A stretch of 64,000 nucleotides of DNA, from assembly GCF_009177065.1 (NCBI RefSeq), contig NZ_WEZF01000004.1, forward strand, positions 124,001 through 188,000. The letters run 5' to 3'. Made by a program: the position numbers and the translations under genes. Of the stretch, positions 1-64,000 are shown one piece after another. The first letter of the stretch is position 1; every line of letters starts with the position of its first letter. The stretch comes from Tautonia marina (GTDB taxonomy: Bacteria > Planctomycetota > Planctomycetia > Isosphaerales > Isosphaeraceae). The notes beneath the pieces are model-generated. The model was not told where the DNA came from, made no database searches, and was given only the letters and a program-made list of their open reading frames with translations.

Positions 1-2
1 GA

Positions 3-26
3 CCTGGCGAGCTTCAAGGGGACTGA
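3..26 (+). CDS. Possible 3' end of an upstream gene (partial)
   Basis: The window opens in a reading frame that encodes seven residues (PGELQGD) and stops at 24-26, just before the alpha-E gene. In many bacteria the gene immediately upstream of an alpha-E protein encodes a circularly permuted ATP-grasp protein, so this could be its tail. Seven residues cannot identify a family; the call rests on position only. Confidence 0.25.
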   Translation, partial: PGELQGD

Positions 27-30
27 TGCC

Positions 31-990
31 ATGCTCAGCCGGGTTGCCGAAAATCTGTACTGGATCAGCCGATACCTGGAGCGGGTCGAGAGTGTCGCCC
101 GCCTGCTCGACGACAGCTTCCAACTGGAGCTGGACGCCGCCGGGTTGCATGCGGCGGCCTCGGGAGAGCGGCCGGTCGAGAGCGTGCTGTCGATTCTTGG
201 CTGTAAGGAAGCCTTTCACAAGGCGCACCCGAACGGAGGGCGGAGCGAGGTCCTGAAGTTCCTGACCTTTGAGCGTGATCACGCCGATTCGATGCTGTCG
301 ATGATCGGCCGGGCTCGTGAGAATGCGAGGGGGACTCAGGAAACCCTCAGCGCGGAGGTCTGGGGTCAGATCAATCGGCTGTATCTCTATCTCTGCGGTC
401 GGCAGGCTCGCAGACGATACCGGACGAGCCCCTCACGGTTTTTCGAGGGGATCAAGCGGTCGTGCATTCTCTATACGGGGCTGGTGGAATCGACCTTGCC
501 GAGGTCGGAGGTGTATCACTTCCTTCAGTTCGGCCGCTACCTGGAACGGGTGATGCAGTTGAGCCGGATCCTGGGGGTAAAGGTCCAGGCACTTCGGCAG
601 GTGGAACCCCTCGCGGCGGGGTCGTTGCGGGTCGTATACTCAACGAGTCTGTTGCAAAGTTGCTCGGCCTACGACGCTTATATCAGGCAGGCGCATGAGC
701 AGATCGACCCGTTGGGGGCCGTCGGCTATTTGATGCTGGACCCGGATTTTCCGAGGTCGATGCGGTTCGGCGTGGATCGGGCATGCGTTGCGCTCCGGGC
801 GATTTCCGGAGGAGATGAGCACGGCTTCGCGACCGAGGCGGAACGCTTGCTCGGCCGACTGGGAAGCGACTTGCGGTTCCTGGACCTGGACGAGGTGATC
901 CATCGGGGACTGGAGCAGTTTCTGACCGAGGTGTTGTCGACCTGTCATCGGGTGGCTCACGAGGTTCATCAGACCTATTTTCTGGCCTGA
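31..990 (+). CDS. Alpha-E domain protein (DUF403)
   Basis: A 319-residue protein starting MLSRVAENLYW, which closely matches the usual start of alpha-E (DUF403) proteins (Met-Leu-Ser-Arg-x-Ala-Glu-x-Leu-Tyr-Trp), followed by the typical RYLERVES helix. The family is an all-helical cytoplasmic protein, usually encoded with a circularly permuted ATP-grasp protein and a transglutaminase-like protease. That trio has been proposed to make or process a small peptide, but its function is not established. Here the transglutaminase gene follows 113 bp downstream on the same strand, which fits the known association. An AAGGGG stretch at about 16-21 can act as ribosome binding site. The length is normal for the family. 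Confidence 0.9.
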   Translation: MLSRVAENLYWISRYLERVESVARLLDDSFQLELDAAGLHAAASGERPVESVLSILGCKEAFHKAHPNGGRSEVLKFLTFERDHADSMLSMIGRARENARGTQETLSAEVWGQINRLYLYLCGRQARRRYRTSPSRFFEGIKRSCILYTGLVESTLPRSEVYHFLQFGRYLERVMQLSRILGVKVQALRQVEPLAAGSLRVVYSTSLLQSCSAYDAYIRQAHEQIDPLGAVGYLMLDPDFPRSMRFGVDRACVALRAISGGDEHGFATEAERLLGRLGSDLRFLDLDEVIHRGLEQFLTEVLSTCHRVAHEVHQTYFLA

Positions 991-1103
991 GCCGATGGGC
1001 TCGGGTGGTCTGGTGAGGCAAGGGCCGGCGCCGTTCGGTTCCAAGGGTCCACGGTTTCGGATGGTTTGAAGTTCGTTGGGTACTCGGCCGGAGGTGGCTG
1101 GCG

Positions 1104-2129
1104 ATGTTGCTGCGGATCAATCACGAGACGCGCCTGACCTACTCCGAGCCGGTGTCGGAGACGATTTTCGAGGTGCGGATGGCGCCGCAGTCGGACGAGG
1201 ATCAGACGGTGCTCGGCTACCGGCTACGGATCAGTCCGAGAGGCCCGGTGACGACCTTCCGGGATGGATTCGGCAACCGGGTGGATCTGTTCAACCTGAC
1301 GGCGCCGTATCGGGAGCTGGTCCTGCACGCGACCAGCTACGTGAGGACGCACCGGAGGCTGGGCGTTGCCGGGCTGGCGGGGGTGCCCTGGCTGGGGCGA
1401 GGTCCGTTGCCTCCCGAGGCGATGGAGTACCTCTTGCCGAGCCGACAGGTGGCCCACACGCCGGAGGTCGATGCCTTCGTGCGAGGCTTGCCTGAACCGC
1501 AAGGGACGTTGGCGGACGTGACCCGGATGGTGATGGAAGCCGTCGATCGTCGGATGGCCTATCAGCAAAAGGCGACAACGGCCCTGACGAGCGTGGAGGA
1601 AGCTCTACTGCTGGGTCGCGGGGTTTGCCAGGATTTCGCCCACCTTTATATTGCCGCATGTCGGGGGCTGGGTTTGCCTGCGCGTTATGTCAGCGGATAT
1701 GTGCATCAGACGGGAGAGATGGCGACCCATGCCTGGTGTCAGGTCTGGGCGGGAGAGCCGTCGGGCTGGGTGGATGTGGACCCGACGCACGGCGTCTATC
1801 CGGAAGATGATCATGTGGTGACGGCGATCGGCCGTGACTATGCCGATGTGCCACCGAACCGGGGGATCTTCCGAGGACAGGCCGAGGAGTCGATCCATGT
1901 GATGGTGACGGTGGAGCCGGTCCAACGGATTCCGCCCCAGTGGCAAGAGTGGGGCACCCCCCTGCCCTTGAACGACGGGGCGAACGTGGCGACTTCGGGG
2001 GAAGGTTCGGCTCGATCGGCGCCTCGACGAGGCAAAACGCTCGGGCTCGGACATCGGCCCGATATGCCGCCGGGGCTCCGTCAGCAGCAAGGTCAGCAGC
2101 AACAGCAGTCGCAGTCACTCGAAGCGTGA
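1104..2129 (+). CDS. Transglutaminase-like cysteine protease with N-terminal bacterial transglutaminase domain
   Basis: This 341-residue protein has an N-terminal beta domain (about residues 1-85, starting MLLRINHETRLTYSEP, as in Bact_transglu_N proteins) and a transglutaminase/protease core. The triad can be read: Cys175 in GRGVCQDFAH, His209 in MATHAWCQVW and Asp226 in GWVDVDPTHG. No signal peptide is seen, so it is probably cytoplasmic. It lies directly behind an alpha-E gene, the usual partner of this family. The last 20 residues are glutamine-rich (QQQGQQQQQSQS), which is not part of the fold and looks like a disordered tail. Proteolytic or transamidating activity is inferred from the family; the substrate is unknown. 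Confidence 0.9.
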   Translation: MLLRINHETRLTYSEPVSETIFEVRMAPQSDEDQTVLGYRLRISPRGPVTTFRDGFGNRVDLFNLTAPYRELVLHATSYVRTHRRLGVAGLAGVPWLGRGPLPPEAMEYLLPSRQVAHTPEVDAFVRGLPEPQGTLADVTRMVMEAVDRRMAYQQKATTALTSVEEALLLGRGVCQDFAHLYIAACRGLGLPARYVSGYVHQTGEMATHAWCQVWAGEPSGWVDVDPTHGVYPEDDHVVTAIGRDYADVPPNRGIFRGQAEESIHVMVTVEPVQRIPPQWQEWGTPLPLNDGANVATSGEGSARSAPRRGKTLGLGHRPDMPPGLRQQQGQQQQQSQSLEA

Positions 2130-2164
2130 TTGAACCGAACGAAGCGAAGTGAGGAGCAGCCATC

Positions 2165-2755
2165 GTGCCGAGCCGACGTGCCGAGATCACCCGAACGACC
2201 AAGGAAACCGACATTCGCCTGGGCCTGGATCTGGATGGAACAGGGCAGGCGACGATCGAGACGGAGATCGGCTTTCTCGACCACATGCTCGACGGGTTTG
2301 CCCGGCACGGGGTGTGTGACCTGTCGGTTCAGTGCAAGGGGGATCTTCACGTCGACGATCACCATTCGACCGAGGACGTGGGGATCTGTCTGGGCATGGC
2401 CATCGACCAGGCACTCGGCAATCGGGCGGGAATTCGCCGTTATGGTCATGCCATCCTGCCGATGGATGAGGCGCTGGTGCTTTGTGCGATCGACCTGGGA
2501 GGCCGGCCGTTTTTCGCCTGGGAGGCGACCATGCCGACTCCGAAGGTCGGGACGTTCGACACGGAGTTGGTGCCGGAGTTCTGGCGATCGGTGGCGACTC
2601 TGGGACGGATGAATCTGCACGTGAAGGTGCTCGCGGGATCGAATACCCATCACGTGATTGAGGCGATTTTCAAGGGACTCGCCCGGGCGCTGCGCGATGC
2701 GTGGGAACCCGACCCGAGATGCGGGGGAGTCCCCTCGACGAAGGGAAGTCTCTGA
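2165..2755 (+). CDS. hisB: Imidazoleglycerol-phosphate dehydratase
   Basis: HisB dehydrates imidazole-glycerol phosphate to imidazole-acetol phosphate, the sixth step of histidine synthesis, in the cytoplasm. The 196-residue length is that of the monofunctional enzyme, without the N-terminal phosphatase of enterobacterial HisB. Diagnostic motifs are present: GFLDHML (about 36-42), DDHHSTED (64-71) and THHVIEAIFKGLARAL (about 161-176), which supply the histidine and glutamate ligands of the two Mn ions, and the C-terminal VPSTKGSL. The start is GTG, preceded by GAGGAG at about 2151-2156. No other his gene is nearby, so it is a scattered member of the pathway. Confidence 0.97.
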   Translation: MPSRRAEITRTTKETDIRLGLDLDGTGQATIETEIGFLDHMLDGFARHGVCDLSVQCKGDLHVDDHHSTEDVGICLGMAIDQALGNRAGIRRYGHAILPMDEALVLCAIDLGGRPFFAWEATMPTPKVGTFDTELVPEFWRSVATLGRMNLHVKVLAGSNTHHVIEAIFKGLARALRDAWEPDPRCGGVPSTKGSL

Positions 2756-2804
2756 TTCGCAGGCAGACTTGGCCGGGAGCGTGTTCGGCGCCGCCCGGCC
2801 TGGC

Positions 2805-4982
2805 TCAGGAGAGTTGCTTGACGATGATCCGGGAGCCTTGAACGTCGACGACCTGAATCAGGCTGTCCTGCTCGATGAAGTTGCGCTCGGCGGTGACCTC
2901 GGCGATGATCTCGCCGAAGCGGGCGCGTCCGCTGGGGCGAAGGACCGTCGTGGTGCGGCCGGTTTCCCCGAGCAGGTAGGCGAAGGGAGATTCGGGTTCG
3001 AAGATGTCCTTCTCGACTTCGGTCGAGGAGAAGCTGAACGGGTCGGACTTGAGGATGAGCTTGTCGAAGAGCGGCAGTGACGGGAAGAAACGTCCCAGCA
3101 GCACCGCACCGACCACGACGGCCGCGATGGAGAGCATCAGCAAGATCAAGGTCCGGCTGAGCTGGCGATACTGGTAGTCTTCGGTCGGGATGATGAAGCT
3201 GTGGCTGGCCATGACCACGCTGAACAGGATGAGGAAGACGCCACTCATCCCGAAGACGCCGAACCCGGGGAAGACGAACAGTTCGAGGGCCAGGCAGAGA
3301 AGCCCGACCATGAACAGGATGATCTCCAGACCGTCGGCGGTTCCTCCGAGGTATCGACTCCAGAAGAAAAGCAAGAACGCGAGAGAGGCGGTGATCGCCG
3401 GAAGGCCGATACCGGGGAGCTTCATCTCGACGACGAGCATGAAGAAACCGACAAAGAGCAAGAGGCCGCTCATGAACGGCGTGTTGAGCACGCCGACCAG
3501 AGAATCGACCCATGAGGGCCCCCTGAGCCGAACGAGATCTTCTCCCAGGCCATAGAGGGCCGAGAATTCCTCGTCGCTGGCCAGAACCGTGCGGGCGAGT
3601 TCAAATTTCTGGGCATTCGCGGCGGTAATGGTCAACAGCTCGTCGCCGAGGACCAGGGTGCCTTGCTCGATGTAACGGTCGGGATCGGCTTGAATCGTCT
3701 CGCGATCGACCAGGGTGACGGCGGCGGTCTGGGTGTCGATGGCCTCGATCACCTCAACATCGGGTCGAACCAGCGCGCGGGCGACGGCCGTCGGATAGCC
3801 TTTCTGGTCGGCAAGGGCCGCGAGGCGATCGGCCAGGACCTCGCGATCACGGTCATCGAGGGGCTCGACCTTGCCACCGCCGGTCACCGTGGCGTCGATC
3901 TTGCCGAGCTTACCGTCGTCGTGAAAAACGATCTCGTCGCAGGCGAGGGCGAGGAGGGACCCGACACCGAGGGCTCGATCGCGCACATAGGCAACGGTTT
4001 TGATGGTTTCGAGCCGGAGAATGCGTTGAGCAAGGTCATCGGCGGGTTGGATCTGACCGCCCGGCGTGTCGAGCTGGATAATGAGCAGGTTTGCTCCGGA
4101 TTTTTCCGCGCGGGCAATCTGTCGGCTGATGAAGGCTTCCTGAACGGAGTCGATGGGCCGGGCCACCTGAATCCAGACGGGTTTGAGCTGATCAGCACCG
4201 AGGGCGGTCGAATCGGTCACACGATCGAGGTCGTAAATTCGGGCCACCTGACCTCGATCGGTGGCGAAGCTTCGAACAAGGCCCTCGCTTCGGGCGGCTT
4301 CGGCGGCGAGTTGACCGCGAGCGCCCGCTTGCCAGACGGGCTCGGTGGATAGCACGGCGTTTTCGGTTTCGAACTGGGGGAGCCGAGAGCGAAGGACGTA
4401 ATCGGTGCGGCCGTCGGCCGTGCGCACCCGGAGCAGTTCGTTGGAGGGGTCGAGCATGCCGACAATCAGGTCGGCAGGGCGGCCCTTGGTGTTTGCGAGG
4501 GCTTCGGCAAAACCGAACAGGCCCGGGTTGACCTCCTCGCCTGCGGGGGTAATGGGCCCGAGGGAGGCAGACGGGCCAAGGACGATCTCGTCGCAGGCCA
4601 GAGCGATGAACAGCGCGTAACCCGAGAGGGGCTCGGGAACGTAGGCCACCGTCTTCTCGGCGCGTGAGAGCTTCAGGGAGATGAAGTCGGCCACCTGAAT
4701 ACAGATGCCGTAATCACTGGTGCCGGGACGAATCTCGAAGACGAGGATCGGTTCCTCGCCGCGAGTGGAGGACGCGCGGACCACGGTCTCGACGGCGCTC
4801 TTGAGGCGATCGGCTCGAGCGGTGTCGATCGGTTGTTCGACGAGAAAGAAATGCCCCGGCGTCTCGTCTCCCTCGACCGCCTGGCCCGATGCGGCCGACG
4901 CCAAAGCCAGGACACCAGCGACCATTGCGATCGGCAGGGTCATTGCGGAAGACCACGACCGACCAGGCGAGACAACTCTCAT
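2805..4982 (-). CDS. NfeD family protein with two degenerate ClpP-like domains
   Basis: NfeD long forms combine a periplasmic ClpP/SDH-type serine protease domain, membrane helices and a C-terminal OB-fold (NfeDC), and are linked to stomatin/flotillin proteins. This protein (725 residues from the chosen start) has a signal peptide, two ClpP-like domains (about residues 40-190 and 265-420), several membrane helices (about 505-625) and an OB-like end that includes LLGETGRTTTVLRPSGRARF. The second domain keeps the LDTPGG motif. At the place of the Ser-Ala-Gly nucleophile element, both domains have glycine instead of serine (GYALFIALACDEI; GVGSLLALACDEI), so proteolysis is doubtful. I chose the ATG at 4982 because GGGGGAG lies 10 nt upstream and it gives a charged signal-peptide start; 5015 and 4943 are alternatives. 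Confidence 0.85.
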   Translation of the reverse strand: MRVVSPGRSWSSAMTLPIAMVAGVLALASAASGQAVEGDETPGHFFLVEQPIDTARADRLKSAVETVVRASSTRGEEPILVFEIRPGTSDYGICIQVADFISLKLSRAEKTVAYVPEPLSGYALFIALACDEIVLGPSASLGPITPAGEEVNPGLFGFAEALANTKGRPADLIVGMLDPSNELLRVRTADGRTDYVLRSRLPQFETENAVLSTEPVWQAGARGQLAAEAARSEGLVRSFATDRGQVARIYDLDRVTDSTALGADQLKPVWIQVARPIDSVQEAFISRQIARAEKSGANLLIIQLDTPGGQIQPADDLAQRILRLETIKTVAYVRDRALGVGSLLALACDEIVFHDDGKLGKIDATVTGGGKVEPLDDRDREVLADRLAALADQKGYPTAVARALVRPDVEVIEAIDTQTAAVTLVDRETIQADPDRYIEQGTLVLGDELLTITAANAQKFELARTVLASDEEFSALYGLGEDLVRLRGPSWVDSLVGVLNTPFMSGLLLFVGFFMLVVEMKLPGIGLPAITASLAFLLFFWSRYLGGTADGLEIILFMVGLLCLALELFVFPGFGVFGMSGVFLILFSVVMASHSFIIPTEDYQYRQLSRTLILLMLSIAAVVVGAVLLGRFFPSLPLFDKLILKSDPFSFSSTEVEKDIFEPESPFAYLLGETGRTTTVLRPSGRARFGEIIAEVTAERNFIEQDSLIQVVDVQGSRIIVKQLS

Positions 4983-5124
4983 TGACGCCGGACTCCCCCG
5001 ATGCTCAGGCTCCATCGACTCATCCGGGCAAACCGACCCTGCCCGGGGTGAAGGTCAAGAAGTGCAGGGCGGCGATCGAGTCGAGCGAGCGATTCACGGG
5101 TCACTCGCCCAGGCAAAGACGATC

Positions 5125-5166
5125 CATCATGACGACGCCTTTGGGAAATTCCAGGGCGTCGTGATG
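5125..5166 (-). repeat. Imperfect hairpin at the 5' end of the nfeD-like transcript
   Basis: CATCA-TGA-CGACGCC pairs with GGCGTCG-TGATG across a loop of about 14 nt, giving 12 base pairs with one 3-nt bulge. It starts about where the transcript from the TATAAT promoter at 5173-5178 would start, so the mRNA would begin in a stem. It could stabilise the mRNA or be a protein binding site. I infer this from position only. Confidence 0.45.
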
Positions 5167-5172
5167 GAGGTG

Positions 5173-5202
5173 ATTATAGGCCGTCCGTCGAGAGGGAGTC
5201 AA
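5173..5202 (-). promoter_or_regulatory. Sigma70-type promoter of the nfeD-like gene
   Basis: On the minus strand TTGACT (5202-5197) is followed after 18 nt by a perfect TATAAT (5178-5173). Such a match is rare in this GC-rich sequence. Transcription would start near 5166 and leave a leader of about 180 nt before the chosen start codon at 4982. Confidence 0.7.
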
Positions 5203-5522
5203 ACCTGCAAGCGGTTCGCCGGAGATGACGGAAGACCTGGAGTCCTCCGTTCCGGAAGTGCAAGCAAAGGGAATCGTCCGTTCAGGCGAACCAGACGGTG
5301 GGATCGGGAAGCGATGCTCAGGCCGTCAACGCTCGGATTCAAGACTCGCTCGGGGGTGAGGGCTTTCGAGGCGAGAACGGGCATCGTATTCTGACCCGCG
5401 ATCACGACACGAATCGTCAAGAGAAGCAGCGAGGCACCACCGGGATGGGCGTCGCGGGGAACCGTTCGACGATCGGTGGGCCTTTCCGAGACCCTCCACC
5501 GTCCTTTTCGGAGGTTTGTGCG

Positions 5523-6995
5523 ATGAATCGACGCCGATGGCTCCAGGTCTCCGCGGTAATGGCTGGTGCGCCGCTGGTCGGTTCGCTCCGTGCGGCTGCG
5601 GATCAAGAGGAGCCGCAAGACGGAGTCCTGGAGATTGGTTCGCGTCGAGAGCTGTTCGTGGATCGATTTCTGGTCGATCGGCTGGAGGGAGGGGCGGCCC
5701 TTTCACTGGCTCGGCCCCGAGACGAAGGGATCGTCCTGGCCTTCGATCGCCCCTGGGAAGGTGCCTTCTGCGGTTACGCGACCGTTTTGCAGGATCAAGG
5801 GCTGTTCCGGCTTTATTATCGGGGGTTGCCCCGCGCGGGCCGAGATGGCAGCGCTGATGAGGTGACCTGCTACGCGGAATCGACCGACGGCCGCCACTGG
5901 GACCGTCCGGAGCTGGGATTGTTCGAATTCGACGGAAGCCGAGCGAACAATCTGGTGCTGGCCAATCAGGCCCCCTTCTCGCACAACTTCTGTCCGATGA
6001 TCGATCCGCGAACCGAGGTGCCGGCCGAGGCGCGCTACAAGGCTCTGGCCGGGACCGGCAGAACCGGCCTGTGGGCCTTCACCTCGGCCGATGGCCTGAG
6101 ATGGCAGCGAATCGGCGAGGGGCCGGTGATTACCGAGGGGGCATTTGATTCGCAGAATGTTCCGTGCTGGTCGGAGCATGAGGGACGTTATCTGTGCTAT
6201 TTCCGGGTCTTCAAGGATGGCTTCCGGAGGGTCGCCCGCACCACCTCGGAAGATTTCCTGCACTGGACCGAGCCGGAGTTGATGACCTACGACGACGACC
6301 GGCCAATTGAACATCTTTACACAAACCAAACCAGCCCGTACTTCCGAGCCCCGCAGCTGAACGTGGGGATCGCGGCGCGGTTTATGCCGGGTCGCCGGGT
6401 CATCTCGGCGGAACAGGCCGAGGAGATCGGAGTCGACCCCGGTTACTTCAACGATTGCTCGGATGCTGTGTTGCTGACGACTCGGGGAGGCTCGGTGTAC
6501 GACCGAACCTTCATGGAAGGATTCCTGGTGCCGGGCATCGGCCCGGAAAACTGGGTGTCACGGACCAACTATCCGGCCTTGAATGTGGTTCAGACCGGTG
6601 CTCATGAGATGTCGTTCTACGCCAATCAGAACTACGGGCAACCGACGGCTCACCTGAGGCGCTATTCGCTGCGGATCGATGGATTTGCAGGCATCCGGGC
6701 GGGCTACGATGGCGGCGAGATGATTACGAAACCACTGAGCATTGACGGCCGAACATTGCTCTTGAACTTCGAGACGTCGGCTGCCGGAGGAATTCGGGTC
6801 GAGGTTCAGGATGCTGAAGGAACCCCCCTGCCCGGCTTTGCACTTGAGGACGCGGTTGAGACGATCGGGAATGAGATCGAACGCGCCGTGTTCTGGAAAG
6901 GCGGCTCCGATGTGTCGTCGCTGGCCGGTCGGCCGATCCGACTGCGATTCGTACTGAAAGATGCCGGTTTGTATGCCATGCGATTCCAGGCATGA
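5523..6995 (+). CDS. Secreted beta-propeller glycosidase-like protein
   Basis: A 490-residue protein with a twin-arginine-like signal (MNRRRWLQVSAVMAGAPLVG) and cleavage near residue 26. The mature part has repeated aromatic and aspartate-rich blades (for example GLFRLYYRG, EGRYLCYFRVF, SADGLRW, TSEDFLHW), typical of the five-bladed propellers of GH32/GH43/GH68-like and sialidase-like proteins common in planctomycetes. A C-terminal beta domain (about 395-490) resembles the sandwich modules that follow such propellers. I cannot assign a GH family or substrate. It is the first of five close plus-strand genes and would act outside the cytoplasm, feeding the metabolic enzymes encoded downstream. 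A start at 5298 is possible in frame, but GGAGG just upstream and the signal peptide favour 5523. Confidence 0.7.
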   Translation: MNRRRWLQVSAVMAGAPLVGSLRAAADQEEPQDGVLEIGSRRELFVDRFLVDRLEGGAALSLARPRDEGIVLAFDRPWEGAFCGYATVLQDQGLFRLYYRGLPRAGRDGSADEVTCYAESTDGRHWDRPELGLFEFDGSRANNLVLANQAPFSHNFCPMIDPRTEVPAEARYKALAGTGRTGLWAFTSADGLRWQRIGEGPVITEGAFDSQNVPCWSEHEGRYLCYFRVFKDGFRRVARTTSEDFLHWTEPELMTYDDDRPIEHLYTNQTSPYFRAPQLNVGIAARFMPGRRVISAEQAEEIGVDPGYFNDCSDAVLLTTRGGSVYDRTFMEGFLVPGIGPENWVSRTNYPALNVVQTGAHEMSFYANQNYGQPTAHLRRYSLRIDGFAGIRAGYDGGEMITKPLSIDGRTLLLNFETSAAGGIRVEVQDAEGTPLPGFALEDAVETIGNEIERAVFWKGGSDVSSLAGRPIRLRFVLKDAGLYAMRFQA

Positions 6996-7014
6996 GCATG
7001 AGGAGGAGACGAAC

Positions 7015-8148
7015 GTGACGATTGTTGAGCTGGAGGTCTGCCCGCTGATCGGGGCGACCGTCGACGGAGGCTGGCCGCAAGGGCATGAGCCTCAAGAAAA
7101 TTTGCACACGCTGGTGATTCTTCGGACCGAGGACGGTCGAGAAGGACTGGGAAGCTGTTTCACCTCGGGAGCGTTGGTGTCGGGGGCGGTCGAGTTGCTC
7201 TGGCCGATGCTGAAAGGCCAGTCGGCCGCGGAGCCGGAACGGGTGTCGGAGACGCTCCGGCAGTCGAGCTTCTGGCAAGGGCGGGGAGGATCGGTCGAAC
7301 ACGCAATCAGTGGCATCGATCTCGCCTTATGGGATTTGATGGGGAAGATTTGCGGTCAGCCGGTGTCTCGATTGCTGGGAGGCGATTACCGCAGGTCGAT
7401 CAAGCCCTATGGTTCCATCCTTTTTGACGAACCGGAAGCGTTGCGGAAGACCCTGGCCGGGGTGGTGGAACGAGGATTTCGTGCCATCAAGCTGGGCTGG
7501 AGACCGTTCGGCCGTCGGGATCGTGCCTTCGACGAACTGCTCGTCAAGACGGCCCGGAAGGAGGTGGGGGACGAGGTCGAGTTGATGGTCGATGCGGGGG
7601 GAAGCGAGCAGTTCTGGCCGCATGGGGTGAACTGGGCCCGGAACACGGCGGAAATGCTGGCGGATTACGACATCGTTTGGTTTGAGGAACCGCTGCCGCC
7701 GGATGACATCGAAGGGTATGCGGAACTGACTCGGGTTTCGCCGGTGCCGATCGCCGGGGGAGAAGTCCTGACAAGGCGGCAATCGTTCATTCCCTGGATC
7801 GAACGGAGAGCGGTCGATATTGTTCAGCCCGACTGCACGAAGAACGGAGGGCTGACCGAGTCGCGTCGGATTGCCTGGCTGGCGAGCGAGCATAACGTGC
7901 AGGTCGTGCCGCATGGGTGGAACACTGCGGTCGGTCTGGCTGCGGACCTGCAATTCTCGGCGGCGATTCCGGTGGCGCGGTATGTCGAGTATCTGACGCC
8001 GTGTGCGTATCTTGATGCGATCACGGTGGAGCCGTTCCGCATCGATGACCGCGGCCACCTGGAAATTCCGACGGCGCCAGGGTTGGGAATTGAACTGGAC
8101 CCTGACGCGTTGAAACGGTTCTCACCGAATCGAAAAGTGTTTCGATAA
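7015..8148 (+). CDS. Enolase superfamily dehydratase, mandelate racemase subgroup
   Basis: Enolase-superfamily enzymes abstract the proton alpha to a carboxylate; this subgroup contains acid-sugar dehydratases and racemases. In this 377-residue protein the metal ligands are visible as Asp193 (VDAGG), Glu224/Glu225 (WFEEPLPPDD) and Glu250 (AGGEVLT). Lys159 sits at the second-strand position in AIKLGWRPFG, but the usual second lysine of the KxK motif is glycine. Asp273 (QPDCTKNGG) and His300 (VVPHGWNT) are 27 residues apart, the same spacing as the Asp-His dyad of mandelate racemase, so His300 is the likely base. I chose GTG at 7015, with GGAGGAG at about 7001-7007, 19 bp after the glycosidase-like gene. 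The substrate is probably an acid sugar but is unknown. Confidence 0.88.
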   Translation: MTIVELEVCPLIGATVDGGWPQGHEPQENLHTLVILRTEDGREGLGSCFTSGALVSGAVELLWPMLKGQSAAEPERVSETLRQSSFWQGRGGSVEHAISGIDLALWDLMGKICGQPVSRLLGGDYRRSIKPYGSILFDEPEALRKTLAGVVERGFRAIKLGWRPFGRRDRAFDELLVKTARKEVGDEVELMVDAGGSEQFWPHGVNWARNTAEMLADYDIVWFEEPLPPDDIEGYAELTRVSPVPIAGGEVLTRRQSFIPWIERRAVDIVQPDCTKNGGLTESRRIAWLASEHNVQVVPHGWNTAVGLAADLQFSAAIPVARYVEYLTPCAYLDAITVEPFRIDDRGHLEIPTAPGLGIELDPDALKRFSPNRKVFR

Positions 8149-8178
8149 AAAACCCTGGACGCTGGAGAGGGCCTGCGC

Positions 8179-9213
8179 ATGAGTTCCCGAGCGGTGGTAT
8201 TGCCCGAGGCGCTCGACCTGGAATCGCCGGGTCGGCGCGATTACTGGGTGGCCTTGGAACACGATACGATGTGGGGGGTGCAGTTGATCCCCTTGACCGT
8301 GTTCGTCGGCCCGAGCGCTGAACCCGGCCGGGGGCTGGTTGCGTTCGGATCAACGCACGGGAACGAGTACGAGGGCCCCTCGGCGATCAAGGGGTTACTT
8401 CAGGAAATCGAAGCTGACCGGGTGCAAGGGAGGATCATCCTGATTCCGGTCTTGAATCCCGAGGCGTTTCGAACCGGAACGCGGGATAGTGTCGGGGCCG
8501 ATGGGGTGAACCTGAACCGAGCCTTCGTGGAGAAGGCAGGGCTGGGCGCGCCGCTCGGTGGGATCACGCATCGGATTGCTCGGTTTGTTCGAGAGCAGAT
8601 CTGGCCTCATGTGCATGTGGTGCTTGATTTGCATTCCGGAGGCCAGCAGATTCGCTTCGATCCGTGTGCAAGTTTCCACCCGATTGACGATCCTGAGCAG
8701 GCGAAGGCCACGGCCGAGACGGCTCGATGGTTCGGAACCCCCTTGATCATGGTGTATCAGAATCGAACGCCGGGATTGTTGACGAGCGAGGCGGAGCGGC
8801 TCGGGAAGATCACGGTGGGTACGGAACTGGGATGGGGAGAGGCGGTGCTGTCGAAAGGGGTCCGCTACGGTCGGCAGGGCGTGCTGGCGGCGGCGGTTCA
8901 CCACGGGCAGCTTGCGGGAACCATCGAACCGATTGATCATCATGCGTCGGGCACGCAGAAATGCGCGGCAATCGTCGATTTCGAATGTTATGTGCCGGCG
9001 CCGTTTGCGGGTCATTATGAGGAAGTGTTGCGCTGTGGAACTCGCGTGAAGCGAGGGGAACTGGTTGGGCGTCTTCATGACTTTGCCCGAATCGACGAGC
9101 CTGGCTGGCCGGTGACGGCGCCGGTCGAGGGGATCGTGGTGGGCCAGGCGTGGGGGGCTCGGGTGCGGCAGGGGCAGTTTATTTGCTGCGTGGGCCTTGA
9201 GCAGCCCTGGTGA
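8179..9213 (+). CDS. Succinylglutamate desuccinylase/aspartoacylase family zinc deacylase
   Basis: M14-like zinc hydrolases of the AstE/AspA/DoeB group remove an acyl group from an N-acyl amino acid. In this 344-residue protein the zinc ligands are His60 and Glu63 (GSTHGNEYEG) and His152 (VLDLHSGG), and a catalytic Glu lies in TELGWGEAV. NLNRAF (about 111-116) is the substrate-binding motif of the family. The C-terminal part (about 260-344) is a barrel-sandwich domain seen in DoeB-like members. No signal peptide is visible, so it is cytoplasmic. It sits 30 bp after the enolase gene. Together they suggest a substrate with both an amide or ester acyl group and an acid-sugar part; that is inference. 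Confidence 0.85.
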   Translation: MSSRAVVLPEALDLESPGRRDYWVALEHDTMWGVQLIPLTVFVGPSAEPGRGLVAFGSTHGNEYEGPSAIKGLLQEIEADRVQGRIILIPVLNPEAFRTGTRDSVGADGVNLNRAFVEKAGLGAPLGGITHRIARFVREQIWPHVHVVLDLHSGGQQIRFDPCASFHPIDDPEQAKATAETARWFGTPLIMVYQNRTPGLLTSEAERLGKITVGTELGWGEAVLSKGVRYGRQGVLAAAVHHGQLAGTIEPIDHHASGTQKCAAIVDFECYVPAPFAGHYEEVLRCGTRVKRGELVGRLHDFARIDEPGWPVTAPVEGIVVGQAWGARVRQGQFICCVGLEQPW

Positions 9214-9232
9214 CGCGAAGGGGGAACGGTCC

Positions 9233-10564
9233 ATGAGCATTGATGATCGGATGCGTCCCACCAACGTCCGCTGGGGCGTGTTCGCGATGGCGTGCGGGAT
9301 GTCGTTTCTTCTCTACTTGCATCGGTATACGTGGAATCTGATTGGCCCGGAGTTGCAAGAGTCGTATGGGTTTTCGAACACCCAAGCGGGGTTTCTCTTT
9401 TCGCTGTTCTACTACACCTACGCGGCGGGCCAGATTCCCAGCGGTGTGATTGTGGATCGGTTCGGGCCGCATCGGTTCCTGGTGGCGAGTGTGGTCGGCT
9501 GGTCGATCTCGCTGGCGGCGCTGGGGCAGACCGGGTGGCTCTGGCTGCTGGGGGGTTGGCGGTTGCTTTTCGGAGCAACGCAGGCGGGATGCTATCCGGC
9601 GTTGACGAAGGTGACTCGGAGCTGGTTCCCGGCGGCCCGGCGCACGGTGTTGCAAGGGTGGATCGCCACCACGTTCGGTCGAGGAGGAGGGGCACTCTCC
9701 CCGATCTTGCTCGGCACGGTGCTGATGGGCTGGTGGGGCCTCTCCTGGCAATCGGCGCTCCTGGTGCTGGGGATGGTCGGGATCTTATACGCGGTGATTT
9801 TCGCGGTCTTCTTCCGCAATTCGCCGGAGGAGCATTCAGGGGTCAACGAGGCCGAACGGGAATTGATCGAGGCGGGACCACGAGGCCGAGGGGCGACGGC
9901 TCGGGTGGTGCTGCCGCCGGCTCGGGCATTCAAAAGTCGAAGCATGCGATTCTTTGTGCTTCAGCAATTTCTGGATGCGGGGTCGGACGTGGTCTTCGTG
10001 GCCTTGATCGGCACCTACTTTCTCCGCGCGAGAGGGTTTGACATTGCCCAGACGGGATGGCTGGCCAGCTTACCGCTCTGGGGCGGAGCCCTGGGAGGAA
10101 TCGCGGGCGGTTGGCTCAACGATCGCTTGATTGCTCAGACCGGAAATCGCCGATGGGCACGCAGCGGGGTGGGCTTCTCAGGGAAGCTGATTGGCTGCGT
10201 GATGCTGGCGTTGGTGGTTGGCCAATCCAGCGGCGTGGCGGCGGCCTGGGTCTTGATGGTCGCCAAATTTTTTAGTGACTGGAGTCAGCCAACGGTCTGG
10301 GGGACCTGTACCGACCTTGGGGGACGTTTCAGCGCCACCGTGTTTAGCATCATCAACACCGCGGGCACGCTGGGAGGGGTGGTGATGCCGATCGTCTTCG
10401 GCCTGGTGCTCGACGCCTTTACCACCGAGGTTGCCGGGCCGTCGGGAAGCACCACCACGACCGATTGGGGCCCTTTGTTTGTGGTGCTGGCGGCCATGTA
10501 CCTCGGCAGCGGTGTTTGCTGGCTGCTGATCGATTGCACCCGGACGCTCGATCCGGATGAATGA
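9233..10564 (+). CDS. MFS transporter, anion:cation symporter type
   Basis: A 443-residue inner membrane protein with about 12 hydrophobic segments. The loop after helix 2 contains GVIVDRFGPHR, matching the G-x3-D-R-x-G-x-R signature of the major facilitator superfamily. The overall pattern (YGFSNTQAGFLFSLFYYTYA, then the signature loop) is that of the ACS family, which imports sugar acids such as hexuronates, glucarate and galactonate. This fits its place between the acid-sugar-type dehydratase and the creatininase-family gene. The upstream Met at 9197 would overlap the previous gene; 9233 follows GGGGGAACGG and puts MSIDDRMRPTNVRWG at the N-terminus, so I prefer it. The substrate is not certain. 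Confidence 0.88.
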   Translation: MSIDDRMRPTNVRWGVFAMACGMSFLLYLHRYTWNLIGPELQESYGFSNTQAGFLFSLFYYTYAAGQIPSGVIVDRFGPHRFLVASVVGWSISLAALGQTGWLWLLGGWRLLFGATQAGCYPALTKVTRSWFPAARRTVLQGWIATTFGRGGGALSPILLGTVLMGWWGLSWQSALLVLGMVGILYAVIFAVFFRNSPEEHSGVNEAERELIEAGPRGRGATARVVLPPARAFKSRSMRFFVLQQFLDAGSDVVFVALIGTYFLRARGFDIAQTGWLASLPLWGGALGGIAGGWLNDRLIAQTGNRRWARSGVGFSGKLIGCVMLALVVGQSSGVAAAWVLMVAKFFSDWSQPTVWGTCTDLGGRFSATVFSIINTAGTLGGVVMPIVFGLVLDAFTTEVAGPSGSTTTTDWGPLFVVLAAMYLGSGVCWLLIDCTRTLDPDE

Positions 10565-10615
10565 GCTTCCATTCGTAATCCCGAAGACCCATCAACCAAG
10601 ACGGAGATGATGACC

Positions 10616-11443
10616 ATGTCTCGATCGGCGACCGAATATCGATACAACCGACTGACCTGGCCGGAAATCAACGAGGCGATTGCGCAGGAGAAGCTGATCA
10701 TCCTGCCCACCGGATCGACCGAGCAGCACGGTCACCATTTACCTCTGGACGTGGATGTCTTTCTGTGCGAATCCGTTTGCCTTGAAGTGGCAAGACGGGC
10801 CGCGGACCGGGTGCTGGTGTTGCCACCGATCTCTTATGGATTGAACCTGCACCACATTGACTTTCCGGGGACGATCCATATCGAACCGGACGTGTTTATC
10901 AATTTTTGCCTCAATATCACCAAGAGTGTTGCCTACCACGGATTCAAGAAAATCCTGATTGTGAATGGGCACGGTTCGAACGCGCCGTTGATTGATTTGA
11001 TTGCGCGGAAGACGGTGCTGGAGACGGAGTCGCTTTGCTTCTCGACGACGTACTTTTGGTTCCTGATGGAAGCGTTCGAGAAGATCCGGGAATCGAAGGT
11101 GGTGGCTCATGCGGATGAATTTGAGACATCGCTTTATTTGCATCTGGCGGGAGATCGGGTGCAAATGGACAAGGCGGTTGAGGACAACGATCGGATGGGC
11201 AAGTACGTCAGTAGCGACAGCACGATGAACTATTTCGTACGGTTCAACGACTACTGGGGCCGGTGGACGAAGACCGGAGTGCACGGCGACCCGACCAAGG
11301 CAACGGCCGAGAAGGGGAAAATCATTTTCGAGGCGGCGGTAGAGGGTTTGCTCGGGCTGGTGGATGAGTTGCGTGAGTGGCCGATCGAGAAGCGGGCAGA
11401 CATGCATACACAACCGGTGCAATCACAGATTCGATGGACCTGA
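10616..11443 (+). CDS. Creatininase family amidohydrolase
   Basis: Creatininase-family proteins are metal-dependent amidohydrolases; members open cyclic amides or act in riboflavin, F420 and mycofactocin pathways. In this 275-residue protein metal ligands are visible in PTGSTEQHGHHLPLDVDVF (Glu36, His38 and Asp47 by my count) and in VNGHGSNAPL, with a further Glu in HADEFETSLYLH. There is no signal peptide. It ends the five-gene plus-strand cluster, 51 bp after the transporter gene. Three Met codons (10607, 10610, 10616) lie close together; GGAG at 10603-10606 is well spaced only for 10616. The substrate is unknown. A role in cleaving an amide or lactam of the imported compound is inferred. 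Confidence 0.85.
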   Translation: MSRSATEYRYNRLTWPEINEAIAQEKLIILPTGSTEQHGHHLPLDVDVFLCESVCLEVARRAADRVLVLPPISYGLNLHHIDFPGTIHIEPDVFINFCLNITKSVAYHGFKKILIVNGHGSNAPLIDLIARKTVLETESLCFSTTYFWFLMEAFEKIRESKVVAHADEFETSLYLHLAGDRVQMDKAVEDNDRMGKYVSSDSTMNYFVRFNDYWGRWTKTGVHGDPTKATAEKGKIIFEAAVEGLLGLVDELREWPIEKRADMHTQPVQSQIRWT

Positions 11444-11564
11444 GCGTCACTCGATACGATCCAGGTGTGTCGGGGCCAGAAGATTCTGGTAGAATCCATA
11501 TTGATGGGTTCTGGACGGCGTCGGCGTTTCCTGGCCACCGTGTTGTTGATCGGAAGAACTCACG

Positions 11565-14500
11565 ATGCATTTTCGAAGTTGCATTCCGTACGTCTGCCTG
11601 GTCATTCTTGGATGTCAGCAGGCGTACGGCGTTACGGACGATCAGGCAGCGAACGATTTTTTCGAGTCAGAAATCCGCCCGCTCCTGGTTGAGCAGTGCC
11701 TTTCGTGTCATGGAGACGAAAAGCCCAAGGGAGGCCTGGCATTTACGAGTCGGCAAGCGATTCTCGAAGGGGGGCACTCGGGACCTGCCGCTGAGCCGGG
11801 ACAACCCGACGCAAGTTTTCTGATCGAGGTCGTGGGGTATGATTCGGAGCCGAGGATGCCTCCGAAGGGGAAGCTCTCTGACGGCGAGATCGAAGCGCTC
11901 ACTCGGTGGATCGAATTGGGGATTCCCTGGCCGGACGATTCGGAGCCGGGGCCGTCTCCTGCGGAGTCGGTCGACTCGATTGAAACGGCGGTGGCGGCGC
12001 ACTGGGCGTTTCAACCGGTTCGATCGGTCACTCCTCCCACGATTCGGAATCCGGAGCGAGCGCGGACGCCAATCGATCAATTCATCCTCGATCGGCTCGA
12101 TGCGGAAGGGCTGGCACTCGCCCCCGAAGCGGATCGGCGAACGTTGATTCGGCGTCTCTCGGTCCATTTGACGGGCCTTCCACCGACACCGGCTGAGGTC
12201 GATGCGTTTGTTCGGGACGATTCACCCGACGCTTATGATCGCCTCGTCGATCGTTTGCTCGACTCGCCGCGATTCGGCGAGCACTGGGCCAGGAAGTGGC
12301 TGGATGTTGCCCGGTATTCCGACACCAAAGGGTATGTGTATGCCCGAGAAGAGTCGTCGTGGGTTCATGCCCGCTCGTATCGGGATTGGGTGATTCGAGC
12401 GCTGAATGAGGATTTGCCCTACGATCGGTTTCTGTTGCTGCAGGTGGCCGCCGATCAGGTGGCGGACGACCCGAGTGATCTGGCGGCGATGGGATTTTTG
12501 ACCCTGGGCAGGCGATTTCTCGGTGTCAAACACGACATCATCGACGATCGGATCGACGTGGTCACGCGCGGGATGCTTGGAATGACCGTCGCGTGTGCTC
12601 GATGTCATGATCATAAATATGATCCGATTCCGACCGCCGATTACTACGGTCTTTATGGGGTTTTCCGGAACTCGGCAGAGCTATTGGTCCCGGCGTTCGA
12701 GGCGACGGAACGCGGGGGTGCGAGCGCATCCTTCGAGCAGGAATTGCAAGCCCGACGAGCCGCGCTTCAAGAGCGGCTGGCCAGCGAGCGGGCAGCAGCG
12801 GCCGATCGTGTTCGGGAACGGCTGACGGAATATCTGCTCGCCCAGTTCTCTCCTGGAAAGTATCCGGATGAAGCTTTCAGCCAGATTCTCACACCCAATG
12901 ATCTGATTCCTGCGTCGGTCCATCGATGGCAGGAAACACTGGATCGGGCAGAGAGAACGGGAGATCCCATCTTTCGAGCCTGGCACGAATTCACCCGGTT
13001 GCCCGAAACGGAGTTCAGCGATCGGGCGGAAGAAATCAGCAAGGCCCTCGCCGGGGAGTGGGCCGATGAGGTCAATCCGTTGGTGGCGATCGCCTTTCAG
13101 GACCCACCGACGGATCGGGAGGACGTGGCAGCACACTACGGGGCACTGTTCGAGGAGGTGATGACGGCCTGGAAGGAACAACTGGCAGAGGCAGAAGCCC
13201 TCGGCTCGGCGCGACCGGAGGGGCTGGAGGACCCGAATGCGGAGGCCATTCGTCGGGTCCTATTTGGTCCGGACTCTCCCTGCGAGGTTCCCGATGAAGC
13301 CCTGGTGAATATTGAATTTTTCTTCCCGACGCAAACGACCTCGGAGCTCTGGAAGTTGCAGGGGGAGGTCGATCGGTGGCTGATTCAATCGGCAGAGGCC
13401 CCGCCTTACGCCACGATCCTGGTCGATCGGGAAGCCACCATTGAGCCGAGGGTGTTTCGGAGAGGGAACTCGGCAAGCCCGGGAGAGGTGGTGCCGCGAC
13501 GGTTTTTGCAGGCGATTGCAGGGACCGACGCCGAACCGTTCCAGGACGGGAGCGGACGCCTGGAACTGGCGCAAGCAATTGTCGATCCAACGAACCCTCT
13601 GACGGCTCGGGTCGCGGTCAACCGGGTCTGGATGGGCTATTTCGGAGAGGGGCTCGTGCGATCTCCGGGAGACTTTGGCACTCGGGCAGAGCCGCCGAGT
13701 CATCCCGAGTTGCTGGACTGGCTCGCGTCGCGGTTCATGGCCGAGGGCTGGAGTGTGAAGGACCTCCATCGGCAGATCGTACGATCGGCAACGTATCGGC
13801 AATCGGCTCGAGGACCGAGCGATCCGGCGATCGTGGCTCGGGCCGAGCAGGTTGATCCGGAGAACCGGCTGCTCTGGAGGATGCCGGTACATCGCCTAAC
13901 CTTCGAGGAGTTGCGCGATGGCTTGCTGAGTGTGTCGGGATCGCTCGAGGAACGGCTCGGAGGCGCCGCGGAACCCATGTTTTCGGCTCCGTTCTCGACC
14001 CGAAGAACCGTTTACGGGAAAGTGGATCGAGAAAACCTGCCGAGTATTCTTCGTGTTTTTGATTTTGCAAATCCAGATTTGCTCATTCCACAACGATCGG
14101 AGACGACGGTCCCCCAGCAGGCACTGTTCTTCCTGAACCATCCCTTTCTGCTGGAACGTGCCAGGGAACTGGCGAGTCGGCCTGAGGTGCTCGGGGTGGA
14201 TGAGGGAGCGGAGCGGGTTCGCCGACTTTACCACCGGGTCTATCAGCGTGAGCCGACCACGGCGCAGATTGAAGCGTCGCTGGCGCTGGTGCGAGCGGCG
14301 AAGGAGGAGCCGGCCGATCGAGGTTCGCAAACCTCCCGGGACTGGCAGTACGGGTATGGTCGTCTGGACGAGGATTCGGGCCGGGTGGTGGATTTCCAGC
14401 CGCTACCGTTTTTCTCCGGAACCGCGTGGCAAGGAGGATCGTCGTGGCCGGACGGGAGCCTGGGATGGCTTCAGTTGACGGCCGAAGGGGGGCATCCGGG

Positions 14501-14918
14501 AAACGACCGATCGCACGCCGTCGTCCGGCGCTGGGTGGCACCGAAGGAGACCACGATTCGGATTCAATCGACCTTGATTCATGAGGTCGCCCGAGGCGAC
14601 GGAATTCGAGGGTTCGTGAGTGCAAGCCATGCTGGTCTGATTGCCAAGGCCGAGGTGCATGATGACCAGGCGCACCTCAACGTGGAGGCGCTGCCGGTAA
14701 AGGCCGGTGACACGATTGACTTCGTGGTGGATTTGCGGGAGACCCTCAACAGCAATCAGTTTCTCTGGGCTCCCGTGCTGACCGACGTGAATTCTCAGGA
14801 CGCGTTGACTTGGGACGCGAAGGTTGACTTTTCGGGGAACGGGATCGAACGACTCGGTCCCTGGGAACAACTGGCTCAGGTGTTGTTGATGGCGAATGAA
14901 TTTACGTTTGTGGATTGA
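11565..14918 (+). CDS. PSD1/PSCyt protein: cytochrome c with DUF1549 and DUF1553 domains
   Basis: This 1117-residue exported protein belongs to a family greatly expanded in Planctomycetota. After a signal sequence (residues 1-22) comes a PSCyt1 cytochrome domain with the haem motif CLSCH (45-49) and RMPPKGKL further on. DUF1549 (PSCyt2, about 160-380) contains a second CARCH motif (344-348) in CHDHKYDPIPTADYY. DUF1553 (PSD1, about 660-940) starts near RLELAQAIVDP and includes RVAVNRVWMGYFG. The C-terminal 130 residues look like an extra beta domain. The biochemical role is unknown; haem binding and an envelope location are likely. The DUF1501 gene follows 34 bp downstream, the standard pairing. 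LVILGC at the N-terminus is only a marginal lipobox. Confidence 0.92.
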   Translation: MHFRSCIPYVCLVILGCQQAYGVTDDQAANDFFESEIRPLLVEQCLSCHGDEKPKGGLAFTSRQAILEGGHSGPAAEPGQPDASFLIEVVGYDSEPRMPPKGKLSDGEIEALTRWIELGIPWPDDSEPGPSPAESVDSIETAVAAHWAFQPVRSVTPPTIRNPERARTPIDQFILDRLDAEGLALAPEADRRTLIRRLSVHLTGLPPTPAEVDAFVRDDSPDAYDRLVDRLLDSPRFGEHWARKWLDVARYSDTKGYVYAREESSWVHARSYRDWVIRALNEDLPYDRFLLLQVAADQVADDPSDLAAMGFLTLGRRFLGVKHDIIDDRIDVVTRGMLGMTVACARCHDHKYDPIPTADYYGLYGVFRNSAELLVPAFEATERGGASASFEQELQARRAALQERLASERAAAADRVRERLTEYLLAQFSPGKYPDEAFSQILTPNDLIPASVHRWQETLDRAERTGDPIFRAWHEFTRLPETEFSDRAEEISKALAGEWADEVNPLVAIAFQDPPTDREDVAAHYGALFEEVMTAWKEQLAEAEALGSARPEGLEDPNAEAIRRVLFGPDSPCEVPDEALVNIEFFFPTQTTSELWKLQGEVDRWLIQSAEAPPYATILVDREATIEPRVFRRGNSASPGEVVPRRFLQAIAGTDAEPFQDGSGRLELAQAIVDPTNPLTARVAVNRVWMGYFGEGLVRSPGDFGTRAEPPSHPELLDWLASRFMAEGWSVKDLHRQIVRSATYRQSARGPSDPAIVARAEQVDPENRLLWRMPVHRLTFEELRDGLLSVSGSLEERLGGAAEPMFSAPFSTRRTVYGKVDRENLPSILRVFDFANPDLLIPQRSETTVPQQALFFLNHPFLLERARELASRPEVLGVDEGAERVRRLYHRVYQREPTTAQIEASLALVRAAKEEPADRGSQTSRDWQYGYGRLDEDSGRVVDFQPLPFFSGTAWQGGSSWPDGSLGWLQLTAEGGHPGNDRSHAVVRRWVAPKETTIRIQSTLIHEVARGDGIRGFVSASHAGLIAKAEVHDDQAHLNVEALPVKAGDTIDFVVDLRETLNSNQFLWAPVLTDVNSQDALTWDAKVDFSGNGIERLGPWEQLAQVLLMANEFTFVD

Positions 14919-14952
14919 GCAAGTTCAACCGCGAAGACCGGGAGCGAGTCCG

Positions 14953-16383
14953 ATGAATCGTCCGGAGCATGAACGACCCTCGATGGGGCGACGCGAGTTT
15001 CTTTCTCGATCGGGGCTGGGACTGGGAGCACTCGGCGCCTTGGGGGTGCTGGCGGATTCCGGCTCCCTGTTCGCGGCTCCGAACGACGCGGAGGCGGGAA
15101 GTCTGGCCCCCAGGGTGCCACATTACCCGGGCAAGGCGAAGCGGGTCATCCACTTCTTCCTCAATGGAGGACCTTCGCATGTGGATACCTTTGATCCGAA
15201 ACCGAGCCTGGCAACGTATGCGGGGAAAACGCTTCCCGAAACCTTGCTGACGGAGCGGAAGACGGGCGCGGCGTTCCCCTCGCCATTTCGGTTTCGCCGA
15301 TACGGAGAGAGCGGGATCGAGGTGAGCGAGCTGTTCGCCGAGACGGCGAAGCATATCGACGACATTGCCGTAATTCGATCGATGTATGCTCAGGTGCCGA
15401 ACCATGAGCCGTCGCTGATGTTGATGAATTGCGGCGATTCGGTCCAATCCCGGCCGAGTGTCGGGTCATGGGTGCTTTATGGTCTGGGGACGGAAAACCA
15501 AAACCTGCCGGGATTCCTCGCGCTTTGCCCGGGAGGGTACCCGATCAAGGGGGTCGAAAACTGGCAGGCCGGATTCTTACCGGGCGGGTACCAGGGGACC
15601 TACATCGACTCGAAGCACCAGACCATTGATCGATTGATTGAAAACATTGAACACCCGCACGTTGCGACTGAGGCCCAGCGCCGGCAACTGGACTTGCTGG
15701 GAGTGCTGAACGAAGAACATCAGCAGACGTTCAGTGACAGTCGGCTCGATGCTCGGATCCAGTCGTTCGAGCTGGCGTTCCGCATGCAGATGGAGGCAGC
15801 CGAGGCGTTTGACCTTTCCAGCGAGCCGACGAACATTCGGGCCTTGTACGGAGACGGAGTACACGGCCGGCAAACACTGATCGCTCGTCGATTGATTGAG
15901 CGAGGTGTGCGCTATGTGCAGCTCTGGCACGGAGCGGGACAACCGTGGGATAACCATGATCAGATTGAGGCCAATCACCGCCGTCTCGCGGCCGAAATCG
16001 ATCGACCAATCGCAGCGTTGCTGACCGATCTGAAAGCGCGGGGTCTTCTGGACGAGACCCTGGTGCTGTGGGGAGGAGAGTTCGGCCGGACCCCCACCGT
16101 GGAACTGACCGCGGATGGGAAATCGATGCAAGGGCGGGACCACAACCACTACGGGTTCAGTGTCTGGATGGCGGGTGGAGGGATCAAAGGAGGAACAACC
16201 TTTGGTTCGACCGACGAGTTTGGGTTTCGCGCCGAGCGCGATCCGGTGAGCGTGCATGACCTGCACGCCACGATGCTGCATCTGCTCGGGTTCGATCACG
16301 AGCGATTAACGTATCGGTACGCCGGTCGAGATTTCCGTCTGACGGACGTTCACGGCAGAGTACTTCAGGAGATCGTTGCCTGA
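14953..16383 (+). CDS. DUF1501 protein (sulfatase/alkaline-phosphatase fold), Tat-exported
   Basis: A 476-residue protein with a clear twin-arginine signal (GRREFLSRSGLGLG) and the DUF1501 landmarks FLNGGPSHVDTFDPKP, SIRSMYAQVPNHEPS, LWHGAGQPWDNHD and LWGGEFGRTPTVE, ending with the GRDHNHYGFSVWMAGGGI block. The family shares the alkaline-phosphatase-like fold of sulfatases and is nearly always encoded next to a PSD1/PSCyt gene, as here. The activity is unknown. The ATG at 14953 is chosen because it places the RR motif about 10 residues from the start; an upstream Met at 14896 would overlap the previous gene. Confidence 0.93.
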   Translation: MNRPEHERPSMGRREFLSRSGLGLGALGALGVLADSGSLFAAPNDAEAGSLAPRVPHYPGKAKRVIHFFLNGGPSHVDTFDPKPSLATYAGKTLPETLLTERKTGAAFPSPFRFRRYGESGIEVSELFAETAKHIDDIAVIRSMYAQVPNHEPSLMLMNCGDSVQSRPSVGSWVLYGLGTENQNLPGFLALCPGGYPIKGVENWQAGFLPGGYQGTYIDSKHQTIDRLIENIEHPHVATEAQRRQLDLLGVLNEEHQQTFSDSRLDARIQSFELAFRMQMEAAEAFDLSSEPTNIRALYGDGVHGRQTLIARRLIERGVRYVQLWHGAGQPWDNHDQIEANHRRLAAEIDRPIAALLTDLKARGLLDETLVLWGGEFGRTPTVELTADGKSMQGRDHNHYGFSVWMAGGGIKGGTTFGSTDEFGFRAERDPVSVHDLHATMLHLLGFDHERLTYRYAGRDFRLTDVHGRVLQEIVA

Positions 16384-16548
16384 ACGGAGTGGTTCGGGAC
16401 AGGCGGTGTCAGGCGGTTCGCCTGTCGGGTTGAATTGGAGGCAGTGGATGCGAAGTGAGGAGCATCAGCGCACCGGTCCTCGCCAATCGTGCATCCTGGC
16501 ACACGTCTCCTGCCAAGTTGGAATCAATCATCTGATGACATGAAAACG

Positions 16549-16582
16549 CCCCACGAACTCGCCGGATGAGGAGTTCGTGGGG
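16549..16582 (-). terminator. Rho-independent terminator of tRNA-Ser
   Basis: A perfect 12-bp inverted repeat (CCCCACGAACTC, 10-nt loop, GAGTTCGTGGGG). On the minus strand it is followed by CGTTTTC. It lies 17 bp after the 3' end of the tRNA, so it ends that transcript. Confidence 0.85.
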
Positions 16583-16598
16583 CAGAAGTCGATCAGAA

Positions 16599-16688
<90 letters not shown>

Positions 16689-16709
16689 GTGTTCTAACTG
16701 GTTTGGACT

Positions 16710-16738
16710 AGGTTACTTGTGATGGATGGATTTGTAAA
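16710..16738 (-). promoter_or_regulatory. Possible promoter of tRNA-Ser
   Basis: On the minus strand TTTACA (16738-16733) is separated by 17 nt from TAACCT (16715-16710), about 20 nt before the tRNA 5' end. The -35 element is good and the -10 poor. Position is the main support. Confidence 0.4.
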
Positions 16739-17075
16739 GAGATTCTGCCAGCGATTCGACAAAAATCGAGTGCATTGAGGCGGTTGAACTCCAAGATCGG
16801 CTGATTTTACGACACGGAGGCGATCGGGAGCAAGGGGAGAGGAATCAAAGCGATGACGTGCTGGGGTCCGGAGCGTGTTCGATGAGGAACGCTTCCTGGT
16901 TTTGAAACCGAAGGTTTTCCGGAATCAACGACGGGGGGGGTGAGTGGGTCGGGGAACCCTGCCTCGCTTTTCGATCAAGTCCGTGTATCCTGAAAGTGAC
17001 CACGTTCTTGATGACGAGCCGACGTCATGGTCGGTCGTTGTGAGTTGGCTGGTCTGCGGTTGAGAGAGCGTTTCC
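16739..17075. other. Intergenic region before the hybrid sensor kinase gene
   Basis: I find no gene or RNA here. A G-rich run lies at about 16930-16940. The last 100 bases are presumably the leader of the kinase gene, but no clear promoter can be read. Confidence 0.5.
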
Positions 17076-20000
17076 ATGTTCCGTCAGCCACGTTCGCAAG
17101 CCTGGGGCTATGGGATCGCCATCGTGGCTGTCCTGGTAGCTTCGATTGTGCGCCTGGCGATGGAATCATTCGCTGGGCCGCATGATGCGTTTGGGACCTT
17201 TTTGCTGGCGGTGGCCGTGGTGTCGTGGTTCAGAGGGGTTGGTCCCGCGCTTCTGACCTTCCTTCTGGGAGGGTTGATCGGGCTCGGCGTCTATTTCCAG
17301 CCGATTCAGTCACCGGGAATGAGTCGGGCTGCCGACTGGATCGCGTTGGCAAGTTACGCGGTGGTTGGAGGCTTACTGGTCGGCTTCGGCCATCGGAAGC
17401 GGAACGCTTCTCGGCATCGTTCGCCCTCGCGGATCGAGCTGGGTGGGGAGCGGGGCGATCGGCAGGGTTTTGATCAGGACGCGCGGCTGAGCGAGCAGCG
17501 ATTCCGACGACTGGCCGATACGATGCCTCAGATCCTCTGGGCCGCGGGACCTGATGGGGTGGTCGAGTCGTTCAACGGACGTTGGTATGAATACACGGGC
17601 ATGGCAACCGAAGACGCGTTATCCCGGGAGGGATGGCTCTCGGCGGTTCACCCAGAGGACCAGCCTCGGATTCGGTCGTTGAGAGACCAGGCGTTCGGGA
17701 AGGGAGACCTGTTGGAGGCCGAGGTTCGGCTGCGCCGGAACGATGCCACATATCGATGGCACCTGATTCGTTCCGTGCCGGTGCGAGACGACTCGGGTCG
17801 TCTGCTGCAACGATTCGGCACGGCCACCGACATCGACGATCGGAAACGAACCGAGGAGCGGTTGCGAGGTAGCGAGGAGCGGCTCCGGCTGGCGCTTCAG
17901 GCGGCTCGCATGGGGACCTGGTACTGGGAGATTCAGAATGACCGAATTGATTGGTCTGACAATCTGGTGGAGGTCCTCGGGGTGTCTCGGGGCACCTTCA
18001 ACGCCTCGGTGGAGGGATTCCGGCAACTCATTCACCCTGAGGACCGGGATCGTGTTGAAAACGCTGTGTCTCGGGCCTTGAGCGAGCGATCAGGGGATGA
18101 GATCGAGTTTCGGGTGTGTCGCCCCGATGGTTCGGTCGTCTGGCTCCTTGGCAAGGGTAAGGTCGAATCGGACGCGGACAATCACCCGGTCCGAATGCTC
18201 GGGCTCGTGATGGACATCACGGCACGGAAGCAGGCAGACCGAGAGCGTTCGGGCCTCCTCACACGGCTCACAACGCTGGTGGACAACACGCCGCTGGGGG
18301 TGATCGAGTGGGACGCTCAGTTCGTCGTGACGCGATGGTCGGGTCAGGCGGAAAAGCTCTTTGGATGGAGTGCGGCAGAAGTTATCGGCAAGCGAATCGA
18401 CGAATTTCCGTTGTTATTCGAGGACGGAGAGCGGGTTGAGTCGATCCTGGGGCAGTTGCTCGACCCGTCCAACAGGTTTGTCGTTGCTCAGAACCGGAAC
18501 AGGAGCCGGTCGGGCGAGGAACTCTCGTGTGAGTGGTACAACTCGGTTCTGCATGACGAGTCGGGACGGATGGTGGCCGTGCTTTCGCTCGTGCTCGACG
18601 TGACCGAGCGGTGCCGGATCGAGGAGCGTTTGCGATCGGAGCGGGAGCGGGTTCAACTGGTTGCCGACGCAGTTCCTGCCTTGATGTCGTACATCGATGC
18701 AAATGCGTGCTATGTCATGAACAACCGCTCGTATGAGACATGGTTTGCACTTCGGCGCGAAACTGTTGTTGGCAAACATATGAGCGAGGTGCTGGGAGAG
18801 TCTGCCTGGAAGACGCTGCGGCCGCATGTCGAAATGGCACTGGCGGGGAATGTGGTGAGCTACGAGTCGGAGGTTCCGTATCGGGACGGCGGAACCCGCT
18901 GGATCAGCGCGACGTATACCCCTGACCTGGGGGAGGGAGGGTTGGTCCGTGGGTTCGTCGCTCACGTGACGGACATCACCGAACGCCATCTTCGGGAAGA
19001 GCAGTTGCGTGAGAGTGAAGCTCGATTTCGGCAACTGGCCGAGGCCATGCCTCAGATTGTCTGGGTGGCCGACCAGGCGGGGCAGATTCGTTACCTGAGC
19101 CGCCACTGGTCAGAGTACACGGGGATGCCGACCGAGAAGGGAATGGGTGATCAATGGGTCGAATGCGTTCACCGAGACGATCGGCCGGGAATGTTGAGTC
19201 GGTGGGAAGAAGCCATTCGAGAGGGGACGCCCTATCGGACCGAATACCGCTTGCGGGACAAGAATGGTATCGACCGATGGCACCTGGTTCGGGGTGTTCC
19301 TGTCAGGGACGACGCGGGACGGGTGGTTCGTTGGTACGGCAGTATCACGGACATTGACGAGCCGAAGCGGTTGGCCGAGGCGCTTCAGGATGCCGACCGT
19401 CGTAAAGATGAATTTCTGGCGACCCTGGCTCACGAGCTTCGGAACCCCCTCGCCCCGATCCGCCACGCGGTTGCCTTGCTCAGAAAGCAGGGACCTCCCG
19501 ATCCGGAGTTGCAAGCATACCGCGATGTCATTGACCGTCAGATCGGAAACATGGCCCGCTTGCTCGATGATCTGCTCGATGTCTCCCGGATTACAAGCAA
19601 CAAGCTGGAACTGCGTTGCGAGACGATCGATCTGGCCTCGATCGTTCAGATGGCCGTCGAAACGAGCCGACCGTTGATTGAAGCCGGGGGGCACGAGTTG
19701 GTTGTGGACCTGCCGTCCGAGTCGATCATGCTCGACGCCGACCCGACTCGGCTGTCGCAGATCTTTTCGAACCTGCTGAACAACGCCGCGAAGTACTCGG
19801 ATGAGGCGGGACGGATTACGCTCTCCGTCCATCAGCATGAGGGACAGGTCGATGTGTCGGTCCGTGATACAGGGATCGGGATCGATGCGGAGCACCTGAG
19901 CCGGATCTTCGAGATTTTCTCCCAGGTTGAGCCGGCCCTGCACCGCTCGCAGGGTGGTCTGGGGATTGGACTGGCTCTGGTGCGGGGCCTGGTGCAATTG

Positions 20001-20510
20001 CACGGCGGGACGGTCGAGGCTCGGAGCGACGGTCCAGGAGCGGGGAGCGAGTTCATCGTTCATCTTCCCCTTGCCCGCCCCGGTGCCAGGACAACACCCA
20101 CCGAGCGAACCGAGGAGCCGGCGACCTTCGCCATCACTCGGTTGCTTCTTGTGGATGATCATCTGGATTCAGCACAGACGCTTGGAAAGTTGCTGGCCCT
20201 TTCAGGATTGGAGGTGCAGGTCGTCCACGATGGAAGGTCCGCGCTTTCGGTGATCGAGCCGTTCCAACCCGAAGTGGTCGTCCTCGATATCGGATTGCCG
20301 GACATGGATGGCTACGAGGTGGCTCGTCAGATTCGGAAGCAGCCGGGTGGAGCCTCTCGGACGTTGATTGCGCTGACGGGTTGGGGCCAGGCGTCGGACC
20401 GGTTGCGATCACGCGAAGCAGGATTCGACACGCACCTTGTGAAACCAGTTGATCCGGATGAATTGCTCGATTTCCTTCGCACATTGAATCCGAAACCAAT
20501 CCCCGCGTGA
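17076..20510 (+). CDS. Membrane-anchored multi-PAS hybrid histidine kinase
   Basis: This 1144-residue protein has three or four N-terminal membrane helices (about 8-105, resembling the DUF4118 sensor-kinase membrane module). Then come five PAS/PAC units (about 140-260, 265-390, 395-515, 520-640 and 645-770), each followed by a typical linker such as VMDITARKQ or HVTDITERH. The HisKA domain has the phospho-acceptor His786 in LAHELRNPLAP. The ATPase has NNAAKYS, VRDTGIGI and GGLGIGLAL. A C-terminal receiver domain has acidic DD in LLLVDDH, phospho-acceptor Asp1071 in VVLDIGLPDMDGYE and Lys in HLVKPVD. No DNA-binding output domain follows, so the phosphate probably passes to a separate response regulator. 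A DevBCA-like exporter follows on the same strand after 187 bp. The signal is unknown. Confidence 0.93.
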   Translation: MFRQPRSQAWGYGIAIVAVLVASIVRLAMESFAGPHDAFGTFLLAVAVVSWFRGVGPALLTFLLGGLIGLGVYFQPIQSPGMSRAADWIALASYAVVGGLLVGFGHRKRNASRHRSPSRIELGGERGDRQGFDQDARLSEQRFRRLADTMPQILWAAGPDGVVESFNGRWYEYTGMATEDALSREGWLSAVHPEDQPRIRSLRDQAFGKGDLLEAEVRLRRNDATYRWHLIRSVPVRDDSGRLLQRFGTATDIDDRKRTEERLRGSEERLRLALQAARMGTWYWEIQNDRIDWSDNLVEVLGVSRGTFNASVEGFRQLIHPEDRDRVENAVSRALSERSGDEIEFRVCRPDGSVVWLLGKGKVESDADNHPVRMLGLVMDITARKQADRERSGLLTRLTTLVDNTPLGVIEWDAQFVVTRWSGQAEKLFGWSAAEVIGKRIDEFPLLFEDGERVESILGQLLDPSNRFVVAQNRNRSRSGEELSCEWYNSVLHDESGRMVAVLSLVLDVTERCRIEERLRSERERVQLVADAVPALMSYIDANACYVMNNRSYETWFALRRETVVGKHMSEVLGESAWKTLRPHVEMALAGNVVSYESEVPYRDGGTRWISATYTPDLGEGGLVRGFVAHVTDITERHLREEQLRESEARFRQLAEAMPQIVWVADQAGQIRYLSRHWSEYTGMPTEKGMGDQWVECVHRDDRPGMLSRWEEAIREGTPYRTEYRLRDKNGIDRWHLVRGVPVRDDAGRVVRWYGSITDIDEPKRLAEALQDADRRKDEFLATLAHELRNPLAPIRHAVALLRKQGPPDPELQAYRDVIDRQIGNMARLLDDLLDVSRITSNKLELRCETIDLASIVQMAVETSRPLIEAGGHELVVDLPSESIMLDADPTRLSQIFSNLLNNAAKYSDEAGRITLSVHQHEGQVDVSVRDTGIGIDAEHLSRIFEIFSQVEPALHRSQGGLGIGLALVRGLVQLHGGTVEARSDGPGAGSEFIVHLPLARPGARTTPTERTEEPATFAITRLLLVDDHLDSAQTLGKLLALSGLEVQVVHDGRSALSVIEPFQPEVVVLDIGLPDMDGYEVARQIRKQPGGASRTLIALTGWGQASDRLRSREAGFDTHLVKPVDPDELLDFLRTLNPKPIPA

Positions 20511-20697
20511 GGATCGTCAACCGCTCGGATTGCCTGATACGCGCGCAGCCTCATCGACGACGAAGCGTCTTGAGCTGAACACCCTGGGGAACAATCGTTC
20601 GGTGGATGAGTCGGGAAGCGCGGGTGGACGTTGGTCAGGGAAATCTCGGTGGCCTGCGCATCCCAAGTCTGCGTGACTAAGGAAGTTGTGGTGGACG

Positions 20698-21849
20698 ATG
20701 ATCAGACGCAGTATCAAACAGGGAGCGTGGCTCGTCCTGGTTCTGTCAGGACTTGTGACGGTCGTCTACTGGGTGCAGTTTTCGCCGGTTACGGTGATCA
20801 CGGCTTCGGTTGAGCGCGGCCCGATCGTCGCGGAGGTGATGGGGACCGGCACGCTGGAGTCTCGGGTCCGTGCGACGATTAGTCCAAAAACCTCGGGGCG
20901 GATTCAGACGATTCCGGTGGACCAGGGTGATCGCGTTTCGGCGGGTGAAACGCTGGTGACGCTGGATGATGAGGAACTCCGGCAGCAAGTTGCCATTGCC
21001 CGTGCAAACCTTGAAGCGGCCGAGGCGAAAGTCGAACGGCTCAGGGCCGACAAGGGGCGAGCAGCAAGTGTGTTGGCGCAGGCCAAACGGCATTTCACCC
21101 GGGTCCAGGACCTGTATGCTCGCAGTGTGGCCGCGTCGGAGGAGGTTGAGAAGGCGACCGAGAGCCTTCAGATTGCGGAGGCCGGACTCTCGAGCGCGGA
21201 GTCGGCGATCGTCGAGGCCCAGAAGGAACTAATCGCCGCGGAGGAGACCCTCAATTATCAACTGACGCTGCTCGACGATGCCACCGTGAAGGCACCCTTC
21301 GACGGCCTGGTGGTCGATCGGCAGCGTGATCCGGGAGACGTTGTCGTGCCGGGGAGTCCGGTACTGTCGCTCATCGACACGAGCGAGCTTTGGATCAGTG
21401 CCTGGGTTGATGAAACGGCCATGGCCCGGTTGCGTCCGGGACAGCCGGCTCGGGTGGTGTTCCGATCAGAGCCGGAGAGGTCGGCGCCGGGGCGGGTGGC
21501 TCGCCTGGGACGCGAAGCGGACCGGGAGACCCGGGAGTTCGTGGTCGATGTCCATGCGCTCGAATTGCCGGAGAACTGGGCCGTCGGGCAGCGAGCAGAG
21601 GTTTACATCGAGACGGATCGGAAGGACTCGTCTCTGCGAATTCCCGCACGTTTCGTCGTCTGGAGCGCGGACACGCCCGGCGTCTTTGTGGAGGAGGACG
21701 GCCGAAGCATCTGGCATCCCATCGAGATCGGGTTGCGTGAGCAAGACGTCATCGAAGTGGTCGAAGGTCTTGCCGCGACGCAAACGATCCTGGTTCCGGT
21801 GGCCCCCAACACGACCTTGACAGATGGCCGGAGAATCACGGTGCCATGA
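20698..21849 (+). CDS. HlyD/DevB-like periplasmic adaptor (membrane fusion protein)
   Basis: A 383-residue protein with one N-terminal membrane anchor (about 8-27), a lipoyl-type half (MGTGTLESRVRATISPKTSGRIQ), a long alanine- and glutamate-rich coiled coil (about 90-190), the second lipoyl half (TVKAPFDGLVVDR) and beta-barrel domains. Such adaptors connect an inner membrane ABC exporter with an outer membrane channel. The permease gene overlaps its stop codon (ATGA) and the ATPase gene comes next, giving the order B-C-A of DevBCA-type exporters. A TTG at 20686 is possible; I prefer the ATG at 20698, giving MIRRSIKQGAWLVLVL. No TolC-like gene is in the window. Confidence 0.88.
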   Translation: MIRRSIKQGAWLVLVLSGLVTVVYWVQFSPVTVITASVERGPIVAEVMGTGTLESRVRATISPKTSGRIQTIPVDQGDRVSAGETLVTLDDEELRQQVAIARANLEAAEAKVERLRADKGRAASVLAQAKRHFTRVQDLYARSVAASEEVEKATESLQIAEAGLSSAESAIVEAQKELIAAEETLNYQLTLLDDATVKAPFDGLVVDRQRDPGDVVVPGSPVLSLIDTSELWISAWVDETAMARLRPGQPARVVFRSEPERSAPGRVARLGREADRETREFVVDVHALELPENWAVGQRAEVYIETDRKDSSLRIPARFVVWSADTPGVFVEEDGRSIWHPIEIGLREQDVIEVVEGLAATQTILVPVAPNTTLTDGRRITVP

Positions 21850-23057
21850 ACCTTGCCTCGAAAGACATCCGGCATAACTTCGGGAGATTTACACTGACGA
21901 CCCTGGGCATCGGCATGCTTTTGATGGTCGTCATGGGAATGGGAGGCATTTATCGGGGGATCGTTGAGGACGCGGTCTTGCTGGTCGAACGGATCGACAC
22001 CGATCTCTGGATCGTTCAGCGAGGGACCCGGGGGCCGTTTGCCGAGATCTCTCGGGTGCCCGCCAACCTGATCTACCGAGCCGAGGCGGTGCCGGGTGTC
22101 GAGGAGGCCCGTGAGTTCGTTTATCACACAATTCAGCGGGAGCATGAAGGCAAGCCCCTTCGCCTGGCGGTCCTTGGTCTGAGTTGGCCGACCGACCGGG
22201 GAGAGTGGGTGCCGCTGATCGCCGGGAGAACACTGGCACAGAATCACTATGAAATGATCGCCGATGTGAGCCTCGGGTTGCGGCTCGGACAGCGCATCAC
22301 CTTGGGGAAGGAACGCTACACGGTGGTTGGGCTGACCAAGGGAATGCTCAGCTCAAGTGGCGACGGAATCGCGTTCGTCACGGTTGCCGATGCCCAGGCA
22401 ATTCAGTTCGAAACGACCGGCGAGGCGACCCGTCTGGAGCGTGCGTCTCGTCAGGCCAGAGGAGAGCGAGCAGAGCTCGGGACGCTCCAGCCATCGCTGA
22501 TCGAACAGGCTTCGAAACCCGCTGCCGAGCTGGCGGCGATTGCCCCCCCTGCCCTCAGCGCGGTGATGATTCGAGTGGCTCCTGGATCGAGGGCCGAGGA
22601 GGTGGCTTCGCTCGTTTCCGGATGGGCCGATGTCTCGGTCCATAGCAAACAATCGCAGCGAGAACTGTTGTTGAAGGGATCGGTTGAGAAGGTCCGGAGA
22701 CAGATCGGCCTGTTCCGCGTCTTGCTGACCTTGATCGCAGGCGTAATCATGGCCTTGATTCTTTACACATTAACGCTTGATAAGTTGCACTCCATCGCGT
22801 TGCTGAAGCTCATCGGTGCGCCGAACCGGGTCATCCTGGCGTTGATTCTGCAACAGGCGCTTGCGCTGGGGTTACTCGGGTTTGGACTTGCGTATTTGCT
22901 GGGGCGGTGGGTGTTTCCGGCATTCCCCCGGCGCGTCATTTTGACGCAGCAGGATTTGCTTCAGCTCGCTCTGATTGTCGTGGTCATCTCCGTGGTGTCG
23001 AGTGTGCTGGGCATCGGGAAGGCATTGCGAGTTTCTCCCAACGAGGCGCTGAGCTGA
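21846..23057 (+). CDS. ABC transporter permease, DevC/FtsX type
   Basis: A 403-residue inner membrane protein with one N-terminal membrane helix (about 16-38), a periplasmic domain of about 220 residues and three C-terminal helices (about 285-395), the topology of FtsX/MacB/DevC permeases. The start TLTTLGIGMLLMVVMGMGGI and the LKLIGAPNRVILALIL coupling helix are typical. It starts inside the stop codon of the adaptor gene, so the two are translationally coupled. The likely role is export of a lipid, glycolipid or peptide with the adjacent adaptor and ATPase. Confidence 0.88.
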   Translation: MNLASKDIRHNFGRFTLTTLGIGMLLMVVMGMGGIYRGIVEDAVLLVERIDTDLWIVQRGTRGPFAEISRVPANLIYRAEAVPGVEEAREFVYHTIQREHEGKPLRLAVLGLSWPTDRGEWVPLIAGRTLAQNHYEMIADVSLGLRLGQRITLGKERYTVVGLTKGMLSSSGDGIAFVTVADAQAIQFETTGEATRLERASRQARGERAELGTLQPSLIEQASKPAAELAAIAPPALSAVMIRVAPGSRAEEVASLVSGWADVSVHSKQSQRELLLKGSVEKVRRQIGLFRVLLTLIAGVIMALILYTLTLDKLHSIALLKLIGAPNRVILALILQQALALGLLGFGLAYLLGRWVFPAFPRRVILTQQDLLQLALIVVVISVVSSVLGIGKALRVSPNEALS

Positions 23058-23059
23058 CG

Positions 23060-23767
23060 ATGCACGATTCCCCCGCCATCGAGACGCAGGAGTTGCGGAA
23101 AGTCTACGGCAGCGGCAATACGGAGGTCGTCGCCATGAAGGATGTGTCGATGACCGTCCGGCGCGGCGAGGTGGTCGCGCTGCTGGGTCCGAGCGGATCG
23201 GGCAAGTCAACGTTTCTGACGGCCGTGGGGTTGATCAATCCACCGACCTCCGGACGGGTCTTGATTGGTGGCCAGCTCGTTCTGGAAGGCCCTCGGGCAC
23301 AGACGGATCTTCGAGTGTTTCGTCGCACGCACATCGGCTTCGTCTTCCAGAAGTCGAACCTGATTCCGTTTCTGACCGCGCGAGAGAACGTGCAGATTGC
23401 CTTGGAACTGAACGATTGGAGTCCCAGGCGGGCACGATCGCGAGCAATGACGCTGCTCGACGAGCTGGGGGTGGGGGATCGTGCAACCAATTTGCCGTCG
23501 ATGCTCTCTGGCGGGCAGCAACAACGGGTGGCCGTGGCTCGAGCGCTGGCCAACGGGCCAAGCATTCTTCTGGCCGATGAACCAACCGCCGCCCTCGACA
23601 GTCACCGAGGCCGACAGGTCATGGAACTGTTCACCCAGGTGGCCCAGGAGCATGGAACCGGAGTCATTGTGGTGACTCACGACCATCGTTCGCTGGATCT
23701 TTTTGAGACGACCTACGAAATGGAAGACGGGGTCATCCGGACGGCAACGCAGGCCGGTCATGGGTGA
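23060..23767 (+). CDS. ABC transporter ATP-binding protein, DevA/LolD type
   Basis: This 235-residue cytoplasmic ATPase has Walker A GPSGSGKST (about residues 40-48), Q-loop (VFQKSNLIPF), signature LSGGQQQRVAVARAL, Walker B ILLADEPTAALD and the switch histidine in VVTHDHR. It belongs to the LolD/MacB/DevA group that pairs with FtsX-type permeases. It begins two bases after the permease stop codon, completing the B-C-A exporter operon. The start is the ATG at 23060; longer in-frame openings run into the permease gene. Confidence 0.92.
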   Translation: MHDSPAIETQELRKVYGSGNTEVVAMKDVSMTVRRGEVVALLGPSGSGKSTFLTAVGLINPPTSGRVLIGGQLVLEGPRAQTDLRVFRRTHIGFVFQKSNLIPFLTARENVQIALELNDWSPRRARSRAMTLLDELGVGDRATNLPSMLSGGQQQRVAVARALANGPSILLADEPTAALDSHRGRQVMELFTQVAQEHGTGVIVVTHDHRSLDLFETTYEMEDGVIRTATQAGHG

Positions 23768-24086
23768 TCTACAGGAGGAGCGATCAAGCGTCGGGCGAGG
23801 CGGCGGAATTGTGGACGGGCGAGGGTCCGCGGAAGGAGCAGGTTTGTCGAGTGAGGCACAACGGCTCCGAGGAGGCATCGAGGACGACGCGCTGTCTGGA
23901 CACGCTCCAGACAGGGCGTTACGCTCCGATGAATTGCAGCTGCGGGGAACGCCGGTGTTCCAGCGGTCGAGAGGCTCTCGCCGTGTGATCGGGGGTGCCC
24001 TGCAGGCGGCGTGGCGAGCGCCTGAGCCCACGATGGCCAGGCCGCTCATCAAGGGCGTCGCGTCTCTGACTTTTGAGAAAGCATGA
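23760..24086 (+). CDS. Doubtful small ORF overlapping the end of the ABC ATPase gene
   Basis: An ATG at 23760 overlaps the ATPase stop (ATGGGTGA) and opens a 108-residue frame rich in Gly, Arg and Ser, followed closely by the lactonase gene. The overlap is the kind seen in coupled genes, and the gap of 326 bp would otherwise be empty. I recognise no domain, membrane segment or motif. Arginine- and glycine-rich content is also what random GC-rich frames give. I list it only because it is the sole candidate in this stretch. Confidence 0.2.
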   Translation: MGDLQEERSSVGRGGGIVDGRGSAEGAGLSSEAQRLRGGIEDDALSGHAPDRALRSDELQLRGTPVFQRSRGSRRVIGGALQAAWRAPEPTMARPLIKGVASLTFEKA

Positions 24087-24093
24087 ACGCACC

Positions 24094-25374
24094 ATGATGT
24101 CACACGACAGCTCCCGGCGATCGTTCCTCCGAATGTCTTGCGCAGCGGTGGGAAGCACCACGTTGCTCGCCCGATCGTCGGAGGCGATCGCAAATGATGA
24201 GGGAGGAGAACTGCTGGCGTACGTCGGTACGTTCAGTTCGCCGCTCCGAGATGTCTTGCCGACGCAAGTGGACTTGCCTCCTGGCAACGGACGAGGGATT
24301 CACCTCTTTCGCGTGAATCGTCAGACGGGAGCGATGGAACCTGCCGGTCTGTTCGAGATGGGAACAAGCCCGAGCCACCTGGCCGTCAATGCCGATGGAA
24401 CGCGGTTGTACTCCGCGAACGAGACGGATCGGATCGACGAGGAAAACCAGGGGACCGTCAGCGCCTTTGCCATCAATCCGACGAACGGCCAGTTGACCCT
24501 GCTCAATACAGTGCCGTCCGGTGGTGCGGGGCCGACCTATGTGAGTCTTCACCCCTCGGGTCGGTTTCTGCTGGTTGCGAACTATTTCGGCGGGTCGGTG
24601 GCCGTGCTGCCGATCCTGCCTGATGGTCGGCTCGGGGTGGCCACGGACATCAAGGTGGATGAAGGCGAGATCGGGCCGACGAGGGCCACCCATGCTCCTC
24701 CGGGCAGCTTCGCCATCAGTGGTCATGATCGAACCCACGCGCATATGATCGAGTCAGATCCTTCGGGACGATTTGTCCTGCACGTGGATCTGGGCTTGGA
24801 TCAGATCTTCATCTGGGAGTTCGATGATCAATCGGGCGTCTTGAACCCGAGCGAGTCGAGCGAGGTTTCGCTCCCTCCGGGGGACGGTCCCCGCCATTTC
24901 CACTTCCATCCCAATGGGCGTTGGTTTTACTCGATCCAGGAAGAGGGGTCGACGATCGTCCTGTTCGACTACGATTCCGAAACGGGGAGCTTGAGCCCGA
25001 GACAGACGATTTCCAGCCTGCCACCGGGGTTTGCGGGAAGTAATTTCTGTTCCGAGATTCTGGTGTCGCAGGATGGCAGGTTTGTGTATGGGGGGAACCG
25101 GCTGCATGACAGCATCGGCATTTTCAAAATTGGCCCTGATGGCACGTTGACGATGGTCGGGAACGAATGGACGCGGGGGAACTATCCTCGGAGCTTCACG
25201 TTCGATCCGACCGGCTCGTTCCTGTTCTGTTGTAACCAAAGGGCCGACCACGTGACGGTGTTCCGCGTAGATCGGGACGGTGGTGGTCTGGAGTTTACGG
25301 GGCATTACACGCCGGTGGGCAACCCCTCGTGCGTCGTCTTCCTCGACCTGGCGACGGTGAAGGCGGAGTCTTGA
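24094..25374 (+). CDS. Secreted lactonase family (6-phosphogluconolactonase-like) beta-propeller
   Basis: A 426-residue protein with a twin-arginine signal (SRRSFLRMSCAAVG) and then a seven-bladed propeller of the YbhE/Pgl type. Family hallmarks are LAYVGTFSS at the mature start, repeated PSGRFLLVANYFGGSV and DPSGRFVLHVDLGLDQ blades, GDGPRHFHFHPNGRW and the final FDPTGSFLFCCNQRADHVTVFR. Cytoplasmic Pgl hydrolyses 6-phosphogluconolactone, but an exported member cannot meet that substrate easily, so the real substrate is probably another lactone. The ATGs at 24094 and 24097 are equivalent; GAGAAAG at about 24075 is the only Shine-Dalgarno-like element. It is alone on the plus strand with a hairpin after it. 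Confidence 0.85.
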   Translation: MMSHDSSRRSFLRMSCAAVGSTTLLARSSEAIANDEGGELLAYVGTFSSPLRDVLPTQVDLPPGNGRGIHLFRVNRQTGAMEPAGLFEMGTSPSHLAVNADGTRLYSANETDRIDEENQGTVSAFAINPTNGQLTLLNTVPSGGAGPTYVSLHPSGRFLLVANYFGGSVAVLPILPDGRLGVATDIKVDEGEIGPTRATHAPPGSFAISGHDRTHAHMIESDPSGRFVLHVDLGLDQIFIWEFDDQSGVLNPSESSEVSLPPGDGPRHFHFHPNGRWFYSIQEEGSTIVLFDYDSETGSLSPRQTISSLPPGFAGSNFCSEILVSQDGRFVYGGNRLHDSIGIFKIGPDGTLTMVGNEWTRGNYPRSFTFDPTGSFLFCCNQRADHVTVFRVDRDGGGLEFTGHYTPVGNPSCVVFLDLATVKAES

Positions 25375-25386
25375 ACGGACGCGGGC

Positions 25387-25412
25387 ACACGCTCCGACAC
25401 CTCGGAGCGTGT
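25387..25412. terminator. Hairpin between convergent lactonase and aldo/keto reductase genes
   Basis: ACACGCTCCGA and TCGGAGCGTGT form a perfect 11-bp stem with a 4-nt loop, 13 bp after the lactonase stop. Neither strand has a T-run behind it, so it is not a classical intrinsic terminator, but its place between convergent genes suggests a role in transcript ends. Confidence 0.55.
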
Positions 25413-25479
25413 TGCACGAGCCGATCGGTCGAACGGATCGGGGACCGCGGGACGCAGCGGTTCCTGATGCCGTTGGAGG

Positions 25480-26478
25480 TTATCGTCCGGCCCAGTAGGC
25501 GACCTCAGGCGTATAGCGGTTGCCGGCGGCGACGCCGGGCGGGAAAGACGCGTTGAGGCGATCGAGTTCGTCGGGCGTCAGAACCACGTCGACCGCCTGA
25601 AGGTTCGCGTCGAGGTGAGTTCGGCGCTTCATGCCGGGGATCGGGATGACCTGATCGCCCTGGGCGAGGACCCAGGCCAGCGCGATCTGGGCGGGCTTGA
25701 CCCCGTGCGCCTGGCCGATCTCCTCCAGAGGTTGGAGCAAGGCCAGGTTGCGGGCGAGGTTCTCGTCGGTAAAGCGAGGGTTGGCTGCCCGCCAGTCGCC
25801 GTCGGTGATGGCGTTGCGACTGGTGAGGGCTCCCGTGAGGAACCCGCGACCGAGGGGGCTGAAGGGAACAAACGCGATACCAAGCTCGCGGCAGGCCGGC
25901 ATGACGTCGGCTTCGGGTTCTCGGGTCCAGAGGGAGTACTCCGACTGGAGCGCGGCGATGGGGTGGACCGCATGGGCACGACGGAGCGTGGCCTCGGAAA
26001 CCTCGGAAAGACCGAGCGCGCGGACCTTCCCCTGAGTGATAAGTTCGGCCATCGCTCCGACCGACTCTTCCACGGGAACGTCGGGATCGATCCGGTGGAG
26101 GTAGTAGAGGTCGATCACGTCGGTCTTGAGCCGGGCCAGGCTGGCGTCGCAGGCGGTTCGAATGCGATCGGGGCGGCCATCGACACCGACGGTTTCGGTG
26201 CCGTCGGGGCCGGGTCGTTTGACCCATCCGGTCTTGGTCGCGAGGACGAACTCGGAGCGTCGAGCGGACAGAACCTGACCAACGAGCGACTCGTTATGAC
26301 CGTTCTCACCGTACGAGTCGGCCGTGTCGATCAGGGTGATGCCGCGGTCGAGGGCCAGGAGCAAGGTGGCCTCCGATTCGGCCTCGTCTGCCGGACCATA
26401 CGAGCCCGACATTCCCCAGCATCCCAGACCGAGCGCCGAAACGCTCAGGCCGCTTGTTCCCAGGTGACGATGGTGCAT
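25480..26478 (-). CDS. Aldo/keto reductase
   Basis: A 332-residue NADPH-dependent oxidoreductase of the AKR superfamily (YajO/Tas-like group). Catalytic residues can be read: Asp in LIDTADSYG, Tyr in the same motif (SYGENGHNESLVG), Lys in LATKTGWVK and His in YYLHRIDPD. The C-terminal cofactor motif VIPIPGMKRRTHLDANLQA is present. The start at 26478 (MHHRHLGTSGLSVSALGLG) has GGGGAAC upstream. Substrates of such enzymes cannot be read from the sequence. It stands alone on the minus strand behind mgtC. Confidence 0.93.
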   Translation of the reverse strand: MHHRHLGTSGLSVSALGLGCWGMSGSYGPADEAESEATLLLALDRGITLIDTADSYGENGHNESLVGQVLSARRSEFVLATKTGWVKRPGPDGTETVGVDGRPDRIRTACDASLARLKTDVIDLYYLHRIDPDVPVEESVGAMAELITQGKVRALGLSEVSEATLRRAHAVHPIAALQSEYSLWTREPEADVMPACRELGIAFVPFSPLGRGFLTGALTSRNAITDGDWRAANPRFTDENLARNLALLQPLEEIGQAHGVKPAQIALAWVLAQGDQVIPIPGMKRRTHLDANLQAVDVVLTPDELDRLNASFPPGVAAGNRYTPEVAYWAGR

Positions 26479-26564
26479 GAATCTTGTTCCCCGATCGAAG
26501 TTCGAGACGGTTACGACCTGTCTCGGTTCAGAAATCGAACTCAAACGACCTGCCGAAAGGTCGT

Positions 26565-27089
26565 TCAAAGCTGGGCCTGATCGCGGAGGCGTCGGCGAAC
26601 GCGGAGCTTGACTGCGAGTTCAAGTCTTCGTCCCAGGCGTGACAAAATCGCGAAGGTCAGCAAGGCGATGAGCAAGGCTGACGCCGGGCGTCCCAGACCG
26701 ACGGCCATGCCAAGCGATGCCGTGAGCCAGATTCCGGCCGCAGTGGTCAATCCTCGGGCCTGCGACGGCTCTGTGGTTCGGAAAATGACCCCCGCGCCGA
26801 GAAAGCCAACACCGGTCAAAAGCCCCTGAATGACACGGCTCAGGTCCCCCTCCTGAATGCCGATTTGTTCGGAGATGAGGACGAACGCGGCCGAACCGAC
26901 CGCCACGAGCATGAAGGTTCTCAACCCCGCCGGTCGGGAATGGACGGTGCGTTCCATCCCGATCACGCCACCGAGAACGGCGGCAAGGCAAAGTCGAAAG
27001 ATCGCTCGAACAAGGCCGGGAACGTCGCCAAACTCAGAGAGGTCGGGGCCGAGGGCCTCGTGAAGCAGTTGCCAGAACCCGTCGTTCAT
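26565..27089 (-). CDS. MgtC/SapB family membrane protein
   Basis: A 174-residue inner membrane protein with four or five hydrophobic segments. It has the family core GGVIGMERTVHSRPAGLRTF, then LLTGVGFLGAGVIF and RGLTTAAGIWLTASLGMAVGLG. MgtC is linked to survival at low magnesium and regulation of the F-type ATPase in some pathogens; the function of environmental homologues is not established. The long C-terminal ACT-like domain of Salmonella MgtC is absent, as in SapB-type members. It precedes the aldo/keto reductase gene on the same strand with an 86-bp gap. Confidence 0.92.
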   Translation of the reverse strand: MNDGFWQLLHEALGPDLSEFGDVPGLVRAIFRLCLAAVLGGVIGMERTVHSRPAGLRTFMLVAVGSAAFVLISEQIGIQEGDLSRVIQGLLTGVGFLGAGVIFRTTEPSQARGLTTAAGIWLTASLGMAVGLGRPASALLIALLTFAILSRLGRRLELAVKLRVRRRLRDQAQL

Positions 27090-27182
27090 ACTCGACCTGG
27101 GGAGAGAAATGGCTCACACCCGCCGACACGGAAACGCGCAAGTGGACGGGAGCTTGATCTGAGCGACGGTGAGCAAAGGCAA

Positions 27183-27279
27183 CGGGAGCGTATGGGAATC
27201 GAACCCACCGACGACCTGTCTCCAGGCCGCCCATCTGGTTTTGAAGACCAGGGCCGGCACCAGCCGTGCGTCCGCTCCC
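27183..27279 (-). tRNA. selC: tRNA-Sec (anticodon UCA)
   Basis: A 97-nt tRNA on the minus strand. The anticodon arm CTGGT-CTTCAAA-ACCAG places UCA (TCA in DNA) in the loop, complementary to UGA. The variable arm is 9 bp (GGCGGCCTG/CAGGTCGTC, with two G-U pairs) closed by a GAGA tetraloop, much longer than in tRNA-Ser. The T arm is GTGGG-TTCGATT-CCCAT. The acceptor stem GGGAGCG/CGCTCCC is extended by an eighth, mismatched G-A position, in place of the usual 8 bp. The D arm is GC-rich and can be drawn in two ways. CCA is not encoded. Size and features are those of bacterial selenocysteine tRNA. Confidence 0.92.
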
Positions 27280-27590
27280 CGAAGGATGGAGCTTTACCAT
27301 ACCGCATTGCCGAGGAGGCCGCGAGGGGGAGACGACCTGGTTTGTGAGGGACACCGCGGGCGAAGAGCATCGAACCGAGCAACGCGCGGAGGAAGTGCTC
27401 GCTGAATGACAAGCGATCCGGGACGAATGACGATTACGACCGTCGTTGCTTGCGAGCGACCGGCGGGGGCTTCACCGAAAGCCTGACCGCCGTTACGATG
27501 CTCCCGGCGAATCACGCCGGGGACTCGCCGACGACCTCACCTTGACACCGGAACGGCCCTTTTTTGTTTTCCGATCAGGAGTTGCACGCG
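27280..27590. other. Intergenic region between tRNA-Sec and a membrane protein gene
   Basis: No gene is supported here. It contains a short perfect hairpin (27503-27521: CCCGGCG, 5-nt loop, CGCCGGG). Downstream is a TTGACA at about 27543 with a T-rich stretch that could be a weak plus-strand promoter, and AGGAG about 9 nt before the ATG at 27591. A TATGGT on the minus strand (27301-27296) could be the -10 of tRNA-Sec, but I see no matching -35. Confidence 0.45.
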
Positions 27591-28511
27591 ATGGCCTCGG
27601 ACCCGACCGCAAAAGATCAAAGGCAGCCTTCCCAGGCGATTGAATCCGTCAAGATCTTCTCGTATCCGAAGGTCATTTTCCTCTGGCCCACGATGGTGTT
27701 TGCGCTGATCTGTGGGACCGGAATGCTCATCGTCGGTGATTTGGATCCGAATCCGGTACCGACGGCGGCTCCCGAAGTGGCAGAGGAGTTGGAGGCGACC
27801 AAGGTGGCCGAACCCGTTGAGACAGCCGATGCTGTCGAGGGAGCCGATGCCGTTGAAGGGGCTGAGGCCGTCGAGGTGGCCGATGCCGATGCGGTGGCGG
27901 GAGACGTCGAGGTCGCGGAGGCGGAAGTGTCTCCGGGGGCTCGCCGGTTCTCCAGCTGGCAGAACATCTTCGGCGCGGTCTTCCTGATCGTCTTCGCGGT
28001 CAACATGATGGTGATGTCGCTCGACTTCCCGAGGTTCACGCTTATTGCGGTGATCCTGTTTGGTCTGACGATGACCTTCTTGTTGCTCTATCTGGCGTCG
28101 CAGGGCGTGGACTTCCTGTCTCCCTTGACGGCCCTTTCGAGGCACCTTTACTTCACGGCCAATGCGGGCTTCTTCTTTGCGATCGCGCTGATTCAAGGGG
28201 TGATGTACGCGATCATTTGGGCAACGCGGTATCTCGACTACTGGGAGATTCGCCCGAACGAGGTGCTGCACCACCACGGCCCATTGAGCGACCTCGAACG
28301 ATTCCCGACGATCCAGTTGAAGTTCTCGAAGGAAATCCCGGATATTCTGGAGTTCTTGCTCGGTCTGGGAGCCGGCCGCCTGGTCCTGAACTTTTCGACG
28401 AACGACCGGGTGGTGACCCTCGACCACGTGCTGTTTATCAACTCGAAGGAAGATCAACTGAAGCGGCTGATGAGCCAGCTTCAGGTGCGCATTCCCGGCC
28501 AGGACATGTGA
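27591..28511 (+). CDS. Uncharacterised membrane protein with acidic Ala/Val/Glu repeat segment
   Basis: A 306-residue protein I cannot assign to a family. It has a first membrane helix (about 28-48), an acidic low-complexity stretch (about 60-118) built from variants of AVEGAD and AVEVAD, three more membrane segments (about 123-145, 148-168, 190-215) and a soluble C-terminal domain (about 220-306) containing DYWEIRPNEVLHHHGPL and NDRVVTLDHVLFINSKEDQL. The last part resembles domains at the end of other planctomycete inner membrane proteins. The ATG at 27591 is supported by AGGAG upstream. It ends 32 bp before a large palindrome. The repeat may act as a flexible linker; that is inference. Confidence 0.75.
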   Translation: MASDPTAKDQRQPSQAIESVKIFSYPKVIFLWPTMVFALICGTGMLIVGDLDPNPVPTAAPEVAEELEATKVAEPVETADAVEGADAVEGAEAVEVADADAVAGDVEVAEAEVSPGARRFSSWQNIFGAVFLIVFAVNMMVMSLDFPRFTLIAVILFGLTMTFLLLYLASQGVDFLSPLTALSRHLYFTANAGFFFAIALIQGVMYAIIWATRYLDYWEIRPNEVLHHHGPLSDLERFPTIQLKFSKEIPDILEFLLGLGAGRLVLNFSTNDRVVTLDHVLFINSKEDQLKRLMSQLQVRIPGQDM

Positions 28512-28543
28512 ATTCGAAGGTCGAACCGACCTGGGATGAACAC

Positions 28544-28583
28544 GCCTGATTGCCCCATTCCGATCGGAACGGGGCGATCAGGC
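28544..28583. terminator. Large palindrome between convergent genes
   Basis: GCCTGAT-T-GCCCC pairs with GGGGC-G-ATCAGGC (13 bp with one T-G pair), and the 14-nt centre is itself largely palindromic (TTCCGA/TCGGAA). It lies between the stops of the genes at 28511 and 28578 and overlaps the latter. No T-run follows on either strand; a bidirectional terminator role is likely from position. Confidence 0.6.
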
Positions 28584-29351
28584 CGCCTCGCGTTGCGGAG
28601 CCTGATCGGCGAGTAGCTCGTCTCGGACGGGGCCGAGCAAGGCGGCTTCAAGATCGGCAAGACGTCGGGCGATCTCGGCACCGTCCAGAATGCGGTGGTC
28701 GTAGATGAGCTTGACAGTGACTCGGCCGCTCGGGTCGATCGGGCCATAGGTCAAGGTCGTGGTCAAGGGGCTGATCGGGTGATACGATTCCGCCCCGAGG
28801 CTTCCGTAGCTGGAGAGACCGAAGGTGCCGAGCCGCTTTGCGCGCTTCGGTCCTGAGACGTGGAGCGTCGACCACCAGAGGAAGCGTCGGATCGGGGCGG
28901 GATAGCTACTGATTCGGAGCATCTGGCGGAAAAAGCCAACCTTTTCGATCGGCCAGGTTCGGTACTCGTCGAGCGCTTTTTGAAGCTCGGCGATCGGTTG
29001 CCGTTCGGGGGCTCGAAAGAGACCGACGACGATGACGGGTTCTCTGTCGTGCTCCCGTTCCATGGCCAGCGAGGCGATTGAAAACGGGTGTTCGTACAAC
29101 CTGAGATGCGGGACGCTGAGCAAGGCCCGTCGCAAAGGTGGGTGAGCGTCGCAGACGATCCCAAACCCCTTGAGAAAGAGGACCGCCCACGACGGTCGGA
29201 GCGGGTGGGCACGCCTGGCGTCGGCCAGGGGGCCGAGATTCATTGTCCGGCCGACCGGCACCGAGGGGACCTTTGACGCGTAGTGCATCATGTCCAGGAT
29301 GAACCGGCGGGGGCCGGAAAGCGGCAGCGATCGTCCCTTGGGCTCGGGCAT
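28578..29351 (-). CDS. Stand-alone 2-oxoacid dehydrogenase acyltransferase (E2) catalytic-domain protein
   Basis: This 257-residue protein resembles the catalytic domain of dihydrolipoamide acyltransferases. The motif YDHRILDGAEIA near the C-terminus is the H-x3-D-G active site, and FGLSSYGSLGAESYHPISP matches the preceding core strand. There is no lipoyl domain, no peripheral subunit-binding domain and no E1 or E3 gene nearby, so it is not an ordinary E2. Such CAT-like proteins could acylate another carrier (as chloramphenicol acetyltransferase does); the substrate is unknown. The start at 29351 (MPEPKGRSLPLSGPRR) is chosen over 29396 because the extra residues look non-coding. Confidence 0.8.
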   Translation of the reverse strand: MPEPKGRSLPLSGPRRFILDMMHYASKVPSVPVGRTMNLGPLADARRAHPLRPSWAVLFLKGFGIVCDAHPPLRRALLSVPHLRLYEHPFSIASLAMEREHDREPVIVVGLFRAPERQPIAELQKALDEYRTWPIEKVGFFRQMLRISSYPAPIRRFLWWSTLHVSGPKRAKRLGTFGLSSYGSLGAESYHPISPLTTTLTYGPIDPSGRVTVKLIYDHRILDGAEIARRLADLEAALLGPVRDELLADQAPQREAA

Positions 29352-29495
29352 CCGTGCACCTGCGCGTCGGGAGAATGGGGAGCGGGGAGCGGCCAAAACC
29401 TTACGACGATCGGGAGTCTTCGGGAAGAGGAATCCGATCGCAGCCCCCGGCCGTCAAGTGATGAAACACGACGCCAACGAGAGGGAACGGAAGGG

Positions 29496-30269
29496 ATGGG
29501 TTCGAACGCAACAGTCCAGGTGCATCTCCTGCCAAGCTTGATTCTCAAAGGGGCGCTGGCGGGGGGGGTGGCAGTGGTGGTCGACGTCTTGCGAGCGACC
29601 TCGGTGATGGTCCGGGCTCTGGCATCGGGATCTGACGCGATCATCCCTTGCCTGGAGATCGAGGAGGCCAGAGAGGTGGCTCGGGCCTTGCCCAGCGGTT
29701 CGGCCGTGCTGGCGGGAGAGCGTCAAGGGGTGGCGATCGATGGGTTCGACTTCGGCAACTCGCCGGGAGATTTCACTCCGGAGGTCTGCCGAGGGAAGAC
29801 GGTTGTGATGACCACAACCAACGGGACGAGGGCGATTCTGGCGAGCCTGGAGGCCGATCGGGTCTTGATCGGAGCGTTTGCCAACCTGAGGGCGATCCGG
29901 GAGGAGCTGCGCAATGAGGCTCGAACGGTCCACATCGTCTGTTCGGGGACGGATGGCTTGGTCAGTTTTGAAGATACGCTGCTGGCTGGAGCCATTGCCA
30001 GTCATCTGGATCGGGTCGAGGGATTGTCGTTGGGAAACGACTCCGCCAGGATTTCGAGCCGAGCCTGGCTGAGCGTGACCTTTGGCAACGAGAATCTCGA
30101 CGAGGTGCTTCGCACCGGCCGAGGAGGGCTGCGGGTGTCGGAACTCGGGCTGGGACGGGACATCGTCGAGGCCGGTGCGGTGGATACGATCGGCATCGTT
30201 CCGGAATTGCGGCGCGATCCGCTTCGAATTGTGAGGGCGGGGGTCACCAGAGAGGGCGGCATCGGTTAG
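29496..30269 (+). CDS. comB: ComB family 2-phosphosulfolactate phosphatase
   Basis: A 257-residue acid phosphatase-like protein of the ComB family. Typical motifs are VDVLRATSVMVRAL (about 27-40), LAGERQGVAIDGFDFGNSP, TTTNGTRAI and IVCSGTDGLVSFEDTLLAG. ComB removes phosphate from 2-phosphosulfolactate in coenzyme M synthesis in methanogens. In bacteria the family is common, and sulfolactate or other roles are possible. No other CoM gene (comA, comC) is visible here. The start at 29496 follows GGAACGGAAGGG; longer in-frame openings run into the divergent acyltransferase promoter region. It is followed by glyS after 147 bp. Confidence 0.9.
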   Translation: MGSNATVQVHLLPSLILKGALAGGVAVVVDVLRATSVMVRALASGSDAIIPCLEIEEAREVARALPSGSAVLAGERQGVAIDGFDFGNSPGDFTPEVCRGKTVVMTTTNGTRAILASLEADRVLIGAFANLRAIREELRNEARTVHIVCSGTDGLVSFEDTLLAGAIASHLDRVEGLSLGNDSARISSRAWLSVTFGNENLDEVLRTGRGGLRVSELGLGRDIVEAGAVDTIGIVPELRRDPLRIVRAGVTREGGIG

Positions 30270-30416
30270 AATCGTGACTCGATTCACAGAAGACCGAATG
30301 CGACGGGAGTTCCCGTCCTCTCGATCAACGAGTCGATCCCGTAAGCCTGAATCCGAATGACCCCCTTTGAGAGCGGGGCGGCCCATGCCAAGGTCTGCCC
30401 CAGGAGACGCGACCCG

Positions 30417-31991
30417 ATGGACATGGAGAAGATCGTTTCCCTTTGTAAGCGTCGCGGGTTTATCTTCCCGTCGAGCGAGATTTACGGGGGTATCAACGGC
30501 TTCTGGGATTACGGCCCGCTGGGTGTCGAACTGAAGCGGAACATCAAAGACGCCTGGTGGCGCGACTGCGTTTCGGGACGGGATGACATGGTCGGGCTTG
30601 ACTGCTCGATCATCATGAACCCGAAGGTCTGGGAGGCGTCCGGACACGTCGGCGGGTTCGTGGACCCGATGGTTGATTGCCGACAATCGAAGGAACGCTA
30701 TCGGGCCGACCAGCTTTACGTCTTCGGTTTGGCCCGCGAGATGCCCGACCCGCACTCGGCCCAACATGCATACGAAGGAGCAACCGGCCGGATGTTCCCG
30801 GATTGGGTCGAGGTCTGTGTTTCGGGAGTGGGCGCGTCGCCGCTCGACGCCTGGGACGCGGTGCGGCCGAAGGCGGCGAAGCTCTTGAAGACGAAACCGG
30901 CGAATCTGGGAGAGCCGCCCGCCGCGACAACGGTCCTTTATCTTCATCTGGCACCCGAACAGCGCGACCGGGTCCTGGGACCCGCGGCCGACGAGGCGGG
31001 CACGCTGACCGCCCCTCGGCAGTTCAACCTGATGTTCAAGACGAGCGTCGGGGCGCTGGAAGATGCGTCGAGCATTGCCTATCTGCGACCGGAGACGGCG
31101 CAGGGCATCTTCGCCAACTTCAAAAATGTGGTAGACACCAGCCGGGTGAAGCTGCCGTTCGGGATCGCCCAGATCGGCAAGAGCTTCCGGAACGAAATCA
31201 CGCCCAGGAACTTCACCTTCCGATCCCGGGAATTCGAGCAGATGGAGATCGAGTTCTTCTGCCGTCCCGAGGAGTCGGAGGAGTGGTATGCTTACTGGAG
31301 GAACGAACGCTTCAACTGGTACGTGAAGCACGGCTTGCGGAGCGACCGCCTTCGACTTCGGGATCACGACCTAGACGAACTGGCCTTTTACTCGAAGGCA
31401 ACCGCCGACATCGAGTACGAGTTCCCGTTTGGCGTCAGCGAGCTGGAAGGGATCGCACATCGAAGCGATTACGACCTGAAGCAGCACCAGCAGTTCAGCG
31501 GAAAAGACCTGACCTACTTCGACGAAGAAACCAAGCAACGCTTCCTGCCGCACGTGATCGAGCCGTCGGCCGGTGCGGATCGAGGGACGCTGGCGTTCCT
31601 CTGCGAGGCGTATACCGAGGACGAGGTGGGCGGAGAATCACGCACCGTCTTGAAATTCCATCCAAGGTTTGCGCCGATCAAGGCGGCGATTTTCCCACTC
31701 GTGAAGAAGGACGGGATGCCGGAGAAGGCCGAAGCGATCTACCGGGATCTGAAGCGTCGGCAAAATGTCTTCTATGATGAGAAGGGGGCCATTGGTCGTC
31801 GTTATCGTCGCCAGGACGAGGCGGGAACCCCCTACTGCATTACCGTGGATGGTCAGACCCTGACCGATGGCACCGTGACGATTCGAGACCGCGATTCCCT
31901 GGTGCAGAAGCGCGTGGCCTCGGACGGGTTATCTCGATTGGTGGAAGACCTGCTCGACGGCTCGACCGACATCAACGCGATCGGTTCCTGA
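30417..31991 (+). CDS. glyS: Glycine--tRNA ligase (homodimeric type)
   Basis: The enzyme charges tRNA-Gly in the cytoplasm. This 524-residue protein is of the dimeric class IIa type, not the alpha2beta2 type. It opens with KIVSLCKRRGFIFPSSEIYGGINGFWDYGPLG, here split as motif 1 region, then RNEITPRNFTFRSREFEQME (motif 2), YLRPETAQGIFANFKNV and the motif 3 block VIEPSAGADRG. The C-terminal anticodon-binding domain (about 425-524) contains GRRYRRQDEAGTPYCITVD and TVTIRDRDS. The segment between RADQL and FNLMFKT (about 99-205) is a lineage-variable insertion. The ATG at 30417 gives the standard N-terminus; a longer opening at 30357 is not supported. Confidence 0.97.
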   Translation: MDMEKIVSLCKRRGFIFPSSEIYGGINGFWDYGPLGVELKRNIKDAWWRDCVSGRDDMVGLDCSIIMNPKVWEASGHVGGFVDPMVDCRQSKERYRADQLYVFGLAREMPDPHSAQHAYEGATGRMFPDWVEVCVSGVGASPLDAWDAVRPKAAKLLKTKPANLGEPPAATTVLYLHLAPEQRDRVLGPAADEAGTLTAPRQFNLMFKTSVGALEDASSIAYLRPETAQGIFANFKNVVDTSRVKLPFGIAQIGKSFRNEITPRNFTFRSREFEQMEIEFFCRPEESEEWYAYWRNERFNWYVKHGLRSDRLRLRDHDLDELAFYSKATADIEYEFPFGVSELEGIAHRSDYDLKQHQQFSGKDLTYFDEETKQRFLPHVIEPSAGADRGTLAFLCEAYTEDEVGGESRTVLKFHPRFAPIKAAIFPLVKKDGMPEKAEAIYRDLKRRQNVFYDEKGAIGRRYRRQDEAGTPYCITVDGQTLTDGTVTIRDRDSLVQKRVASDGLSRLVEDLLDGSTDINAIGS

Positions 31992-32101
31992 TCTTCCTGG
32001 ATCGAGCGGCCAAGATCGACGTGGTCGCTCGGTCCCATTGACCGGTTGAACGACGCAATTTAAGGCTCAATTCCATCTTTCGTGACGAGACAGGTATTCG
32101 C

Positions 32102-32953
32102 ATGGAGCCGTGCATCAATCAGGCCACGACGCTCGGCACGCCGTTTGAGGCGGATCTCCCGGCGTACAGTCGGGTTGGCTGGCAAGCGATTGAACTTTGG
32201 ATGACCAAGCTGGAGGAGTTCCTCCGGACGCACTCGATCGCCGAGGCGCGATCGATGCTGGAAGGGGAAGGACTTCGTCCCGTGGCGGCGTCGTTTCAAG
32301 GGGGGTTGATGCTCTCTCAAGGGGCCGAGCGCGCCACGCACTGGGATCACTTTCGCCGAAGGCTCGATCTGCTGGCCGACTTGAACGTGCCGATCCTGGT
32401 GGTGGTTCCTGACTTCGTCTCGGTCCCCGGTCCGGATGATCTGGCTCGATCGGCGGCCTCGATCCATGAGGCGGCCGAACTGGCCGCGACCAAAGGCGTG
32501 AGGCTGGCGCTCGAATTTCAGAAGACCGCCCGGTTCTGTGCGAGCCTCGATACGACGATCGCCCTGATTGCCCAGAGCGGTGCGCCGAATGTCGGGGTCT
32601 GCTTCGATGCGTTTCACTACTACACCGGGCCGAGCAAGTTCGAGGACCTCGGGTACTTGACGGCCGAGAACCTGGCCCTGGTGCAACTGAGCGACCTGAG
32701 CGGAGTCCCCCGAGAGCTGGCCAGTGATTCGGATCGCATCTTTCCGGGAGATGGTGACCTGCCGCTTGGTCCGATCCTGGACCATTTCGGGAGGATCGGG
32801 TATCAGGGGCCGGTGTCCCTCGAAGTGCTGAACCCGATGTTCTGGGAGATGCCGGCCGATCGGGTCGTGGGCATTGCGTTGCAGGCGATGGAGCGGACCC
32901 TGGGAGACTGGTTGACGCTTCCCGAATCCGAGGCAACGGAGGAGGAGGGCTGA
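32102..32953 (+). CDS. Sugar phosphate isomerase/epimerase family protein (xylose isomerase-like TIM barrel)
   Basis: A 283-residue soluble protein with the AP_endonuc_2/xylose-isomerase-like barrel. Conserved elements are GWQAIELWMTKLEEF (strand 2 region), GVRLALEFQ (Glu at about 138, metal ligand), VGVCFDAFHYY (Asp and His ligands, about 165-169), LVQLSDLSG and FPGDGDLPLGPI (Arg/Asp region usually GRIFPGDG). These are the usual metal-binding places in the family. The family includes hydroxypyruvate isomerases, inosose isomerases and tagatose epimerases, and the substrate cannot be chosen. The PH-like protein gene starts 4 bp after the stop, so the two are co-transcribed. Confidence 0.88.
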   Translation: MEPCINQATTLGTPFEADLPAYSRVGWQAIELWMTKLEEFLRTHSIAEARSMLEGEGLRPVAASFQGGLMLSQGAERATHWDHFRRRLDLLADLNVPILVVVPDFVSVPGPDDLARSAASIHEAAELAATKGVRLALEFQKTARFCASLDTTIALIAQSGAPNVGVCFDAFHYYTGPSKFEDLGYLTAENLALVQLSDLSGVPRELASDSDRIFPGDGDLPLGPILDHFGRIGYQGPVSLEVLNPMFWEMPADRVVGIALQAMERTLGDWLTLPESEATEEEG

Positions 32954-32956
32954 ACC

Positions 32957-33487
32957 GTGTCGATCGTCATGGTCAACCGATCCCCGGTGGCGATTTACCG
33001 GGAGGAACAGTGGTTTCACGGCTGGATTTACGCGGTCCTGCTGGGCGTGGCTGGGCTCGCGCTCGGCGCGGTGCTCTGGTCCTGCGATCCAAACAGCCTG
33101 ATTGACGCCTTACGGATGCACCGGGCGTTCCCGCTGGCCATTGCGGTCGGGCTCAGCGTGCCGCCGATGCTTGTGGTCGGGTTACTCCGGATGACCACGG
33201 AAGTGCATCCGACGGAGCTTCGGATCTGGTTCGGTCTGGTGCCAACGTACCGGCACGTCGTGTCATTGACCGAGATCCGGGGGGTAGAGCCGGTTCAGTA
33301 TCGCCCCCTGGCCGATTGTGGCGGCTGGGGGTTCCTCCGGAGCCGCAACGGCGATCGGGTCTTCACCGCTCGGGGAGACCAGGGGGTTCGGATCACCTTG
33401 CACGACGGTTCGACGCTGCTCATAGGGAGCCAGCGGCCCGAGGAACTGGCGAGGACGCTCGATCAGGCGGTGCGAGACCTGTCCTGA
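32957..33487 (+). CDS. Small membrane protein with bacterial PH-like domain
   Basis: A 176-residue protein with two membrane helices (about 24-47 and 58-76), followed by a beta-rich soluble domain containing EVHPTELRIWFGLVPTYRHV and SLTEIRGVEPVQYRP. This layout is that of bacterial PH-domain (YdbS/bPH2-like) membrane proteins of unknown function. The start is GTG, four bases after the preceding stop, with GGAGGAGG at about 32939-32946. It is convergent with the next gene, 35 bp away. Confidence 0.7.
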   Translation: MSIVMVNRSPVAIYREEQWFHGWIYAVLLGVAGLALGAVLWSCDPNSLIDALRMHRAFPLAIAVGLSVPPMLVVGLLRMTTEVHPTELRIWFGLVPTYRHVVSLTEIRGVEPVQYRPLADCGGWGFLRSRNGDRVFTARGDQGVRITLHDGSTLLIGSQRPEELARTLDQAVRDLS

Positions 33488-33522
33488 TCCGGGACGACCG
33501 CCCCCGCCTGTTCAGTTGCCGG

Positions 33523-34659
33523 TTAGATCGTCAGGGTCCGGTCCCTTGCGATCACCGGCCAACGATCAATCACCTTGCCGTCCTGGATGGCAAACGCTTC
33601 CCGATGGAGCGCGCAGGTCGGGCAGATGTGGACGGGAATTGCGAGCACAGGGGTTCCAGGCGGGAAGTCGGCGGCGGCCGGCGTCTCGACCATGAGGTGC
33701 TCCTCGTTCTGGCGGCCGAGCTTGGCGTCGGGAATTCCGAGCACAGCGACGCGATCGCCGATCGGATCAGAGGCAACGGCCTTCGTGCCGATGTCGAGGC
33801 AGAGGAGCCCCGGTTTCGGTCGGCTTGCCACGCGGCCGAGGAGCAAGGCGGCCGGGGTAAAGGGAAGGTCGGGAAACTTAGCTCCGTAGCCGACATCGTG
33901 CAGGACGATGGTGCCGGGAGAGCATTCCAGGTTCGGCAGATCCAGGCCAGCGTAGATCGGAAACGGTGGCGTCCCGCCCATGACGATCCGGGGGACAGGG
34001 AGCCCCTGGCTTTCGAGTCGATCGCGCATGGCGGTGACCTCCTTGACGATGCTCATGACGAGCGATCGGCGCTGGTCGAGGTCGGGATCGGAGGAATGGC
34101 CGTCGTACGCATGCAGGCCGTCGGGTTCGAGCCCTGGCAGCCGGGCAATCTCGGCGTAAAGAGCATCGGCCTCGGGGCCGGGGATGATCCCTGTCCGGTT
34201 CATGCCGACGTTCAGATCGATCAATGTCGGAAGCGATCGTCCGACTCGGGAAACGGCATCGGACAGCGCCTGAGCAGGCCCGGGTTCGTCAACGACGGTG
34301 CGGAAGGTGGTGTTGGGATAGGTCGTCAGGAGCCGAATCATGCGCTCGACGTTCGGGCCGACCGGCTGATAAGCCAGCAGAACGTCGGGCGCTCCGGCCT
34401 GGCCGAGCATCTCGGCTTCGGCGATCGTCGCGCACTTGTGCTTGGTGATCCCTTCCTCAAGGGCCATGCGAACAATCGCCGGCATCTTGTGTGTCTTGAC
34501 GTGCGGACGAAGCCGGGCCGGGTCGCCGACCAATTCGAGCATCTTCCGGAGGTTTTCGCGCACGATGTCCACAAAGATGACGAGCGAAGGACTGGGAATC
34601 TGAGAGAGGTCGTCGATGTGATAACGCTCGGCGGCCTGTTCGGGAGCAAGCATGGGCAT
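33523..34659 (-). CDS. D-threonine aldolase-like PLP enzyme (alanine racemase N-domain family, DSD1-like)
   Basis: A 378-residue protein with the fold-type III PLP barrel. The PLP lysine is probably Lys55 in [10 protein letters not shown], followed by [34 protein letters not shown] and the phosphate-binding region [11 protein letters not shown]. The C-terminal beta domain (about 270-378) carries a His/Cys pair near the end ([12 protein letters not shown]), as in D-threonine aldolase and D-serine dehydratase (DSD1), where it binds the metal. It probably cleaves a D-3-hydroxy amino acid such as D-threonine. The start at 34659 gives MPMLAPEQ. It is divergent from ilvD with 167 bp between. Confidence 0.9.
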
Positions 34660-34826
34660 GGTCGGATGGCCTTCAGAGAGTGGAATCGGCCTACCTGGAA
34701 CGGCGTCGATCTGGCTTGGGCCGCTGGCATTCTGGCCGCGGATTCGAGACAATATCAGCTTTTCCGCGATCGGGCACAACCCACCGCATTCTGCCCACCA
34801 CAACGCAACGCGAGGCACCGCCCCTC

Positions 34827-36530
34827 ATGGCATTCGACACCCGCCACCGCAGCCGAATTCTTCTCGATGGTCCGAGCCGAGCCGCTGCTCGGTCGTATCT
34901 GAAGGCGATTGGCTTTACCGATGACGATCTGCACAAGCCGATCATCGGCATCGCCAACACCTGGACCGAGACGATGAACTGCAACTACCACCTCCGCACC
35001 CTGGCGGAGGACGTAAAGCGAGGCATCCGCGAAGCTGGAGCCACGCCGATGGAGTTCAACACCGTTGCCATCAGCGACGGGATCACCATGGGCACCGAGG
35101 GGATGAAAACCAGCCTCGTCAGCCGCGAGGTGATTGCCGACTCGATCGAACTGATGGGCCGCGGCCACTACTTCGATGCCGTGATCTGCCTGGCCGCCTG
35201 CGACAAGACGATGCCGGGCAGCGCGATGGGATTGCTCCGGCTCGACGTGCCGGGCCTGGTGCTTTATGGGGGCTCAATCGCCCCTGGGCACTACCACGGC
35301 AAGGACGTGACGGTGCAGGACGTCTTCGAGGCAATCGGAGCCCACTCCCGGGGACGCATCACCGACGAGGACTTGCACGAACTGGAAGGCGTGGCCTGCC
35401 CCGGAGCCGGCGCCTGCGGTGGTCAGTTCACGGCCAACACGATGGCCCTGGCCTTTGAATTCCTTGGGATTTCTCCGATCGGCACCGCCAGCCCTCCGGC
35501 GACCGACCCGAGGAAAAAAGAAGTCGCGTACAAGGCCGGGAAGCTGGTTGTTGAGCAGCTGACGAAAGGCCTGAAGCCCAAAGACCTGTTGACCCGCCTG
35601 GCCTTCGAGAACGCCATCGCCGGCGTGGCCGCAACGGGAGGATCCACCAACGCCGTGTTGCACCTGTTGGCGATCGCCCGGGAAGTCGGGGTGCCGTTGA
35701 CCATCGACGACTTCGATACCGTGAGCACTCGGACGCCGACCCTGGCCGACCTGAAGCCCGGCGGCCGGTTCGTCGCCGCTGATCTCGACCGCGCCGGTGG
35801 TGTTCCCTTGGTGGCCAAGCGATTGATTGAGGCCGGGAAGCTCGATGGGTCGCAACTGACACCAAGCGGCCGAACGATCGCGGAGGAATCGGCGGTGGCG
35901 GTCGAGGAACCGGGGCAAGAGGTGGTCCGATCGCTCGATCACCCCTTGAAGCCGACCGGCGGACTGGTGATCTTGAAGGGAAACCTCGCGCCGGAGGGTT
36001 GCGTTATCAAGGTGGCCGGCTCGGAGCGGAATTTTCATCAAGGACCGGCCCGCGTGTTCGACTCGGAAGAGCAGGCGATGGCCGCGGTCCTCGCCGATCA
36101 GATCCAGCCGAACGACGTGGTGGTGATCCGCTACGAAGGTCCGGCGGGTGGTCCCGGCATGCGGGAGATGCTCGGCGTGACGGCGGCGATTGTGGGAGCC
36201 GGCCTCGGTGAAACCGTTGCCTTGATGACCGACGGCCGCTTCAGTGGCGCGACCCGAGGCCTGATGGCCGGACACGTGGCCCCGGAAGCGGCCCGAGGCG
36301 GACCGATTGCCGCGGTTCGGGACGGCGACGTGATCACCCTGGACATCGCCAACCGACGGCTCGACGTTGCGCTCTCGGACGACGAGCTGAAGTCCAGGCT
36401 TTCGCAATGGACCGCCCCGAAACCGAAGTACGACACCGGAGTGATGGCCAAGTACGCAGCCCTCGTTTCCTCAGCCTCCGAAGGAGCCGTGACTCGAGTT
36501 CCTGGGCCGAACCCGGCCCAGAAGATCTGA
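34827..36530 (+). CDS. ilvD: Dihydroxy-acid dehydratase
   Basis: IlvD makes the 2-keto acids that precede valine, leucine and isoleucine. The 567-residue length fits. Iron-sulfur cluster ligands lie in GNTW-like [13 protein letters not shown] (first Cys), [12 protein letters not shown] and [16 protein letters not shown]. The end has [21 protein letters not shown] and the [16 protein letters not shown] block, all typical. The start at 34827 ([18 protein letters not shown]) matches family N-termini; the longer frame to 34680 covers the divergent intergenic region. It stands alone, with no other ilv or leu gene beside it. A distant relative, the xylonate-type dehydratase, lies about 1.6 kb downstream on the other strand. 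Confidence 0.97.
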
Positions 36531-36937
36531 GTGCCTTGCCAGGTGACTTCCGTTTCGAGAGCCTCGGGGATCATCCTTGCGAGTGGTTCCCGAGTGCTCC
36601 GGAAGAAGGGGACTGCCCCGAAGTTCGGCAAGAATCTGTTTGACACGCCGAACCACCCGGATAGGATAGAAACAGCTCGAACCCGCCTCGCGTCGTCCCT
36701 GTCGAGACGCACTGGCCTCGGTCGGCGCCGAACTGTCGGGCCCTCCGCATCGAGGTTCGTTATTCCCGCCCGTGCTCTGGACGACCGTACATCAAACGCA
36801 TGTGACTGGCGATCGTGCGTCGCGATCCCCTCGGCGGGCCCTAGTCCCGGCGATCGTGGAACGACCGGAAGTGATCGCCGTGTGTGATCGCGTTCCGTCG
36901 CTGCGATCTCCCCGGACAATTCCGGCGAGGTGTCGCC
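36531..36937. other. Intergenic region before the tat cluster
   Basis: No gene is supported in these 407 bp. It contains one probable plus-strand promoter (36640-36667), which leaves a leader of about 265 nt before the small membrane protein. Several frames are open but arginine-rich and lack family features. Confidence 0.55.
36640..36667 (+). promoter_or_regulatory. Probable sigma70-type promoter of the small membrane protein/tatA cluster
   Basis: A perfect TTGACA (36640-36645) and TAGGAT (36662-36667, 4 of 6) are separated by 16 nt. Transcription would begin near 36674 and run into the gene at 36938. Confidence 0.55.
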
Positions 36938-37282
36938 GTGTTCTGGAAGCTTGTGTTGACGATCGCCATCGTCTTGCTCGTCGTCGGTCGGACCTCGGTC
37001 CTACGCAATCCGATCGTTCGGCTGGTCCTTCCTCGATCGTGGCAGACGGCCCTCTCGCTCTTGCCGTCGTCCGCACCGCCGCCCAGGCGCGAGCCACCTT
37101 CGCGTCGGGAGGCGACTCCAACGACCGAAACCCCGACCGGTTCGCAACCGCGTCGATGGCTCGACGGGAAGATCCGGTTGATCCTGTTCGTGCTTTTCCT
37201 TCTCGGAATCGCCGCATGGATGGCAACCCGTGCCATGATCATGATGGAAACAGACGCGGGGGCAACCTTGCCTCCGCCGTGA
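36938..37282 (+). CDS. Small two-helix membrane protein upstream of tatA
   Basis: A 114-residue protein of no family known to me. It has a hydrophobic N-terminal helix (about 2-17), a basic amphipathic-looking stretch (GRTSVLRNPIVRLVLPRSW), a proline- and arginine-rich linker (about 45-70) and a second helix (about 75-96). The first part loosely resembles the helix plus amphipathic helix of TatA, but the conserved FG hinge and glycine are not clear, so I do not call it TatA. GTG at 36938 has GCGAGG seven bases upstream; other starts are possible. Two tatA genes follow, so a link with export is an inference from context. Confidence 0.55.
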   Translation: MFWKLVLTIAIVLLVVGRTSVLRNPIVRLVLPRSWQTALSLLPSSAPPPRREPPSRREATPTTETPTGSQPRRWLDGKIRLILFVLFLLGIAAWMATRAMIMMETDAGATLPPP

Positions 37283-37395
37283 TCCCTTGATCGGCTCCGA
37301 CCGCTTGCCCGGTTCCCCCAAACGACTTCGACCCCCGACACCCCTGACCAGATTCCCTCGGTCCCACGACCCGACCCACTCCGGAGGCTCCCCCG

Positions 37396-37629
37396 ATGTT
37401 TCAGGATCTGTTCACCGTCGCCGTGCTTCACATGTTTGGCCCCTGGGAAATGGCGGCGATCGCCATGGTCTCGCTCCTGATCTTCGGCAACCGTCTGCCC
37501 GGCGTGATGCGATCGCTCGGCAAGAGTGTGACCGAGTTCAAGAAGGGGATGAACAGTATCGAGGAAGAGATCGAAGAAGGCGCAACCGCTGATGCCAAAA
37601 AGCCCGAGGCCGCGGCCAAGGACGTCTGA
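37396..37629 (+). CDS. tatA: Twin-arginine translocase subunit TatA/TatE
   Basis: A 77-residue inner membrane protein: one membrane helix (MFGPWEMAAIAMVSLLIFG), the FG hinge (IFGNRLPGVMRSLGKSV) and an amphipathic helix (TEFKKGMNSIEEEI), then a short charged tail. TatA forms the pore of the Tat system, which exports folded cofactor-bound proteins. The many Tat signals nearby (DUF1501, lactonase, glycosidase-like) are potential substrates. It is the first of two TatA-like genes; tatC is not in the window. Confidence 0.93.
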   Translation: MFQDLFTVAVLHMFGPWEMAAIAMVSLLIFGNRLPGVMRSLGKSVTEFKKGMNSIEEEIEEGATADAKKPEAAAKDV

Positions 37630-37733
37630 TTGACGGGACCGAGCGACGGGACGATCGCGCGACTCGATTGACGATCGTCCCTCGTGTTCCCAAGGGCAAG
37701 CCCGCATTGACTTCGTTGTGTGGAGTGCTTCCG

Positions 37734-38102
37734 ATGCTCTATGCCTTTCTGCCCGGGGTTGGCCCGCAGGAGATGGTCGTCATCGCGATCCTCGGTGTCT
37801 TGCTGTTCGGCAAGCGATTGCCGGAAGTGGGAAAGTCGCTGGGCAAAGGAATCGCCGAGTTCCGCCGAGGATTCAGCGGCGTCGAGAACGAACTTCGGTC
37901 GATCGGCCGGCAGGCAAGCTCGACCTCGCCGATGCCGTCACGATCGTACAGCAACCCAACCTCAAGCGCTGCTCCGGCCGTGACGAATGACCTGGCCCCC
38001 GATCCGACCGTCCCCAAATTTGAGCCCCCGACGGCCGCCCCCTCCCCTGCCCCTCGAGGTCAGACGGCCTCGGCCTACGATCCGCAACCTTACCACGACT
38101 GA
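37734..38102 (+). CDS. tatA: Second TatA/TatB-like protein
   Basis: A 122-residue protein with the Tat helix (MLYAFLPGVGPQEMVVIAILGVLLFG), hinge GKRLPEVGKSLGKGIAEFRRGFSG, amphipathic helix and a long proline- and serine-rich tail (about 70-122). The GxxPEVG hinge suits TatA or TatB; the longer tail is TatB-like, but the polar Glu of TatB near the N-terminus is placed as in TatA (GVGPQEM). It lies 104 bp behind the first copy. Two paralogues in tandem may have split roles. The ATG at 37734 is chosen because upstream residues are not membrane-like. Confidence 0.88.
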   Translation: MLYAFLPGVGPQEMVVIAILGVLLFGKRLPEVGKSLGKGIAEFRRGFSGVENELRSIGRQASSTSPMPSRSYSNPTSSAAPAVTNDLAPDPTVPKFEPPTAAPSPAPRGQTASAYDPQPYHD

Positions 38103-38175
38103 TCCCTGGTCATCGGGGGCCGTGTGGATGAGCGGCCCCGTTGACTCCCGCGTTCCCTTGACCTGGGATGTCAGT

Positions 38176-40185
38176 TCATCGAGTGGTGACGTTGAGGTGA
38201 TCGCCGACTCCTCGAGTCCCGATGGCCGCGAGAATGGCCTCGGGATCGTAGACGCATCCCCCCCAGGTTCCTCCGCTCAGAGACTGGAGCGCGGCCCAGA
38301 GATGGGTATCGTCGGGCAGATCGGGGTCGGGAGAGAGGTCGGGGTGCGGTGAGCGTTCGACGAGAAGTTCCTCGCCGCGCTCAGGCCCGAATTCCTCGGA
38401 GCCGACGCCAACCAGATCGACCCGGCCGACGAGTCGCACGCGGTCGACCTCGATCCGGATGAGATCGCCATCGCGGACTCGTCCAATGGGACCGCCGGCC
38501 AGGGCCTCTGGTCCCACGTGGCCGAGACAGGCCCCGGTTGAGACACCGGAGAAGCGGGCATCGGTGATGACGGCCACATGCTTGCCGAAGGGGAGATGTT
38601 TCAGGGCGGAGGTGATCTGATAGGTTTCCTCCATGCCGGCTCCCATCGGGCCGCGCCCCATGAGAACGATGATGTCTCCGGGAGCGATGGGAGCCTGCCC
38701 CCCCTGCCCCTTGATGGCGGCGACGGCGTCACGTTCTCGGGTGAAGACGCGGGCCGGACCAACCTTGCGGTAAACGCCGTCGGCATCGACGACGCTGGGG
38801 TCGATGGCCGTGCTTTTGACCACCGAACCAAGTGGCGCGAGGTTCCCGATCGGGAAGGTGACCGTGCTGGTCAAGCCTCGGGAGCGGGCTCGATCGGGAT
38901 TCATGATGACATCATCGGGATCGACCCCGTCGAGTTGCTGCAAGGTCTCACGGAGTCGGCTCCGACGGTCGGAGGTTTGCCACCAGTCGAGAACCTGACC
39001 GAGTGATCTTCCGGAGACGGTGGGGACCGAGTCGTCGAGCAACCCCAGGTCGCGGAGGTGCAACATCACCTCGGGCACTCCTCCCGCGAGGAAGACGCGG
39101 ACGGTCGGGTGGTCGTCCGGGCCGTTCGGTAGGACGTTGACGAGCCGAGGCACCCGACGGTTGACGTCCTGCCAGTCGTCGACCGTGGGCCGTCGTAATC
39201 CGGCCGCAAAGGCAATGGCCGGAATGTGCAGCAAGAGGTTCGTCGAACCGCCGAAGGCAGCATGGACAACCATTGCGTTGCGGACGGCGGCATCGGTGAG
39301 GATGTCGGCCAACGGGATGTTCCGGTTGGCCATCGACGCAACGGCTCGGGCGGATCGGCGGGCCATGTCCTGCCAGATCGGTTGTCCGGAGGGGGCAAGC
39401 GCGGCGTGAGGGACGGTCATGCCCAGGGCCTCGGCGACCACCTGAGTCGTGGCGGCCGTGCCGAGGAACTGGCAGCCGCCGCCGGGAGTGGCACAGGCTC
39501 GACAACCGAGATCAGCAGCCTCGGCGAGGCTTAGCTCGCCGTGGACATATCGAACGCCGATCGTCTGGATCTTGCCGGCGTCTTCACCCCGGGAAGGCGG
39601 GAGGGTTACGCCACCGGGAACGAAGACACAGGGGAGTTGCTTGGACCCGGCCAGGGCCATGAGCATGGCAGGAGCTCCCTTATCGCAGGTCGCCACGCCG
39701 ATGACCCCTCGACGGCGAGGGAGGGATCGGATGAGGCGCCGCATGACGATGGCGGCATCGTTGCGATAGGGAAGGCTGTCCATCATCCCGGTCGTCCCCT
39801 GCGATCGGCCGTCGCAGGGGTCGGTCACGGCTCCGGCGAAGGGCAAGGCGCCGAGGGCTCGCAGCTCCTCGGCGGCGGCTCGAACGAGCAGGCCGATCTC
39901 CCAATGTCCCGTGTGGTAGCCAAGGGCGATCGGCCGGCCCTGGTCATCGCGCAGTCCGCCCTGAGTGCTGAGGATAAGGAACGGGTCATCCGCGGCGGTT
40001 GACGGTTCCCAGCCCATCCCTGTGTTCTGAGAGAGTCCGAACAAATCACCCGAGGGCCAGGAACGAAGCATCTCGTCCGTCAGGGGAAGCGTGCCGGCAG
40101 GCCCCTCGGCATGAGTCTGGACCTCGAGGCACTCGGAGGGTGCGTCAACAATCTCAGAGAAGTCGAATGTTCTGGTCCGATCCAT
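38176..40185 (-). CDS. IlvD/Edd family dehydratase, YjhG/YagF (D-xylonate dehydratase) group
   Basis: A 669-residue cytoplasmic enzyme, about 100 residues longer than IlvD, as in the YagF/YjhG group. Landmarks are [15 protein letters not shown] at the N-terminal region, [15 protein letters not shown] (first cluster Cys), [36 protein letters not shown] and [21 protein letters not shown] near the end. The group dehydrates D-xylonate (and related aldonates) to 2-keto-3-deoxy acids. A 2-keto-3-deoxy-acid aldolase gene is not visible here. The start at 40185 ([13 protein letters not shown]) is typical. A minus-strand TATGAT at 40267-40262 could be its -10, but a -35 is not clear. Confidence 0.92.
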
Positions 40186-40407
40186 GATCTTCGGAGCCTC
40201 GGGCAAGAGACGGCCAGTTAACGGGCACTCGGTGGGCAGTCGGCGATGACGATTTTCCCCTATCATAGCGGTGTCGGTGGCGAACCGCACCCCTTTGGCA
40301 TGCAATATGCTCTAACTTGCGTTGTATCGCTCGCAAGACACTTTCTTCGAGAGGCAACGCTGCCTCGAAGGTTGTCATCAGCGAAGCATCACGAGATGAG
40401 GTGAGTC

Positions 40408-40689
40408 ATGGGAACGATTGGAGCGGTTCTTGGCTGGATACTCTTCGGGCTTGTCGTGGGATTCCTGGCGCGTTTGCTCCATCCGGGCAAAGACGAGATG
40501 GGGCTCCCGGCAACGGTCCTCCTGGGCGTTGCCGGCTCGCTGCTGGGCGGAGGGTTCTGGTATCTGTTACGAGGGGGAGGAGAGGCATTCAGTCCGGGGG
40601 GGTTCTTCTCGGCCCTGATTTTTGCCATTGTCTTGCTGGCGGTCGGGGTGTTTGCGAATGACTCGCGATCGAGGAACGTCCGGGGATAA
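40408..40689 (+). CDS. GlsB/YeaQ/YmgE family membrane protein
   Basis: A 93-residue protein with three hydrophobic segments and the family pattern GTIGAVLGWILFGLVVGFLARLLHPG, then GLPATVLLGVAGSLLGGGFW. Members are called transglycosylase-associated or stress-response membrane proteins; the true function is unknown. It is the first of two close plus-strand genes after the xylonate-type dehydratase (divergent, 222 bp). The ATG at 40408 follows GATGAGGTGA. Confidence 0.9.
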   Translation: MGTIGAVLGWILFGLVVGFLARLLHPGKDEMGLPATVLLGVAGSLLGGGFWYLLRGGGEAFSPGGFFSALIFAIVLLAVGVFANDSRSRNVRG

Positions 40690-40764
40690 TCGGCCGATCG
40701 AAACCGGCATGTGACCTGCCAGGGGTCGGTTCAGGGGCGTTGTTTGTTCCACCTTGAGGCTGAA

Positions 40765-41178
40765 ATGGTGACCACGAAACCGACCCGAGTTCAGGCGGAA
40801 CGGATCCCTCCCGAAGGCGCTTCGGATGAGCTCTTTTTGGACCGACTTGCCTGGTTCATGGATGCGAATTTCCGAATTCCTGGAACCAAGATCCGATTTG
40901 GTGCTGACCAGCTCGTCGGTTTGATTCCGGGAGTCGGTGACCTGACCGGAGGAGCGGTTCAGGCAGCGTTAATTTTGATGGCGATCTACTACTACAAACT
41001 GCCCAAATCCGTGATCGTCCGGATGGTCTTGAACTCGGTGCTGGATACCACCGTGGGAGCCGTCCCCGTGGTCGGCGATCTGTTCGACGTGGCCTTCAAG
41101 GCCAACATGCGCAACGTGAAGTTGCTCCGAGAAGCATCAGCGAAAACCCGAGGCGCGGCCGAATCGCGAGTGCGATAA
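40765..41178 (+). CDS. DUF4112 membrane protein
   Basis: A 137-residue protein with the DUF4112 core: LDRLAWFMDANFRIPGTKIR, FGADQLVGLIPGVGDLTGG, VLNSVLDTTVGAVPVVGDLFD and FKANMRNVKLL. Two membrane or membrane-dipping segments are implied by the glycine-rich hydrophobic parts. Function is unknown. GAGG about six bases before 40765 supports the start. It follows the GlsB-like gene by 75 bp and is convergent with the DUF1501 gene. Confidence 0.9.
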   Translation: MVTTKPTRVQAERIPPEGASDELFLDRLAWFMDANFRIPGTKIRFGADQLVGLIPGVGDLTGGAVQAALILMAIYYYKLPKSVIVRMVLNSVLDTTVGAVPVVGDLFDVAFKANMRNVKLLREASAKTRGAAESRVR

Positions 41179-41211
41179 GTCGATCGCGCCTCGGACATGA
41201 CCTGCATCCGG

Positions 41212-42567
41212 TCAGAGCAGTTCCTGGATGGCTTGACCGTTGTCAACGAGGCGAATCGGCTGGCCGTCCGGGGTCTGAAACCGGTGTTCCGGATTGATCC
41301 CGAGCGCGGTGAACAGGGTCGCGGCCAGGTCGCTTGGGGTGATGGGGCGGTCGATTGGCTGATCGCCGCGAGCATCAGTGGCTCCGAGCACGAGGCCGGC
41401 AGGCATTCCGCCTCCCGCAAGCAGGATGCTGTTGGCTCGGCCGTGGTGGTCGCGACCGGCGGCGTCGTTGATCTTCGGGGTGCGGCCGAACTCTCCCATC
41501 ATCAAGACGAGTGTTTCGTCGAGCAGACCACGATCGTCGAGGTCGGCGATGAGGGCCGAGACGCCGCGATCGATGGGAGGGGCAAGGGTGTCTCGGAGCA
41601 TCGGGAAATTGTTCAGGTGCGTATCCCAACCCACTGGCCCCGCGCCTTGATCGTTGACGGTGACGAATGAGACACCGGCCTCGACTAGTCGTCGAGCAAG
41701 GAGGAGCGACTGGCCGAGCTGGGTCCGGCCATATCGGTCGCGGAGATCGGAAGGTTCCGCGTCGATCTGAAACGCCTCCTGCGCGGCGCCGGAGGTCAGT
41801 AGTTCGAACGCCTGATCGGAGAAGGAGTCTCGGCTGGTCGTGAGCGGGGTGTCGATCACGGCCTCGGCAGCGAACTGGTCGAGCGTGGCGACCATCGAGC
41901 GACGGCGTCGCAGCCGATCGAGCGTGAGCCGATCGGGAGGCGTGAGGTCTCGAACCCGGAAACCCTCCTGGTTCGGATCTCCTCCGACGGCGAACGGATC
42001 GTAGGCGGGGGTGAGATAGCCGCTTGAGGCAAAGAGCGGGGCGGAAGGAATGGCGGTGTGAGGAGGGAGGGTGCTGGTCTCGAAGCCTCGGACCTTGGCG
42101 ACAACACTGCCCACGCTTGGGTAGATCAGGGCCGGGCTGGGGCGATAGCCGGTCAGGAGATGGTGCGTGGCGCGGTCGTGCTCGGCCTCGGGAGAGGTGA
42201 TGCTTCGGATGAGGGTCGAGCGGTCGAGGACGCTCGCCAGCTCGGGGAAGATCTCGCTGATCCGGACTCCGGGAACAGCCGTCTCGATCGGCTTGAATTC
42301 GCCCCGGAACTCACTCGGAGCCTCAGGTTTGGGGTCGAACGTGTCGATGTGGCTCGGGCCGCCGGAAAGCCAAATCAAGATGCAGGACTTGGCCCGAGGC
42401 GTGCCGCCGAGGGTCGGTTGCGTTTCGTAGGAACTCTGGCGAGCGGCAAGGGAGCGGAGGCGAAAAACGTCGTCGAGCGCCAGGCCGAAGGCGCCGAGTA
42501 CTCCGGCCCGGAGAACTGCTCGGCGGGACGGTCCGGGGCACGAGCGGGACGGCGGGTTCGATCTCAT
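41212..42567 (-). CDS. DUF1501 protein (second copy), Tat-exported
   Basis: A 451-residue protein with a twin-arginine signal (PSRRAVLRAGVLGAFGLALD), then the DUF1501 pattern WLSGGPSHIDTFDPKPEAP, FPELASVLDRSTLIRSI, VTVNDQGAGPVGWDTHLNNF, and MGEFGRTPKINDAAGRDHHG at the metal-site end. It sits 64 bp after the second PSD1 gene on the same strand, so the two form a unit. It differs clearly from the copy at 14953-16383 in length and in most loop residues. The ATG at 42567 is preceded by AAGGGACC. Confidence 0.92.
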   Translation of the reverse strand: MRSNPPSRSCPGPSRRAVLRAGVLGAFGLALDDVFRLRSLAARQSSYETQPTLGGTPRAKSCILIWLSGGPSHIDTFDPKPEAPSEFRGEFKPIETAVPGVRISEIFPELASVLDRSTLIRSITSPEAEHDRATHHLLTGYRPSPALIYPSVGSVVAKVRGFETSTLPPHTAIPSAPLFASSGYLTPAYDPFAVGGDPNQEGFRVRDLTPPDRLTLDRLRRRRSMVATLDQFAAEAVIDTPLTTSRDSFSDQAFELLTSGAAQEAFQIDAEPSDLRDRYGRTQLGQSLLLARRLVEAGVSFVTVNDQGAGPVGWDTHLNNFPMLRDTLAPPIDRGVSALIADLDDRGLLDETLVLMMGEFGRTPKINDAAGRDHHGRANSILLAGGGMPAGLVLGATDARGDQPIDRPITPSDLAATLFTALGINPEHRFQTPDGQPIRLVDNGQAIQELL

Positions 42568-42631
42568 GGCGAGGTCCCTTGGTCTGTGATGCACTGGCCA
42601 ACCGGGGCGATCGGAGAACGAGTCGCCAGGC

Positions 42632-45214
42632 TCAGTGATTGAACGCGAATTCTCGAGAGTTGAGCAAGGCCCAAAATAGGTCTTCGGAGGCCTCTCGGAG
42701 GGAATCCGACTCGTCCATCAAGGCGGACCAGTGTTCGGATTCCTCGTCCGATGGTTTGCGGCAGAGGGTGCGAAGGTAGAGGTTCTCGACAATCTCGGCG
42801 CGACTCGGTTCGAGTTCGAGGAGGCCGGAGAGGTAGCCGTCGAATCGGCTGATGCGGTCGTCGATCGCGTTGCCACCGACGAGCAAGAGGGCCTGTCGAA
42901 GGCTGAGGGTCGGCGTCGCCACGGTCGAACACCCGGCCACGCGGGGGCATCGGCCGAAGGTGTCGAGGAGAACGCTGGGGATCGCCGGGTCACTGACCTG
43001 AACGGCTTTACTCGATCGAAGCGTTCCCTGACTGCCTCGGCCCAGATTAAAGAGAAGTTCGGTATCGGTGGCTTGAGCCAGGGCGTCGGCCATCTGGTGC
43101 GCGGTCAGGGGACGCGGGGTCTGGTGAGAAAACAGCCGGGTGTCCCCCTCGTTCCCCGGGATGGGGCGGGACGACAGGCCGTAGGCTTCTGACGAGGCGA
43201 TGGTGCGGATGAGGTGACGGAGGTCGAAGCCGTGTGAGATGAAGTCGTCGGCCAGAGCGTCGAGCAGTTCGGGATGAACCGGGGGATTGGAGTCGCTCAG
43301 GTCATCACTGGGCTCGGCCAGGCCCCGACCGAAGAATTGCGCCCAGGCCCAGTTGGCGGCGGTCCGCGCGAAGTAAGGGTTGTCCGGCGCGGTGATCCAG
43401 TCAGCCAGGACGGTTCGAGGGTCGATGTCGGCGGCAAGTTGGACCACCTCGCCGCCCGGAAGGGTCGGAACGGCCGGTTCTCCGGTGCGAAGGTGGAGGA
43501 CGACTCCCTCGGGATTCACCCCAACGGTTGCGGGAGCCATCATGCCGTCGGCATTGGGGACCGCGCGGCCGACCTTGGCAAAGAAGGCGGCGAGGCCGTA
43601 GTAATCGTCCTGAGTCCAGCGGTCGAACGGGTGGTCGTGGCACTGGGCGCAGCGGAAGCGAAGCCCGAGGAAACGCTGGGCGGTCAGCTCGGCCTGCTCG
43701 CGGGCGTCCTCACCTTCGAGGGCGTAATTGACCGGGCCGCCGTCGAGGTCGTTCGGATTGCCGAGGGAGGTGAGCAAGGTCTGGACGATCTCATTCCAGG
43801 GAGTGTTGGAGGCGAGTTGTTCCTTCACCCAGTCGTTGTAGCGATAGACGCCATTGCCGAAGCGGGCCTGACTGATCTGGAGCAGGTCGCCGAGCTTCAA
43901 ATGCCAGAAATCGACGAACAACGGGTCGTTCATCAAGCGATCGACAAGCGCGATCCGACGGTCGGGATCGGGGTCGTCGAGGAATGCTCGGATCTGATCG
44001 GGACGGGGTTGCTGGCCAGTCAGATCGAGCGAGACACGACGAAGAAACGAGGCGTCATCGGCCGGAGGACTGGGAGGGACGTTGAGCGATTCAAGCCTTG
44101 CGAACAGATGGTCGTCGATCAGGTTTCGGCGGGGGAGCGAAGCGAAATCAAACGTGAGATCCGGATTCATCCGGGTCCCCACTCGGGTGGCAATCACGGA
44201 CGTTTGATAGCGAACGATCAGGTCCGTCTCAGCGCGTCGGAGCAAGGTGACACGGCCGTTGTCATCGACCGAAGCGGTCGCATCATCCCGGACCTCGAAG
44301 CGGGACAGTCGGGTCACGTCACGTTCCAGTCCATCGGCAAATTTTGCAACAACCCGAATCTGATGTGATCCGGGCTCGGCCAGCCGAAGGTCGTTCGGGA
44401 ACACCTCGACGGAAACCAGAGGACCGTGTTCCTCGCCCCGATGAAGCGGAGCGCCGGCATCGATCCATTCGAGGAGCGTCTGGTTGGCCTCGGATGTTGA
44501 AGGAAGCGCTGGTCCTCCTCCGTGCGGAATTCGCCCGAGCCCTTTGAGGAGCACGAGACTCGATTCGGGGTGGGTCAGCGAGAGACGACGGCCGCCCGCG
44601 TCACGAGTCAACGCCTGGTAGTCGGCATCCGGATCGTATCCGAACAGCGAGAGGTGAAACCCGTTCTGCCCCCCAGCCTTACCGTGACAACTTCCGGAAT
44701 TGCAGCCGAATCGGGTGAAGATCGGGACGATGTCGGTGGCAAAATTCCAGGATCGCTCGGGCGATCGCTCGACGACGACCTCAGCCGAGACGGAAGCTCC
44801 ATCCTGGAATACGGCCGTCACCGTCTCGTTGCCAGATTCTTGGGGAACGAGATACCCGGATTGCTCGAAACGGACTCCGTCTTCGGTTGATGTTTCCCAA
44901 CCGACTACTTCCTGAGTCACGTCGCAACGCGAGCCATCCGGATTGATCTGTGAAACGATGAATTGCAAACCCGTCGCATCAGGAGGAAGGATGGCCGACG
45001 AGGGCTCGATGGCCAAGGTCGGGCCGGGGGAACTGTGGGGTGACGCTTCGGCCGGAACCCGTTCGGCAGGAGGCTCCTGCTGCTTCGAGGCGACCGTCCG
45101 ATCAGCGTGCGGATCTCGGTCGGCAACAACGGCAGGTTGATCTCCTCCACACCCCGCCGTGAAGACCGCCACGACGAGCATCAACAAGCACTGGCGAAAC
45201 ACGCGATGATGCAT
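42632..45214 (-). CDS. PSD1/PSCyt lipoprotein: BIG2-like, DUF1549 and DUF1553 domains
   Basis: An 860-residue exported protein. The signal ends in a good lipobox (VFTAGC, Cys22). Next is an Ig-like (BIG2-type) region (about 65-160), then FGCNSGSCHG, a CX4CH motif of the type these planctomycete proteins use in place of CXXCH. DUF1549 (about 375-600) contains the canonical RCAQCHDHPFDRW. DUF1553 (about 625-850) starts near IDPRTVLADWI and includes NWAWAQFFGRGL. The family is of unknown function; a haem-binding envelope protein is likely. It is encoded together with the following DUF1501 gene. Confidence 0.92.
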   Translation of the reverse strand: MHHRVFRQCLLMLVVAVFTAGCGGDQPAVVADRDPHADRTVASKQQEPPAERVPAEASPHSSPGPTLAIEPSSAILPPDATGLQFIVSQINPDGSRCDVTQEVVGWETSTEDGVRFEQSGYLVPQESGNETVTAVFQDGASVSAEVVVERSPERSWNFATDIVPIFTRFGCNSGSCHGKAGGQNGFHLSLFGYDPDADYQALTRDAGGRRLSLTHPESSLVLLKGLGRIPHGGGPALPSTSEANQTLLEWIDAGAPLHRGEEHGPLVSVEVFPNDLRLAEPGSHQIRVVAKFADGLERDVTRLSRFEVRDDATASVDDNGRVTLLRRAETDLIVRYQTSVIATRVGTRMNPDLTFDFASLPRRNLIDDHLFARLESLNVPPSPPADDASFLRRVSLDLTGQQPRPDQIRAFLDDPDPDRRIALVDRLMNDPLFVDFWHLKLGDLLQISQARFGNGVYRYNDWVKEQLASNTPWNEIVQTLLTSLGNPNDLDGGPVNYALEGEDAREQAELTAQRFLGLRFRCAQCHDHPFDRWTQDDYYGLAAFFAKVGRAVPNADGMMAPATVGVNPEGVVLHLRTGEPAVPTLPGGEVVQLAADIDPRTVLADWITAPDNPYFARTAANWAWAQFFGRGLAEPSDDLSDSNPPVHPELLDALADDFISHGFDLRHLIRTIASSEAYGLSSRPIPGNEGDTRLFSHQTPRPLTAHQMADALAQATDTELLFNLGRGSQGTLRSSKAVQVSDPAIPSVLLDTFGRCPRVAGCSTVATPTLSLRQALLLVGGNAIDDRISRFDGYLSGLLELEPSRAEIVENLYLRTLCRKPSDEESEHWSALMDESDSLREASEDLFWALLNSREFAFNH

Positions 45215-45422
45215 TCGTCAGGTCTCCGATCCCGAATCACGATTCGTCCCGGACGCGACACACTTCTGAAAAGAGCGAACGCTCAGAGATTCGTTCTCTC
45301 GATCCTAATCTTGTCGTCGATTCGACGAAAGGGAAATCTGACAAGCGTCCGAGGAGGTCAGGAATTCCTGCTACTGGGAAGAGAAAAGGGTGTGAAACAA
45401 GGGCGATCGAAGCTGATCACGG

Positions 45423-45450
45423 TTGACGAGCGTGACCGACAGGGTAAGAT
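45423..45450 (+). promoter_or_regulatory. Probable promoter of the GbsR-like gene
   Basis: TTGACG (45423-45428, 5 of 6) and TAAGAT (45445-45450, 4 of 6) are 16 nt apart. It starts transcription about 20 nt before the ATG at 45478. A small inverted repeat ATTTC-10 nt-GAAAT (45460-45479) spans the start codon region and could be an autoregulatory operator. Confidence 0.45.
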
Positions 45451-45477
45451 CGAACAGATATTTCAGTTCAGACCGAA

Positions 45478-46086
45478 ATGGATGAACCTCTCGTGGAACT
45501 GACACCGGCAGCATTGAAGTTTGTGTTGCACTGGGGAGAGATGGGCCAGGCGTGGGGAATCAACCGCACGATGGCTCAGGTGCATGCCTTGTTGTTTATT
45601 TCGCCTGAAGCGCTGGACGCAGCCGCGATCAGTACATTGCTTGGGGTGAGTCGATCGAACGTCTCGACGAGCCTGCGGGAACTGATCACCTGGGGAGTGG
45701 TGCGCCGGGTTCATGTCATCGGGTGCCGGTGTGATCGGTTCGAAGCATTGAAGGATGTCTTTGAGACATTCCGGGTGATCATGGCGGAGCGCAAGCGTCG
45801 GGAGATGGATCCGACGATTGCGCTGCTGGAACACTGTGTGGAGGAAGCAAAGGACGCAGGGCCAGATGAGGCGTACACACGCGAACAGCTTGAAAAAATG
45901 CTCGAGTTCACGCGGATGGTGACGATGTTTTACAGTCACATCGACCGCTTGCCGAGCTCTGCCCTGCAAGCCCTGTTCAAAGGGGGGGCAACGCTTTCTC
46001 GGCTCTTTGGGCCTGGCCGGCCGGCAGCGGATGCGGGAACGGGTCGGGAGACCGTTTCGGCTGGGTCATCGTCACACGTGAAGTGA
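45478..46086 (+). CDS. GbsR/MarR family transcriptional regulator
   Basis: A 202-residue winged-helix protein. The N-terminal DNA-binding part contains GINRTMAQVHALLFISPEALDAAAISTLLG and the recognition helix SRSNVSTSLRELITWGVVRRVHVIG, which is the GbsR subgroup pattern. The rest is helical with a possible dimer part (REQLEKMLEFTRMV). GbsR-type regulators respond to osmoprotectants such as choline in Bacillus; the ligand here is unknown. It is divergent from the PSD1 lipoprotein gene (263 bp between) and convergent with the gene at 46124. Confidence 0.88.
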   Translation: MDEPLVELTPAALKFVLHWGEMGQAWGINRTMAQVHALLFISPEALDAAAISTLLGVSRSNVSTSLRELITWGVVRRVHVIGCRCDRFEALKDVFETFRVIMAERKRREMDPTIALLEHCVEEAKDAGPDEAYTREQLEKMLEFTRMVTMFYSHIDRLPSSALQALFKGGATLSRLFGPGRPAADAGTGRETVSAGSSSHVK

Positions 46087-46123
46087 TCCCGTCGGTCAGC
46101 AACATGAAGTGTTGGGCTTGACC

Positions 46124-47779
46124 TCAGAATGGCACCAGTCCTCCGCCACCGGAAGGAGCCCTGGGCTGAGGTGTAGCAGGCTTTGGTTGCGCTGGATTCG
46201 CGGAAGGTTTCGACGCAGGAGTGTTTGATTTCGGGGAGTCCGGCGATCGCACCGGGGAGCCCTCGGTTGATCGGACCAGGGGACTCGGGGAACCGAGGGA
46301 TGAGGACGTTCCGTCTGGATCTTGAGCACGTTGATAGGCATCAAGATAGGCCTGGTATGCCTCATCATCGAGATAGCGTTCGATGAGGGCCCGGGTTTCG
46401 GCCAGTTCGGCCTGGGCCGTTCGGGTCAGGATGGGGACCCCGAGTTCCGCTTGAGCGAGTTGGGCATCCTCGGCGAGGCGGGCGAGACGTTCTTCGAACT
46501 CACTTCGAGCAGGGAACTGGTCGTACTCCTCGAGGAGTTGCTTGACCTCGTCCCATGCTTGCCCTGACGCTCGGGCATCGAGCCGAGCCTCAAGCACTCC
46601 TCGGCGGGCGATCAGGTCGACAATTTCATCCTGGAGAGCTTTGAGGCGAAATTCGAGGGACACGGCCTCGGGCCGAGGCTCGACGGGCACCTCTCGCTCT
46701 TCGGGCGATTCTCCGGGAAGGACAGGAAATTCTCGGAGAGGCTCGATCCCTGCGGCGAGCAGGCGAAGCATCACAAGCTTGTCGGAAAACCTTGGTGGCA
46801 GGGTGATGCGTCCTTCTCGGTCGGTCGTGCCGACCTCTGAAGCGACCCGATCGCGCAGGCCTCGGGCGGTTAGCACATAGCCGGCGGCGGGGAGCTGCTG
46901 CTCTCCTTCTCCGGATACGAAGCGAAAGCGGGTCGGGACATCAGCAGGATTCAATCCCAGCGCAACAAGTCGGTAGCGTCCGGCCACTTGCTTGGGCAAT
47001 GGTTGCCGGAGTCCACTGACGATCTCGCATCGAGCGATCGACCCTTCAATTTCGTCCACATGAAGGTAGGTAAAGGGAATGGAGCGGATTTCGCGAATGG
47101 TGGATTCCGGACCGAGGAAGATCCAGTACGGGCGGAAAACCAGGCCTGGTTCGACCAGGCGACCCAGACGATCGGGGGTGGGGAGGGCGGCCCCTTGAAC
47201 TCGAAGCTCGGCTCCTGGGTCGGATCGAACAATCTCGGCGACGGGGGAAAAGACGCGCCGGGAGAGCTCAAACAGGGCGCGAGCGGCATCTTTCGGGTAG
47301 GGAGCGGGCTGTCGATAAAGGGGGCCAAGCTGGCGGGCCGTGGCGTCGTATTCCCGACCAAGGAGCGTGAATCCCCCCCCTGTTGGCGCCGACTCGACAC
47401 GAAGAAACCAGCCTTTCTCCGCCCCTTTGACACCAGGTGCGACCAGTGCGGGTTCAAGCTGCTGGGGTGACCGACCGCGTAACGGGCCTTCGTCTGGCTG
47501 GATCTCGATCTGCCAGGGAGCTCCGACGAAGCGATGCGTGAGGGTCAGCCACTGATCGATGAGAGCCTCTGCGGAGGCCTGGCCCATTCGCGCGTTGGAA
47601 TCGATTGAGAACCAGACTCGGATCGTATACGGGCGAAGCTCGATCGGAGTCGCTGGCGCGTCGTCGACTGGCGGAGCCTCCTCCTGAGCCTGACTGTCAC
47701 TCGTGACCAGACTCAGGCAAAGGCCAATCCCAATGAGTAGAAGCGGCCACGATCGTCTCTGGGGGAAGCTCCGAATCAT
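46124..47779 (-). CDS. Uncharacterised secreted protein coupled to a solute-binding protein
   Basis: A 551-residue protein with a signal peptide (about 1-33, PLLLIGIGLCLSLVTSDSQAQ) and no family that I recognise. A beta-rich front (about 45-370) contains IRVWFSIDSNARMG and GRYRLVALGLNPADVPTRFRF. A helical coiled-coil part (about 380-480) contains LKALQDEIVDLIARRGVLEARL and EFEERLARLAEDAQLAQAEL, and the tail is low-complexity Ser/Pro-rich (about 490-551). The ATG lies inside the stop of the upstream gene (ATGA at 47779-47776), so the two proteins are co-translated, probably in equal amounts. The coupling fixes the start at 47779. Confidence 0.75.
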   Translation of the reverse strand: MIRSFPQRRSWPLLLIGIGLCLSLVTSDSQAQEEAPPVDDAPATPIELRPYTIRVWFSIDSNARMGQASAEALIDQWLTLTHRFVGAPWQIEIQPDEGPLRGRSPQQLEPALVAPGVKGAEKGWFLRVESAPTGGGFTLLGREYDATARQLGPLYRQPAPYPKDAARALFELSRRVFSPVAEIVRSDPGAELRVQGAALPTPDRLGRLVEPGLVFRPYWIFLGPESTIREIRSIPFTYLHVDEIEGSIARCEIVSGLRQPLPKQVAGRYRLVALGLNPADVPTRFRFVSGEGEQQLPAAGYVLTARGLRDRVASEVGTTDREGRITLPPRFSDKLVMLRLLAAGIEPLREFPVLPGESPEEREVPVEPRPEAVSLEFRLKALQDEIVDLIARRGVLEARLDARASGQAWDEVKQLLEEYDQFPARSEFEERLARLAEDAQLAQAELGVPILTRTAQAELAETRALIERYLDDEAYQAYLDAYQRAQDPDGTSSSLGSPSPLVRSTEGSPVRSPDSPKSNTPASKPSANPAQPKPATPQPRAPSGGGGLVPF

Positions 47780-50217
47780 GGGAGGTCTCGGGAAAACCAA
47801 GGTTCGATCGTCCACGACTCGATTCCTTCATACAACTCGTCGACTTCGTGCGACGGGCCGGTCAGTCGGGTTCGCCAGGCGAACTGCTCTTTCAGTTGCC
47901 AGAGAGGTAAAATCGGGAGTTCGTCGCGGGTTTCGCGGTCGATAAGAAGGAGCTGCTCCCGAGCGGAAGGGAGGTCCTGCACCTGTTCCAACCGGAGTAA
48001 CAGTTGCAACATCCGAGCGCTTGCCAGGGCTCCGAGGCCGTCCGCTTGTGGCGGGGCGGAGTAACCCGGGCAAAGAACCGGGCCGATCTCCAGCATCGGG
48101 TTGCTGATCGAGGCAACCCGATATGCCAGGTCGAACCGAGCCCCCTGACGCAACTCGGTTTCCAGATCCGATTGAGGTCGCTCCACTGGGTTGAGAACGA
48201 CCCCGGCATCTGCAAAGGCATCGACCAGTTTGGACACAACCGCGCGAGCAGACGGGATCGACGGATACGCCAAGGTGAGTTCAATTGCGTCGATCCCCAT
48301 CTCTTGCTTGGCGGCTCGGACAAGCATCTTGGCGAGGAGTGGGTCGTGGGTGAGAGGAGACACTTCGGGATCATCGGTTGCGGAACCAGCGGGAAATGGC
48401 CCGTCACTGGGGATCGAGGTCTCATCCAGAGGCGCTCGAAGGATGCGTTCCTGGAGCAATTCCTCTCGATTGATCGCGAAGCTGAGGCCACGCCGAAGCG
48501 ACCGGTTGCGGAGCAAGGGGTTGCGGCCGTCGAGGGCGATCCAATGCATTCGGGGAGCACGGTAGCGACCGATCTGAATCTCGGGGTCGTTCTCGAGCTC
48601 ACGGACCCGATCATGGGGAACCGATTCGAGCAACGTGACCTCACCTCGACGCAGGGCGGCCACAGGGTCCGTCGGCGGCTCGTACCGTCGCTCATTGATT
48701 CGAGCCAGGGATGGGGTTCCCTCCTCCAATCGATCGGCACGATCAATGCGTGCGGTCGATCGAGTCAACGGGCCAAGTGTGAATAAGCCACTGCCGATGG
48801 GCCTGGGTCCAGAGGGGGTCCAGACGAGGCCGTCTCGTCCCGCATGCGCGGGTCCCGCGGGGAGGAGAAGCCAGGCCGCGGGATCGAGGGGAGTCCGTTT
48901 CAGGGTGACTTCCAGCGTTGTGTCGTCGATGGGCCTGACACGGGTGAGCAGATCGGCCCATCGGGCATCGTAGCCGAGCGTGCTGGGGAGCGCGCGATCG
49001 GTCAGGGTCCTGGCCACGTCAATGGCGTTGATGGATCGAGAACCGTCGTTCCAGGTGATCCCTTTCTTGATCCGCAGTTCGAGACGACGGCCGATCTCAC
49101 CGATCGTCAACTCGGCCGCAAGCTGGTCGGGCAGTTCGCCTCGAGTCGCTTGCTCGGACGATTCTGCGAGAATCGGGCGGTAAAGCAGGCTCATGACTCG
49201 GGTATCGGCCGGGCATTCGAGGAACGGGCCCGGACGGCGAGGAACGTCGAGGACCGCGACATCAAGAACGGGAAACTGAAGGAACGCTTCCTGATAGCGT
49301 GCCGCGATCGCCTCGTCATTGGGCCAGACGCGGAGTGCATCGGCAAGTCGTTCGACACGATCTGGCCCTTCAAGACGATCAGCCTCCTCGGCCAGGCGTT
49401 GCGCCAGGGAGATAAATCGCTGCTCCATGCGAGCGACTTCGGGGGCCTCAGGTGTCAGGTTGCGAAGCTCGGTCAGAACACGACGGCCAAGGGCATACGC
49501 CCCCTGTTCGATCGCCGATTCGATGCGTCCAGCGTAGCCTTTGGCGAGCAGGGGTTTGAGATTTGGGGTTTCTGGGGCTCGATCATGCAGTTGGCCGAGG
49601 AGCCGAAGCCCATCATCCACCTGCCCGCGATCAAGCGCATGCTGGCCTTCGAGGAAGATGATTCGATCTGCCGTCTCTCGAAGCCCCCGCCAGTTTGGAT
49701 CACGAGATCGAACCGCCAGGACCAGCTCAAAGGCACGGTCGAAGTCGTTTGATTGCGCGCGGCGGAGGGCTTCGGCCAGGAGAATGTCGTCGAAATAATC
49801 GGCCGACTGAATCGATGTGATCTTGACGTAGTAATCTCTGGGTTCGTCTTCCTGAGTGCGGATCACAATGGCGTTGTCACTCGGATCCCGATTGAGCTCA
49901 GGAGCCTTGCTGACGAGTAGCCCCCCCACTCGTTCAAAACGGGGAGATTCCTTCGACTCCGCCGCGCGGAGTTCTTCCTTGTCGGGGAGCGGTCGCGGAC
50001 TGACCGGATCCACAAAGAGAATGGTGCCGTCGATCAAGGTCAGCCGGTCGAAGGGAGGGTCGCGGAGGAGGTCGCGATTCGCTGGAATCGAGACGTCAGG
50101 AAGTTGCTTTGCCCTTAACTCGGCCCCGAGACCAGCCAGGACAATACCACCGAAGGTGACCAGCAAACACATGGTCTGGGGGGCATGCCGAAAGCATCGC
50201 ATGAGGGGCCGATCCAT
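47776..50217 (-). CDS. Extracellular solute-binding protein family 5 with TPR-like N-terminal region
   Basis: An 813-residue exported protein (signal about 10-33). Residues about 140-310 are helical and TPR-like (LLAEALRRAQSNDFDRAFEL, GQHALDRGQVDDGLRLLGQL). From about 325 to 800 it is a family 5 (peptide/nickel type) solute-binding protein: MSLLYRPILAESSE, LRIKKGITWNDGSRSINAIDV, RMHWIALDGRNPLLRNRSLR and RGLSFAINREELL. No ABC permease or ATPase gene lies next to it; instead the uncharacterised secreted gene overlaps its end. It may bind a peptide or glycopeptide without classical import. ATG at 50217 is used; the weak Shine-Dalgarno makes 50202 possible. Confidence 0.8.
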   Translation of the reverse strand: MDRPLMRCFRHAPQTMCLLVTFGGIVLAGLGAELRAKQLPDVSIPANRDLLRDPPFDRLTLIDGTILFVDPVSPRPLPDKEELRAAESKESPRFERVGGLLVSKAPELNRDPSDNAIVIRTQEDEPRDYYVKITSIQSADYFDDILLAEALRRAQSNDFDRAFELVLAVRSRDPNWRGLRETADRIIFLEGQHALDRGQVDDGLRLLGQLHDRAPETPNLKPLLAKGYAGRIESAIEQGAYALGRRVLTELRNLTPEAPEVARMEQRFISLAQRLAEEADRLEGPDRVERLADALRVWPNDEAIAARYQEAFLQFPVLDVAVLDVPRRPGPFLECPADTRVMSLLYRPILAESSEQATRGELPDQLAAELTIGEIGRRLELRIKKGITWNDGSRSINAIDVARTLTDRALPSTLGYDARWADLLTRVRPIDDTTLEVTLKRTPLDPAAWLLLPAGPAHAGRDGLVWTPSGPRPIGSGLFTLGPLTRSTARIDRADRLEEGTPSLARINERRYEPPTDPVAALRRGEVTLLESVPHDRVRELENDPEIQIGRYRAPRMHWIALDGRNPLLRNRSLRRGLSFAINREELLQERILRAPLDETSIPSDGPFPAGSATDDPEVSPLTHDPLLAKMLVRAAKQEMGIDAIELTLAYPSIPSARAVVSKLVDAFADAGVVLNPVERPQSDLETELRQGARFDLAYRVASISNPMLEIGPVLCPGYSAPPQADGLGALASARMLQLLLRLEQVQDLPSAREQLLLIDRETRDELPILPLWQLKEQFAWRTRLTGPSHEVDELYEGIESWTIEPWFSRDLP

Positions 50218-50469
50218 CACAGGAAACGCGGGACAACGTCAAGGAGGCCAAAGCCTTCCTGAGATTATCCTATCGCCTGAAGGTGCATGAGGAAACTGTG
50301 GGAAGGAAAGTGGCTGAGGGGAGAAAACCGCAGGTTGAACTGCGTGACCCAGATCAAGTCGCGTCGTAGAATCGTCCCAACCTCACCAGGCCGATTCCGC
50401 CCGCAAGGGAAACGGATTGGCTTTCCCCTGCCGCCCCTTGGGGTCATCTTCATGCGCGGGAATTGCACC

Positions 50470-53400
50470 ATGATCCGATTCAGGCCCCTCTGTATTGGTC
50501 TGCTTGCCCTGATGGTCGTCTCGGCAGGCGACTCGACAGCCACCGCGGAGACGAAGCTTCTTCGCTTCCCCGACCTGCATGACTCGACCGTGGTGTTTAC
50601 CTATGCCGGAGACCTCTGGACGGCGCCGATCGAGGGGGGAATCGCTCGTCGCTTGACGACGCATCCGGGTCTGGAACTGTTTCCAAAGTTCTCGCCCGAC
50701 GGATCGCAGATCGCCTTTACCGGTCAATACGACGGCGACGAGCAAGTCTACGTCATTCCCAGTAATGGCGGTGTTCCCAGGCGTCTGACGCATTATCCCG
50801 CGAGGGGTCCCCTGCCCCCACGTTGGGGATATGATAACCAGGTTTACGGGTGGACACCGGATGGGACGTCGGTCCTCTTTCGGTCAATGCGGGACGGATG
50901 GGATCTCACCGATACAAGGCTCTACACCGTCTCGCCTGAGGGCGGCTTTCCCAGGGCCCTGCCGATGCCGGTTTCCGGAGGTGGTGATCTGTCTCCGGAG
51001 GGGGACCAAATCATCTATTCGCCCTTGACCCGAGACTTTCGATCGTGGAAGCGCTACGAAGGGGGATGGGCTCAGAATCTCTACATCTTTGATCTGGAAA
51101 GCGCAGACCTGTCCCCCGTTTCACACTCAAACAGGACCGAACGTGACCCAATGTGGATCGGCGACGCGATCTACTTCAGTTCCGATCGATCGGGGACACT
51201 CAACCTTTACCAATTTGATCCCGAAACCGAGGAAACCGTTGCTCTGACCAAGGAGACGACCTGGGATGTCCGCTGGCCGAGCAAGGCAGACGACGGACGC
51301 ATCATCTTTGAGAAGGCCGGCGAACTTTACGTCCTGAACGTCGATTCGGGAGAGGTGGAGAAGGTTTCGATTACCGTGCCGGACGATGCCCTGCCCCGCC
51401 GGCCGCAACGGGTGGATGCTTCGGATGTGCTAGAAGACTTCGAACTGAGTCCGAAGGGAGAGCGGGCCCTGTTTGTTGGTCGGGGAGACGTGTTCAACGC
51501 CCCGATCGAGCACGGACCAACCCGGAACTTGACCCGATCTCCGGGAGCGCACGACCGCGCGGCTCGATGGTCGCCGGATGGAACATCCGTCCTGTATGTC
51601 TCCGACGAGACAGGGGAAGAGGAACTCTACCTCGTGCCTCAGGAGGGAATCGGCGATCCGAAGGCACTCACCAGCGACAGCAAGTCGAGGAAGATCAACC
51701 CCCTCTGGTCTCCCGATGGTGAGCGCGTCGCGTTCGCTGACCAGACAGGTTCGATTTTTGTCGTTGAGGTGGAGAGCAAGGAGGTGGTCGAGGTGGCGCA
51801 CGAGCCGTCGGGCCGATCGCTCGATTATGCGTGGTCACCCGATGGTCAGTGGCTCGCTTTCAGCCTGAGTGAGCCGAGTGATTACCGGGTCCTCCACCTC
51901 TGGAAGGTTGGGGACGAGGAGCCCAGGCCGATCACCAATCCGATGTTCAATGCCTACAACCCCGCCTGGGATCCCGCAGGAAACTTTCTCTACTTCCTGA
52001 GCGATCGCGATTACGCCCCGCAGATCTCAACGATCGAATGGAATTACGCCCTCGATCGTGAGGTGGGACTCTTTGCAATGGCCTTACGGAAGGATGTCGA
52101 GCATCCGTTCCCTCCCAAAATCGATGAGGTGACAATCGACGAGGAGGTCGGCGGAGACCAAACCGACGAGGATGACGATGAGTCGGGAACCGATCGGGAG
52201 AAGGACGAGGACGAGGAGGCTTCGCCAACGGAGATCATCGTCGAGATGGACGGTCTCTCGTCGCGCGTCAGCCGTGTGCCGGTTCCGGCCGACAACTACT
52301 CACGCTTGACCGCGAACGAGGGGCATTTGCTTTACATTCGTTCTGGACCGTTTTACTACGGACGGGATTCGGCGGTCAAGCCAACACTTGTGGTCTTTTC
52401 GATTGAAGACCGAGAGGCGACAAACCTCATTGAGGATGTCAGTGGTTACGTCCTCTCCCATGATGGGAAGAAGGTTCTGGCGCGGAACGGAGGAAGCTTC
52501 ACGCTGCTCGATGCGGCACCTGAAGGAAAAGAGTCCGGGAAGTCTGTTTCCACCGAAGGAATTCGAGTCGATCGTGTACCGGAGGAGGAATGGCCGCAAA
52601 TCTTTATTGAGGTCTGGCGCCGATTCCGAGATTATTTTTATGTCGAAAACATGCATGGTTACGACTGGGAGGCGATCCGAGATCAATATCGCCCGCTGCT
52701 CGACCATGTTGGGCACCGATCGGATCTGAACTATGTGATCAGTGAGATGATCGCCGAGTTGAATGTCGGGCACGCATACATCACGGGAGGGGATTATGAC
52801 GTTCCGGAGCGGCCCCGTGTGGGATTGCTCGGCTGTCGATTCGAGCTGGATGATGAGGCGGCACGCTATCGGATCTCTCGCATTTTCGCAGGTCAAAACG
52901 AGGAGGAGACATACCGGTCTCCCTTGACCGAGGTCGGGGTCGATGTGAGTGAGGGGGATTTTGTTCTGTCGATCGACGGAGTTGAGCTCACGACCGATCG
53001 GAACCCATTCGAACTGCTACGAGATAAAGCCTCAGACCCTGTGACGCTGGAAATCAACGACGAGCCGAATCATGACGGTTCCCGGTTCGTGACCGTGCAG
53101 CCGAGGTCAAGTGAGACAGACCTGATCTATCTGGCCTGGGTCGAAGGGAACCGCCGCAAGGTGGCGGAAGCTTCCGAGGATCGTCTGGGATATCTTCATA
53201 TTCCCAATATGGGAGCGGAAGGCCTTCGAGAGTTTATTAAGACCTTCTATCCACAGATTCGCAAGCAGGGGCTTGTCGTGGATGTTCGCAACAATGGAGG
53301 CGGAAACGTGTCGCAGATGCTCATTGAACGGCTCAACCGGAGCTTGCTCGGCACGCGATTCAGCCGCAACAACGATCGGGTTGGGACCTATCCCAATCAG

Positions 53401-53787
53401 GTGTTTTACGGCCACCTGGCCTGTGTGATCAACGCGAACAGCGCCTCGGATGGTGATATTTTCCCGGCACGATTCAAACAGGCCGGGCTTGGTCCCTTGA
53501 TCGGCAAACGAACCTGGGGCGGCGTGGTCGGCATCACGGATCACGGGCCGCTGATCGACGGTGGAGGAGTCAATGTACCGGAATTCGGGACGAACGGTGT
53601 TGATGGATCGTACATCATCGAAGGCTATGGTGTTGATCCCGACATCGAGGTGGCGAACGATCCCGCTTCGGTGATCCAGGGGAAGGATCCTCAGCTTGAG
53701 CGGGCAATCGCCGAGATCTTGAAGGCGATTGACGAAGACCCCCGAACCCTTCCCGATCGACCGGACGACCCGGTGAAGGTTGACTGA
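50470..53787 (+). CDS. Tricorn protease homologue, S41 family peptidase
   Basis: An 1105-residue exported protein (signal MIRFRPLCIGLLALMVVSAG). A WD-like beta-propeller (about 30-350) and second propeller (about 380-640, WSPDGERVAF, WSPDGQWLAF) precede an acidic insertion (about 558-585) and the core: PDZ-like domain (about 790-870) and S41 catalytic domain. His729 in NMHGYDWEAI corresponds to the tricorn His. Ser993-Asp994 in NANSASDGDIF holds the nucleophile, and Glu lies in YIIEGYGVDPDIEV. Tricorn degrades peptides released by other proteases. The start at 50470 is chosen for its signal peptide and GGGAA; the longer frame from 50287 looks non-coding. Confidence 0.93.
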   Translation: MIRFRPLCIGLLALMVVSAGDSTATAETKLLRFPDLHDSTVVFTYAGDLWTAPIEGGIARRLTTHPGLELFPKFSPDGSQIAFTGQYDGDEQVYVIPSNGGVPRRLTHYPARGPLPPRWGYDNQVYGWTPDGTSVLFRSMRDGWDLTDTRLYTVSPEGGFPRALPMPVSGGGDLSPEGDQIIYSPLTRDFRSWKRYEGGWAQNLYIFDLESADLSPVSHSNRTERDPMWIGDAIYFSSDRSGTLNLYQFDPETEETVALTKETTWDVRWPSKADDGRIIFEKAGELYVLNVDSGEVEKVSITVPDDALPRRPQRVDASDVLEDFELSPKGERALFVGRGDVFNAPIEHGPTRNLTRSPGAHDRAARWSPDGTSVLYVSDETGEEELYLVPQEGIGDPKALTSDSKSRKINPLWSPDGERVAFADQTGSIFVVEVESKEVVEVAHEPSGRSLDYAWSPDGQWLAFSLSEPSDYRVLHLWKVGDEEPRPITNPMFNAYNPAWDPAGNFLYFLSDRDYAPQISTIEWNYALDREVGLFAMALRKDVEHPFPPKIDEVTIDEEVGGDQTDEDDDESGTDREKDEDEEASPTEIIVEMDGLSSRVSRVPVPADNYSRLTANEGHLLYIRSGPFYYGRDSAVKPTLVVFSIEDREATNLIEDVSGYVLSHDGKKVLARNGGSFTLLDAAPEGKESGKSVSTEGIRVDRVPEEEWPQIFIEVWRRFRDYFYVENMHGYDWEAIRDQYRPLLDHVGHRSDLNYVISEMIAELNVGHAYITGGDYDVPERPRVGLLGCRFELDDEAARYRISRIFAGQNEEETYRSPLTEVGVDVSEGDFVLSIDGVELTTDRNPFELLRDKASDPVTLEINDEPNHDGSRFVTVQPRSSETDLIYLAWVEGNRRKVAEASEDRLGYLHIPNMGAEGLREFIKTFYPQIRKQGLVVDVRNNGGGNVSQMLIERLNRSLLGTRFSRNNDRVGTYPNQVFYGHLACVINANSASDGDIFPARFKQAGLGPLIGKRTWGGVVGITDHGPLIDGGGVNVPEFGTNGVDGSYIIEGYGVDPDIEVANDPASVIQGKDPQLERAIAEILKAIDEDPRTLPDRPDDPVKVD

Positions 53788-53999
53788 TCTCAGCGATCAG
53801 GACAAATTCAACGATCTCGAACGATTGATCAAAACTGATGTGTCGGGGAGTCGGTGAGCGATTCTCACCACTTCCGGCTGTCCAGTGAGGTTTCGAATCG
53901 CCTTTCCTGGTCGAGAAGCTCGCCTGACACTTTTCGTGACAGGCCTCGAATCGCGTTCGGAAGATCGTCCGATGTCCCTTTCTGGCCCGGAGCCGCTCC

Positions 54000-55448
54000 A
54001 TGCGAACGCTCATCATCATGCTCGGTTGTGTTCTGGGAGCCTCTGGGCCATTACGAGCGGACGATCGCCCGAATGTGCTCTGGATCATTGCTGAGGACAT
54101 GTCCCCTCACTTCGGTTGCTACGGTGAATCGACGATCGAAACACCGAATGTCGACCGCCTGGCCGCAGAGGGAGTTCGGTTTGCCAATGCGTTTGTCACG
54201 GCACCGGTCTGTTCCGCTTCACGGTCGGCGTTGATCACCGGAATGTATCAAACGACGATCGGTGCCCATCACCATCGCAGTGGTCGGGGATCGGAGCGGA
54301 TCGAATTACCGAAGGGTGTGGAATTGATTCCCGAACGTTTTCGGCAGGCGGGTTATTTCACCAGCAACGGTACAATCGACGGTCGAACGGGAAAGACAGA
54401 CTACAACTTTGATTTCGATCCGAATTTGTACGATGGGGCTGATTGGTCTGGAAGGAAGGACGGGCAACCCTTCTTCGCCCAGATCCAACTGAGTGGTGGC
54501 AAGCTCCGGGAGGGGGCCAACTGGGCCGAGCGCGTCGAGCCGGAGCTGGGTTCCCTCACCGAACCGGAGTCCGTCTCCCTGCCACCGTATTACCCTCGTG
54601 ACCCGGTGCTTCTGGAAGACTGGGCCCGATACCTTGATGCGGTCCGCTACACAGACTTGCAGGTGGGTCAGATTGTTGATCGGCTGGAGGAGGAAGGCCT
54701 TCTTGCCTCTACCTATGTGTTTTTCATCACTGACCACGGGATCAGCCATGCGCGAGGCAAGCAGTTCCTGTACGAGGAAGGGATCAAGATTCCGTTCATC
54801 GTGCGTGGACCAGGACTTCCTCAAGGAACGGTTCGCGATGACCTGATTGTCCACATTGACATGTCGGTCACTTCAATTGATCTGGCTGGAATCGAGGTTC
54901 CCTCTGGCATGCAAGGGCGGTCTTTGTTCGCGGAAGATCATGAGCCTCGACGATTGATCATCTCGGCGAGGGATCGTTGCGATGAGACGGTTGATGGAAT
55001 TCGATGTCTCAGAACCGATCGTTATAAATGGATTCTGAACCGTTATCCAGAGCGGCCCTATCTCCAGCCCAATGCATACAAGGATAATAAAGCAATCTTG
55101 CAAACGCTCCGACGATTGCACCAAGAGGGGGCGTTGAACGAAGCTCAGAGCCTCCACTTCGCAACGAAACGTCCCCAGTACGAATTGTACGATCTTTGTT
55201 CGGACCCGTGGGAGCTTTCGAATCTTGCGATAACCCCCGAACATCGCGACCACCTTGATCTTCGGAACGAACTGCACGAATGGATGATGATGACCGGCGA
55301 TCTCGGGGTAGAGCCTGAACCCAGTGCAATGTACGACAGTGACATGGCACAGTACTTGGAAAACGTGAGGCGAAACAACCCTCAGCGTGCAGCCGAAATC
55401 GAATCCAACATTTCCCTTATGAAGCGTTGGGAACGTGAGAGAAACTGA
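54000..55448 (+). CDS. Sulfatase (formylglycine type)
   Basis: A 482-residue exported protein with a signal (MRTLIIMLGCVLGASGPLRA). The alkaline-phosphatase-like fold shows the metal site AEDMSPHFGCYG, the catalytic motif CSASRSALITG (Cys71 would be oxidised to formylglycine, Arg75 supports it) and FFITDHGISHARGKQFLYEEG (metal Asp/His). This is the Cys-type sulfatase, which needs an FGE or AtsB maturase; none is in the window. Planctomycete sulfatases act on sulfated polysaccharides and mucins. The substrate is not predictable. It lies 212 bp after the tricorn gene on the same strand. Confidence 0.95.
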   Translation: MRTLIIMLGCVLGASGPLRADDRPNVLWIIAEDMSPHFGCYGESTIETPNVDRLAAEGVRFANAFVTAPVCSASRSALITGMYQTTIGAHHHRSGRGSERIELPKGVELIPERFRQAGYFTSNGTIDGRTGKTDYNFDFDPNLYDGADWSGRKDGQPFFAQIQLSGGKLREGANWAERVEPELGSLTEPESVSLPPYYPRDPVLLEDWARYLDAVRYTDLQVGQIVDRLEEEGLLASTYVFFITDHGISHARGKQFLYEEGIKIPFIVRGPGLPQGTVRDDLIVHIDMSVTSIDLAGIEVPSGMQGRSLFAEDHEPRRLIISARDRCDETVDGIRCLRTDRYKWILNRYPERPYLQPNAYKDNKAILQTLRRLHQEGALNEAQSLHFATKRPQYELYDLCSDPWELSNLAITPEHRDHLDLRNELHEWMMMTGDLGVEPEPSAMYDSDMAQYLENVRRNNPQRAAEIESNISLMKRWERERN

Positions 55449-55523
55449 ACGGCATAATGCTGGATCTCCCACTCTGAGCGGTCTTCTGTCTGCCCAATTC
55501 GAGTCGTCATTGAGAGTGCGATC

Positions 55524-56669
55524 ATGTCGTCCAGTACGGTCGAAGCGTTTTATGAAGGACAGGGCATTCCGGTCGAGCTGACCGAGGTTGAGCAAGCGCT
55601 CGATCAACTCTGGGGCCCTGCCGCCGAGAAGGCGGGGGGACCGGAACTCGAATCCCCGGCGGTCACCCGAGTGGTGCTGGCGAATGTTGTCATCGTGCAC
55701 TTCGGATCGAATCGACCCGAGATGGAGGCGACCATCGAGGCGATTACGACCCAGTATCCCTCTCGGATGATTGTTCTGAGGCATGATCCCGGAGCGGGTC
55801 GAAAGCTTCTCACGGAGGTTTCTGCACAGTGCCATTTACCGGCGCCCGGACGGCCGCAGGTTTGCAGTGAGCAGATCATTCTCCGGACCAATGTCGAGGG
55901 GCGAGACTTGTTGCCCGGCGCAGTTCGGTCGCTGGTGGAGTCCGACCTGCACTCGGTCCTCTGGTGGTGCGATGACCCTCGGGAGGCTCCTGATCTTTTT
56001 GAGCAACTCTCCGGAGAAGCGACTCGGATCATCCTCGACCTTCCCGATCCGGAAACCGATCCCGCCAGTCTGGCTGCCGCAATTGAGCCTGGCGGCCGGC
56101 AATCGGCCCGGGATCTCGTATGGTTTGGACTGACGGCCTGGCGAAGTCTGATCGCGGATCAATTCGATTCACCCGCAACGGGGAATCTCGCGCGGATCGC
56201 CTCCGTCCGGGTCAGGTCGATTGGCAAGGAGACGAATCGACCGCACCGAGCCGCTGCCTGGTTGATCGCCTGGCTGGCCGGGCAACTGGGCTGGAAGCCC
56301 GAGGGAAGCCCCAGATTCAAGGGGAAGGGCCGAGTTGAGGCCGCCTTTCGTGGTCCGGAGGACTCAGTCGACGTGATCATCGAGTCAGAGCCTGGCGAAA
56401 GCATTTCTCGTGCCCAGATCGCGGAGGTCGAGATCAGACTCCGTCCAGAGGCTCAGACGGCGACCACACTCAGAATTCAATGTGATGGTCAGGGGACGTG
56501 TGAGATTTGCGTGATCGACGCAGCCGGCCAGGGATGTGCCTTTCCGAGACTGGTCAAGGTTCCCGTTCCCGAGACGACCCATTCCGTTTCGGCTGCATTG
56601 CTCACCGATCGTTCTGATCCGCCCTACCATCGCGCCCTGCCGATCACGCTCTGGTTGTTGGGATGCTGA
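55524..56669 (+). CDS. opcA: OpcA-type glucose-6-phosphate dehydrogenase assembly protein
   Basis: A 381-residue soluble protein with the OpcA N-terminal part (VTRVVLANVVIVHFG, PSRMIVLRHDPGA, HLPAPGRPQVCSEQIIL, SLVESDLHSVLWWCDDP) and C-terminal part (WLIAWLAGQLGW, and a beta half). OpcA activates or assembles glucose-6-phosphate dehydrogenase in cyanobacteria and is also in actinobacteria. The zwf gene normally lies next to it but is not in the window, so this copy is detached. It starts 75 bp after the sulfatase gene and is convergent with the gene at 56709. Confidence 0.9.
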   Translation: MSSSTVEAFYEGQGIPVELTEVEQALDQLWGPAAEKAGGPELESPAVTRVVLANVVIVHFGSNRPEMEATIEAITTQYPSRMIVLRHDPGAGRKLLTEVSAQCHLPAPGRPQVCSEQIILRTNVEGRDLLPGAVRSLVESDLHSVLWWCDDPREAPDLFEQLSGEATRIILDLPDPETDPASLAAAIEPGGRQSARDLVWFGLTAWRSLIADQFDSPATGNLARIASVRVRSIGKETNRPHRAAAWLIAWLAGQLGWKPEGSPRFKGKGRVEAAFRGPEDSVDVIIESEPGESISRAQIAEVEIRLRPEAQTATTLRIQCDGQGTCEICVIDAAGQGCAFPRLVKVPVPETTHSVSAALLTDRSDPPYHRALPITLWLLGC

Positions 56670-56708
56670 ACGAAGGAGATCGAGCAGCCGCAGGCATTCC
56701 TTTTGGGA

Positions 56709-57260
56709 TTACTCTAGTTCAAGCGGAGGAAGGAATCGTCCCAACACGCTCGAGAGTCCGTCCGCCAGGGTGATTGCCTCGGGGAAAAGGTCTTGCGGCG
56801 AGGGTCCGATGGCGAAGGCAAAGGCTTCCTGTTCCAGATTGACGCGGAAGAGGCCCATCGGGACGATCCGCGATCGAGCTTGGCTCGGCAACGCGAGGGC
56901 CAGGAACTGCTCGTCCTCAGGGCTGATCAGGTCGGTTGTGATGATGACGGTGGTCAAGCCAATCACAAAGCCCGGGCCTCCGGAGGGCCACGGGGGATAT
57001 CGGCCATGAACGGCTCGGGAAACCCGGAGGATGAGCTCGCGATGAGAGGCCGCGCTGGCCGTCACATCCTTCGGCTGGTGAATGATTGCGACCACTCCGA
57101 GACCTCGGCCAACAACAGGAATCCAGTGGAGTCGGACGCTGCGCACCTCGTACCGAAGAACGTCGAGGGGCGGATCCCGAAATTCTTCCCCATCCTCACT
57201 CGAACACTCGAGCGGTTGAAGGAGACGGAAACAGTGATCAAAAAACTCCTCGTAAGTCAT
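56709..57260 (-). CDS. Hypothetical protein
   Basis: A 183-residue soluble protein of no family known to me. It starts MTYEEFFDHCFRLLQPLECS, and contains GFVIGLTTVIITTDLISPEDE and FRVNLEQEAFAFAIGPSPQDL, with the alternation of beta strands and charged turns of an alpha/beta fold. Start codons further upstream (to 57536) would lie in an arginine-rich frame, so 57260 is preferred. It is divergent from the PmoA-like gene and convergent with opcA, so no operon partner points to a role. Confidence 0.65.
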   Translation of the reverse strand: MTYEEFFDHCFRLLQPLECSSEDGEEFRDPPLDVLRYEVRSVRLHWIPVVGRGLGVVAIIHQPKDVTASAASHRELILRVSRAVHGRYPPWPSGGPGFVIGLTTVIITTDLISPEDEQFLALALPSQARSRIVPMGLFRVNLEQEAFAFAIGPSPQDLFPEAITLADGLSSVLGRFLPPLELE

Positions 57261-57399
57261 TCGAGAAGGCCCTGCTCCCCCCTGGCGATCCGAACCTGAG
57301 TGGCCGTAGGATAGCCGCTCGGTCCTGTTCAGGCCACGAGCCAGCCCTGAACTCCGAGCCTCTGTCTCGATTCTTCGATGCCACTCCGGGAGGACTGCA

Positions 57400-58623
57400 A
57401 TGATTGAACGACTCACGAAGGCCGCCCTCTTGCTTGTTGCGTTCACGGGTCCAACCGCAATGGCTGCGGACATCACGGTAACCTTGACCGGGCAAGGTGT
57501 TGAGCTCACGAATTCGCCCGTTTTTTTGACACTCAAGGATGCGGACCTCGAACCGGGTGTCTACACGCTGAAGCCGCTGAAAGGTGATGGAGCTTCCATT
57601 GAGGCCCAGGTGGTTCGAGATGGGGAATCGCTGGCACTGGCGATGGTGATTCCCGCGCTCGGAGCCCGAGAGACGGCTCACTACACGCTGGAACCTTCGA
57701 CAGACGCGACGGAAGGGGTTTCGATCACGAGCGAGGGGCGTGATCTCCGCGTTGAAATCGATGGTGATCTTTTTACCATCTATCGCGCCGAGGACGGTCC
57801 CAAGCCGTATTTCTTTCCGGTCATCGGTCCCACGGGGGCTCCCATGACGAGGGCTTACCCGATGGAGGACGTGGAGGGGGAGGATCGTGACCACCCGCAC
57901 CAGCGATCGTTTTGGTTCACGCACGGAAATGTTGATGGAGTCGACTTCTGGGCTTCCGACCCGCTGAACCGACCCAACCCGAAGTTTGGGAGAATCACGG
58001 AATCCGATCGGCTGGGGATCATTGACGGTCCGGTCGTGGGGGTCATTGAGACGGCGAACGCCTGGAATTCCCCGGAAGGTCAGGTGCTTTGCACCGACCA
58101 TCGGGTTTGGCGCACCTATGATCTCGACGGGGTGCGTGTGATTGATTTCGACGTGACCATCTCCGCCGGAAAGTCTTCTGTGACGTTCGAGGATACGAAG
58201 GAAGGAACCTTCGGACTCCGGTTGGCATCATCCATGAACGTCAATAAGAAAACAGGGGGGCGAATTGTCAACGCCGAGGGGATTGTTGATACCGAAGCGT
58301 GGGGCAAGGCCTCGCCGTGGGTCGATTATACGGGGCCGATTGGAAACGAAACCCTCGGTGTTGCCATTCTGAATCACCCCAGCAGCTTCCGTTATCCGAC
58401 AACCTGGCACGTCCGCGATTATGGACTCTTTGCGGCCAATCCGTTCGGCTACAAGGACTTCAACTACGCGGACTCGGGAACTCACACAATCGCTCCGGGA
58501 GAATCAATCGAGCTCCGCTATCGGGTGATCCTCCACGAAGGAGACACCGATCAGGCAAAGATCGCTCGTGAATTCGAGGCCTACGCGAATCCTCCTGAGG
58601 TGCAGCTCAGCGAAGCGAAGTGA
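57400..58623 (+). CDS. PmoA family protein (DUF6807), secreted
   Basis: A 407-residue protein with a signal peptide (MIERLTKAALLLVAFTGPTAMA) and the DUF6807 beta-sandwich. Motifs are AYPMEDVEGEDRDHPHQRSFWFTH (about 150-173, split by positions here: GEDRDHPHQRSFWFTHG), FEDTKEGTFGLRLASSMN and GVAILNHPSSFRYPTTWHVR. The 'methane oxygenase PmoA' name is historical and misleading; these proteins have a galactose-mutarotase-like fold and are usually found with sugar-degrading genes. A carbohydrate role is therefore more likely. It stands alone, divergent from the hypothetical gene. Confidence 0.9.
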   Translation: MIERLTKAALLLVAFTGPTAMAADITVTLTGQGVELTNSPVFLTLKDADLEPGVYTLKPLKGDGASIEAQVVRDGESLALAMVIPALGARETAHYTLEPSTDATEGVSITSEGRDLRVEIDGDLFTIYRAEDGPKPYFFPVIGPTGAPMTRAYPMEDVEGEDRDHPHQRSFWFTHGNVDGVDFWASDPLNRPNPKFGRITESDRLGIIDGPVVGVIETANAWNSPEGQVLCTDHRVWRTYDLDGVRVIDFDVTISAGKSSVTFEDTKEGTFGLRLASSMNVNKKTGGRIVNAEGIVDTEAWGKASPWVDYTGPIGNETLGVAILNHPSSFRYPTTWHVRDYGLFAANPFGYKDFNYADSGTHTIAPGESIELRYRVILHEGDTDQAKIAREFEAYANPPEVQLSEAK

Positions 58624-58655
58624 TTCGGGCCGCCCCCCCTGAGGAACGGGCGATT

Positions 58656-58696
58656 CCAGCTTGATCTTCGAAGTTGCGGCATCAGGATCAGGCTGG
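58656..58696. terminator. Hairpin between convergent genes
   Basis: CCAGC-T-TGATC pairs with GATCA-G-GCTGG (10 bp plus one T-G pair) across a loop of about 19 nt, between the stops at 58623 and 58714. No T-run follows on either strand. Confidence 0.4.
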
Positions 58697-58713
58697 AGAT
58701 GTCCCGACTTCGG

Positions 58714-59322
58714 CTACAGGACCGGTAGCTGAGGTGACAGCCAGGAGCGCTGGCACCCAACCACACCATGGACGGGTTGATCGTGTGGTTCGGTGGGTAA
58801 CTCGTCGACCCATTGAGGATCAAGCACCAATGCAAGACGAGGCGCGTTCGGATTAAGCAAGGGAAGTAGGCGATCGTAATAACCGGCACCCCGGCCGAGC
58901 CGAGAGCCCTGAGCATCGAACGCGATTCCGGGGATCAAGGCCCAGTCGATCTGCTCAGGCCCGATTTCTAAAGCGCCCGGCTTCGGTTCGGGAATCCCGA
59001 ACGGCCCGGGTACCAAATCTCGATCAAAGTGCTTAACCTGGAACAGACGAAGTCGTCGTTCCTGGCGATCCACTCGAGGACAGACCACGATCTTTCCCCG
59101 TTCGAGGGCAAGTTCAATCATGCCTCGGGTCGGGACCTCCTCGGGCAGGTGAGCGACGAAGAGCAGGATGACCGTTGCGCGATCAAAACCGGGAAGCGTC
59201 GAGAATCGCTCCAGGAGTACCTGCTCCTGCCGCAGGCGATCGGCAGGGTCCAACGACAGGATGCGGTCGACGACCAGGCGGCGCAGCCGAGTCTTGGCAG
59301 CGCGGAGAGGATCGGTCGACAC
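58714..59322 (-). CDS. 5-formyltetrahydrofolate cyclo-ligase
   Basis: A 202-residue cytoplasmic enzyme (YgfA/MTHFS type) that converts 5-formyl-THF to 5,10-methenyl-THF with ATP. Motifs are VCPRVDRQERRLRLFQV, GPFGIPEP and the signature IDWALIPGIAFDAQG with GRGAGYYDRLLP. A probable 6S RNA gene lies just upstream on the same strand, reproducing the ssrS-ygfA pairing of proteobacteria. The start at 59322 (MSTDPLRAAKTRLRR) follows the probable terminator by 18 bp. Confidence 0.95.
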   Translation of the reverse strand: MSTDPLRAAKTRLRRLVVDRILSLDPADRLRQEQVLLERFSTLPGFDRATVILLFVAHLPEEVPTRGMIELALERGKIVVCPRVDRQERRLRLFQVKHFDRDLVPGPFGIPEPKPGALEIGPEQIDWALIPGIAFDAQGSRLGRGAGYYDRLLPLLNPNAPRLALVLDPQWVDELPTEPHDQPVHGVVGCQRSWLSPQLPVL

Positions 59323-59340
59323 GGCACATCACCTTTCGCG

Positions 59341-59395
59341 AAAAATCCAAGAGCCCGTGCTTGCTTCCCCAAGGAGAGAGACAAAGAACGGGCTC
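59341..59395 (-). terminator. Terminator hairpin between the 6S-like RNA and the folate cyclo-ligase gene
   Basis: On the minus strand GAGCCCGT (59395-59388) and ACGGGCTC (59358-59351) form an 8-bp stem around a loop of 29 nt, followed by TTGGATTTTT. It may end the RNA or attenuate read-through into the downstream gene. Confidence 0.6.
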
Positions 59396-59397
59396 GA

Positions 59398-59573
59398 TGG
59401 AGACCTCCACCCTAATGCCGTCCAGGGCGGTTTTGAGAACCCGCAGTTCAGGTGGGACGCTCAGATCCGCTGGCCAAGCCGAGGGATCGTACGGGCCCCT
59501 ACGGGTTTTAGCGTTGGTTCTCCAATAAGCGACACCCTTCGCGAACATGGCAGAGGGCCTGGCGAACCAGACA
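59398..59573 (-). ncRNA. ssrS: Probable 6S RNA
   Basis: A rod-like RNA can be drawn on the minus strand. The closing stem is CCCTCTGCC with GGCATTAGGG. Then GGGTG pairs with CGCCC, an open central region (TCGCTTATTG against TCAAAAC) follows, and then GAGAACC(AA)CGC pairs with GCGGGTTCTC. The ATGTTCGC next to the closing stem and GACGGCAT on the other side match the E. coli 6S pattern. A promoter lies just upstream and the folate cyclo-ligase gene just downstream, as in proteobacteria. 6S RNA binds sigma70 RNA polymerase and mimics an open promoter. The ends are approximate. Confidence 0.7.
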
Positions 59574-59578
59574 TCAAA

Positions 59579-59607
59579 AATGTAACACGGCCAGGCCTAG
59601 TCATCAA
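59579..59607 (-). promoter_or_regulatory. Sigma70-type promoter of the 6S-like RNA
   Basis: On the minus strand TTGATG (59607-59602) is followed after exactly 17 nt by TACATT (59584-59579). The start would be near 59573. The -35 element overlaps the stop codon of the UVR-motif gene. Confidence 0.55.
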
Positions 59608-60386
59608 GAGGCGGGACTGCGATCCGAGGGGTTCATGGAACTTGCGATTCGAAGTCGACGGATCTGATCTCGGATGCGTGCCGCTTCCTCGTAATCTTCC
59701 CGGGCGACGGCGTGATGGAGTTGATCGTCGAGACGTTCGACAGGGTCAGCGCGTCTCTCTCGGTCGATGTCTCGACGGAGCTTGCGGAGGAGGATTAATT
59801 CCTGAGAGCTGTTGATCTGTTCCTGCTGATCGTACTCTCGGAAAAACCCTTTAATGGCACCAATCGCCTGATCGAGAACGTCGATCGCGGTGCGATGATC
59901 ACTTCGATCGAGCGCCTGATGAGCAAGCGCACGGGCCCGCATCATGGTGACGTAGGGACGATACTGATCGAACGCGAGCTTGTCGCGATCTCGAATCGCA
60001 TGCAACTTGACGAAGTCGAAGAGTCGAAGATTGCGTGCAGTGTCTCGCGAAACGAGGTCGTACCGTCCGAGGTGAAAGAGCGCGACGTACCGGTGATAGA
60101 ACTGGATGGCCTCCCGCATCAGCGCTTCGCAGTCGGCAGGTTCAAGGACGTAAGTGCCTGAGTGCACCTCGTTGTTCTGAGCCCGGGCCTCGTGGTAGTC
60201 CAGCAGGGAATCGGCACCGAAGGGTTTATTCCCATCAGGCCTGCCCTCTAGTTCCATCTGAAGCAAGCCAAGATCAAGTCGCATCTGAAGCTTGTCTCGG
60301 CCGTCGAGACCGGCCACGATGCGGACCTGAAAGTCGTCGGGGTCGTGATCCCAGCCGGCAAGAATGGGGCGGATGTCTTTACTCAC
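59604..60386 (-). CDS. UVR-motif (UvrB/UvrC domain) protein
   Basis: A 260-residue soluble protein. The C-terminal part has the UVR helix-turn-helix motif, LDDQLHHAVAREDYEEAARIRDQIRRL (about 218-245), also found in UvrB, UvrC and McsA. The rest is mostly helical and acidic; ALMREAIQFYHRYVALFHLGRYDLVSRDT, in the middle, suggests a family of planctomycete helical proteins that I cannot name. There are no McsA-type zinc-finger cysteine pairs. A role in protein quality control or nucleic-acid binding is a guess. It starts 202 bp after the DUF4912 gene, on the same strand. Confidence 0.8.
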   Translation of the reverse strand: MSKDIRPILAGWDHDPDDFQVRIVAGLDGRDKLQMRLDLGLLQMELEGRPDGNKPFGADSLLDYHEARAQNNEVHSGTYVLEPADCEALMREAIQFYHRYVALFHLGRYDLVSRDTARNLRLFDFVKLHAIRDRDKLAFDQYRPYVTMMRARALAHQALDRSDHRTAIDVLDQAIGAIKGFFREYDQQEQINSSQELILLRKLRRDIDRERRADPVERLDDQLHHAVAREDYEEAARIRDQIRRLRIASSMNPSDRSPAS

Positions 60387-60503
60387 GTTCGAAACCTCTC
60401 GTCGGTCCCTCAGACGATTCGGACTCGATCTGATGAAGCCGAATCAAGCAGCAAACCTTTAAAGAGAAGTCTATGCCAGTCTACGTGTTTCGACCAAGAA
60501 AAA

Positions 60504-60547
60504 GACGCCGCGACTCCTCGAGGAAACAGGCGAGGAGTCGCGGCGTC
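60504..60547 (-). terminator. Strong intrinsic terminator of the DUF4912 gene
   Basis: GACGCCGCGACTCCTCG and CGAGGAGTCGCGGCGTC form a perfect 17-bp stem with a 10-nt loop. On the minus strand TTTTTC follows. It lies 42 bp after the stop of the DUF4912 gene. Confidence 0.9.
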
Positions 60548-60588
60548 GAAAACGAATCGTGTCAAAAACGCAATGCGCGAAACGAGTC

Positions 60589-61671
60589 TCAGAGCTCGTT
60601 CCCGTCGTGGATCATCGGTTCGAGTTCCTTCGTATTTCGCTCAACCGCCAGGACGATCGTTCGCTCCTCGACACCGTCTGGGCTGGACGAGACTGCCGGG
60701 ATGATCTGTCGGCTGTCAGGAAGGCTGAAGCGAACACTGAAGGAGCCGTCGGGCCGAAGTTTGACCGGTTCCCCCTGAAGCGTGACTTTTGCATTCGGCT
60801 CAGTCGTGCCGTAAACGATCAGCTCGGCATCAATCTCGAAGTGGAAATTTCGATTACCGTTTGAAGCCTGGAGCGCTCCAGTTCCAAGACTGGAGAAATT
60901 CAAGGGGTTCATCGGGCGTCGAAGACGTTCCTCGAAGATCTCGAGGAGGTCTCGTGAGGCAGAACCACCATGAAGCGATTGCTTGAAAATGGTCTGGTAC
61001 TGGGAATCGACGCTGGCCCAGTGCTCATCGAGCAAATCGTTGCAGCCCACGCGAGGGGTAGTGACCACATTGGAACGGGCCAGGACGAAAAACCTTCCCT
61101 GACGAGAGAGGTATCCAATATCAACCCGATAGGATCGAGGAGGCTCGCAAACGTCGATGTACCAATTGTTCACGCCTCCATGAATCGGGATGTCTCGAAC
61201 GACACGTTCGGCATTCGCGGTGGTATCTTCGCTGGTGACATCCATGAGCCGAAGGATCGGCCGAGCGCGATGCCACTCTTGCCCCATGGCAGCCTGAGCA
61301 CGACCAAGTGTGGTTCGGCTCAATTCCCAATAGGTGTGTAACCAATACGGATCGCGTACCGAAGTAATAATGCGATCCTTGACGCAACCGTGGTCAAGGG
61401 TCCTGGGCGGACTAGCTTGAGCCGAGGCAGGTTCAGGTTCCTGCAATTCGGCCCGAGACCGACGTGAGCGAACGTCACGGGACTTGACGTCGTTCGAATC
61501 ATTTTTTTTGATGCCGGAGGAGCGACCAGGCAATGACGGGGGAGCGATTGCGGTACTGAGTGCTCGGACGAGCTGGTCTTTTCGCATCGCATGCCAACCG
61601 GGAATACCCCGGTCTTTCGCCATCCGGGCCAGCTCCTTCTTGTTGCAGTCCTTGAGCGTCTCGACAGTCAT
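60589..61671 (-). CDS. Rho_N and DUF4912 domain protein
   Basis: A 360-residue protein. The N-terminal 45 residues are a Rho N-terminal-like (SAP/HeH type) domain (LKDCNKKELARMAKDRGIPG and HAMRKDQLVRAL). After a basic linker, the DUF4912 domain begins at about 105 (RIITSVRDPYWLHTYWELSR) and ends at about 260. A small C-terminal beta domain (FHFEIDAELIVYGTTEPNAKV) follows. The Rho_N part suggests nucleic-acid binding, and DUF4912 is of unknown function. A minus-strand AT-rich promoter region lies upstream (62018-62047), and a strong terminator follows the gene, so it is a single-gene transcript. Confidence 0.88.
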   Translation of the reverse strand: MTVETLKDCNKKELARMAKDRGIPGWHAMRKDQLVRALSTAIAPPSLPGRSSGIKKNDSNDVKSRDVRSRRSRAELQEPEPASAQASPPRTLDHGCVKDRIITSVRDPYWLHTYWELSRTTLGRAQAAMGQEWHRARPILRLMDVTSEDTTANAERVVRDIPIHGGVNNWYIDVCEPPRSYRVDIGYLSRQGRFFVLARSNVVTTPRVGCNDLLDEHWASVDSQYQTIFKQSLHGGSASRDLLEIFEERLRRPMNPLNFSSLGTGALQASNGNRNFHFEIDAELIVYGTTEPNAKVTLQGEPVKLRPDGSFSVRFSLPDSRQIIPAVSSSPDGVEERTIVLAVERNTKELEPMIHDGNEL

Positions 61672-62193
61672 CTCTGGCCACTCCGAGTCCGAGCCGCAGG
61701 CGGGGGCCTTCGCGGCCCGTCGTGGTCATCGCGGACATCCTCCGTGAGTGGGCCGATCCGGAGAAATCCATGTCTCCCGGACTGCGAACTGATGGAAGCG
61801 GCCGGGGCGTTCACTTCAAAGAATTGTCCGAAGGAATTGCCAGGTACGCACGAGCAGAACCCACTAGAAAACACCGAAGGCGGCCCTCTGATCACCTGTC
61901 AGGGTAATCAAATCGCCGCCTTTACGTAAAGTAGTCGGGTCGTGAGTAAGCGTGTGCCCATCGGCAAGCCCTTAAACGGCTTTGAAGGGGACGCGGACAA
62001 AGCTTCCAGCTAAAGGTTAGATACCATTGATAACCACTTCTTGTCAATCAAAAAATAATACGCAGGGTGTCCATCATCGGACAGTTGCGACGAGTTGGCA
62101 CAGTCACCGACGTTCCATCGCAGCGACGAGTGGGGATTTGTGAAAAATTTCTCAAAGTGGGTGCCTGGGGAGTTGACAGCACAGGTCTGGCCA
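61672..62193. other. Intergenic region between DUF4912 and the ATP synthase operon
   Basis: No gene is supported. Most is of normal GC content, but 62010-62065 is AT-rich and contains a minus-strand promoter (62018-62047) and likely plus-strand elements. The 350 nt between that promoter and the start of the DUF4912 gene form a long leader without an evident riboswitch. A small stem AAGCC-7 nt-GGCTT lies near 61970-61990. Confidence 0.5.
62018..62047 (-). promoter_or_regulatory. Probable promoter of the DUF4912 gene
   Basis: On the minus strand a perfect TTGACA (62047-62042) lies 18 nt before TATCTA (62023-62018, a weak -10). The surrounding bases are unusually AT-rich for this genome. The leader would be about 340 nt long. 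Confidence 0.45.
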
Positions 62194-62559
62194 ATGTATC
62201 AAATGACTCCAACAGGGATCACTGGAAGCATTCGTGACCCGTCTCTTCGATTCGGCGTGATGATCCAGTGGATCCTTGCGAGCGAGTCACTTGCCCCTGC
62301 AAGCTGGGGCCGAGGAGAAAGGCGATTGTCTTCCCCATCATCCCCGAGTCCCGTGTCGGCTGGGCTGATCTGGGCCTATCGGATCTCGACGTTGGGTCTG
62401 GAGTTCTCCCTGCCCGCCCTGGCAGGTTTTGCACTCGATCGACGTTGGGGGACCGCACCGACGGCGACCCTCGTGGGAGCATGTCTCGGATTCTTTCTCG
62501 GCATGCTTCACATGATTCGGCTCGCCTCCACAACCCGATCCAACGAATCGCGTGAGTGA
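62194..62559 (+). CDS. AtpZ/AtpI family protein of the ATP synthase operon
   Basis: A small membrane protein (121 residues from this start) with two hydrophobic helices at its end: GLIWAYRISTLGLEFSLPALAGFALDRRWG and TATLVGACLGFFLGMLHMIRLA, here cut at the loop. This is the pattern of AtpZ/AtpI proteins, which precede atpB and help assemble the c-ring. The start is uncertain: ATGs at 62194, 62203 and 62260 have no Shine-Dalgarno site, and 62260 would give the usual length of about 99 residues. Its end overlaps a possible GTG start of atpB. Confidence 0.75.
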   Translation: MYQMTPTGITGSIRDPSLRFGVMIQWILASESLAPASWGRGERRLSSPSSPSPVSAGLIWAYRISTLGLEFSLPALAGFALDRRWGTAPTATLVGACLGFFLGMLHMIRLASTTRSNESRE

Positions 62560-62614
62560 CCTCGGTTTCGAACGAGACTCCCCCGGCGAAACTCTCGAAC
62601 CTCAACGATCATCT

Positions 62615-63436
62615 ATGGCCGACGAACACGCACACGAACATAGTCCGCTTGACCATGTCATCGATCATCCGACGCTCGAAATCCCGTTCTTTGGCGAACT
62701 GGATTTACCCGAGGTGTTCGGGATTCAGGTGACACGCTTCATGGTCATGGAAACGATCGCCGCCTTGGTCATGTTGGCGGTCTTCATTCCGCTTGCGCGT
62801 CATGCTGCCCGACAGCAAGTGACTCGTGGCCGGTTTTTGAACATCTTCGAGTCAATTCTCGTTTTCATTCGGGACAAGATGGCCAGACCCGCGATTGGTC
62901 ACCATCATGCTGACCAATTCCTGCCCTATCTCTGGACGGTTTTTTTCTTCGTGCTGATTTGCAACCTGCTGGGAATGATTCCTGGTGGGGCGTCTGCCAC
63001 GGGGAATATCAACGTCACAGCGACTCTTGCTCTGATGACACTCGGCGCCGTGATCGTGGCCGGAGTCAAGGAGATGGGGCCGGTCGGCTTTCTGAAGAAT
63101 CTTGTGCCACACATGGACGTCCCTTGGATCATGAAGCCGATCCTCTGGCCCTTGATGTTTGTCATTGAGGTTGCCGGACTCTTCATTCGGCACGTGGTCC
63201 TCTCAGTGCGGCTCTTTGCGAATATGCTCGCTGGCCATATTGTGCTGGCGGTCATCCTTGGCTTCACCCTGACGGTGTCGCAGGCGGCCCTCTACATCAA
63301 GGGGCCGGTGATTGCCGCCAGTGTTGGCGGCGTGGTGTTGTTGAGCCTGCTCGAACTGTTCGTGGCGTTTTTGCAGGCTTACATTTTCACCTTCTTGTCG
63401 GCGTTGTTTATCGGTGCGGCTGTCCACTCGCATTGA
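62615..63436 (+). CDS. atpB: F0F1 ATP synthase subunit a
   Basis: Subunit a of the F0 sector forms the proton half-channels next to the c-ring. The 273-residue protein has a His-rich soluble start (MADEHAHEHSPLDHVIDH), then five or six membrane helices. The essential arginine lies in VVLSVRLFANMLAGHI, and the C-terminal helix ends FLQAYIFTFLSALFIG, both diagnostic. An overlapping GTG at 62552 would add 21 residues; I prefer the ATG at 62615. It is followed by atpE after 101 bp. Confidence 0.95.
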   Translation: MADEHAHEHSPLDHVIDHPTLEIPFFGELDLPEVFGIQVTRFMVMETIAALVMLAVFIPLARHAARQQVTRGRFLNIFESILVFIRDKMARPAIGHHHADQFLPYLWTVFFFVLICNLLGMIPGGASATGNINVTATLALMTLGAVIVAGVKEMGPVGFLKNLVPHMDVPWIMKPILWPLMFVIEVAGLFIRHVVLSVRLFANMLAGHIVLAVILGFTLTVSQAALYIKGPVIAASVGGVVLLSLLELFVAFLQAYIFTFLSALFIGAAVHSH

Positions 63437-63537
63437 GTTCGCGGCGGACGGGCAATCCAGCGGCGGGTGTCCGCTGGGTTTGATTCCCTCGCCCCATCGA
63501 TCCCTTGCCCCACAACCCCTGAGGAGTGTTCCCCCCC

Positions 63538-63915
63538 ATGTCCTTCGCGAAGATCGCCGCCCCGATTCTGGTCTTCTCCGCCGCCCTCCTGGTTCCGGCC
63601 ATCGCCTCGTTCGCTCAGGACGAGACCGTTGCCGTCGCTTTTCAGGCGGAATCGGCAGAAGACGCGGCTCGGATTGCGAGTGCTGCCTCGTCCAAAGGAG
63701 CGTTCGCGGATTCCCGGGCATTGGGTGCCGGTCTGGTGATTATCGGTGCCGGTTTCGGAATCGGTATGCTGACTCGCTCGGCAGTCGAGAGTATGGCTCG
63801 TCAACCCGAAACTGCCGGCAATGTTCAGACTGCGATGATTATCTCGGCTGCACTTATTGAAGGTGTCTCCTTCTTCGCCTTGATCATCATCGGCTTCATT
63901 CTGTCAGCGTACTGA
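63538..63915 (+). CDS. atpE: F0F1 ATP synthase subunit c
   Basis: Subunit c forms the rotor ring. The two transmembrane hairpin helices and the polar loop with RQPE are present (SMARQPETAGNVQTA), and the essential carboxylate is Glu108 in AALIEGVSFFALII. The residues next to Glu108 (Gly, Val) do not look like the Na+ site (Ser-Thr) of sodium-driven rings, so protons are likely. The protein (125 residues) is longer than most c subunits (about 75-90) because of a hydrophobic N-terminus (about 1-26) ending in SFAQD, probably a cleaved signal. ATG at 63538 is the start. The rest of the operon lies beyond the window. Confidence 0.93.
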   Translation: MSFAKIAAPILVFSAALLVPAIASFAQDETVAVAFQAESAEDAARIASAASSKGAFADSRALGAGLVIIGAGFGIGMLTRSAVESMARQPETAGNVQTAMIISAALIEGVSFFALIIIGFILSAY

Positions 63916-63925
63916 GTTGAGCCAA

Positions 63926-63972
63926 GAGTTGTCCGGGACTCCTGGATCTCACCGGGGGTTCTCGGACAACTC
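63926..63972. repeat. Inverted repeat after atpE
   Basis: GAGTTGTCCG (63926-63935) and CGGACAACTC (63963-63972) form a perfect 10-bp stem around a 27-nt loop, 11 bp after the atpE stop. No T-run follows. It could stabilise the 3' end of an atpBE segment or give differential expression before atpF, which would lie beyond the window. Confidence 0.45.
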
Positions 63973-64000
63973 CCCAACGGAATTCCTGTTCGCTTTTTCA

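Follow-up and report, generated by a model that had tools for sequence, protein, structure and literature searches.

The minus-strand locus described here is very probably the selC gene of Tautonia marina, a planctomycete with a complete selenocysteine (Sec) pathway, which would serve UGA codons in selD, in a selW-like gene and in a third gene, here called GCxU-NN, that has a conserved UGA with a SECIS hairpin and for which no cysteine version was found. The GCxU-NN family is presented, on the basis of sequence comparison, as a candidate for a new, Sec-only selenoprotein family. The locus lies in a stretch of 64,000 nucleotides that was analysed as a whole and is called the window below. The T. 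marina genome (G000 in the designations of loci) consists of 7.07 Mb in 80 contigs and is 97.8% complete; the window is part of contig C4. The coordinates of the features are listed in Table 1.

Table 1. Coordinates of the tRNA-Sec gene and its parts (positions in the window) and of the UGA-containing genes of T. marina (genome:contig:positions).
Feature	Position	Strand	Basis and remarks
tRNA-Sec (selC) gene, including G73 at 27183	27183..27279	minus	ARAGORN; RF01852, 66.5 bits; fold
UCA anticodon	27242..27244	minus	ARAGORN position 36; sequence
Long variable arm, 9-bp stem with GAGA tetraloop	27210..27231	minus	Minimum-free-energy fold, positions 49-70
Eighth acceptor place, 5' side, G	27272	minus	Partner A at 27191; sequence, 23-gene comparison
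Eighth acceptor place, 3' side, A	27191	minus	Mismatched to G at 27272; sequence, 23-gene comparison
Discriminator base G73	27183	minus	Sequence; GTTG read from 27183 on, CCA not encoded
selW and selD of T. marina	G000:C26:65172-65387 and 63918-64850 (L023)		
GCxU-NN gene of T. marina, 423 residues	G000:C3:356112-357380		Coding-potential UGA scan

ARAGORN called a tRNA-SeC(tca) on the minus strand at 27183-27279, and cmscan placed a match to RF01852 at 27184-27279 of the same strand with 66.5 bits, above the gathering score of 47 (E 2.4e-11 for the window), over the full length of the model (1-91). The original prediction, made from the letters alone, of a minus-strand tRNA-Sec is borne out by both programs, and its UCA anticodon is agreed on by ARAGORN and the sequence. 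The free energy of the single-strand fold is -53.1 kcal/mol; shuffled sequences average -38.7 (z -3.8), and none of 200 is as stable. In this fold the acceptor stem is 7 bp long, the T stem 5 bp and the variable arm, which is closed by a GAGA loop, 9 bp; the fold reproduces the variable arm and tetraloop that had been predicted, and fold and sequence match the predicted acceptor stem of seven pairs plus a G-A at the eighth place. The 8/5 length is kept, the eighth acceptor pair being this G-A. When the whole genome of T. marina was searched with RF01852, the locus was the best match. A second site exceeded the gathering score with 50.7 bits and is read by ARAGORN as tRNA-Ser(tga). The sole other tRNA in the window is a tRNA-Ser(gga) at 16599-16688, minus strand. 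The tRNA-Sec is confirmed and, in itself, ordinary.

The gene was compared with those of 22 other genomes (n = 23). G73, which lies directly beyond the 3' end of the model, is present in all 23 genes. The eighth place is U-A in 11 genes, C-G in 3, G-A in 5 and U-C in 4; a standard pair is absent there in 9 of the 23, including that of T. marina. With respect to the bacterial 8/5 type of RF01852, the T. marina tRNA is alike in the UCA anticodon, long variable arm, G73, 8/5 length and score, but has a G-A as the eighth acceptor pair, a feature of the whole genus. This eighth place also sets it apart from the deviant tRNA-Sec forms described in the accessible part of PMC5330540, which are of the 7/5 type with a bulge, carry an extra linker base or miss a linker base. 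G-A was found in all four members of the genus, whose tRNA-Sec genes are nearly identical, and in G008. Because it is common to all four genus members, the mismatch is regarded as an inherited variant, with parallels elsewhere.

Seryl-tRNA synthetase charges tRNA-Sec, SelA converts the serine to Sec using selenophosphate made by SelD, and SelB brings the Sec-tRNA to UGA codons with a downstream SECIS hairpin. Genome searches identified SelA (521.9 bits, cut-off 267.9) and SelB (367.2 bits, cut-off 242.25), both without internal stops and encoded by adjoining selB and selA genes on one strand of contig C3, as well as SelD (350.5 bits, cut-off 125, TIGR00476) on contig C26. The sel genes thus lie outside the window, as had been predicted, the tRNA-Sec being on a different contig, and SelA, SelB, SelD and tRNA-Sec occur together in the T. 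marina genome. Neither of the two outcomes that would have refuted the original prediction, a covariance score under the threshold or a genome lacking SelA, SelB and SelD, was obtained. A relic, that is, a gene decaying without function after the loss of Sec insertion, would be in keeping with the mismatch at the eighth acceptor place, with the lack of a Sec formate dehydrogenase among the matches listed for the genus and with a window devoid of a convincing selenoprotein. Such an origin is largely refuted and most improbable given that SelA, SelB and SelD score above their cut-offs, SelA and SelB with uninterrupted frames, that all four genus members have kept the near-identical tRNA-Sec, and that UGA stands in the open frames of selD, selW and the GCxU-NN gene.

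In a set of 40 genomes (T. marina and 39 relatives), 23 genomes have a tRNA-Sec at E <= 1e-9, and SelB and SelD exceeded their cut-offs in 24 genomes each. By these counts, the Sec trait is patchy, as previously stated for the phylum, but common in the 40 genomes. One genome, G029, has selW, selD, selB and tRNA-Sec on one strand within about 5 kb (L282, G029:C184:24635-29790). In another, the selB open frame extends over 1315 codons and is possibly a fusion or misses a stop (L024, G001:C38:50209-51285). Full sets of Sec-insertion genes without a 2-selenouridine synthase have been reported for Isosphaera pallida and Gemmata obscuriglobus (PMC4807772), and T. marina shows the same combination; that account, in its accessible part, names no family like GCxU-NN.

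Genes with an in-frame UGA were sought by scanning for UGA codons flanked on either side by sequence that looks coding in the same frame; the scan extended over about 1.72 Mb, or 24% of the genome, with the window included and a few kb counted twice. Of 15,598 UGA codons lying between open flanks and having a potential start, 138 were flagged. Three of them stood out, in selD, selW and the GCxU-NN gene; the other 135 were assigned, by eye only, to gene ends, same-frame neighbours or noise. Eight flagged codons fall in the window, and all eight, again by eye only, look like gene ends, adjacent genes or noise, which would agree, in a scan that recovers selD and selW, with the earlier claim that no gene of the window has an in-frame UGA. 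The selenoprotein genes predicted to lie elsewhere were located on C26 (selD and selW) and C3 (GCxU-NN). The selW gene was not found blindly, since the stretch of contig 26 had been chosen for selD. At least three UGA target genes are seen in T. marina (selD, the selW-like gene and the GCxU-NN gene), and the list is incomplete because the scan reached no more than 24% of the genome. After the scan, family searches were performed for selW and the GCxU-NN gene, besides selD.

Two other known kinds of target were considered. Sec formate dehydrogenase was rejected for T. marina, where neither of two FdhA-like matches at E <= 1e-60 has a TGA; no TGA was seen among the FdhA matches listed for the other three genus members, and FdhA with one TGA is present in six relatives (G005, G008, G013, G015, G017 and G019). 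One FdhA-like gene without UGA (L079, G000:C27) follows a frame with the motif SSCGVCG, which we take to be that of FdhD; the two are in one reading frame with a TGA between them. YbbB was found at E <= 1e-20 neither in T. marina nor in 24 other genomes of its family. The sole YbbB in the 40 genomes (L084, G039:C30:42725-43639) has an in-frame TGA, which was rejected as a Sec codon because it lies away from the intact Cys of YCWRGG; it is probably an error or a mutation.

SelD of T. marina contains one in-frame TGA, in DYANCAGUAGKL, so that its Se-binding loop reads CAGUAGK. Among 24 SelD (L018, L047-L069) the loop is CAGUAGK in 15, CAGCAGK in 2 (G017, G022), RAGCAAK in 6 and CGGCGAK in 1 (G031). 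A short selW-like frame with the motif CALUNY is situated just upstream of selD. With the UGA residue written as C, its product scored 66.9 bits against PF10262 (Rdx; cut-off 22.6) and 57.4 bits against TIGR02174 (cut-off 34.2), both matches spanning the TGA; in the genome search, the T. marina SelW was matched with 52 bits and 1 TGA. The SelW family was found in 25 of 59 genomes, with one TGA in 22 of the 26 matches listed. The T. marina members of SelW/SelT/SelH (PF10262 / TIGR02174) and SelD (TIGR00476) are ordinary, and only the close linkage of selW followed by selD is worth noting: in 14 of the 18 genomes having both, the two share a strand and selW precedes selD by no more than 1 kb, a count that includes G001, whose selW match is partial and without TGA. 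Those 14 genomes fall among the 15 whose SelD holds a TGA, and no Cys-form SelD beside selW was found among the 24 SelD genes. The selW match of G001 (L284, G001:C39:93486-93617) covers model positions 28-72 and perhaps represents a damaged gene.

As SelD is itself encoded by a UGA gene and neither a Sec FdhA nor YbbB was found in T. marina, the Sec machinery could in principle be retained solely for SelD. There is a precedent of SelD as the single selenoprotein, reported in YbbB-containing species in the accessible part of PMC1794560. The presence of two further targets, the SelW-like UGA gene and the GCxU-NN family, makes a machinery that serves only itself very improbable, and with about 24% of the genome scanned, others may exist.

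The GCxU-NN gene encodes a protein with the motif GNPLGCTUNNG and, as judged by eye, an N-terminal hydrophobic, signal-like stretch. In the 59 genomes, nine matches were obtained in eight genomes. Eight of the nine hold exactly one TGA, at 30-100% identity with the copy of T. marina included; a second copy, in G031, carries Arg instead of Sec. Cys directly precedes Sec in three distant members. The genome_contigs collection, in which each of 84,980 species is represented by a single genome, was scanned with a four-sequence alignment as query and peptide patterns in which the Sec place was left out. This yielded 83 relatives, of which 80 were kept; by their titles nearly all belong to Planctomycetota and Verrucomicrobiota, and they include Limnoglobus roseus PX52 with its complete genome. 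A TGA stands at the Sec place in 80 of 80 loci, and 79 are free of any further stop within the match, L274 having a second TGA. In a profile search of the phylum, the family was detected at E <= 1e-10 in 101 of 392 genomes; 131 of the 143 matches listed cover the site, and 123 of the 131 have a TGA within them. The Sec position was readable in 28 of 29 phylum loci that were fetched, and all 28 have a stop there (TGA according to the profile search). No relative was found in viral contigs. No conserved gene neighbours were seen in the 70 of the 80 loci examined, in which the largest recurring cluster comprises 12.

The eight site-covering phylum matches without TGA have neither a Cys at the place nor the preceding Cys. 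In these sense-codon relatives (L316-L323), Cys and Sec are lost together, giving for example GTGD, GSTS, GATS or GLPD, and in one further relative, L173, the Cys is kept and Arg occupies the Sec place. All of them may be non-redox paralogues; from the eight relatives without Cys or Sec at the site it follows that the fold has uses that need no redox chemistry there. A Cys form of the family was found neither in the 80 loci, nor in the 28 phylum loci read, nor in the eight sense-codon relatives. This is unusual because nearly all selenoproteins have Cys homologues, according to the accessible part of PMC13188914. By the rule stated there, a family in which no Cys homologue appears among the loci read could be one whose UGA is not a Sec codon, because it stems from a sequencing error or a pseudogene, or because it is bypassed or translated as a different amino acid.

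An ungapped alignment that starts at the UGA shows a 6-bp hairpin common to 82 GCxU-NN sequences; its loop starts 18 nt after the UGA and has an invariant G at its second place. Pairing is present in 95.3% of cells (74 distinct rows), five of the six pairs show changes on both sides, and there are 82 double-change cells. Covariation amounts to 0.638, a value that 0 of 500 shuffles reach, versus 0.361 in shuffles and at most 0.158 in slid controls. RNAalifold proposed the identical hairpin unprompted. A SECIS-like hairpin after UGA, which the original prediction had suggested looking for, is hence present and covarying in the GCxU-NN family. When the published SECIS energy rule is applied strictly, as a limit of -7.5 kcal/mol or lower for the uninterrupted stem by itself, 24 of the 83 hairpins are this stable, as are 6.5% of 1642 control windows. 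The published bacterial SECIS model, as given in the accessible part of PMC13188914, expects a G among the first two positions of the loop and a distance of 16-37 nt from the UGA; the hairpin agrees with it in its spacing and its loop G.

Purifying selection is observed on both sides of the UGA, with a dN/dS of 0.17 for the part preceding it and 0.11 for the part following it in one species pair (T. marina and G003). Seven of the 40 genomes tested for tRNA-Sec carry GCxU-NN, and all seven are within the 23 that have the tRNA (p ~ 0.013, calculated by hand from 23/40, close relatives not being independent); the eighth carrier of the 59 genomes, G051, is outside the tested set. In 50 carrier genomes, taken from the 80 of the genome_contigs scan, tRNA-Sec scored above cut-off in 40, and the ten without a match are, by their titles, nearly all MAGs. 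These computed observations argue against a UGA that is anything other than a Sec codon, which we consider clearly improbable: the identical single codon recurs in 80 of 80 records from different species, 79 of them without another stop, a covarying SECIS with an invariant loop G follows immediately 3', selection is purifying in both flanks, the gene goes together with tRNA-Sec, and a conserved Cys is positioned two residues upstream.

The fold was predicted with AlphaFold2 for the L. roseus member of the GCxU-NN family from 52 sequences (pLDDT 89.8, pTM 0.85). Residues 61-203 of the model match thioredoxin folds, best 3f9u (Z 12.7, rmsd 2.9 over 126), followed by 1sen (Z 11.9), 3ph9 (Z 11.8), DsbH 2ju5 (Z 9.9) and DsbD-gamma (8.8). 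The conserved Cys is at position 100 and Sec at position 102, immediately ahead of a predicted helix (103-110) that comes after a strand (88-93), which is the usual active-site place of thioredoxins. The usual motif of thioredoxins is Cys-x-x-Cys. The C-terminal half is a predicted all-beta domain, with a pLDDT of 90.0 when modelled alone. Foldseek retrieved no PDB match at E <= 0.001 for the whole model and none at that level for the C-terminal domain alone. Kinship of the C-terminal domain with a small outer-membrane barrel was rejected, the best Z of 7.1 not being taken as a relationship.

None of the Pfam and NCBIfam models matches the T. marina GCxU-NN member at E <= 1. Among eight members, PF13899 (Thioredoxin_7) matches one (E 0.0042; none for the T. 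marina member) and PF03190 (Thioredox_DsbH) matches two (E 0.01). PF13899, PF03190 and the DsbH / DsbD-gamma / AGR2-AGR3 folds resemble the GCxU-NN protein in its predicted N-terminal fold, with weak Pfam likeness in relatives, but identity is about 10-20%, and the GCxU-NN protein has Cys-x-Sec and an added all-beta domain. VPGUxxT (NF041383, NF041382), a thioredoxin-like (seleno)protein, shows a weak profile likeness to the N-terminal part of some relatives; with NF041383, the best of eight relatives scanned reached 20.6 bits against a cut-off of 275 (E 2.9e-4), and the T. marina member had 0 matches. The GCxU-NN motif, in contrast, is C-x-U before NN, and the C-terminal half is unmatched.

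A catalogue of selenoproteins dated May 2026 comprises 119 families (PMC13188914). The T. marina member was compared with those families that are modelled in Pfam or NCBIfam, families modelled only in CDD or PANTHER being outside the comparison, and no match was obtained; the catalogue was available in part. No description of the family was found in the titles or abstract openings of those papers that searches of the open-licence PMC literature listed. The family could be real yet known already from a paper or its supplement; for instance, a supplementary table of selenoprotein candidates exists for two planctomycetes (PMC4807772, accessible in part). We regard a previous description as somewhat unlikely, considering that the catalogue families with Pfam or NCBIfam models do not match the T. 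marina member at E <= 1, and that the best NCBIfam match of any relative remains at 20.6 bits with a cut-off of 275. The main selenoprotein search methods lean on Cys homologues, as stated in the accessible parts of PMC13188914 and PMC12013277, and a Sec-only family would tend to be missed by them.

The tRNA-Sec at 27183-27279 would accordingly be read in the model proposed here as serving the UGA codons of selD, the selW-like gene and the GCxU-NN gene. The GCxU-NN protein would be exported and composed of two domains, an N-terminal one with a predicted thioredoxin fold bearing Cys-x-Sec and a C-terminal all-beta one. It may act as a periplasmic or cell-surface thiol/selenol oxidoreductase by way of a Cys-Sec selenenylsulphide, and is annotated as a putative exported Cys-Sec oxidoreductase. 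For this protein we infer Sec insertion, export and catalysis.

A tRNA-Sec by itself was to be expected in this organism; the candidate Sec-only family is the thing worth following. GCxU-NN occurs in about a quarter of the sampled genomes of the phylum (101/392) and in many records of Verrucomicrobiota, and ordinary gene calling would truncate its genes at the UGA. On balance, it appears probable that Planctomycetota and Verrucomicrobiota possess an uncatalogued, exported Cys-x-Sec family of thioredoxin fold that is Sec-only, in which the loss of Sec takes the Cys too and does not lead to a Cys in its stead, and which is missed by searches for Cys/Sec pairs; it may be one of the main reasons for the retention of tRNA-Sec in many planctomycetes that have no Sec formate dehydrogenase. 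The family thereby provides a testable reason for keeping Sec in genomes that lack Sec formate dehydrogenase, which is usually what maintains the trait.
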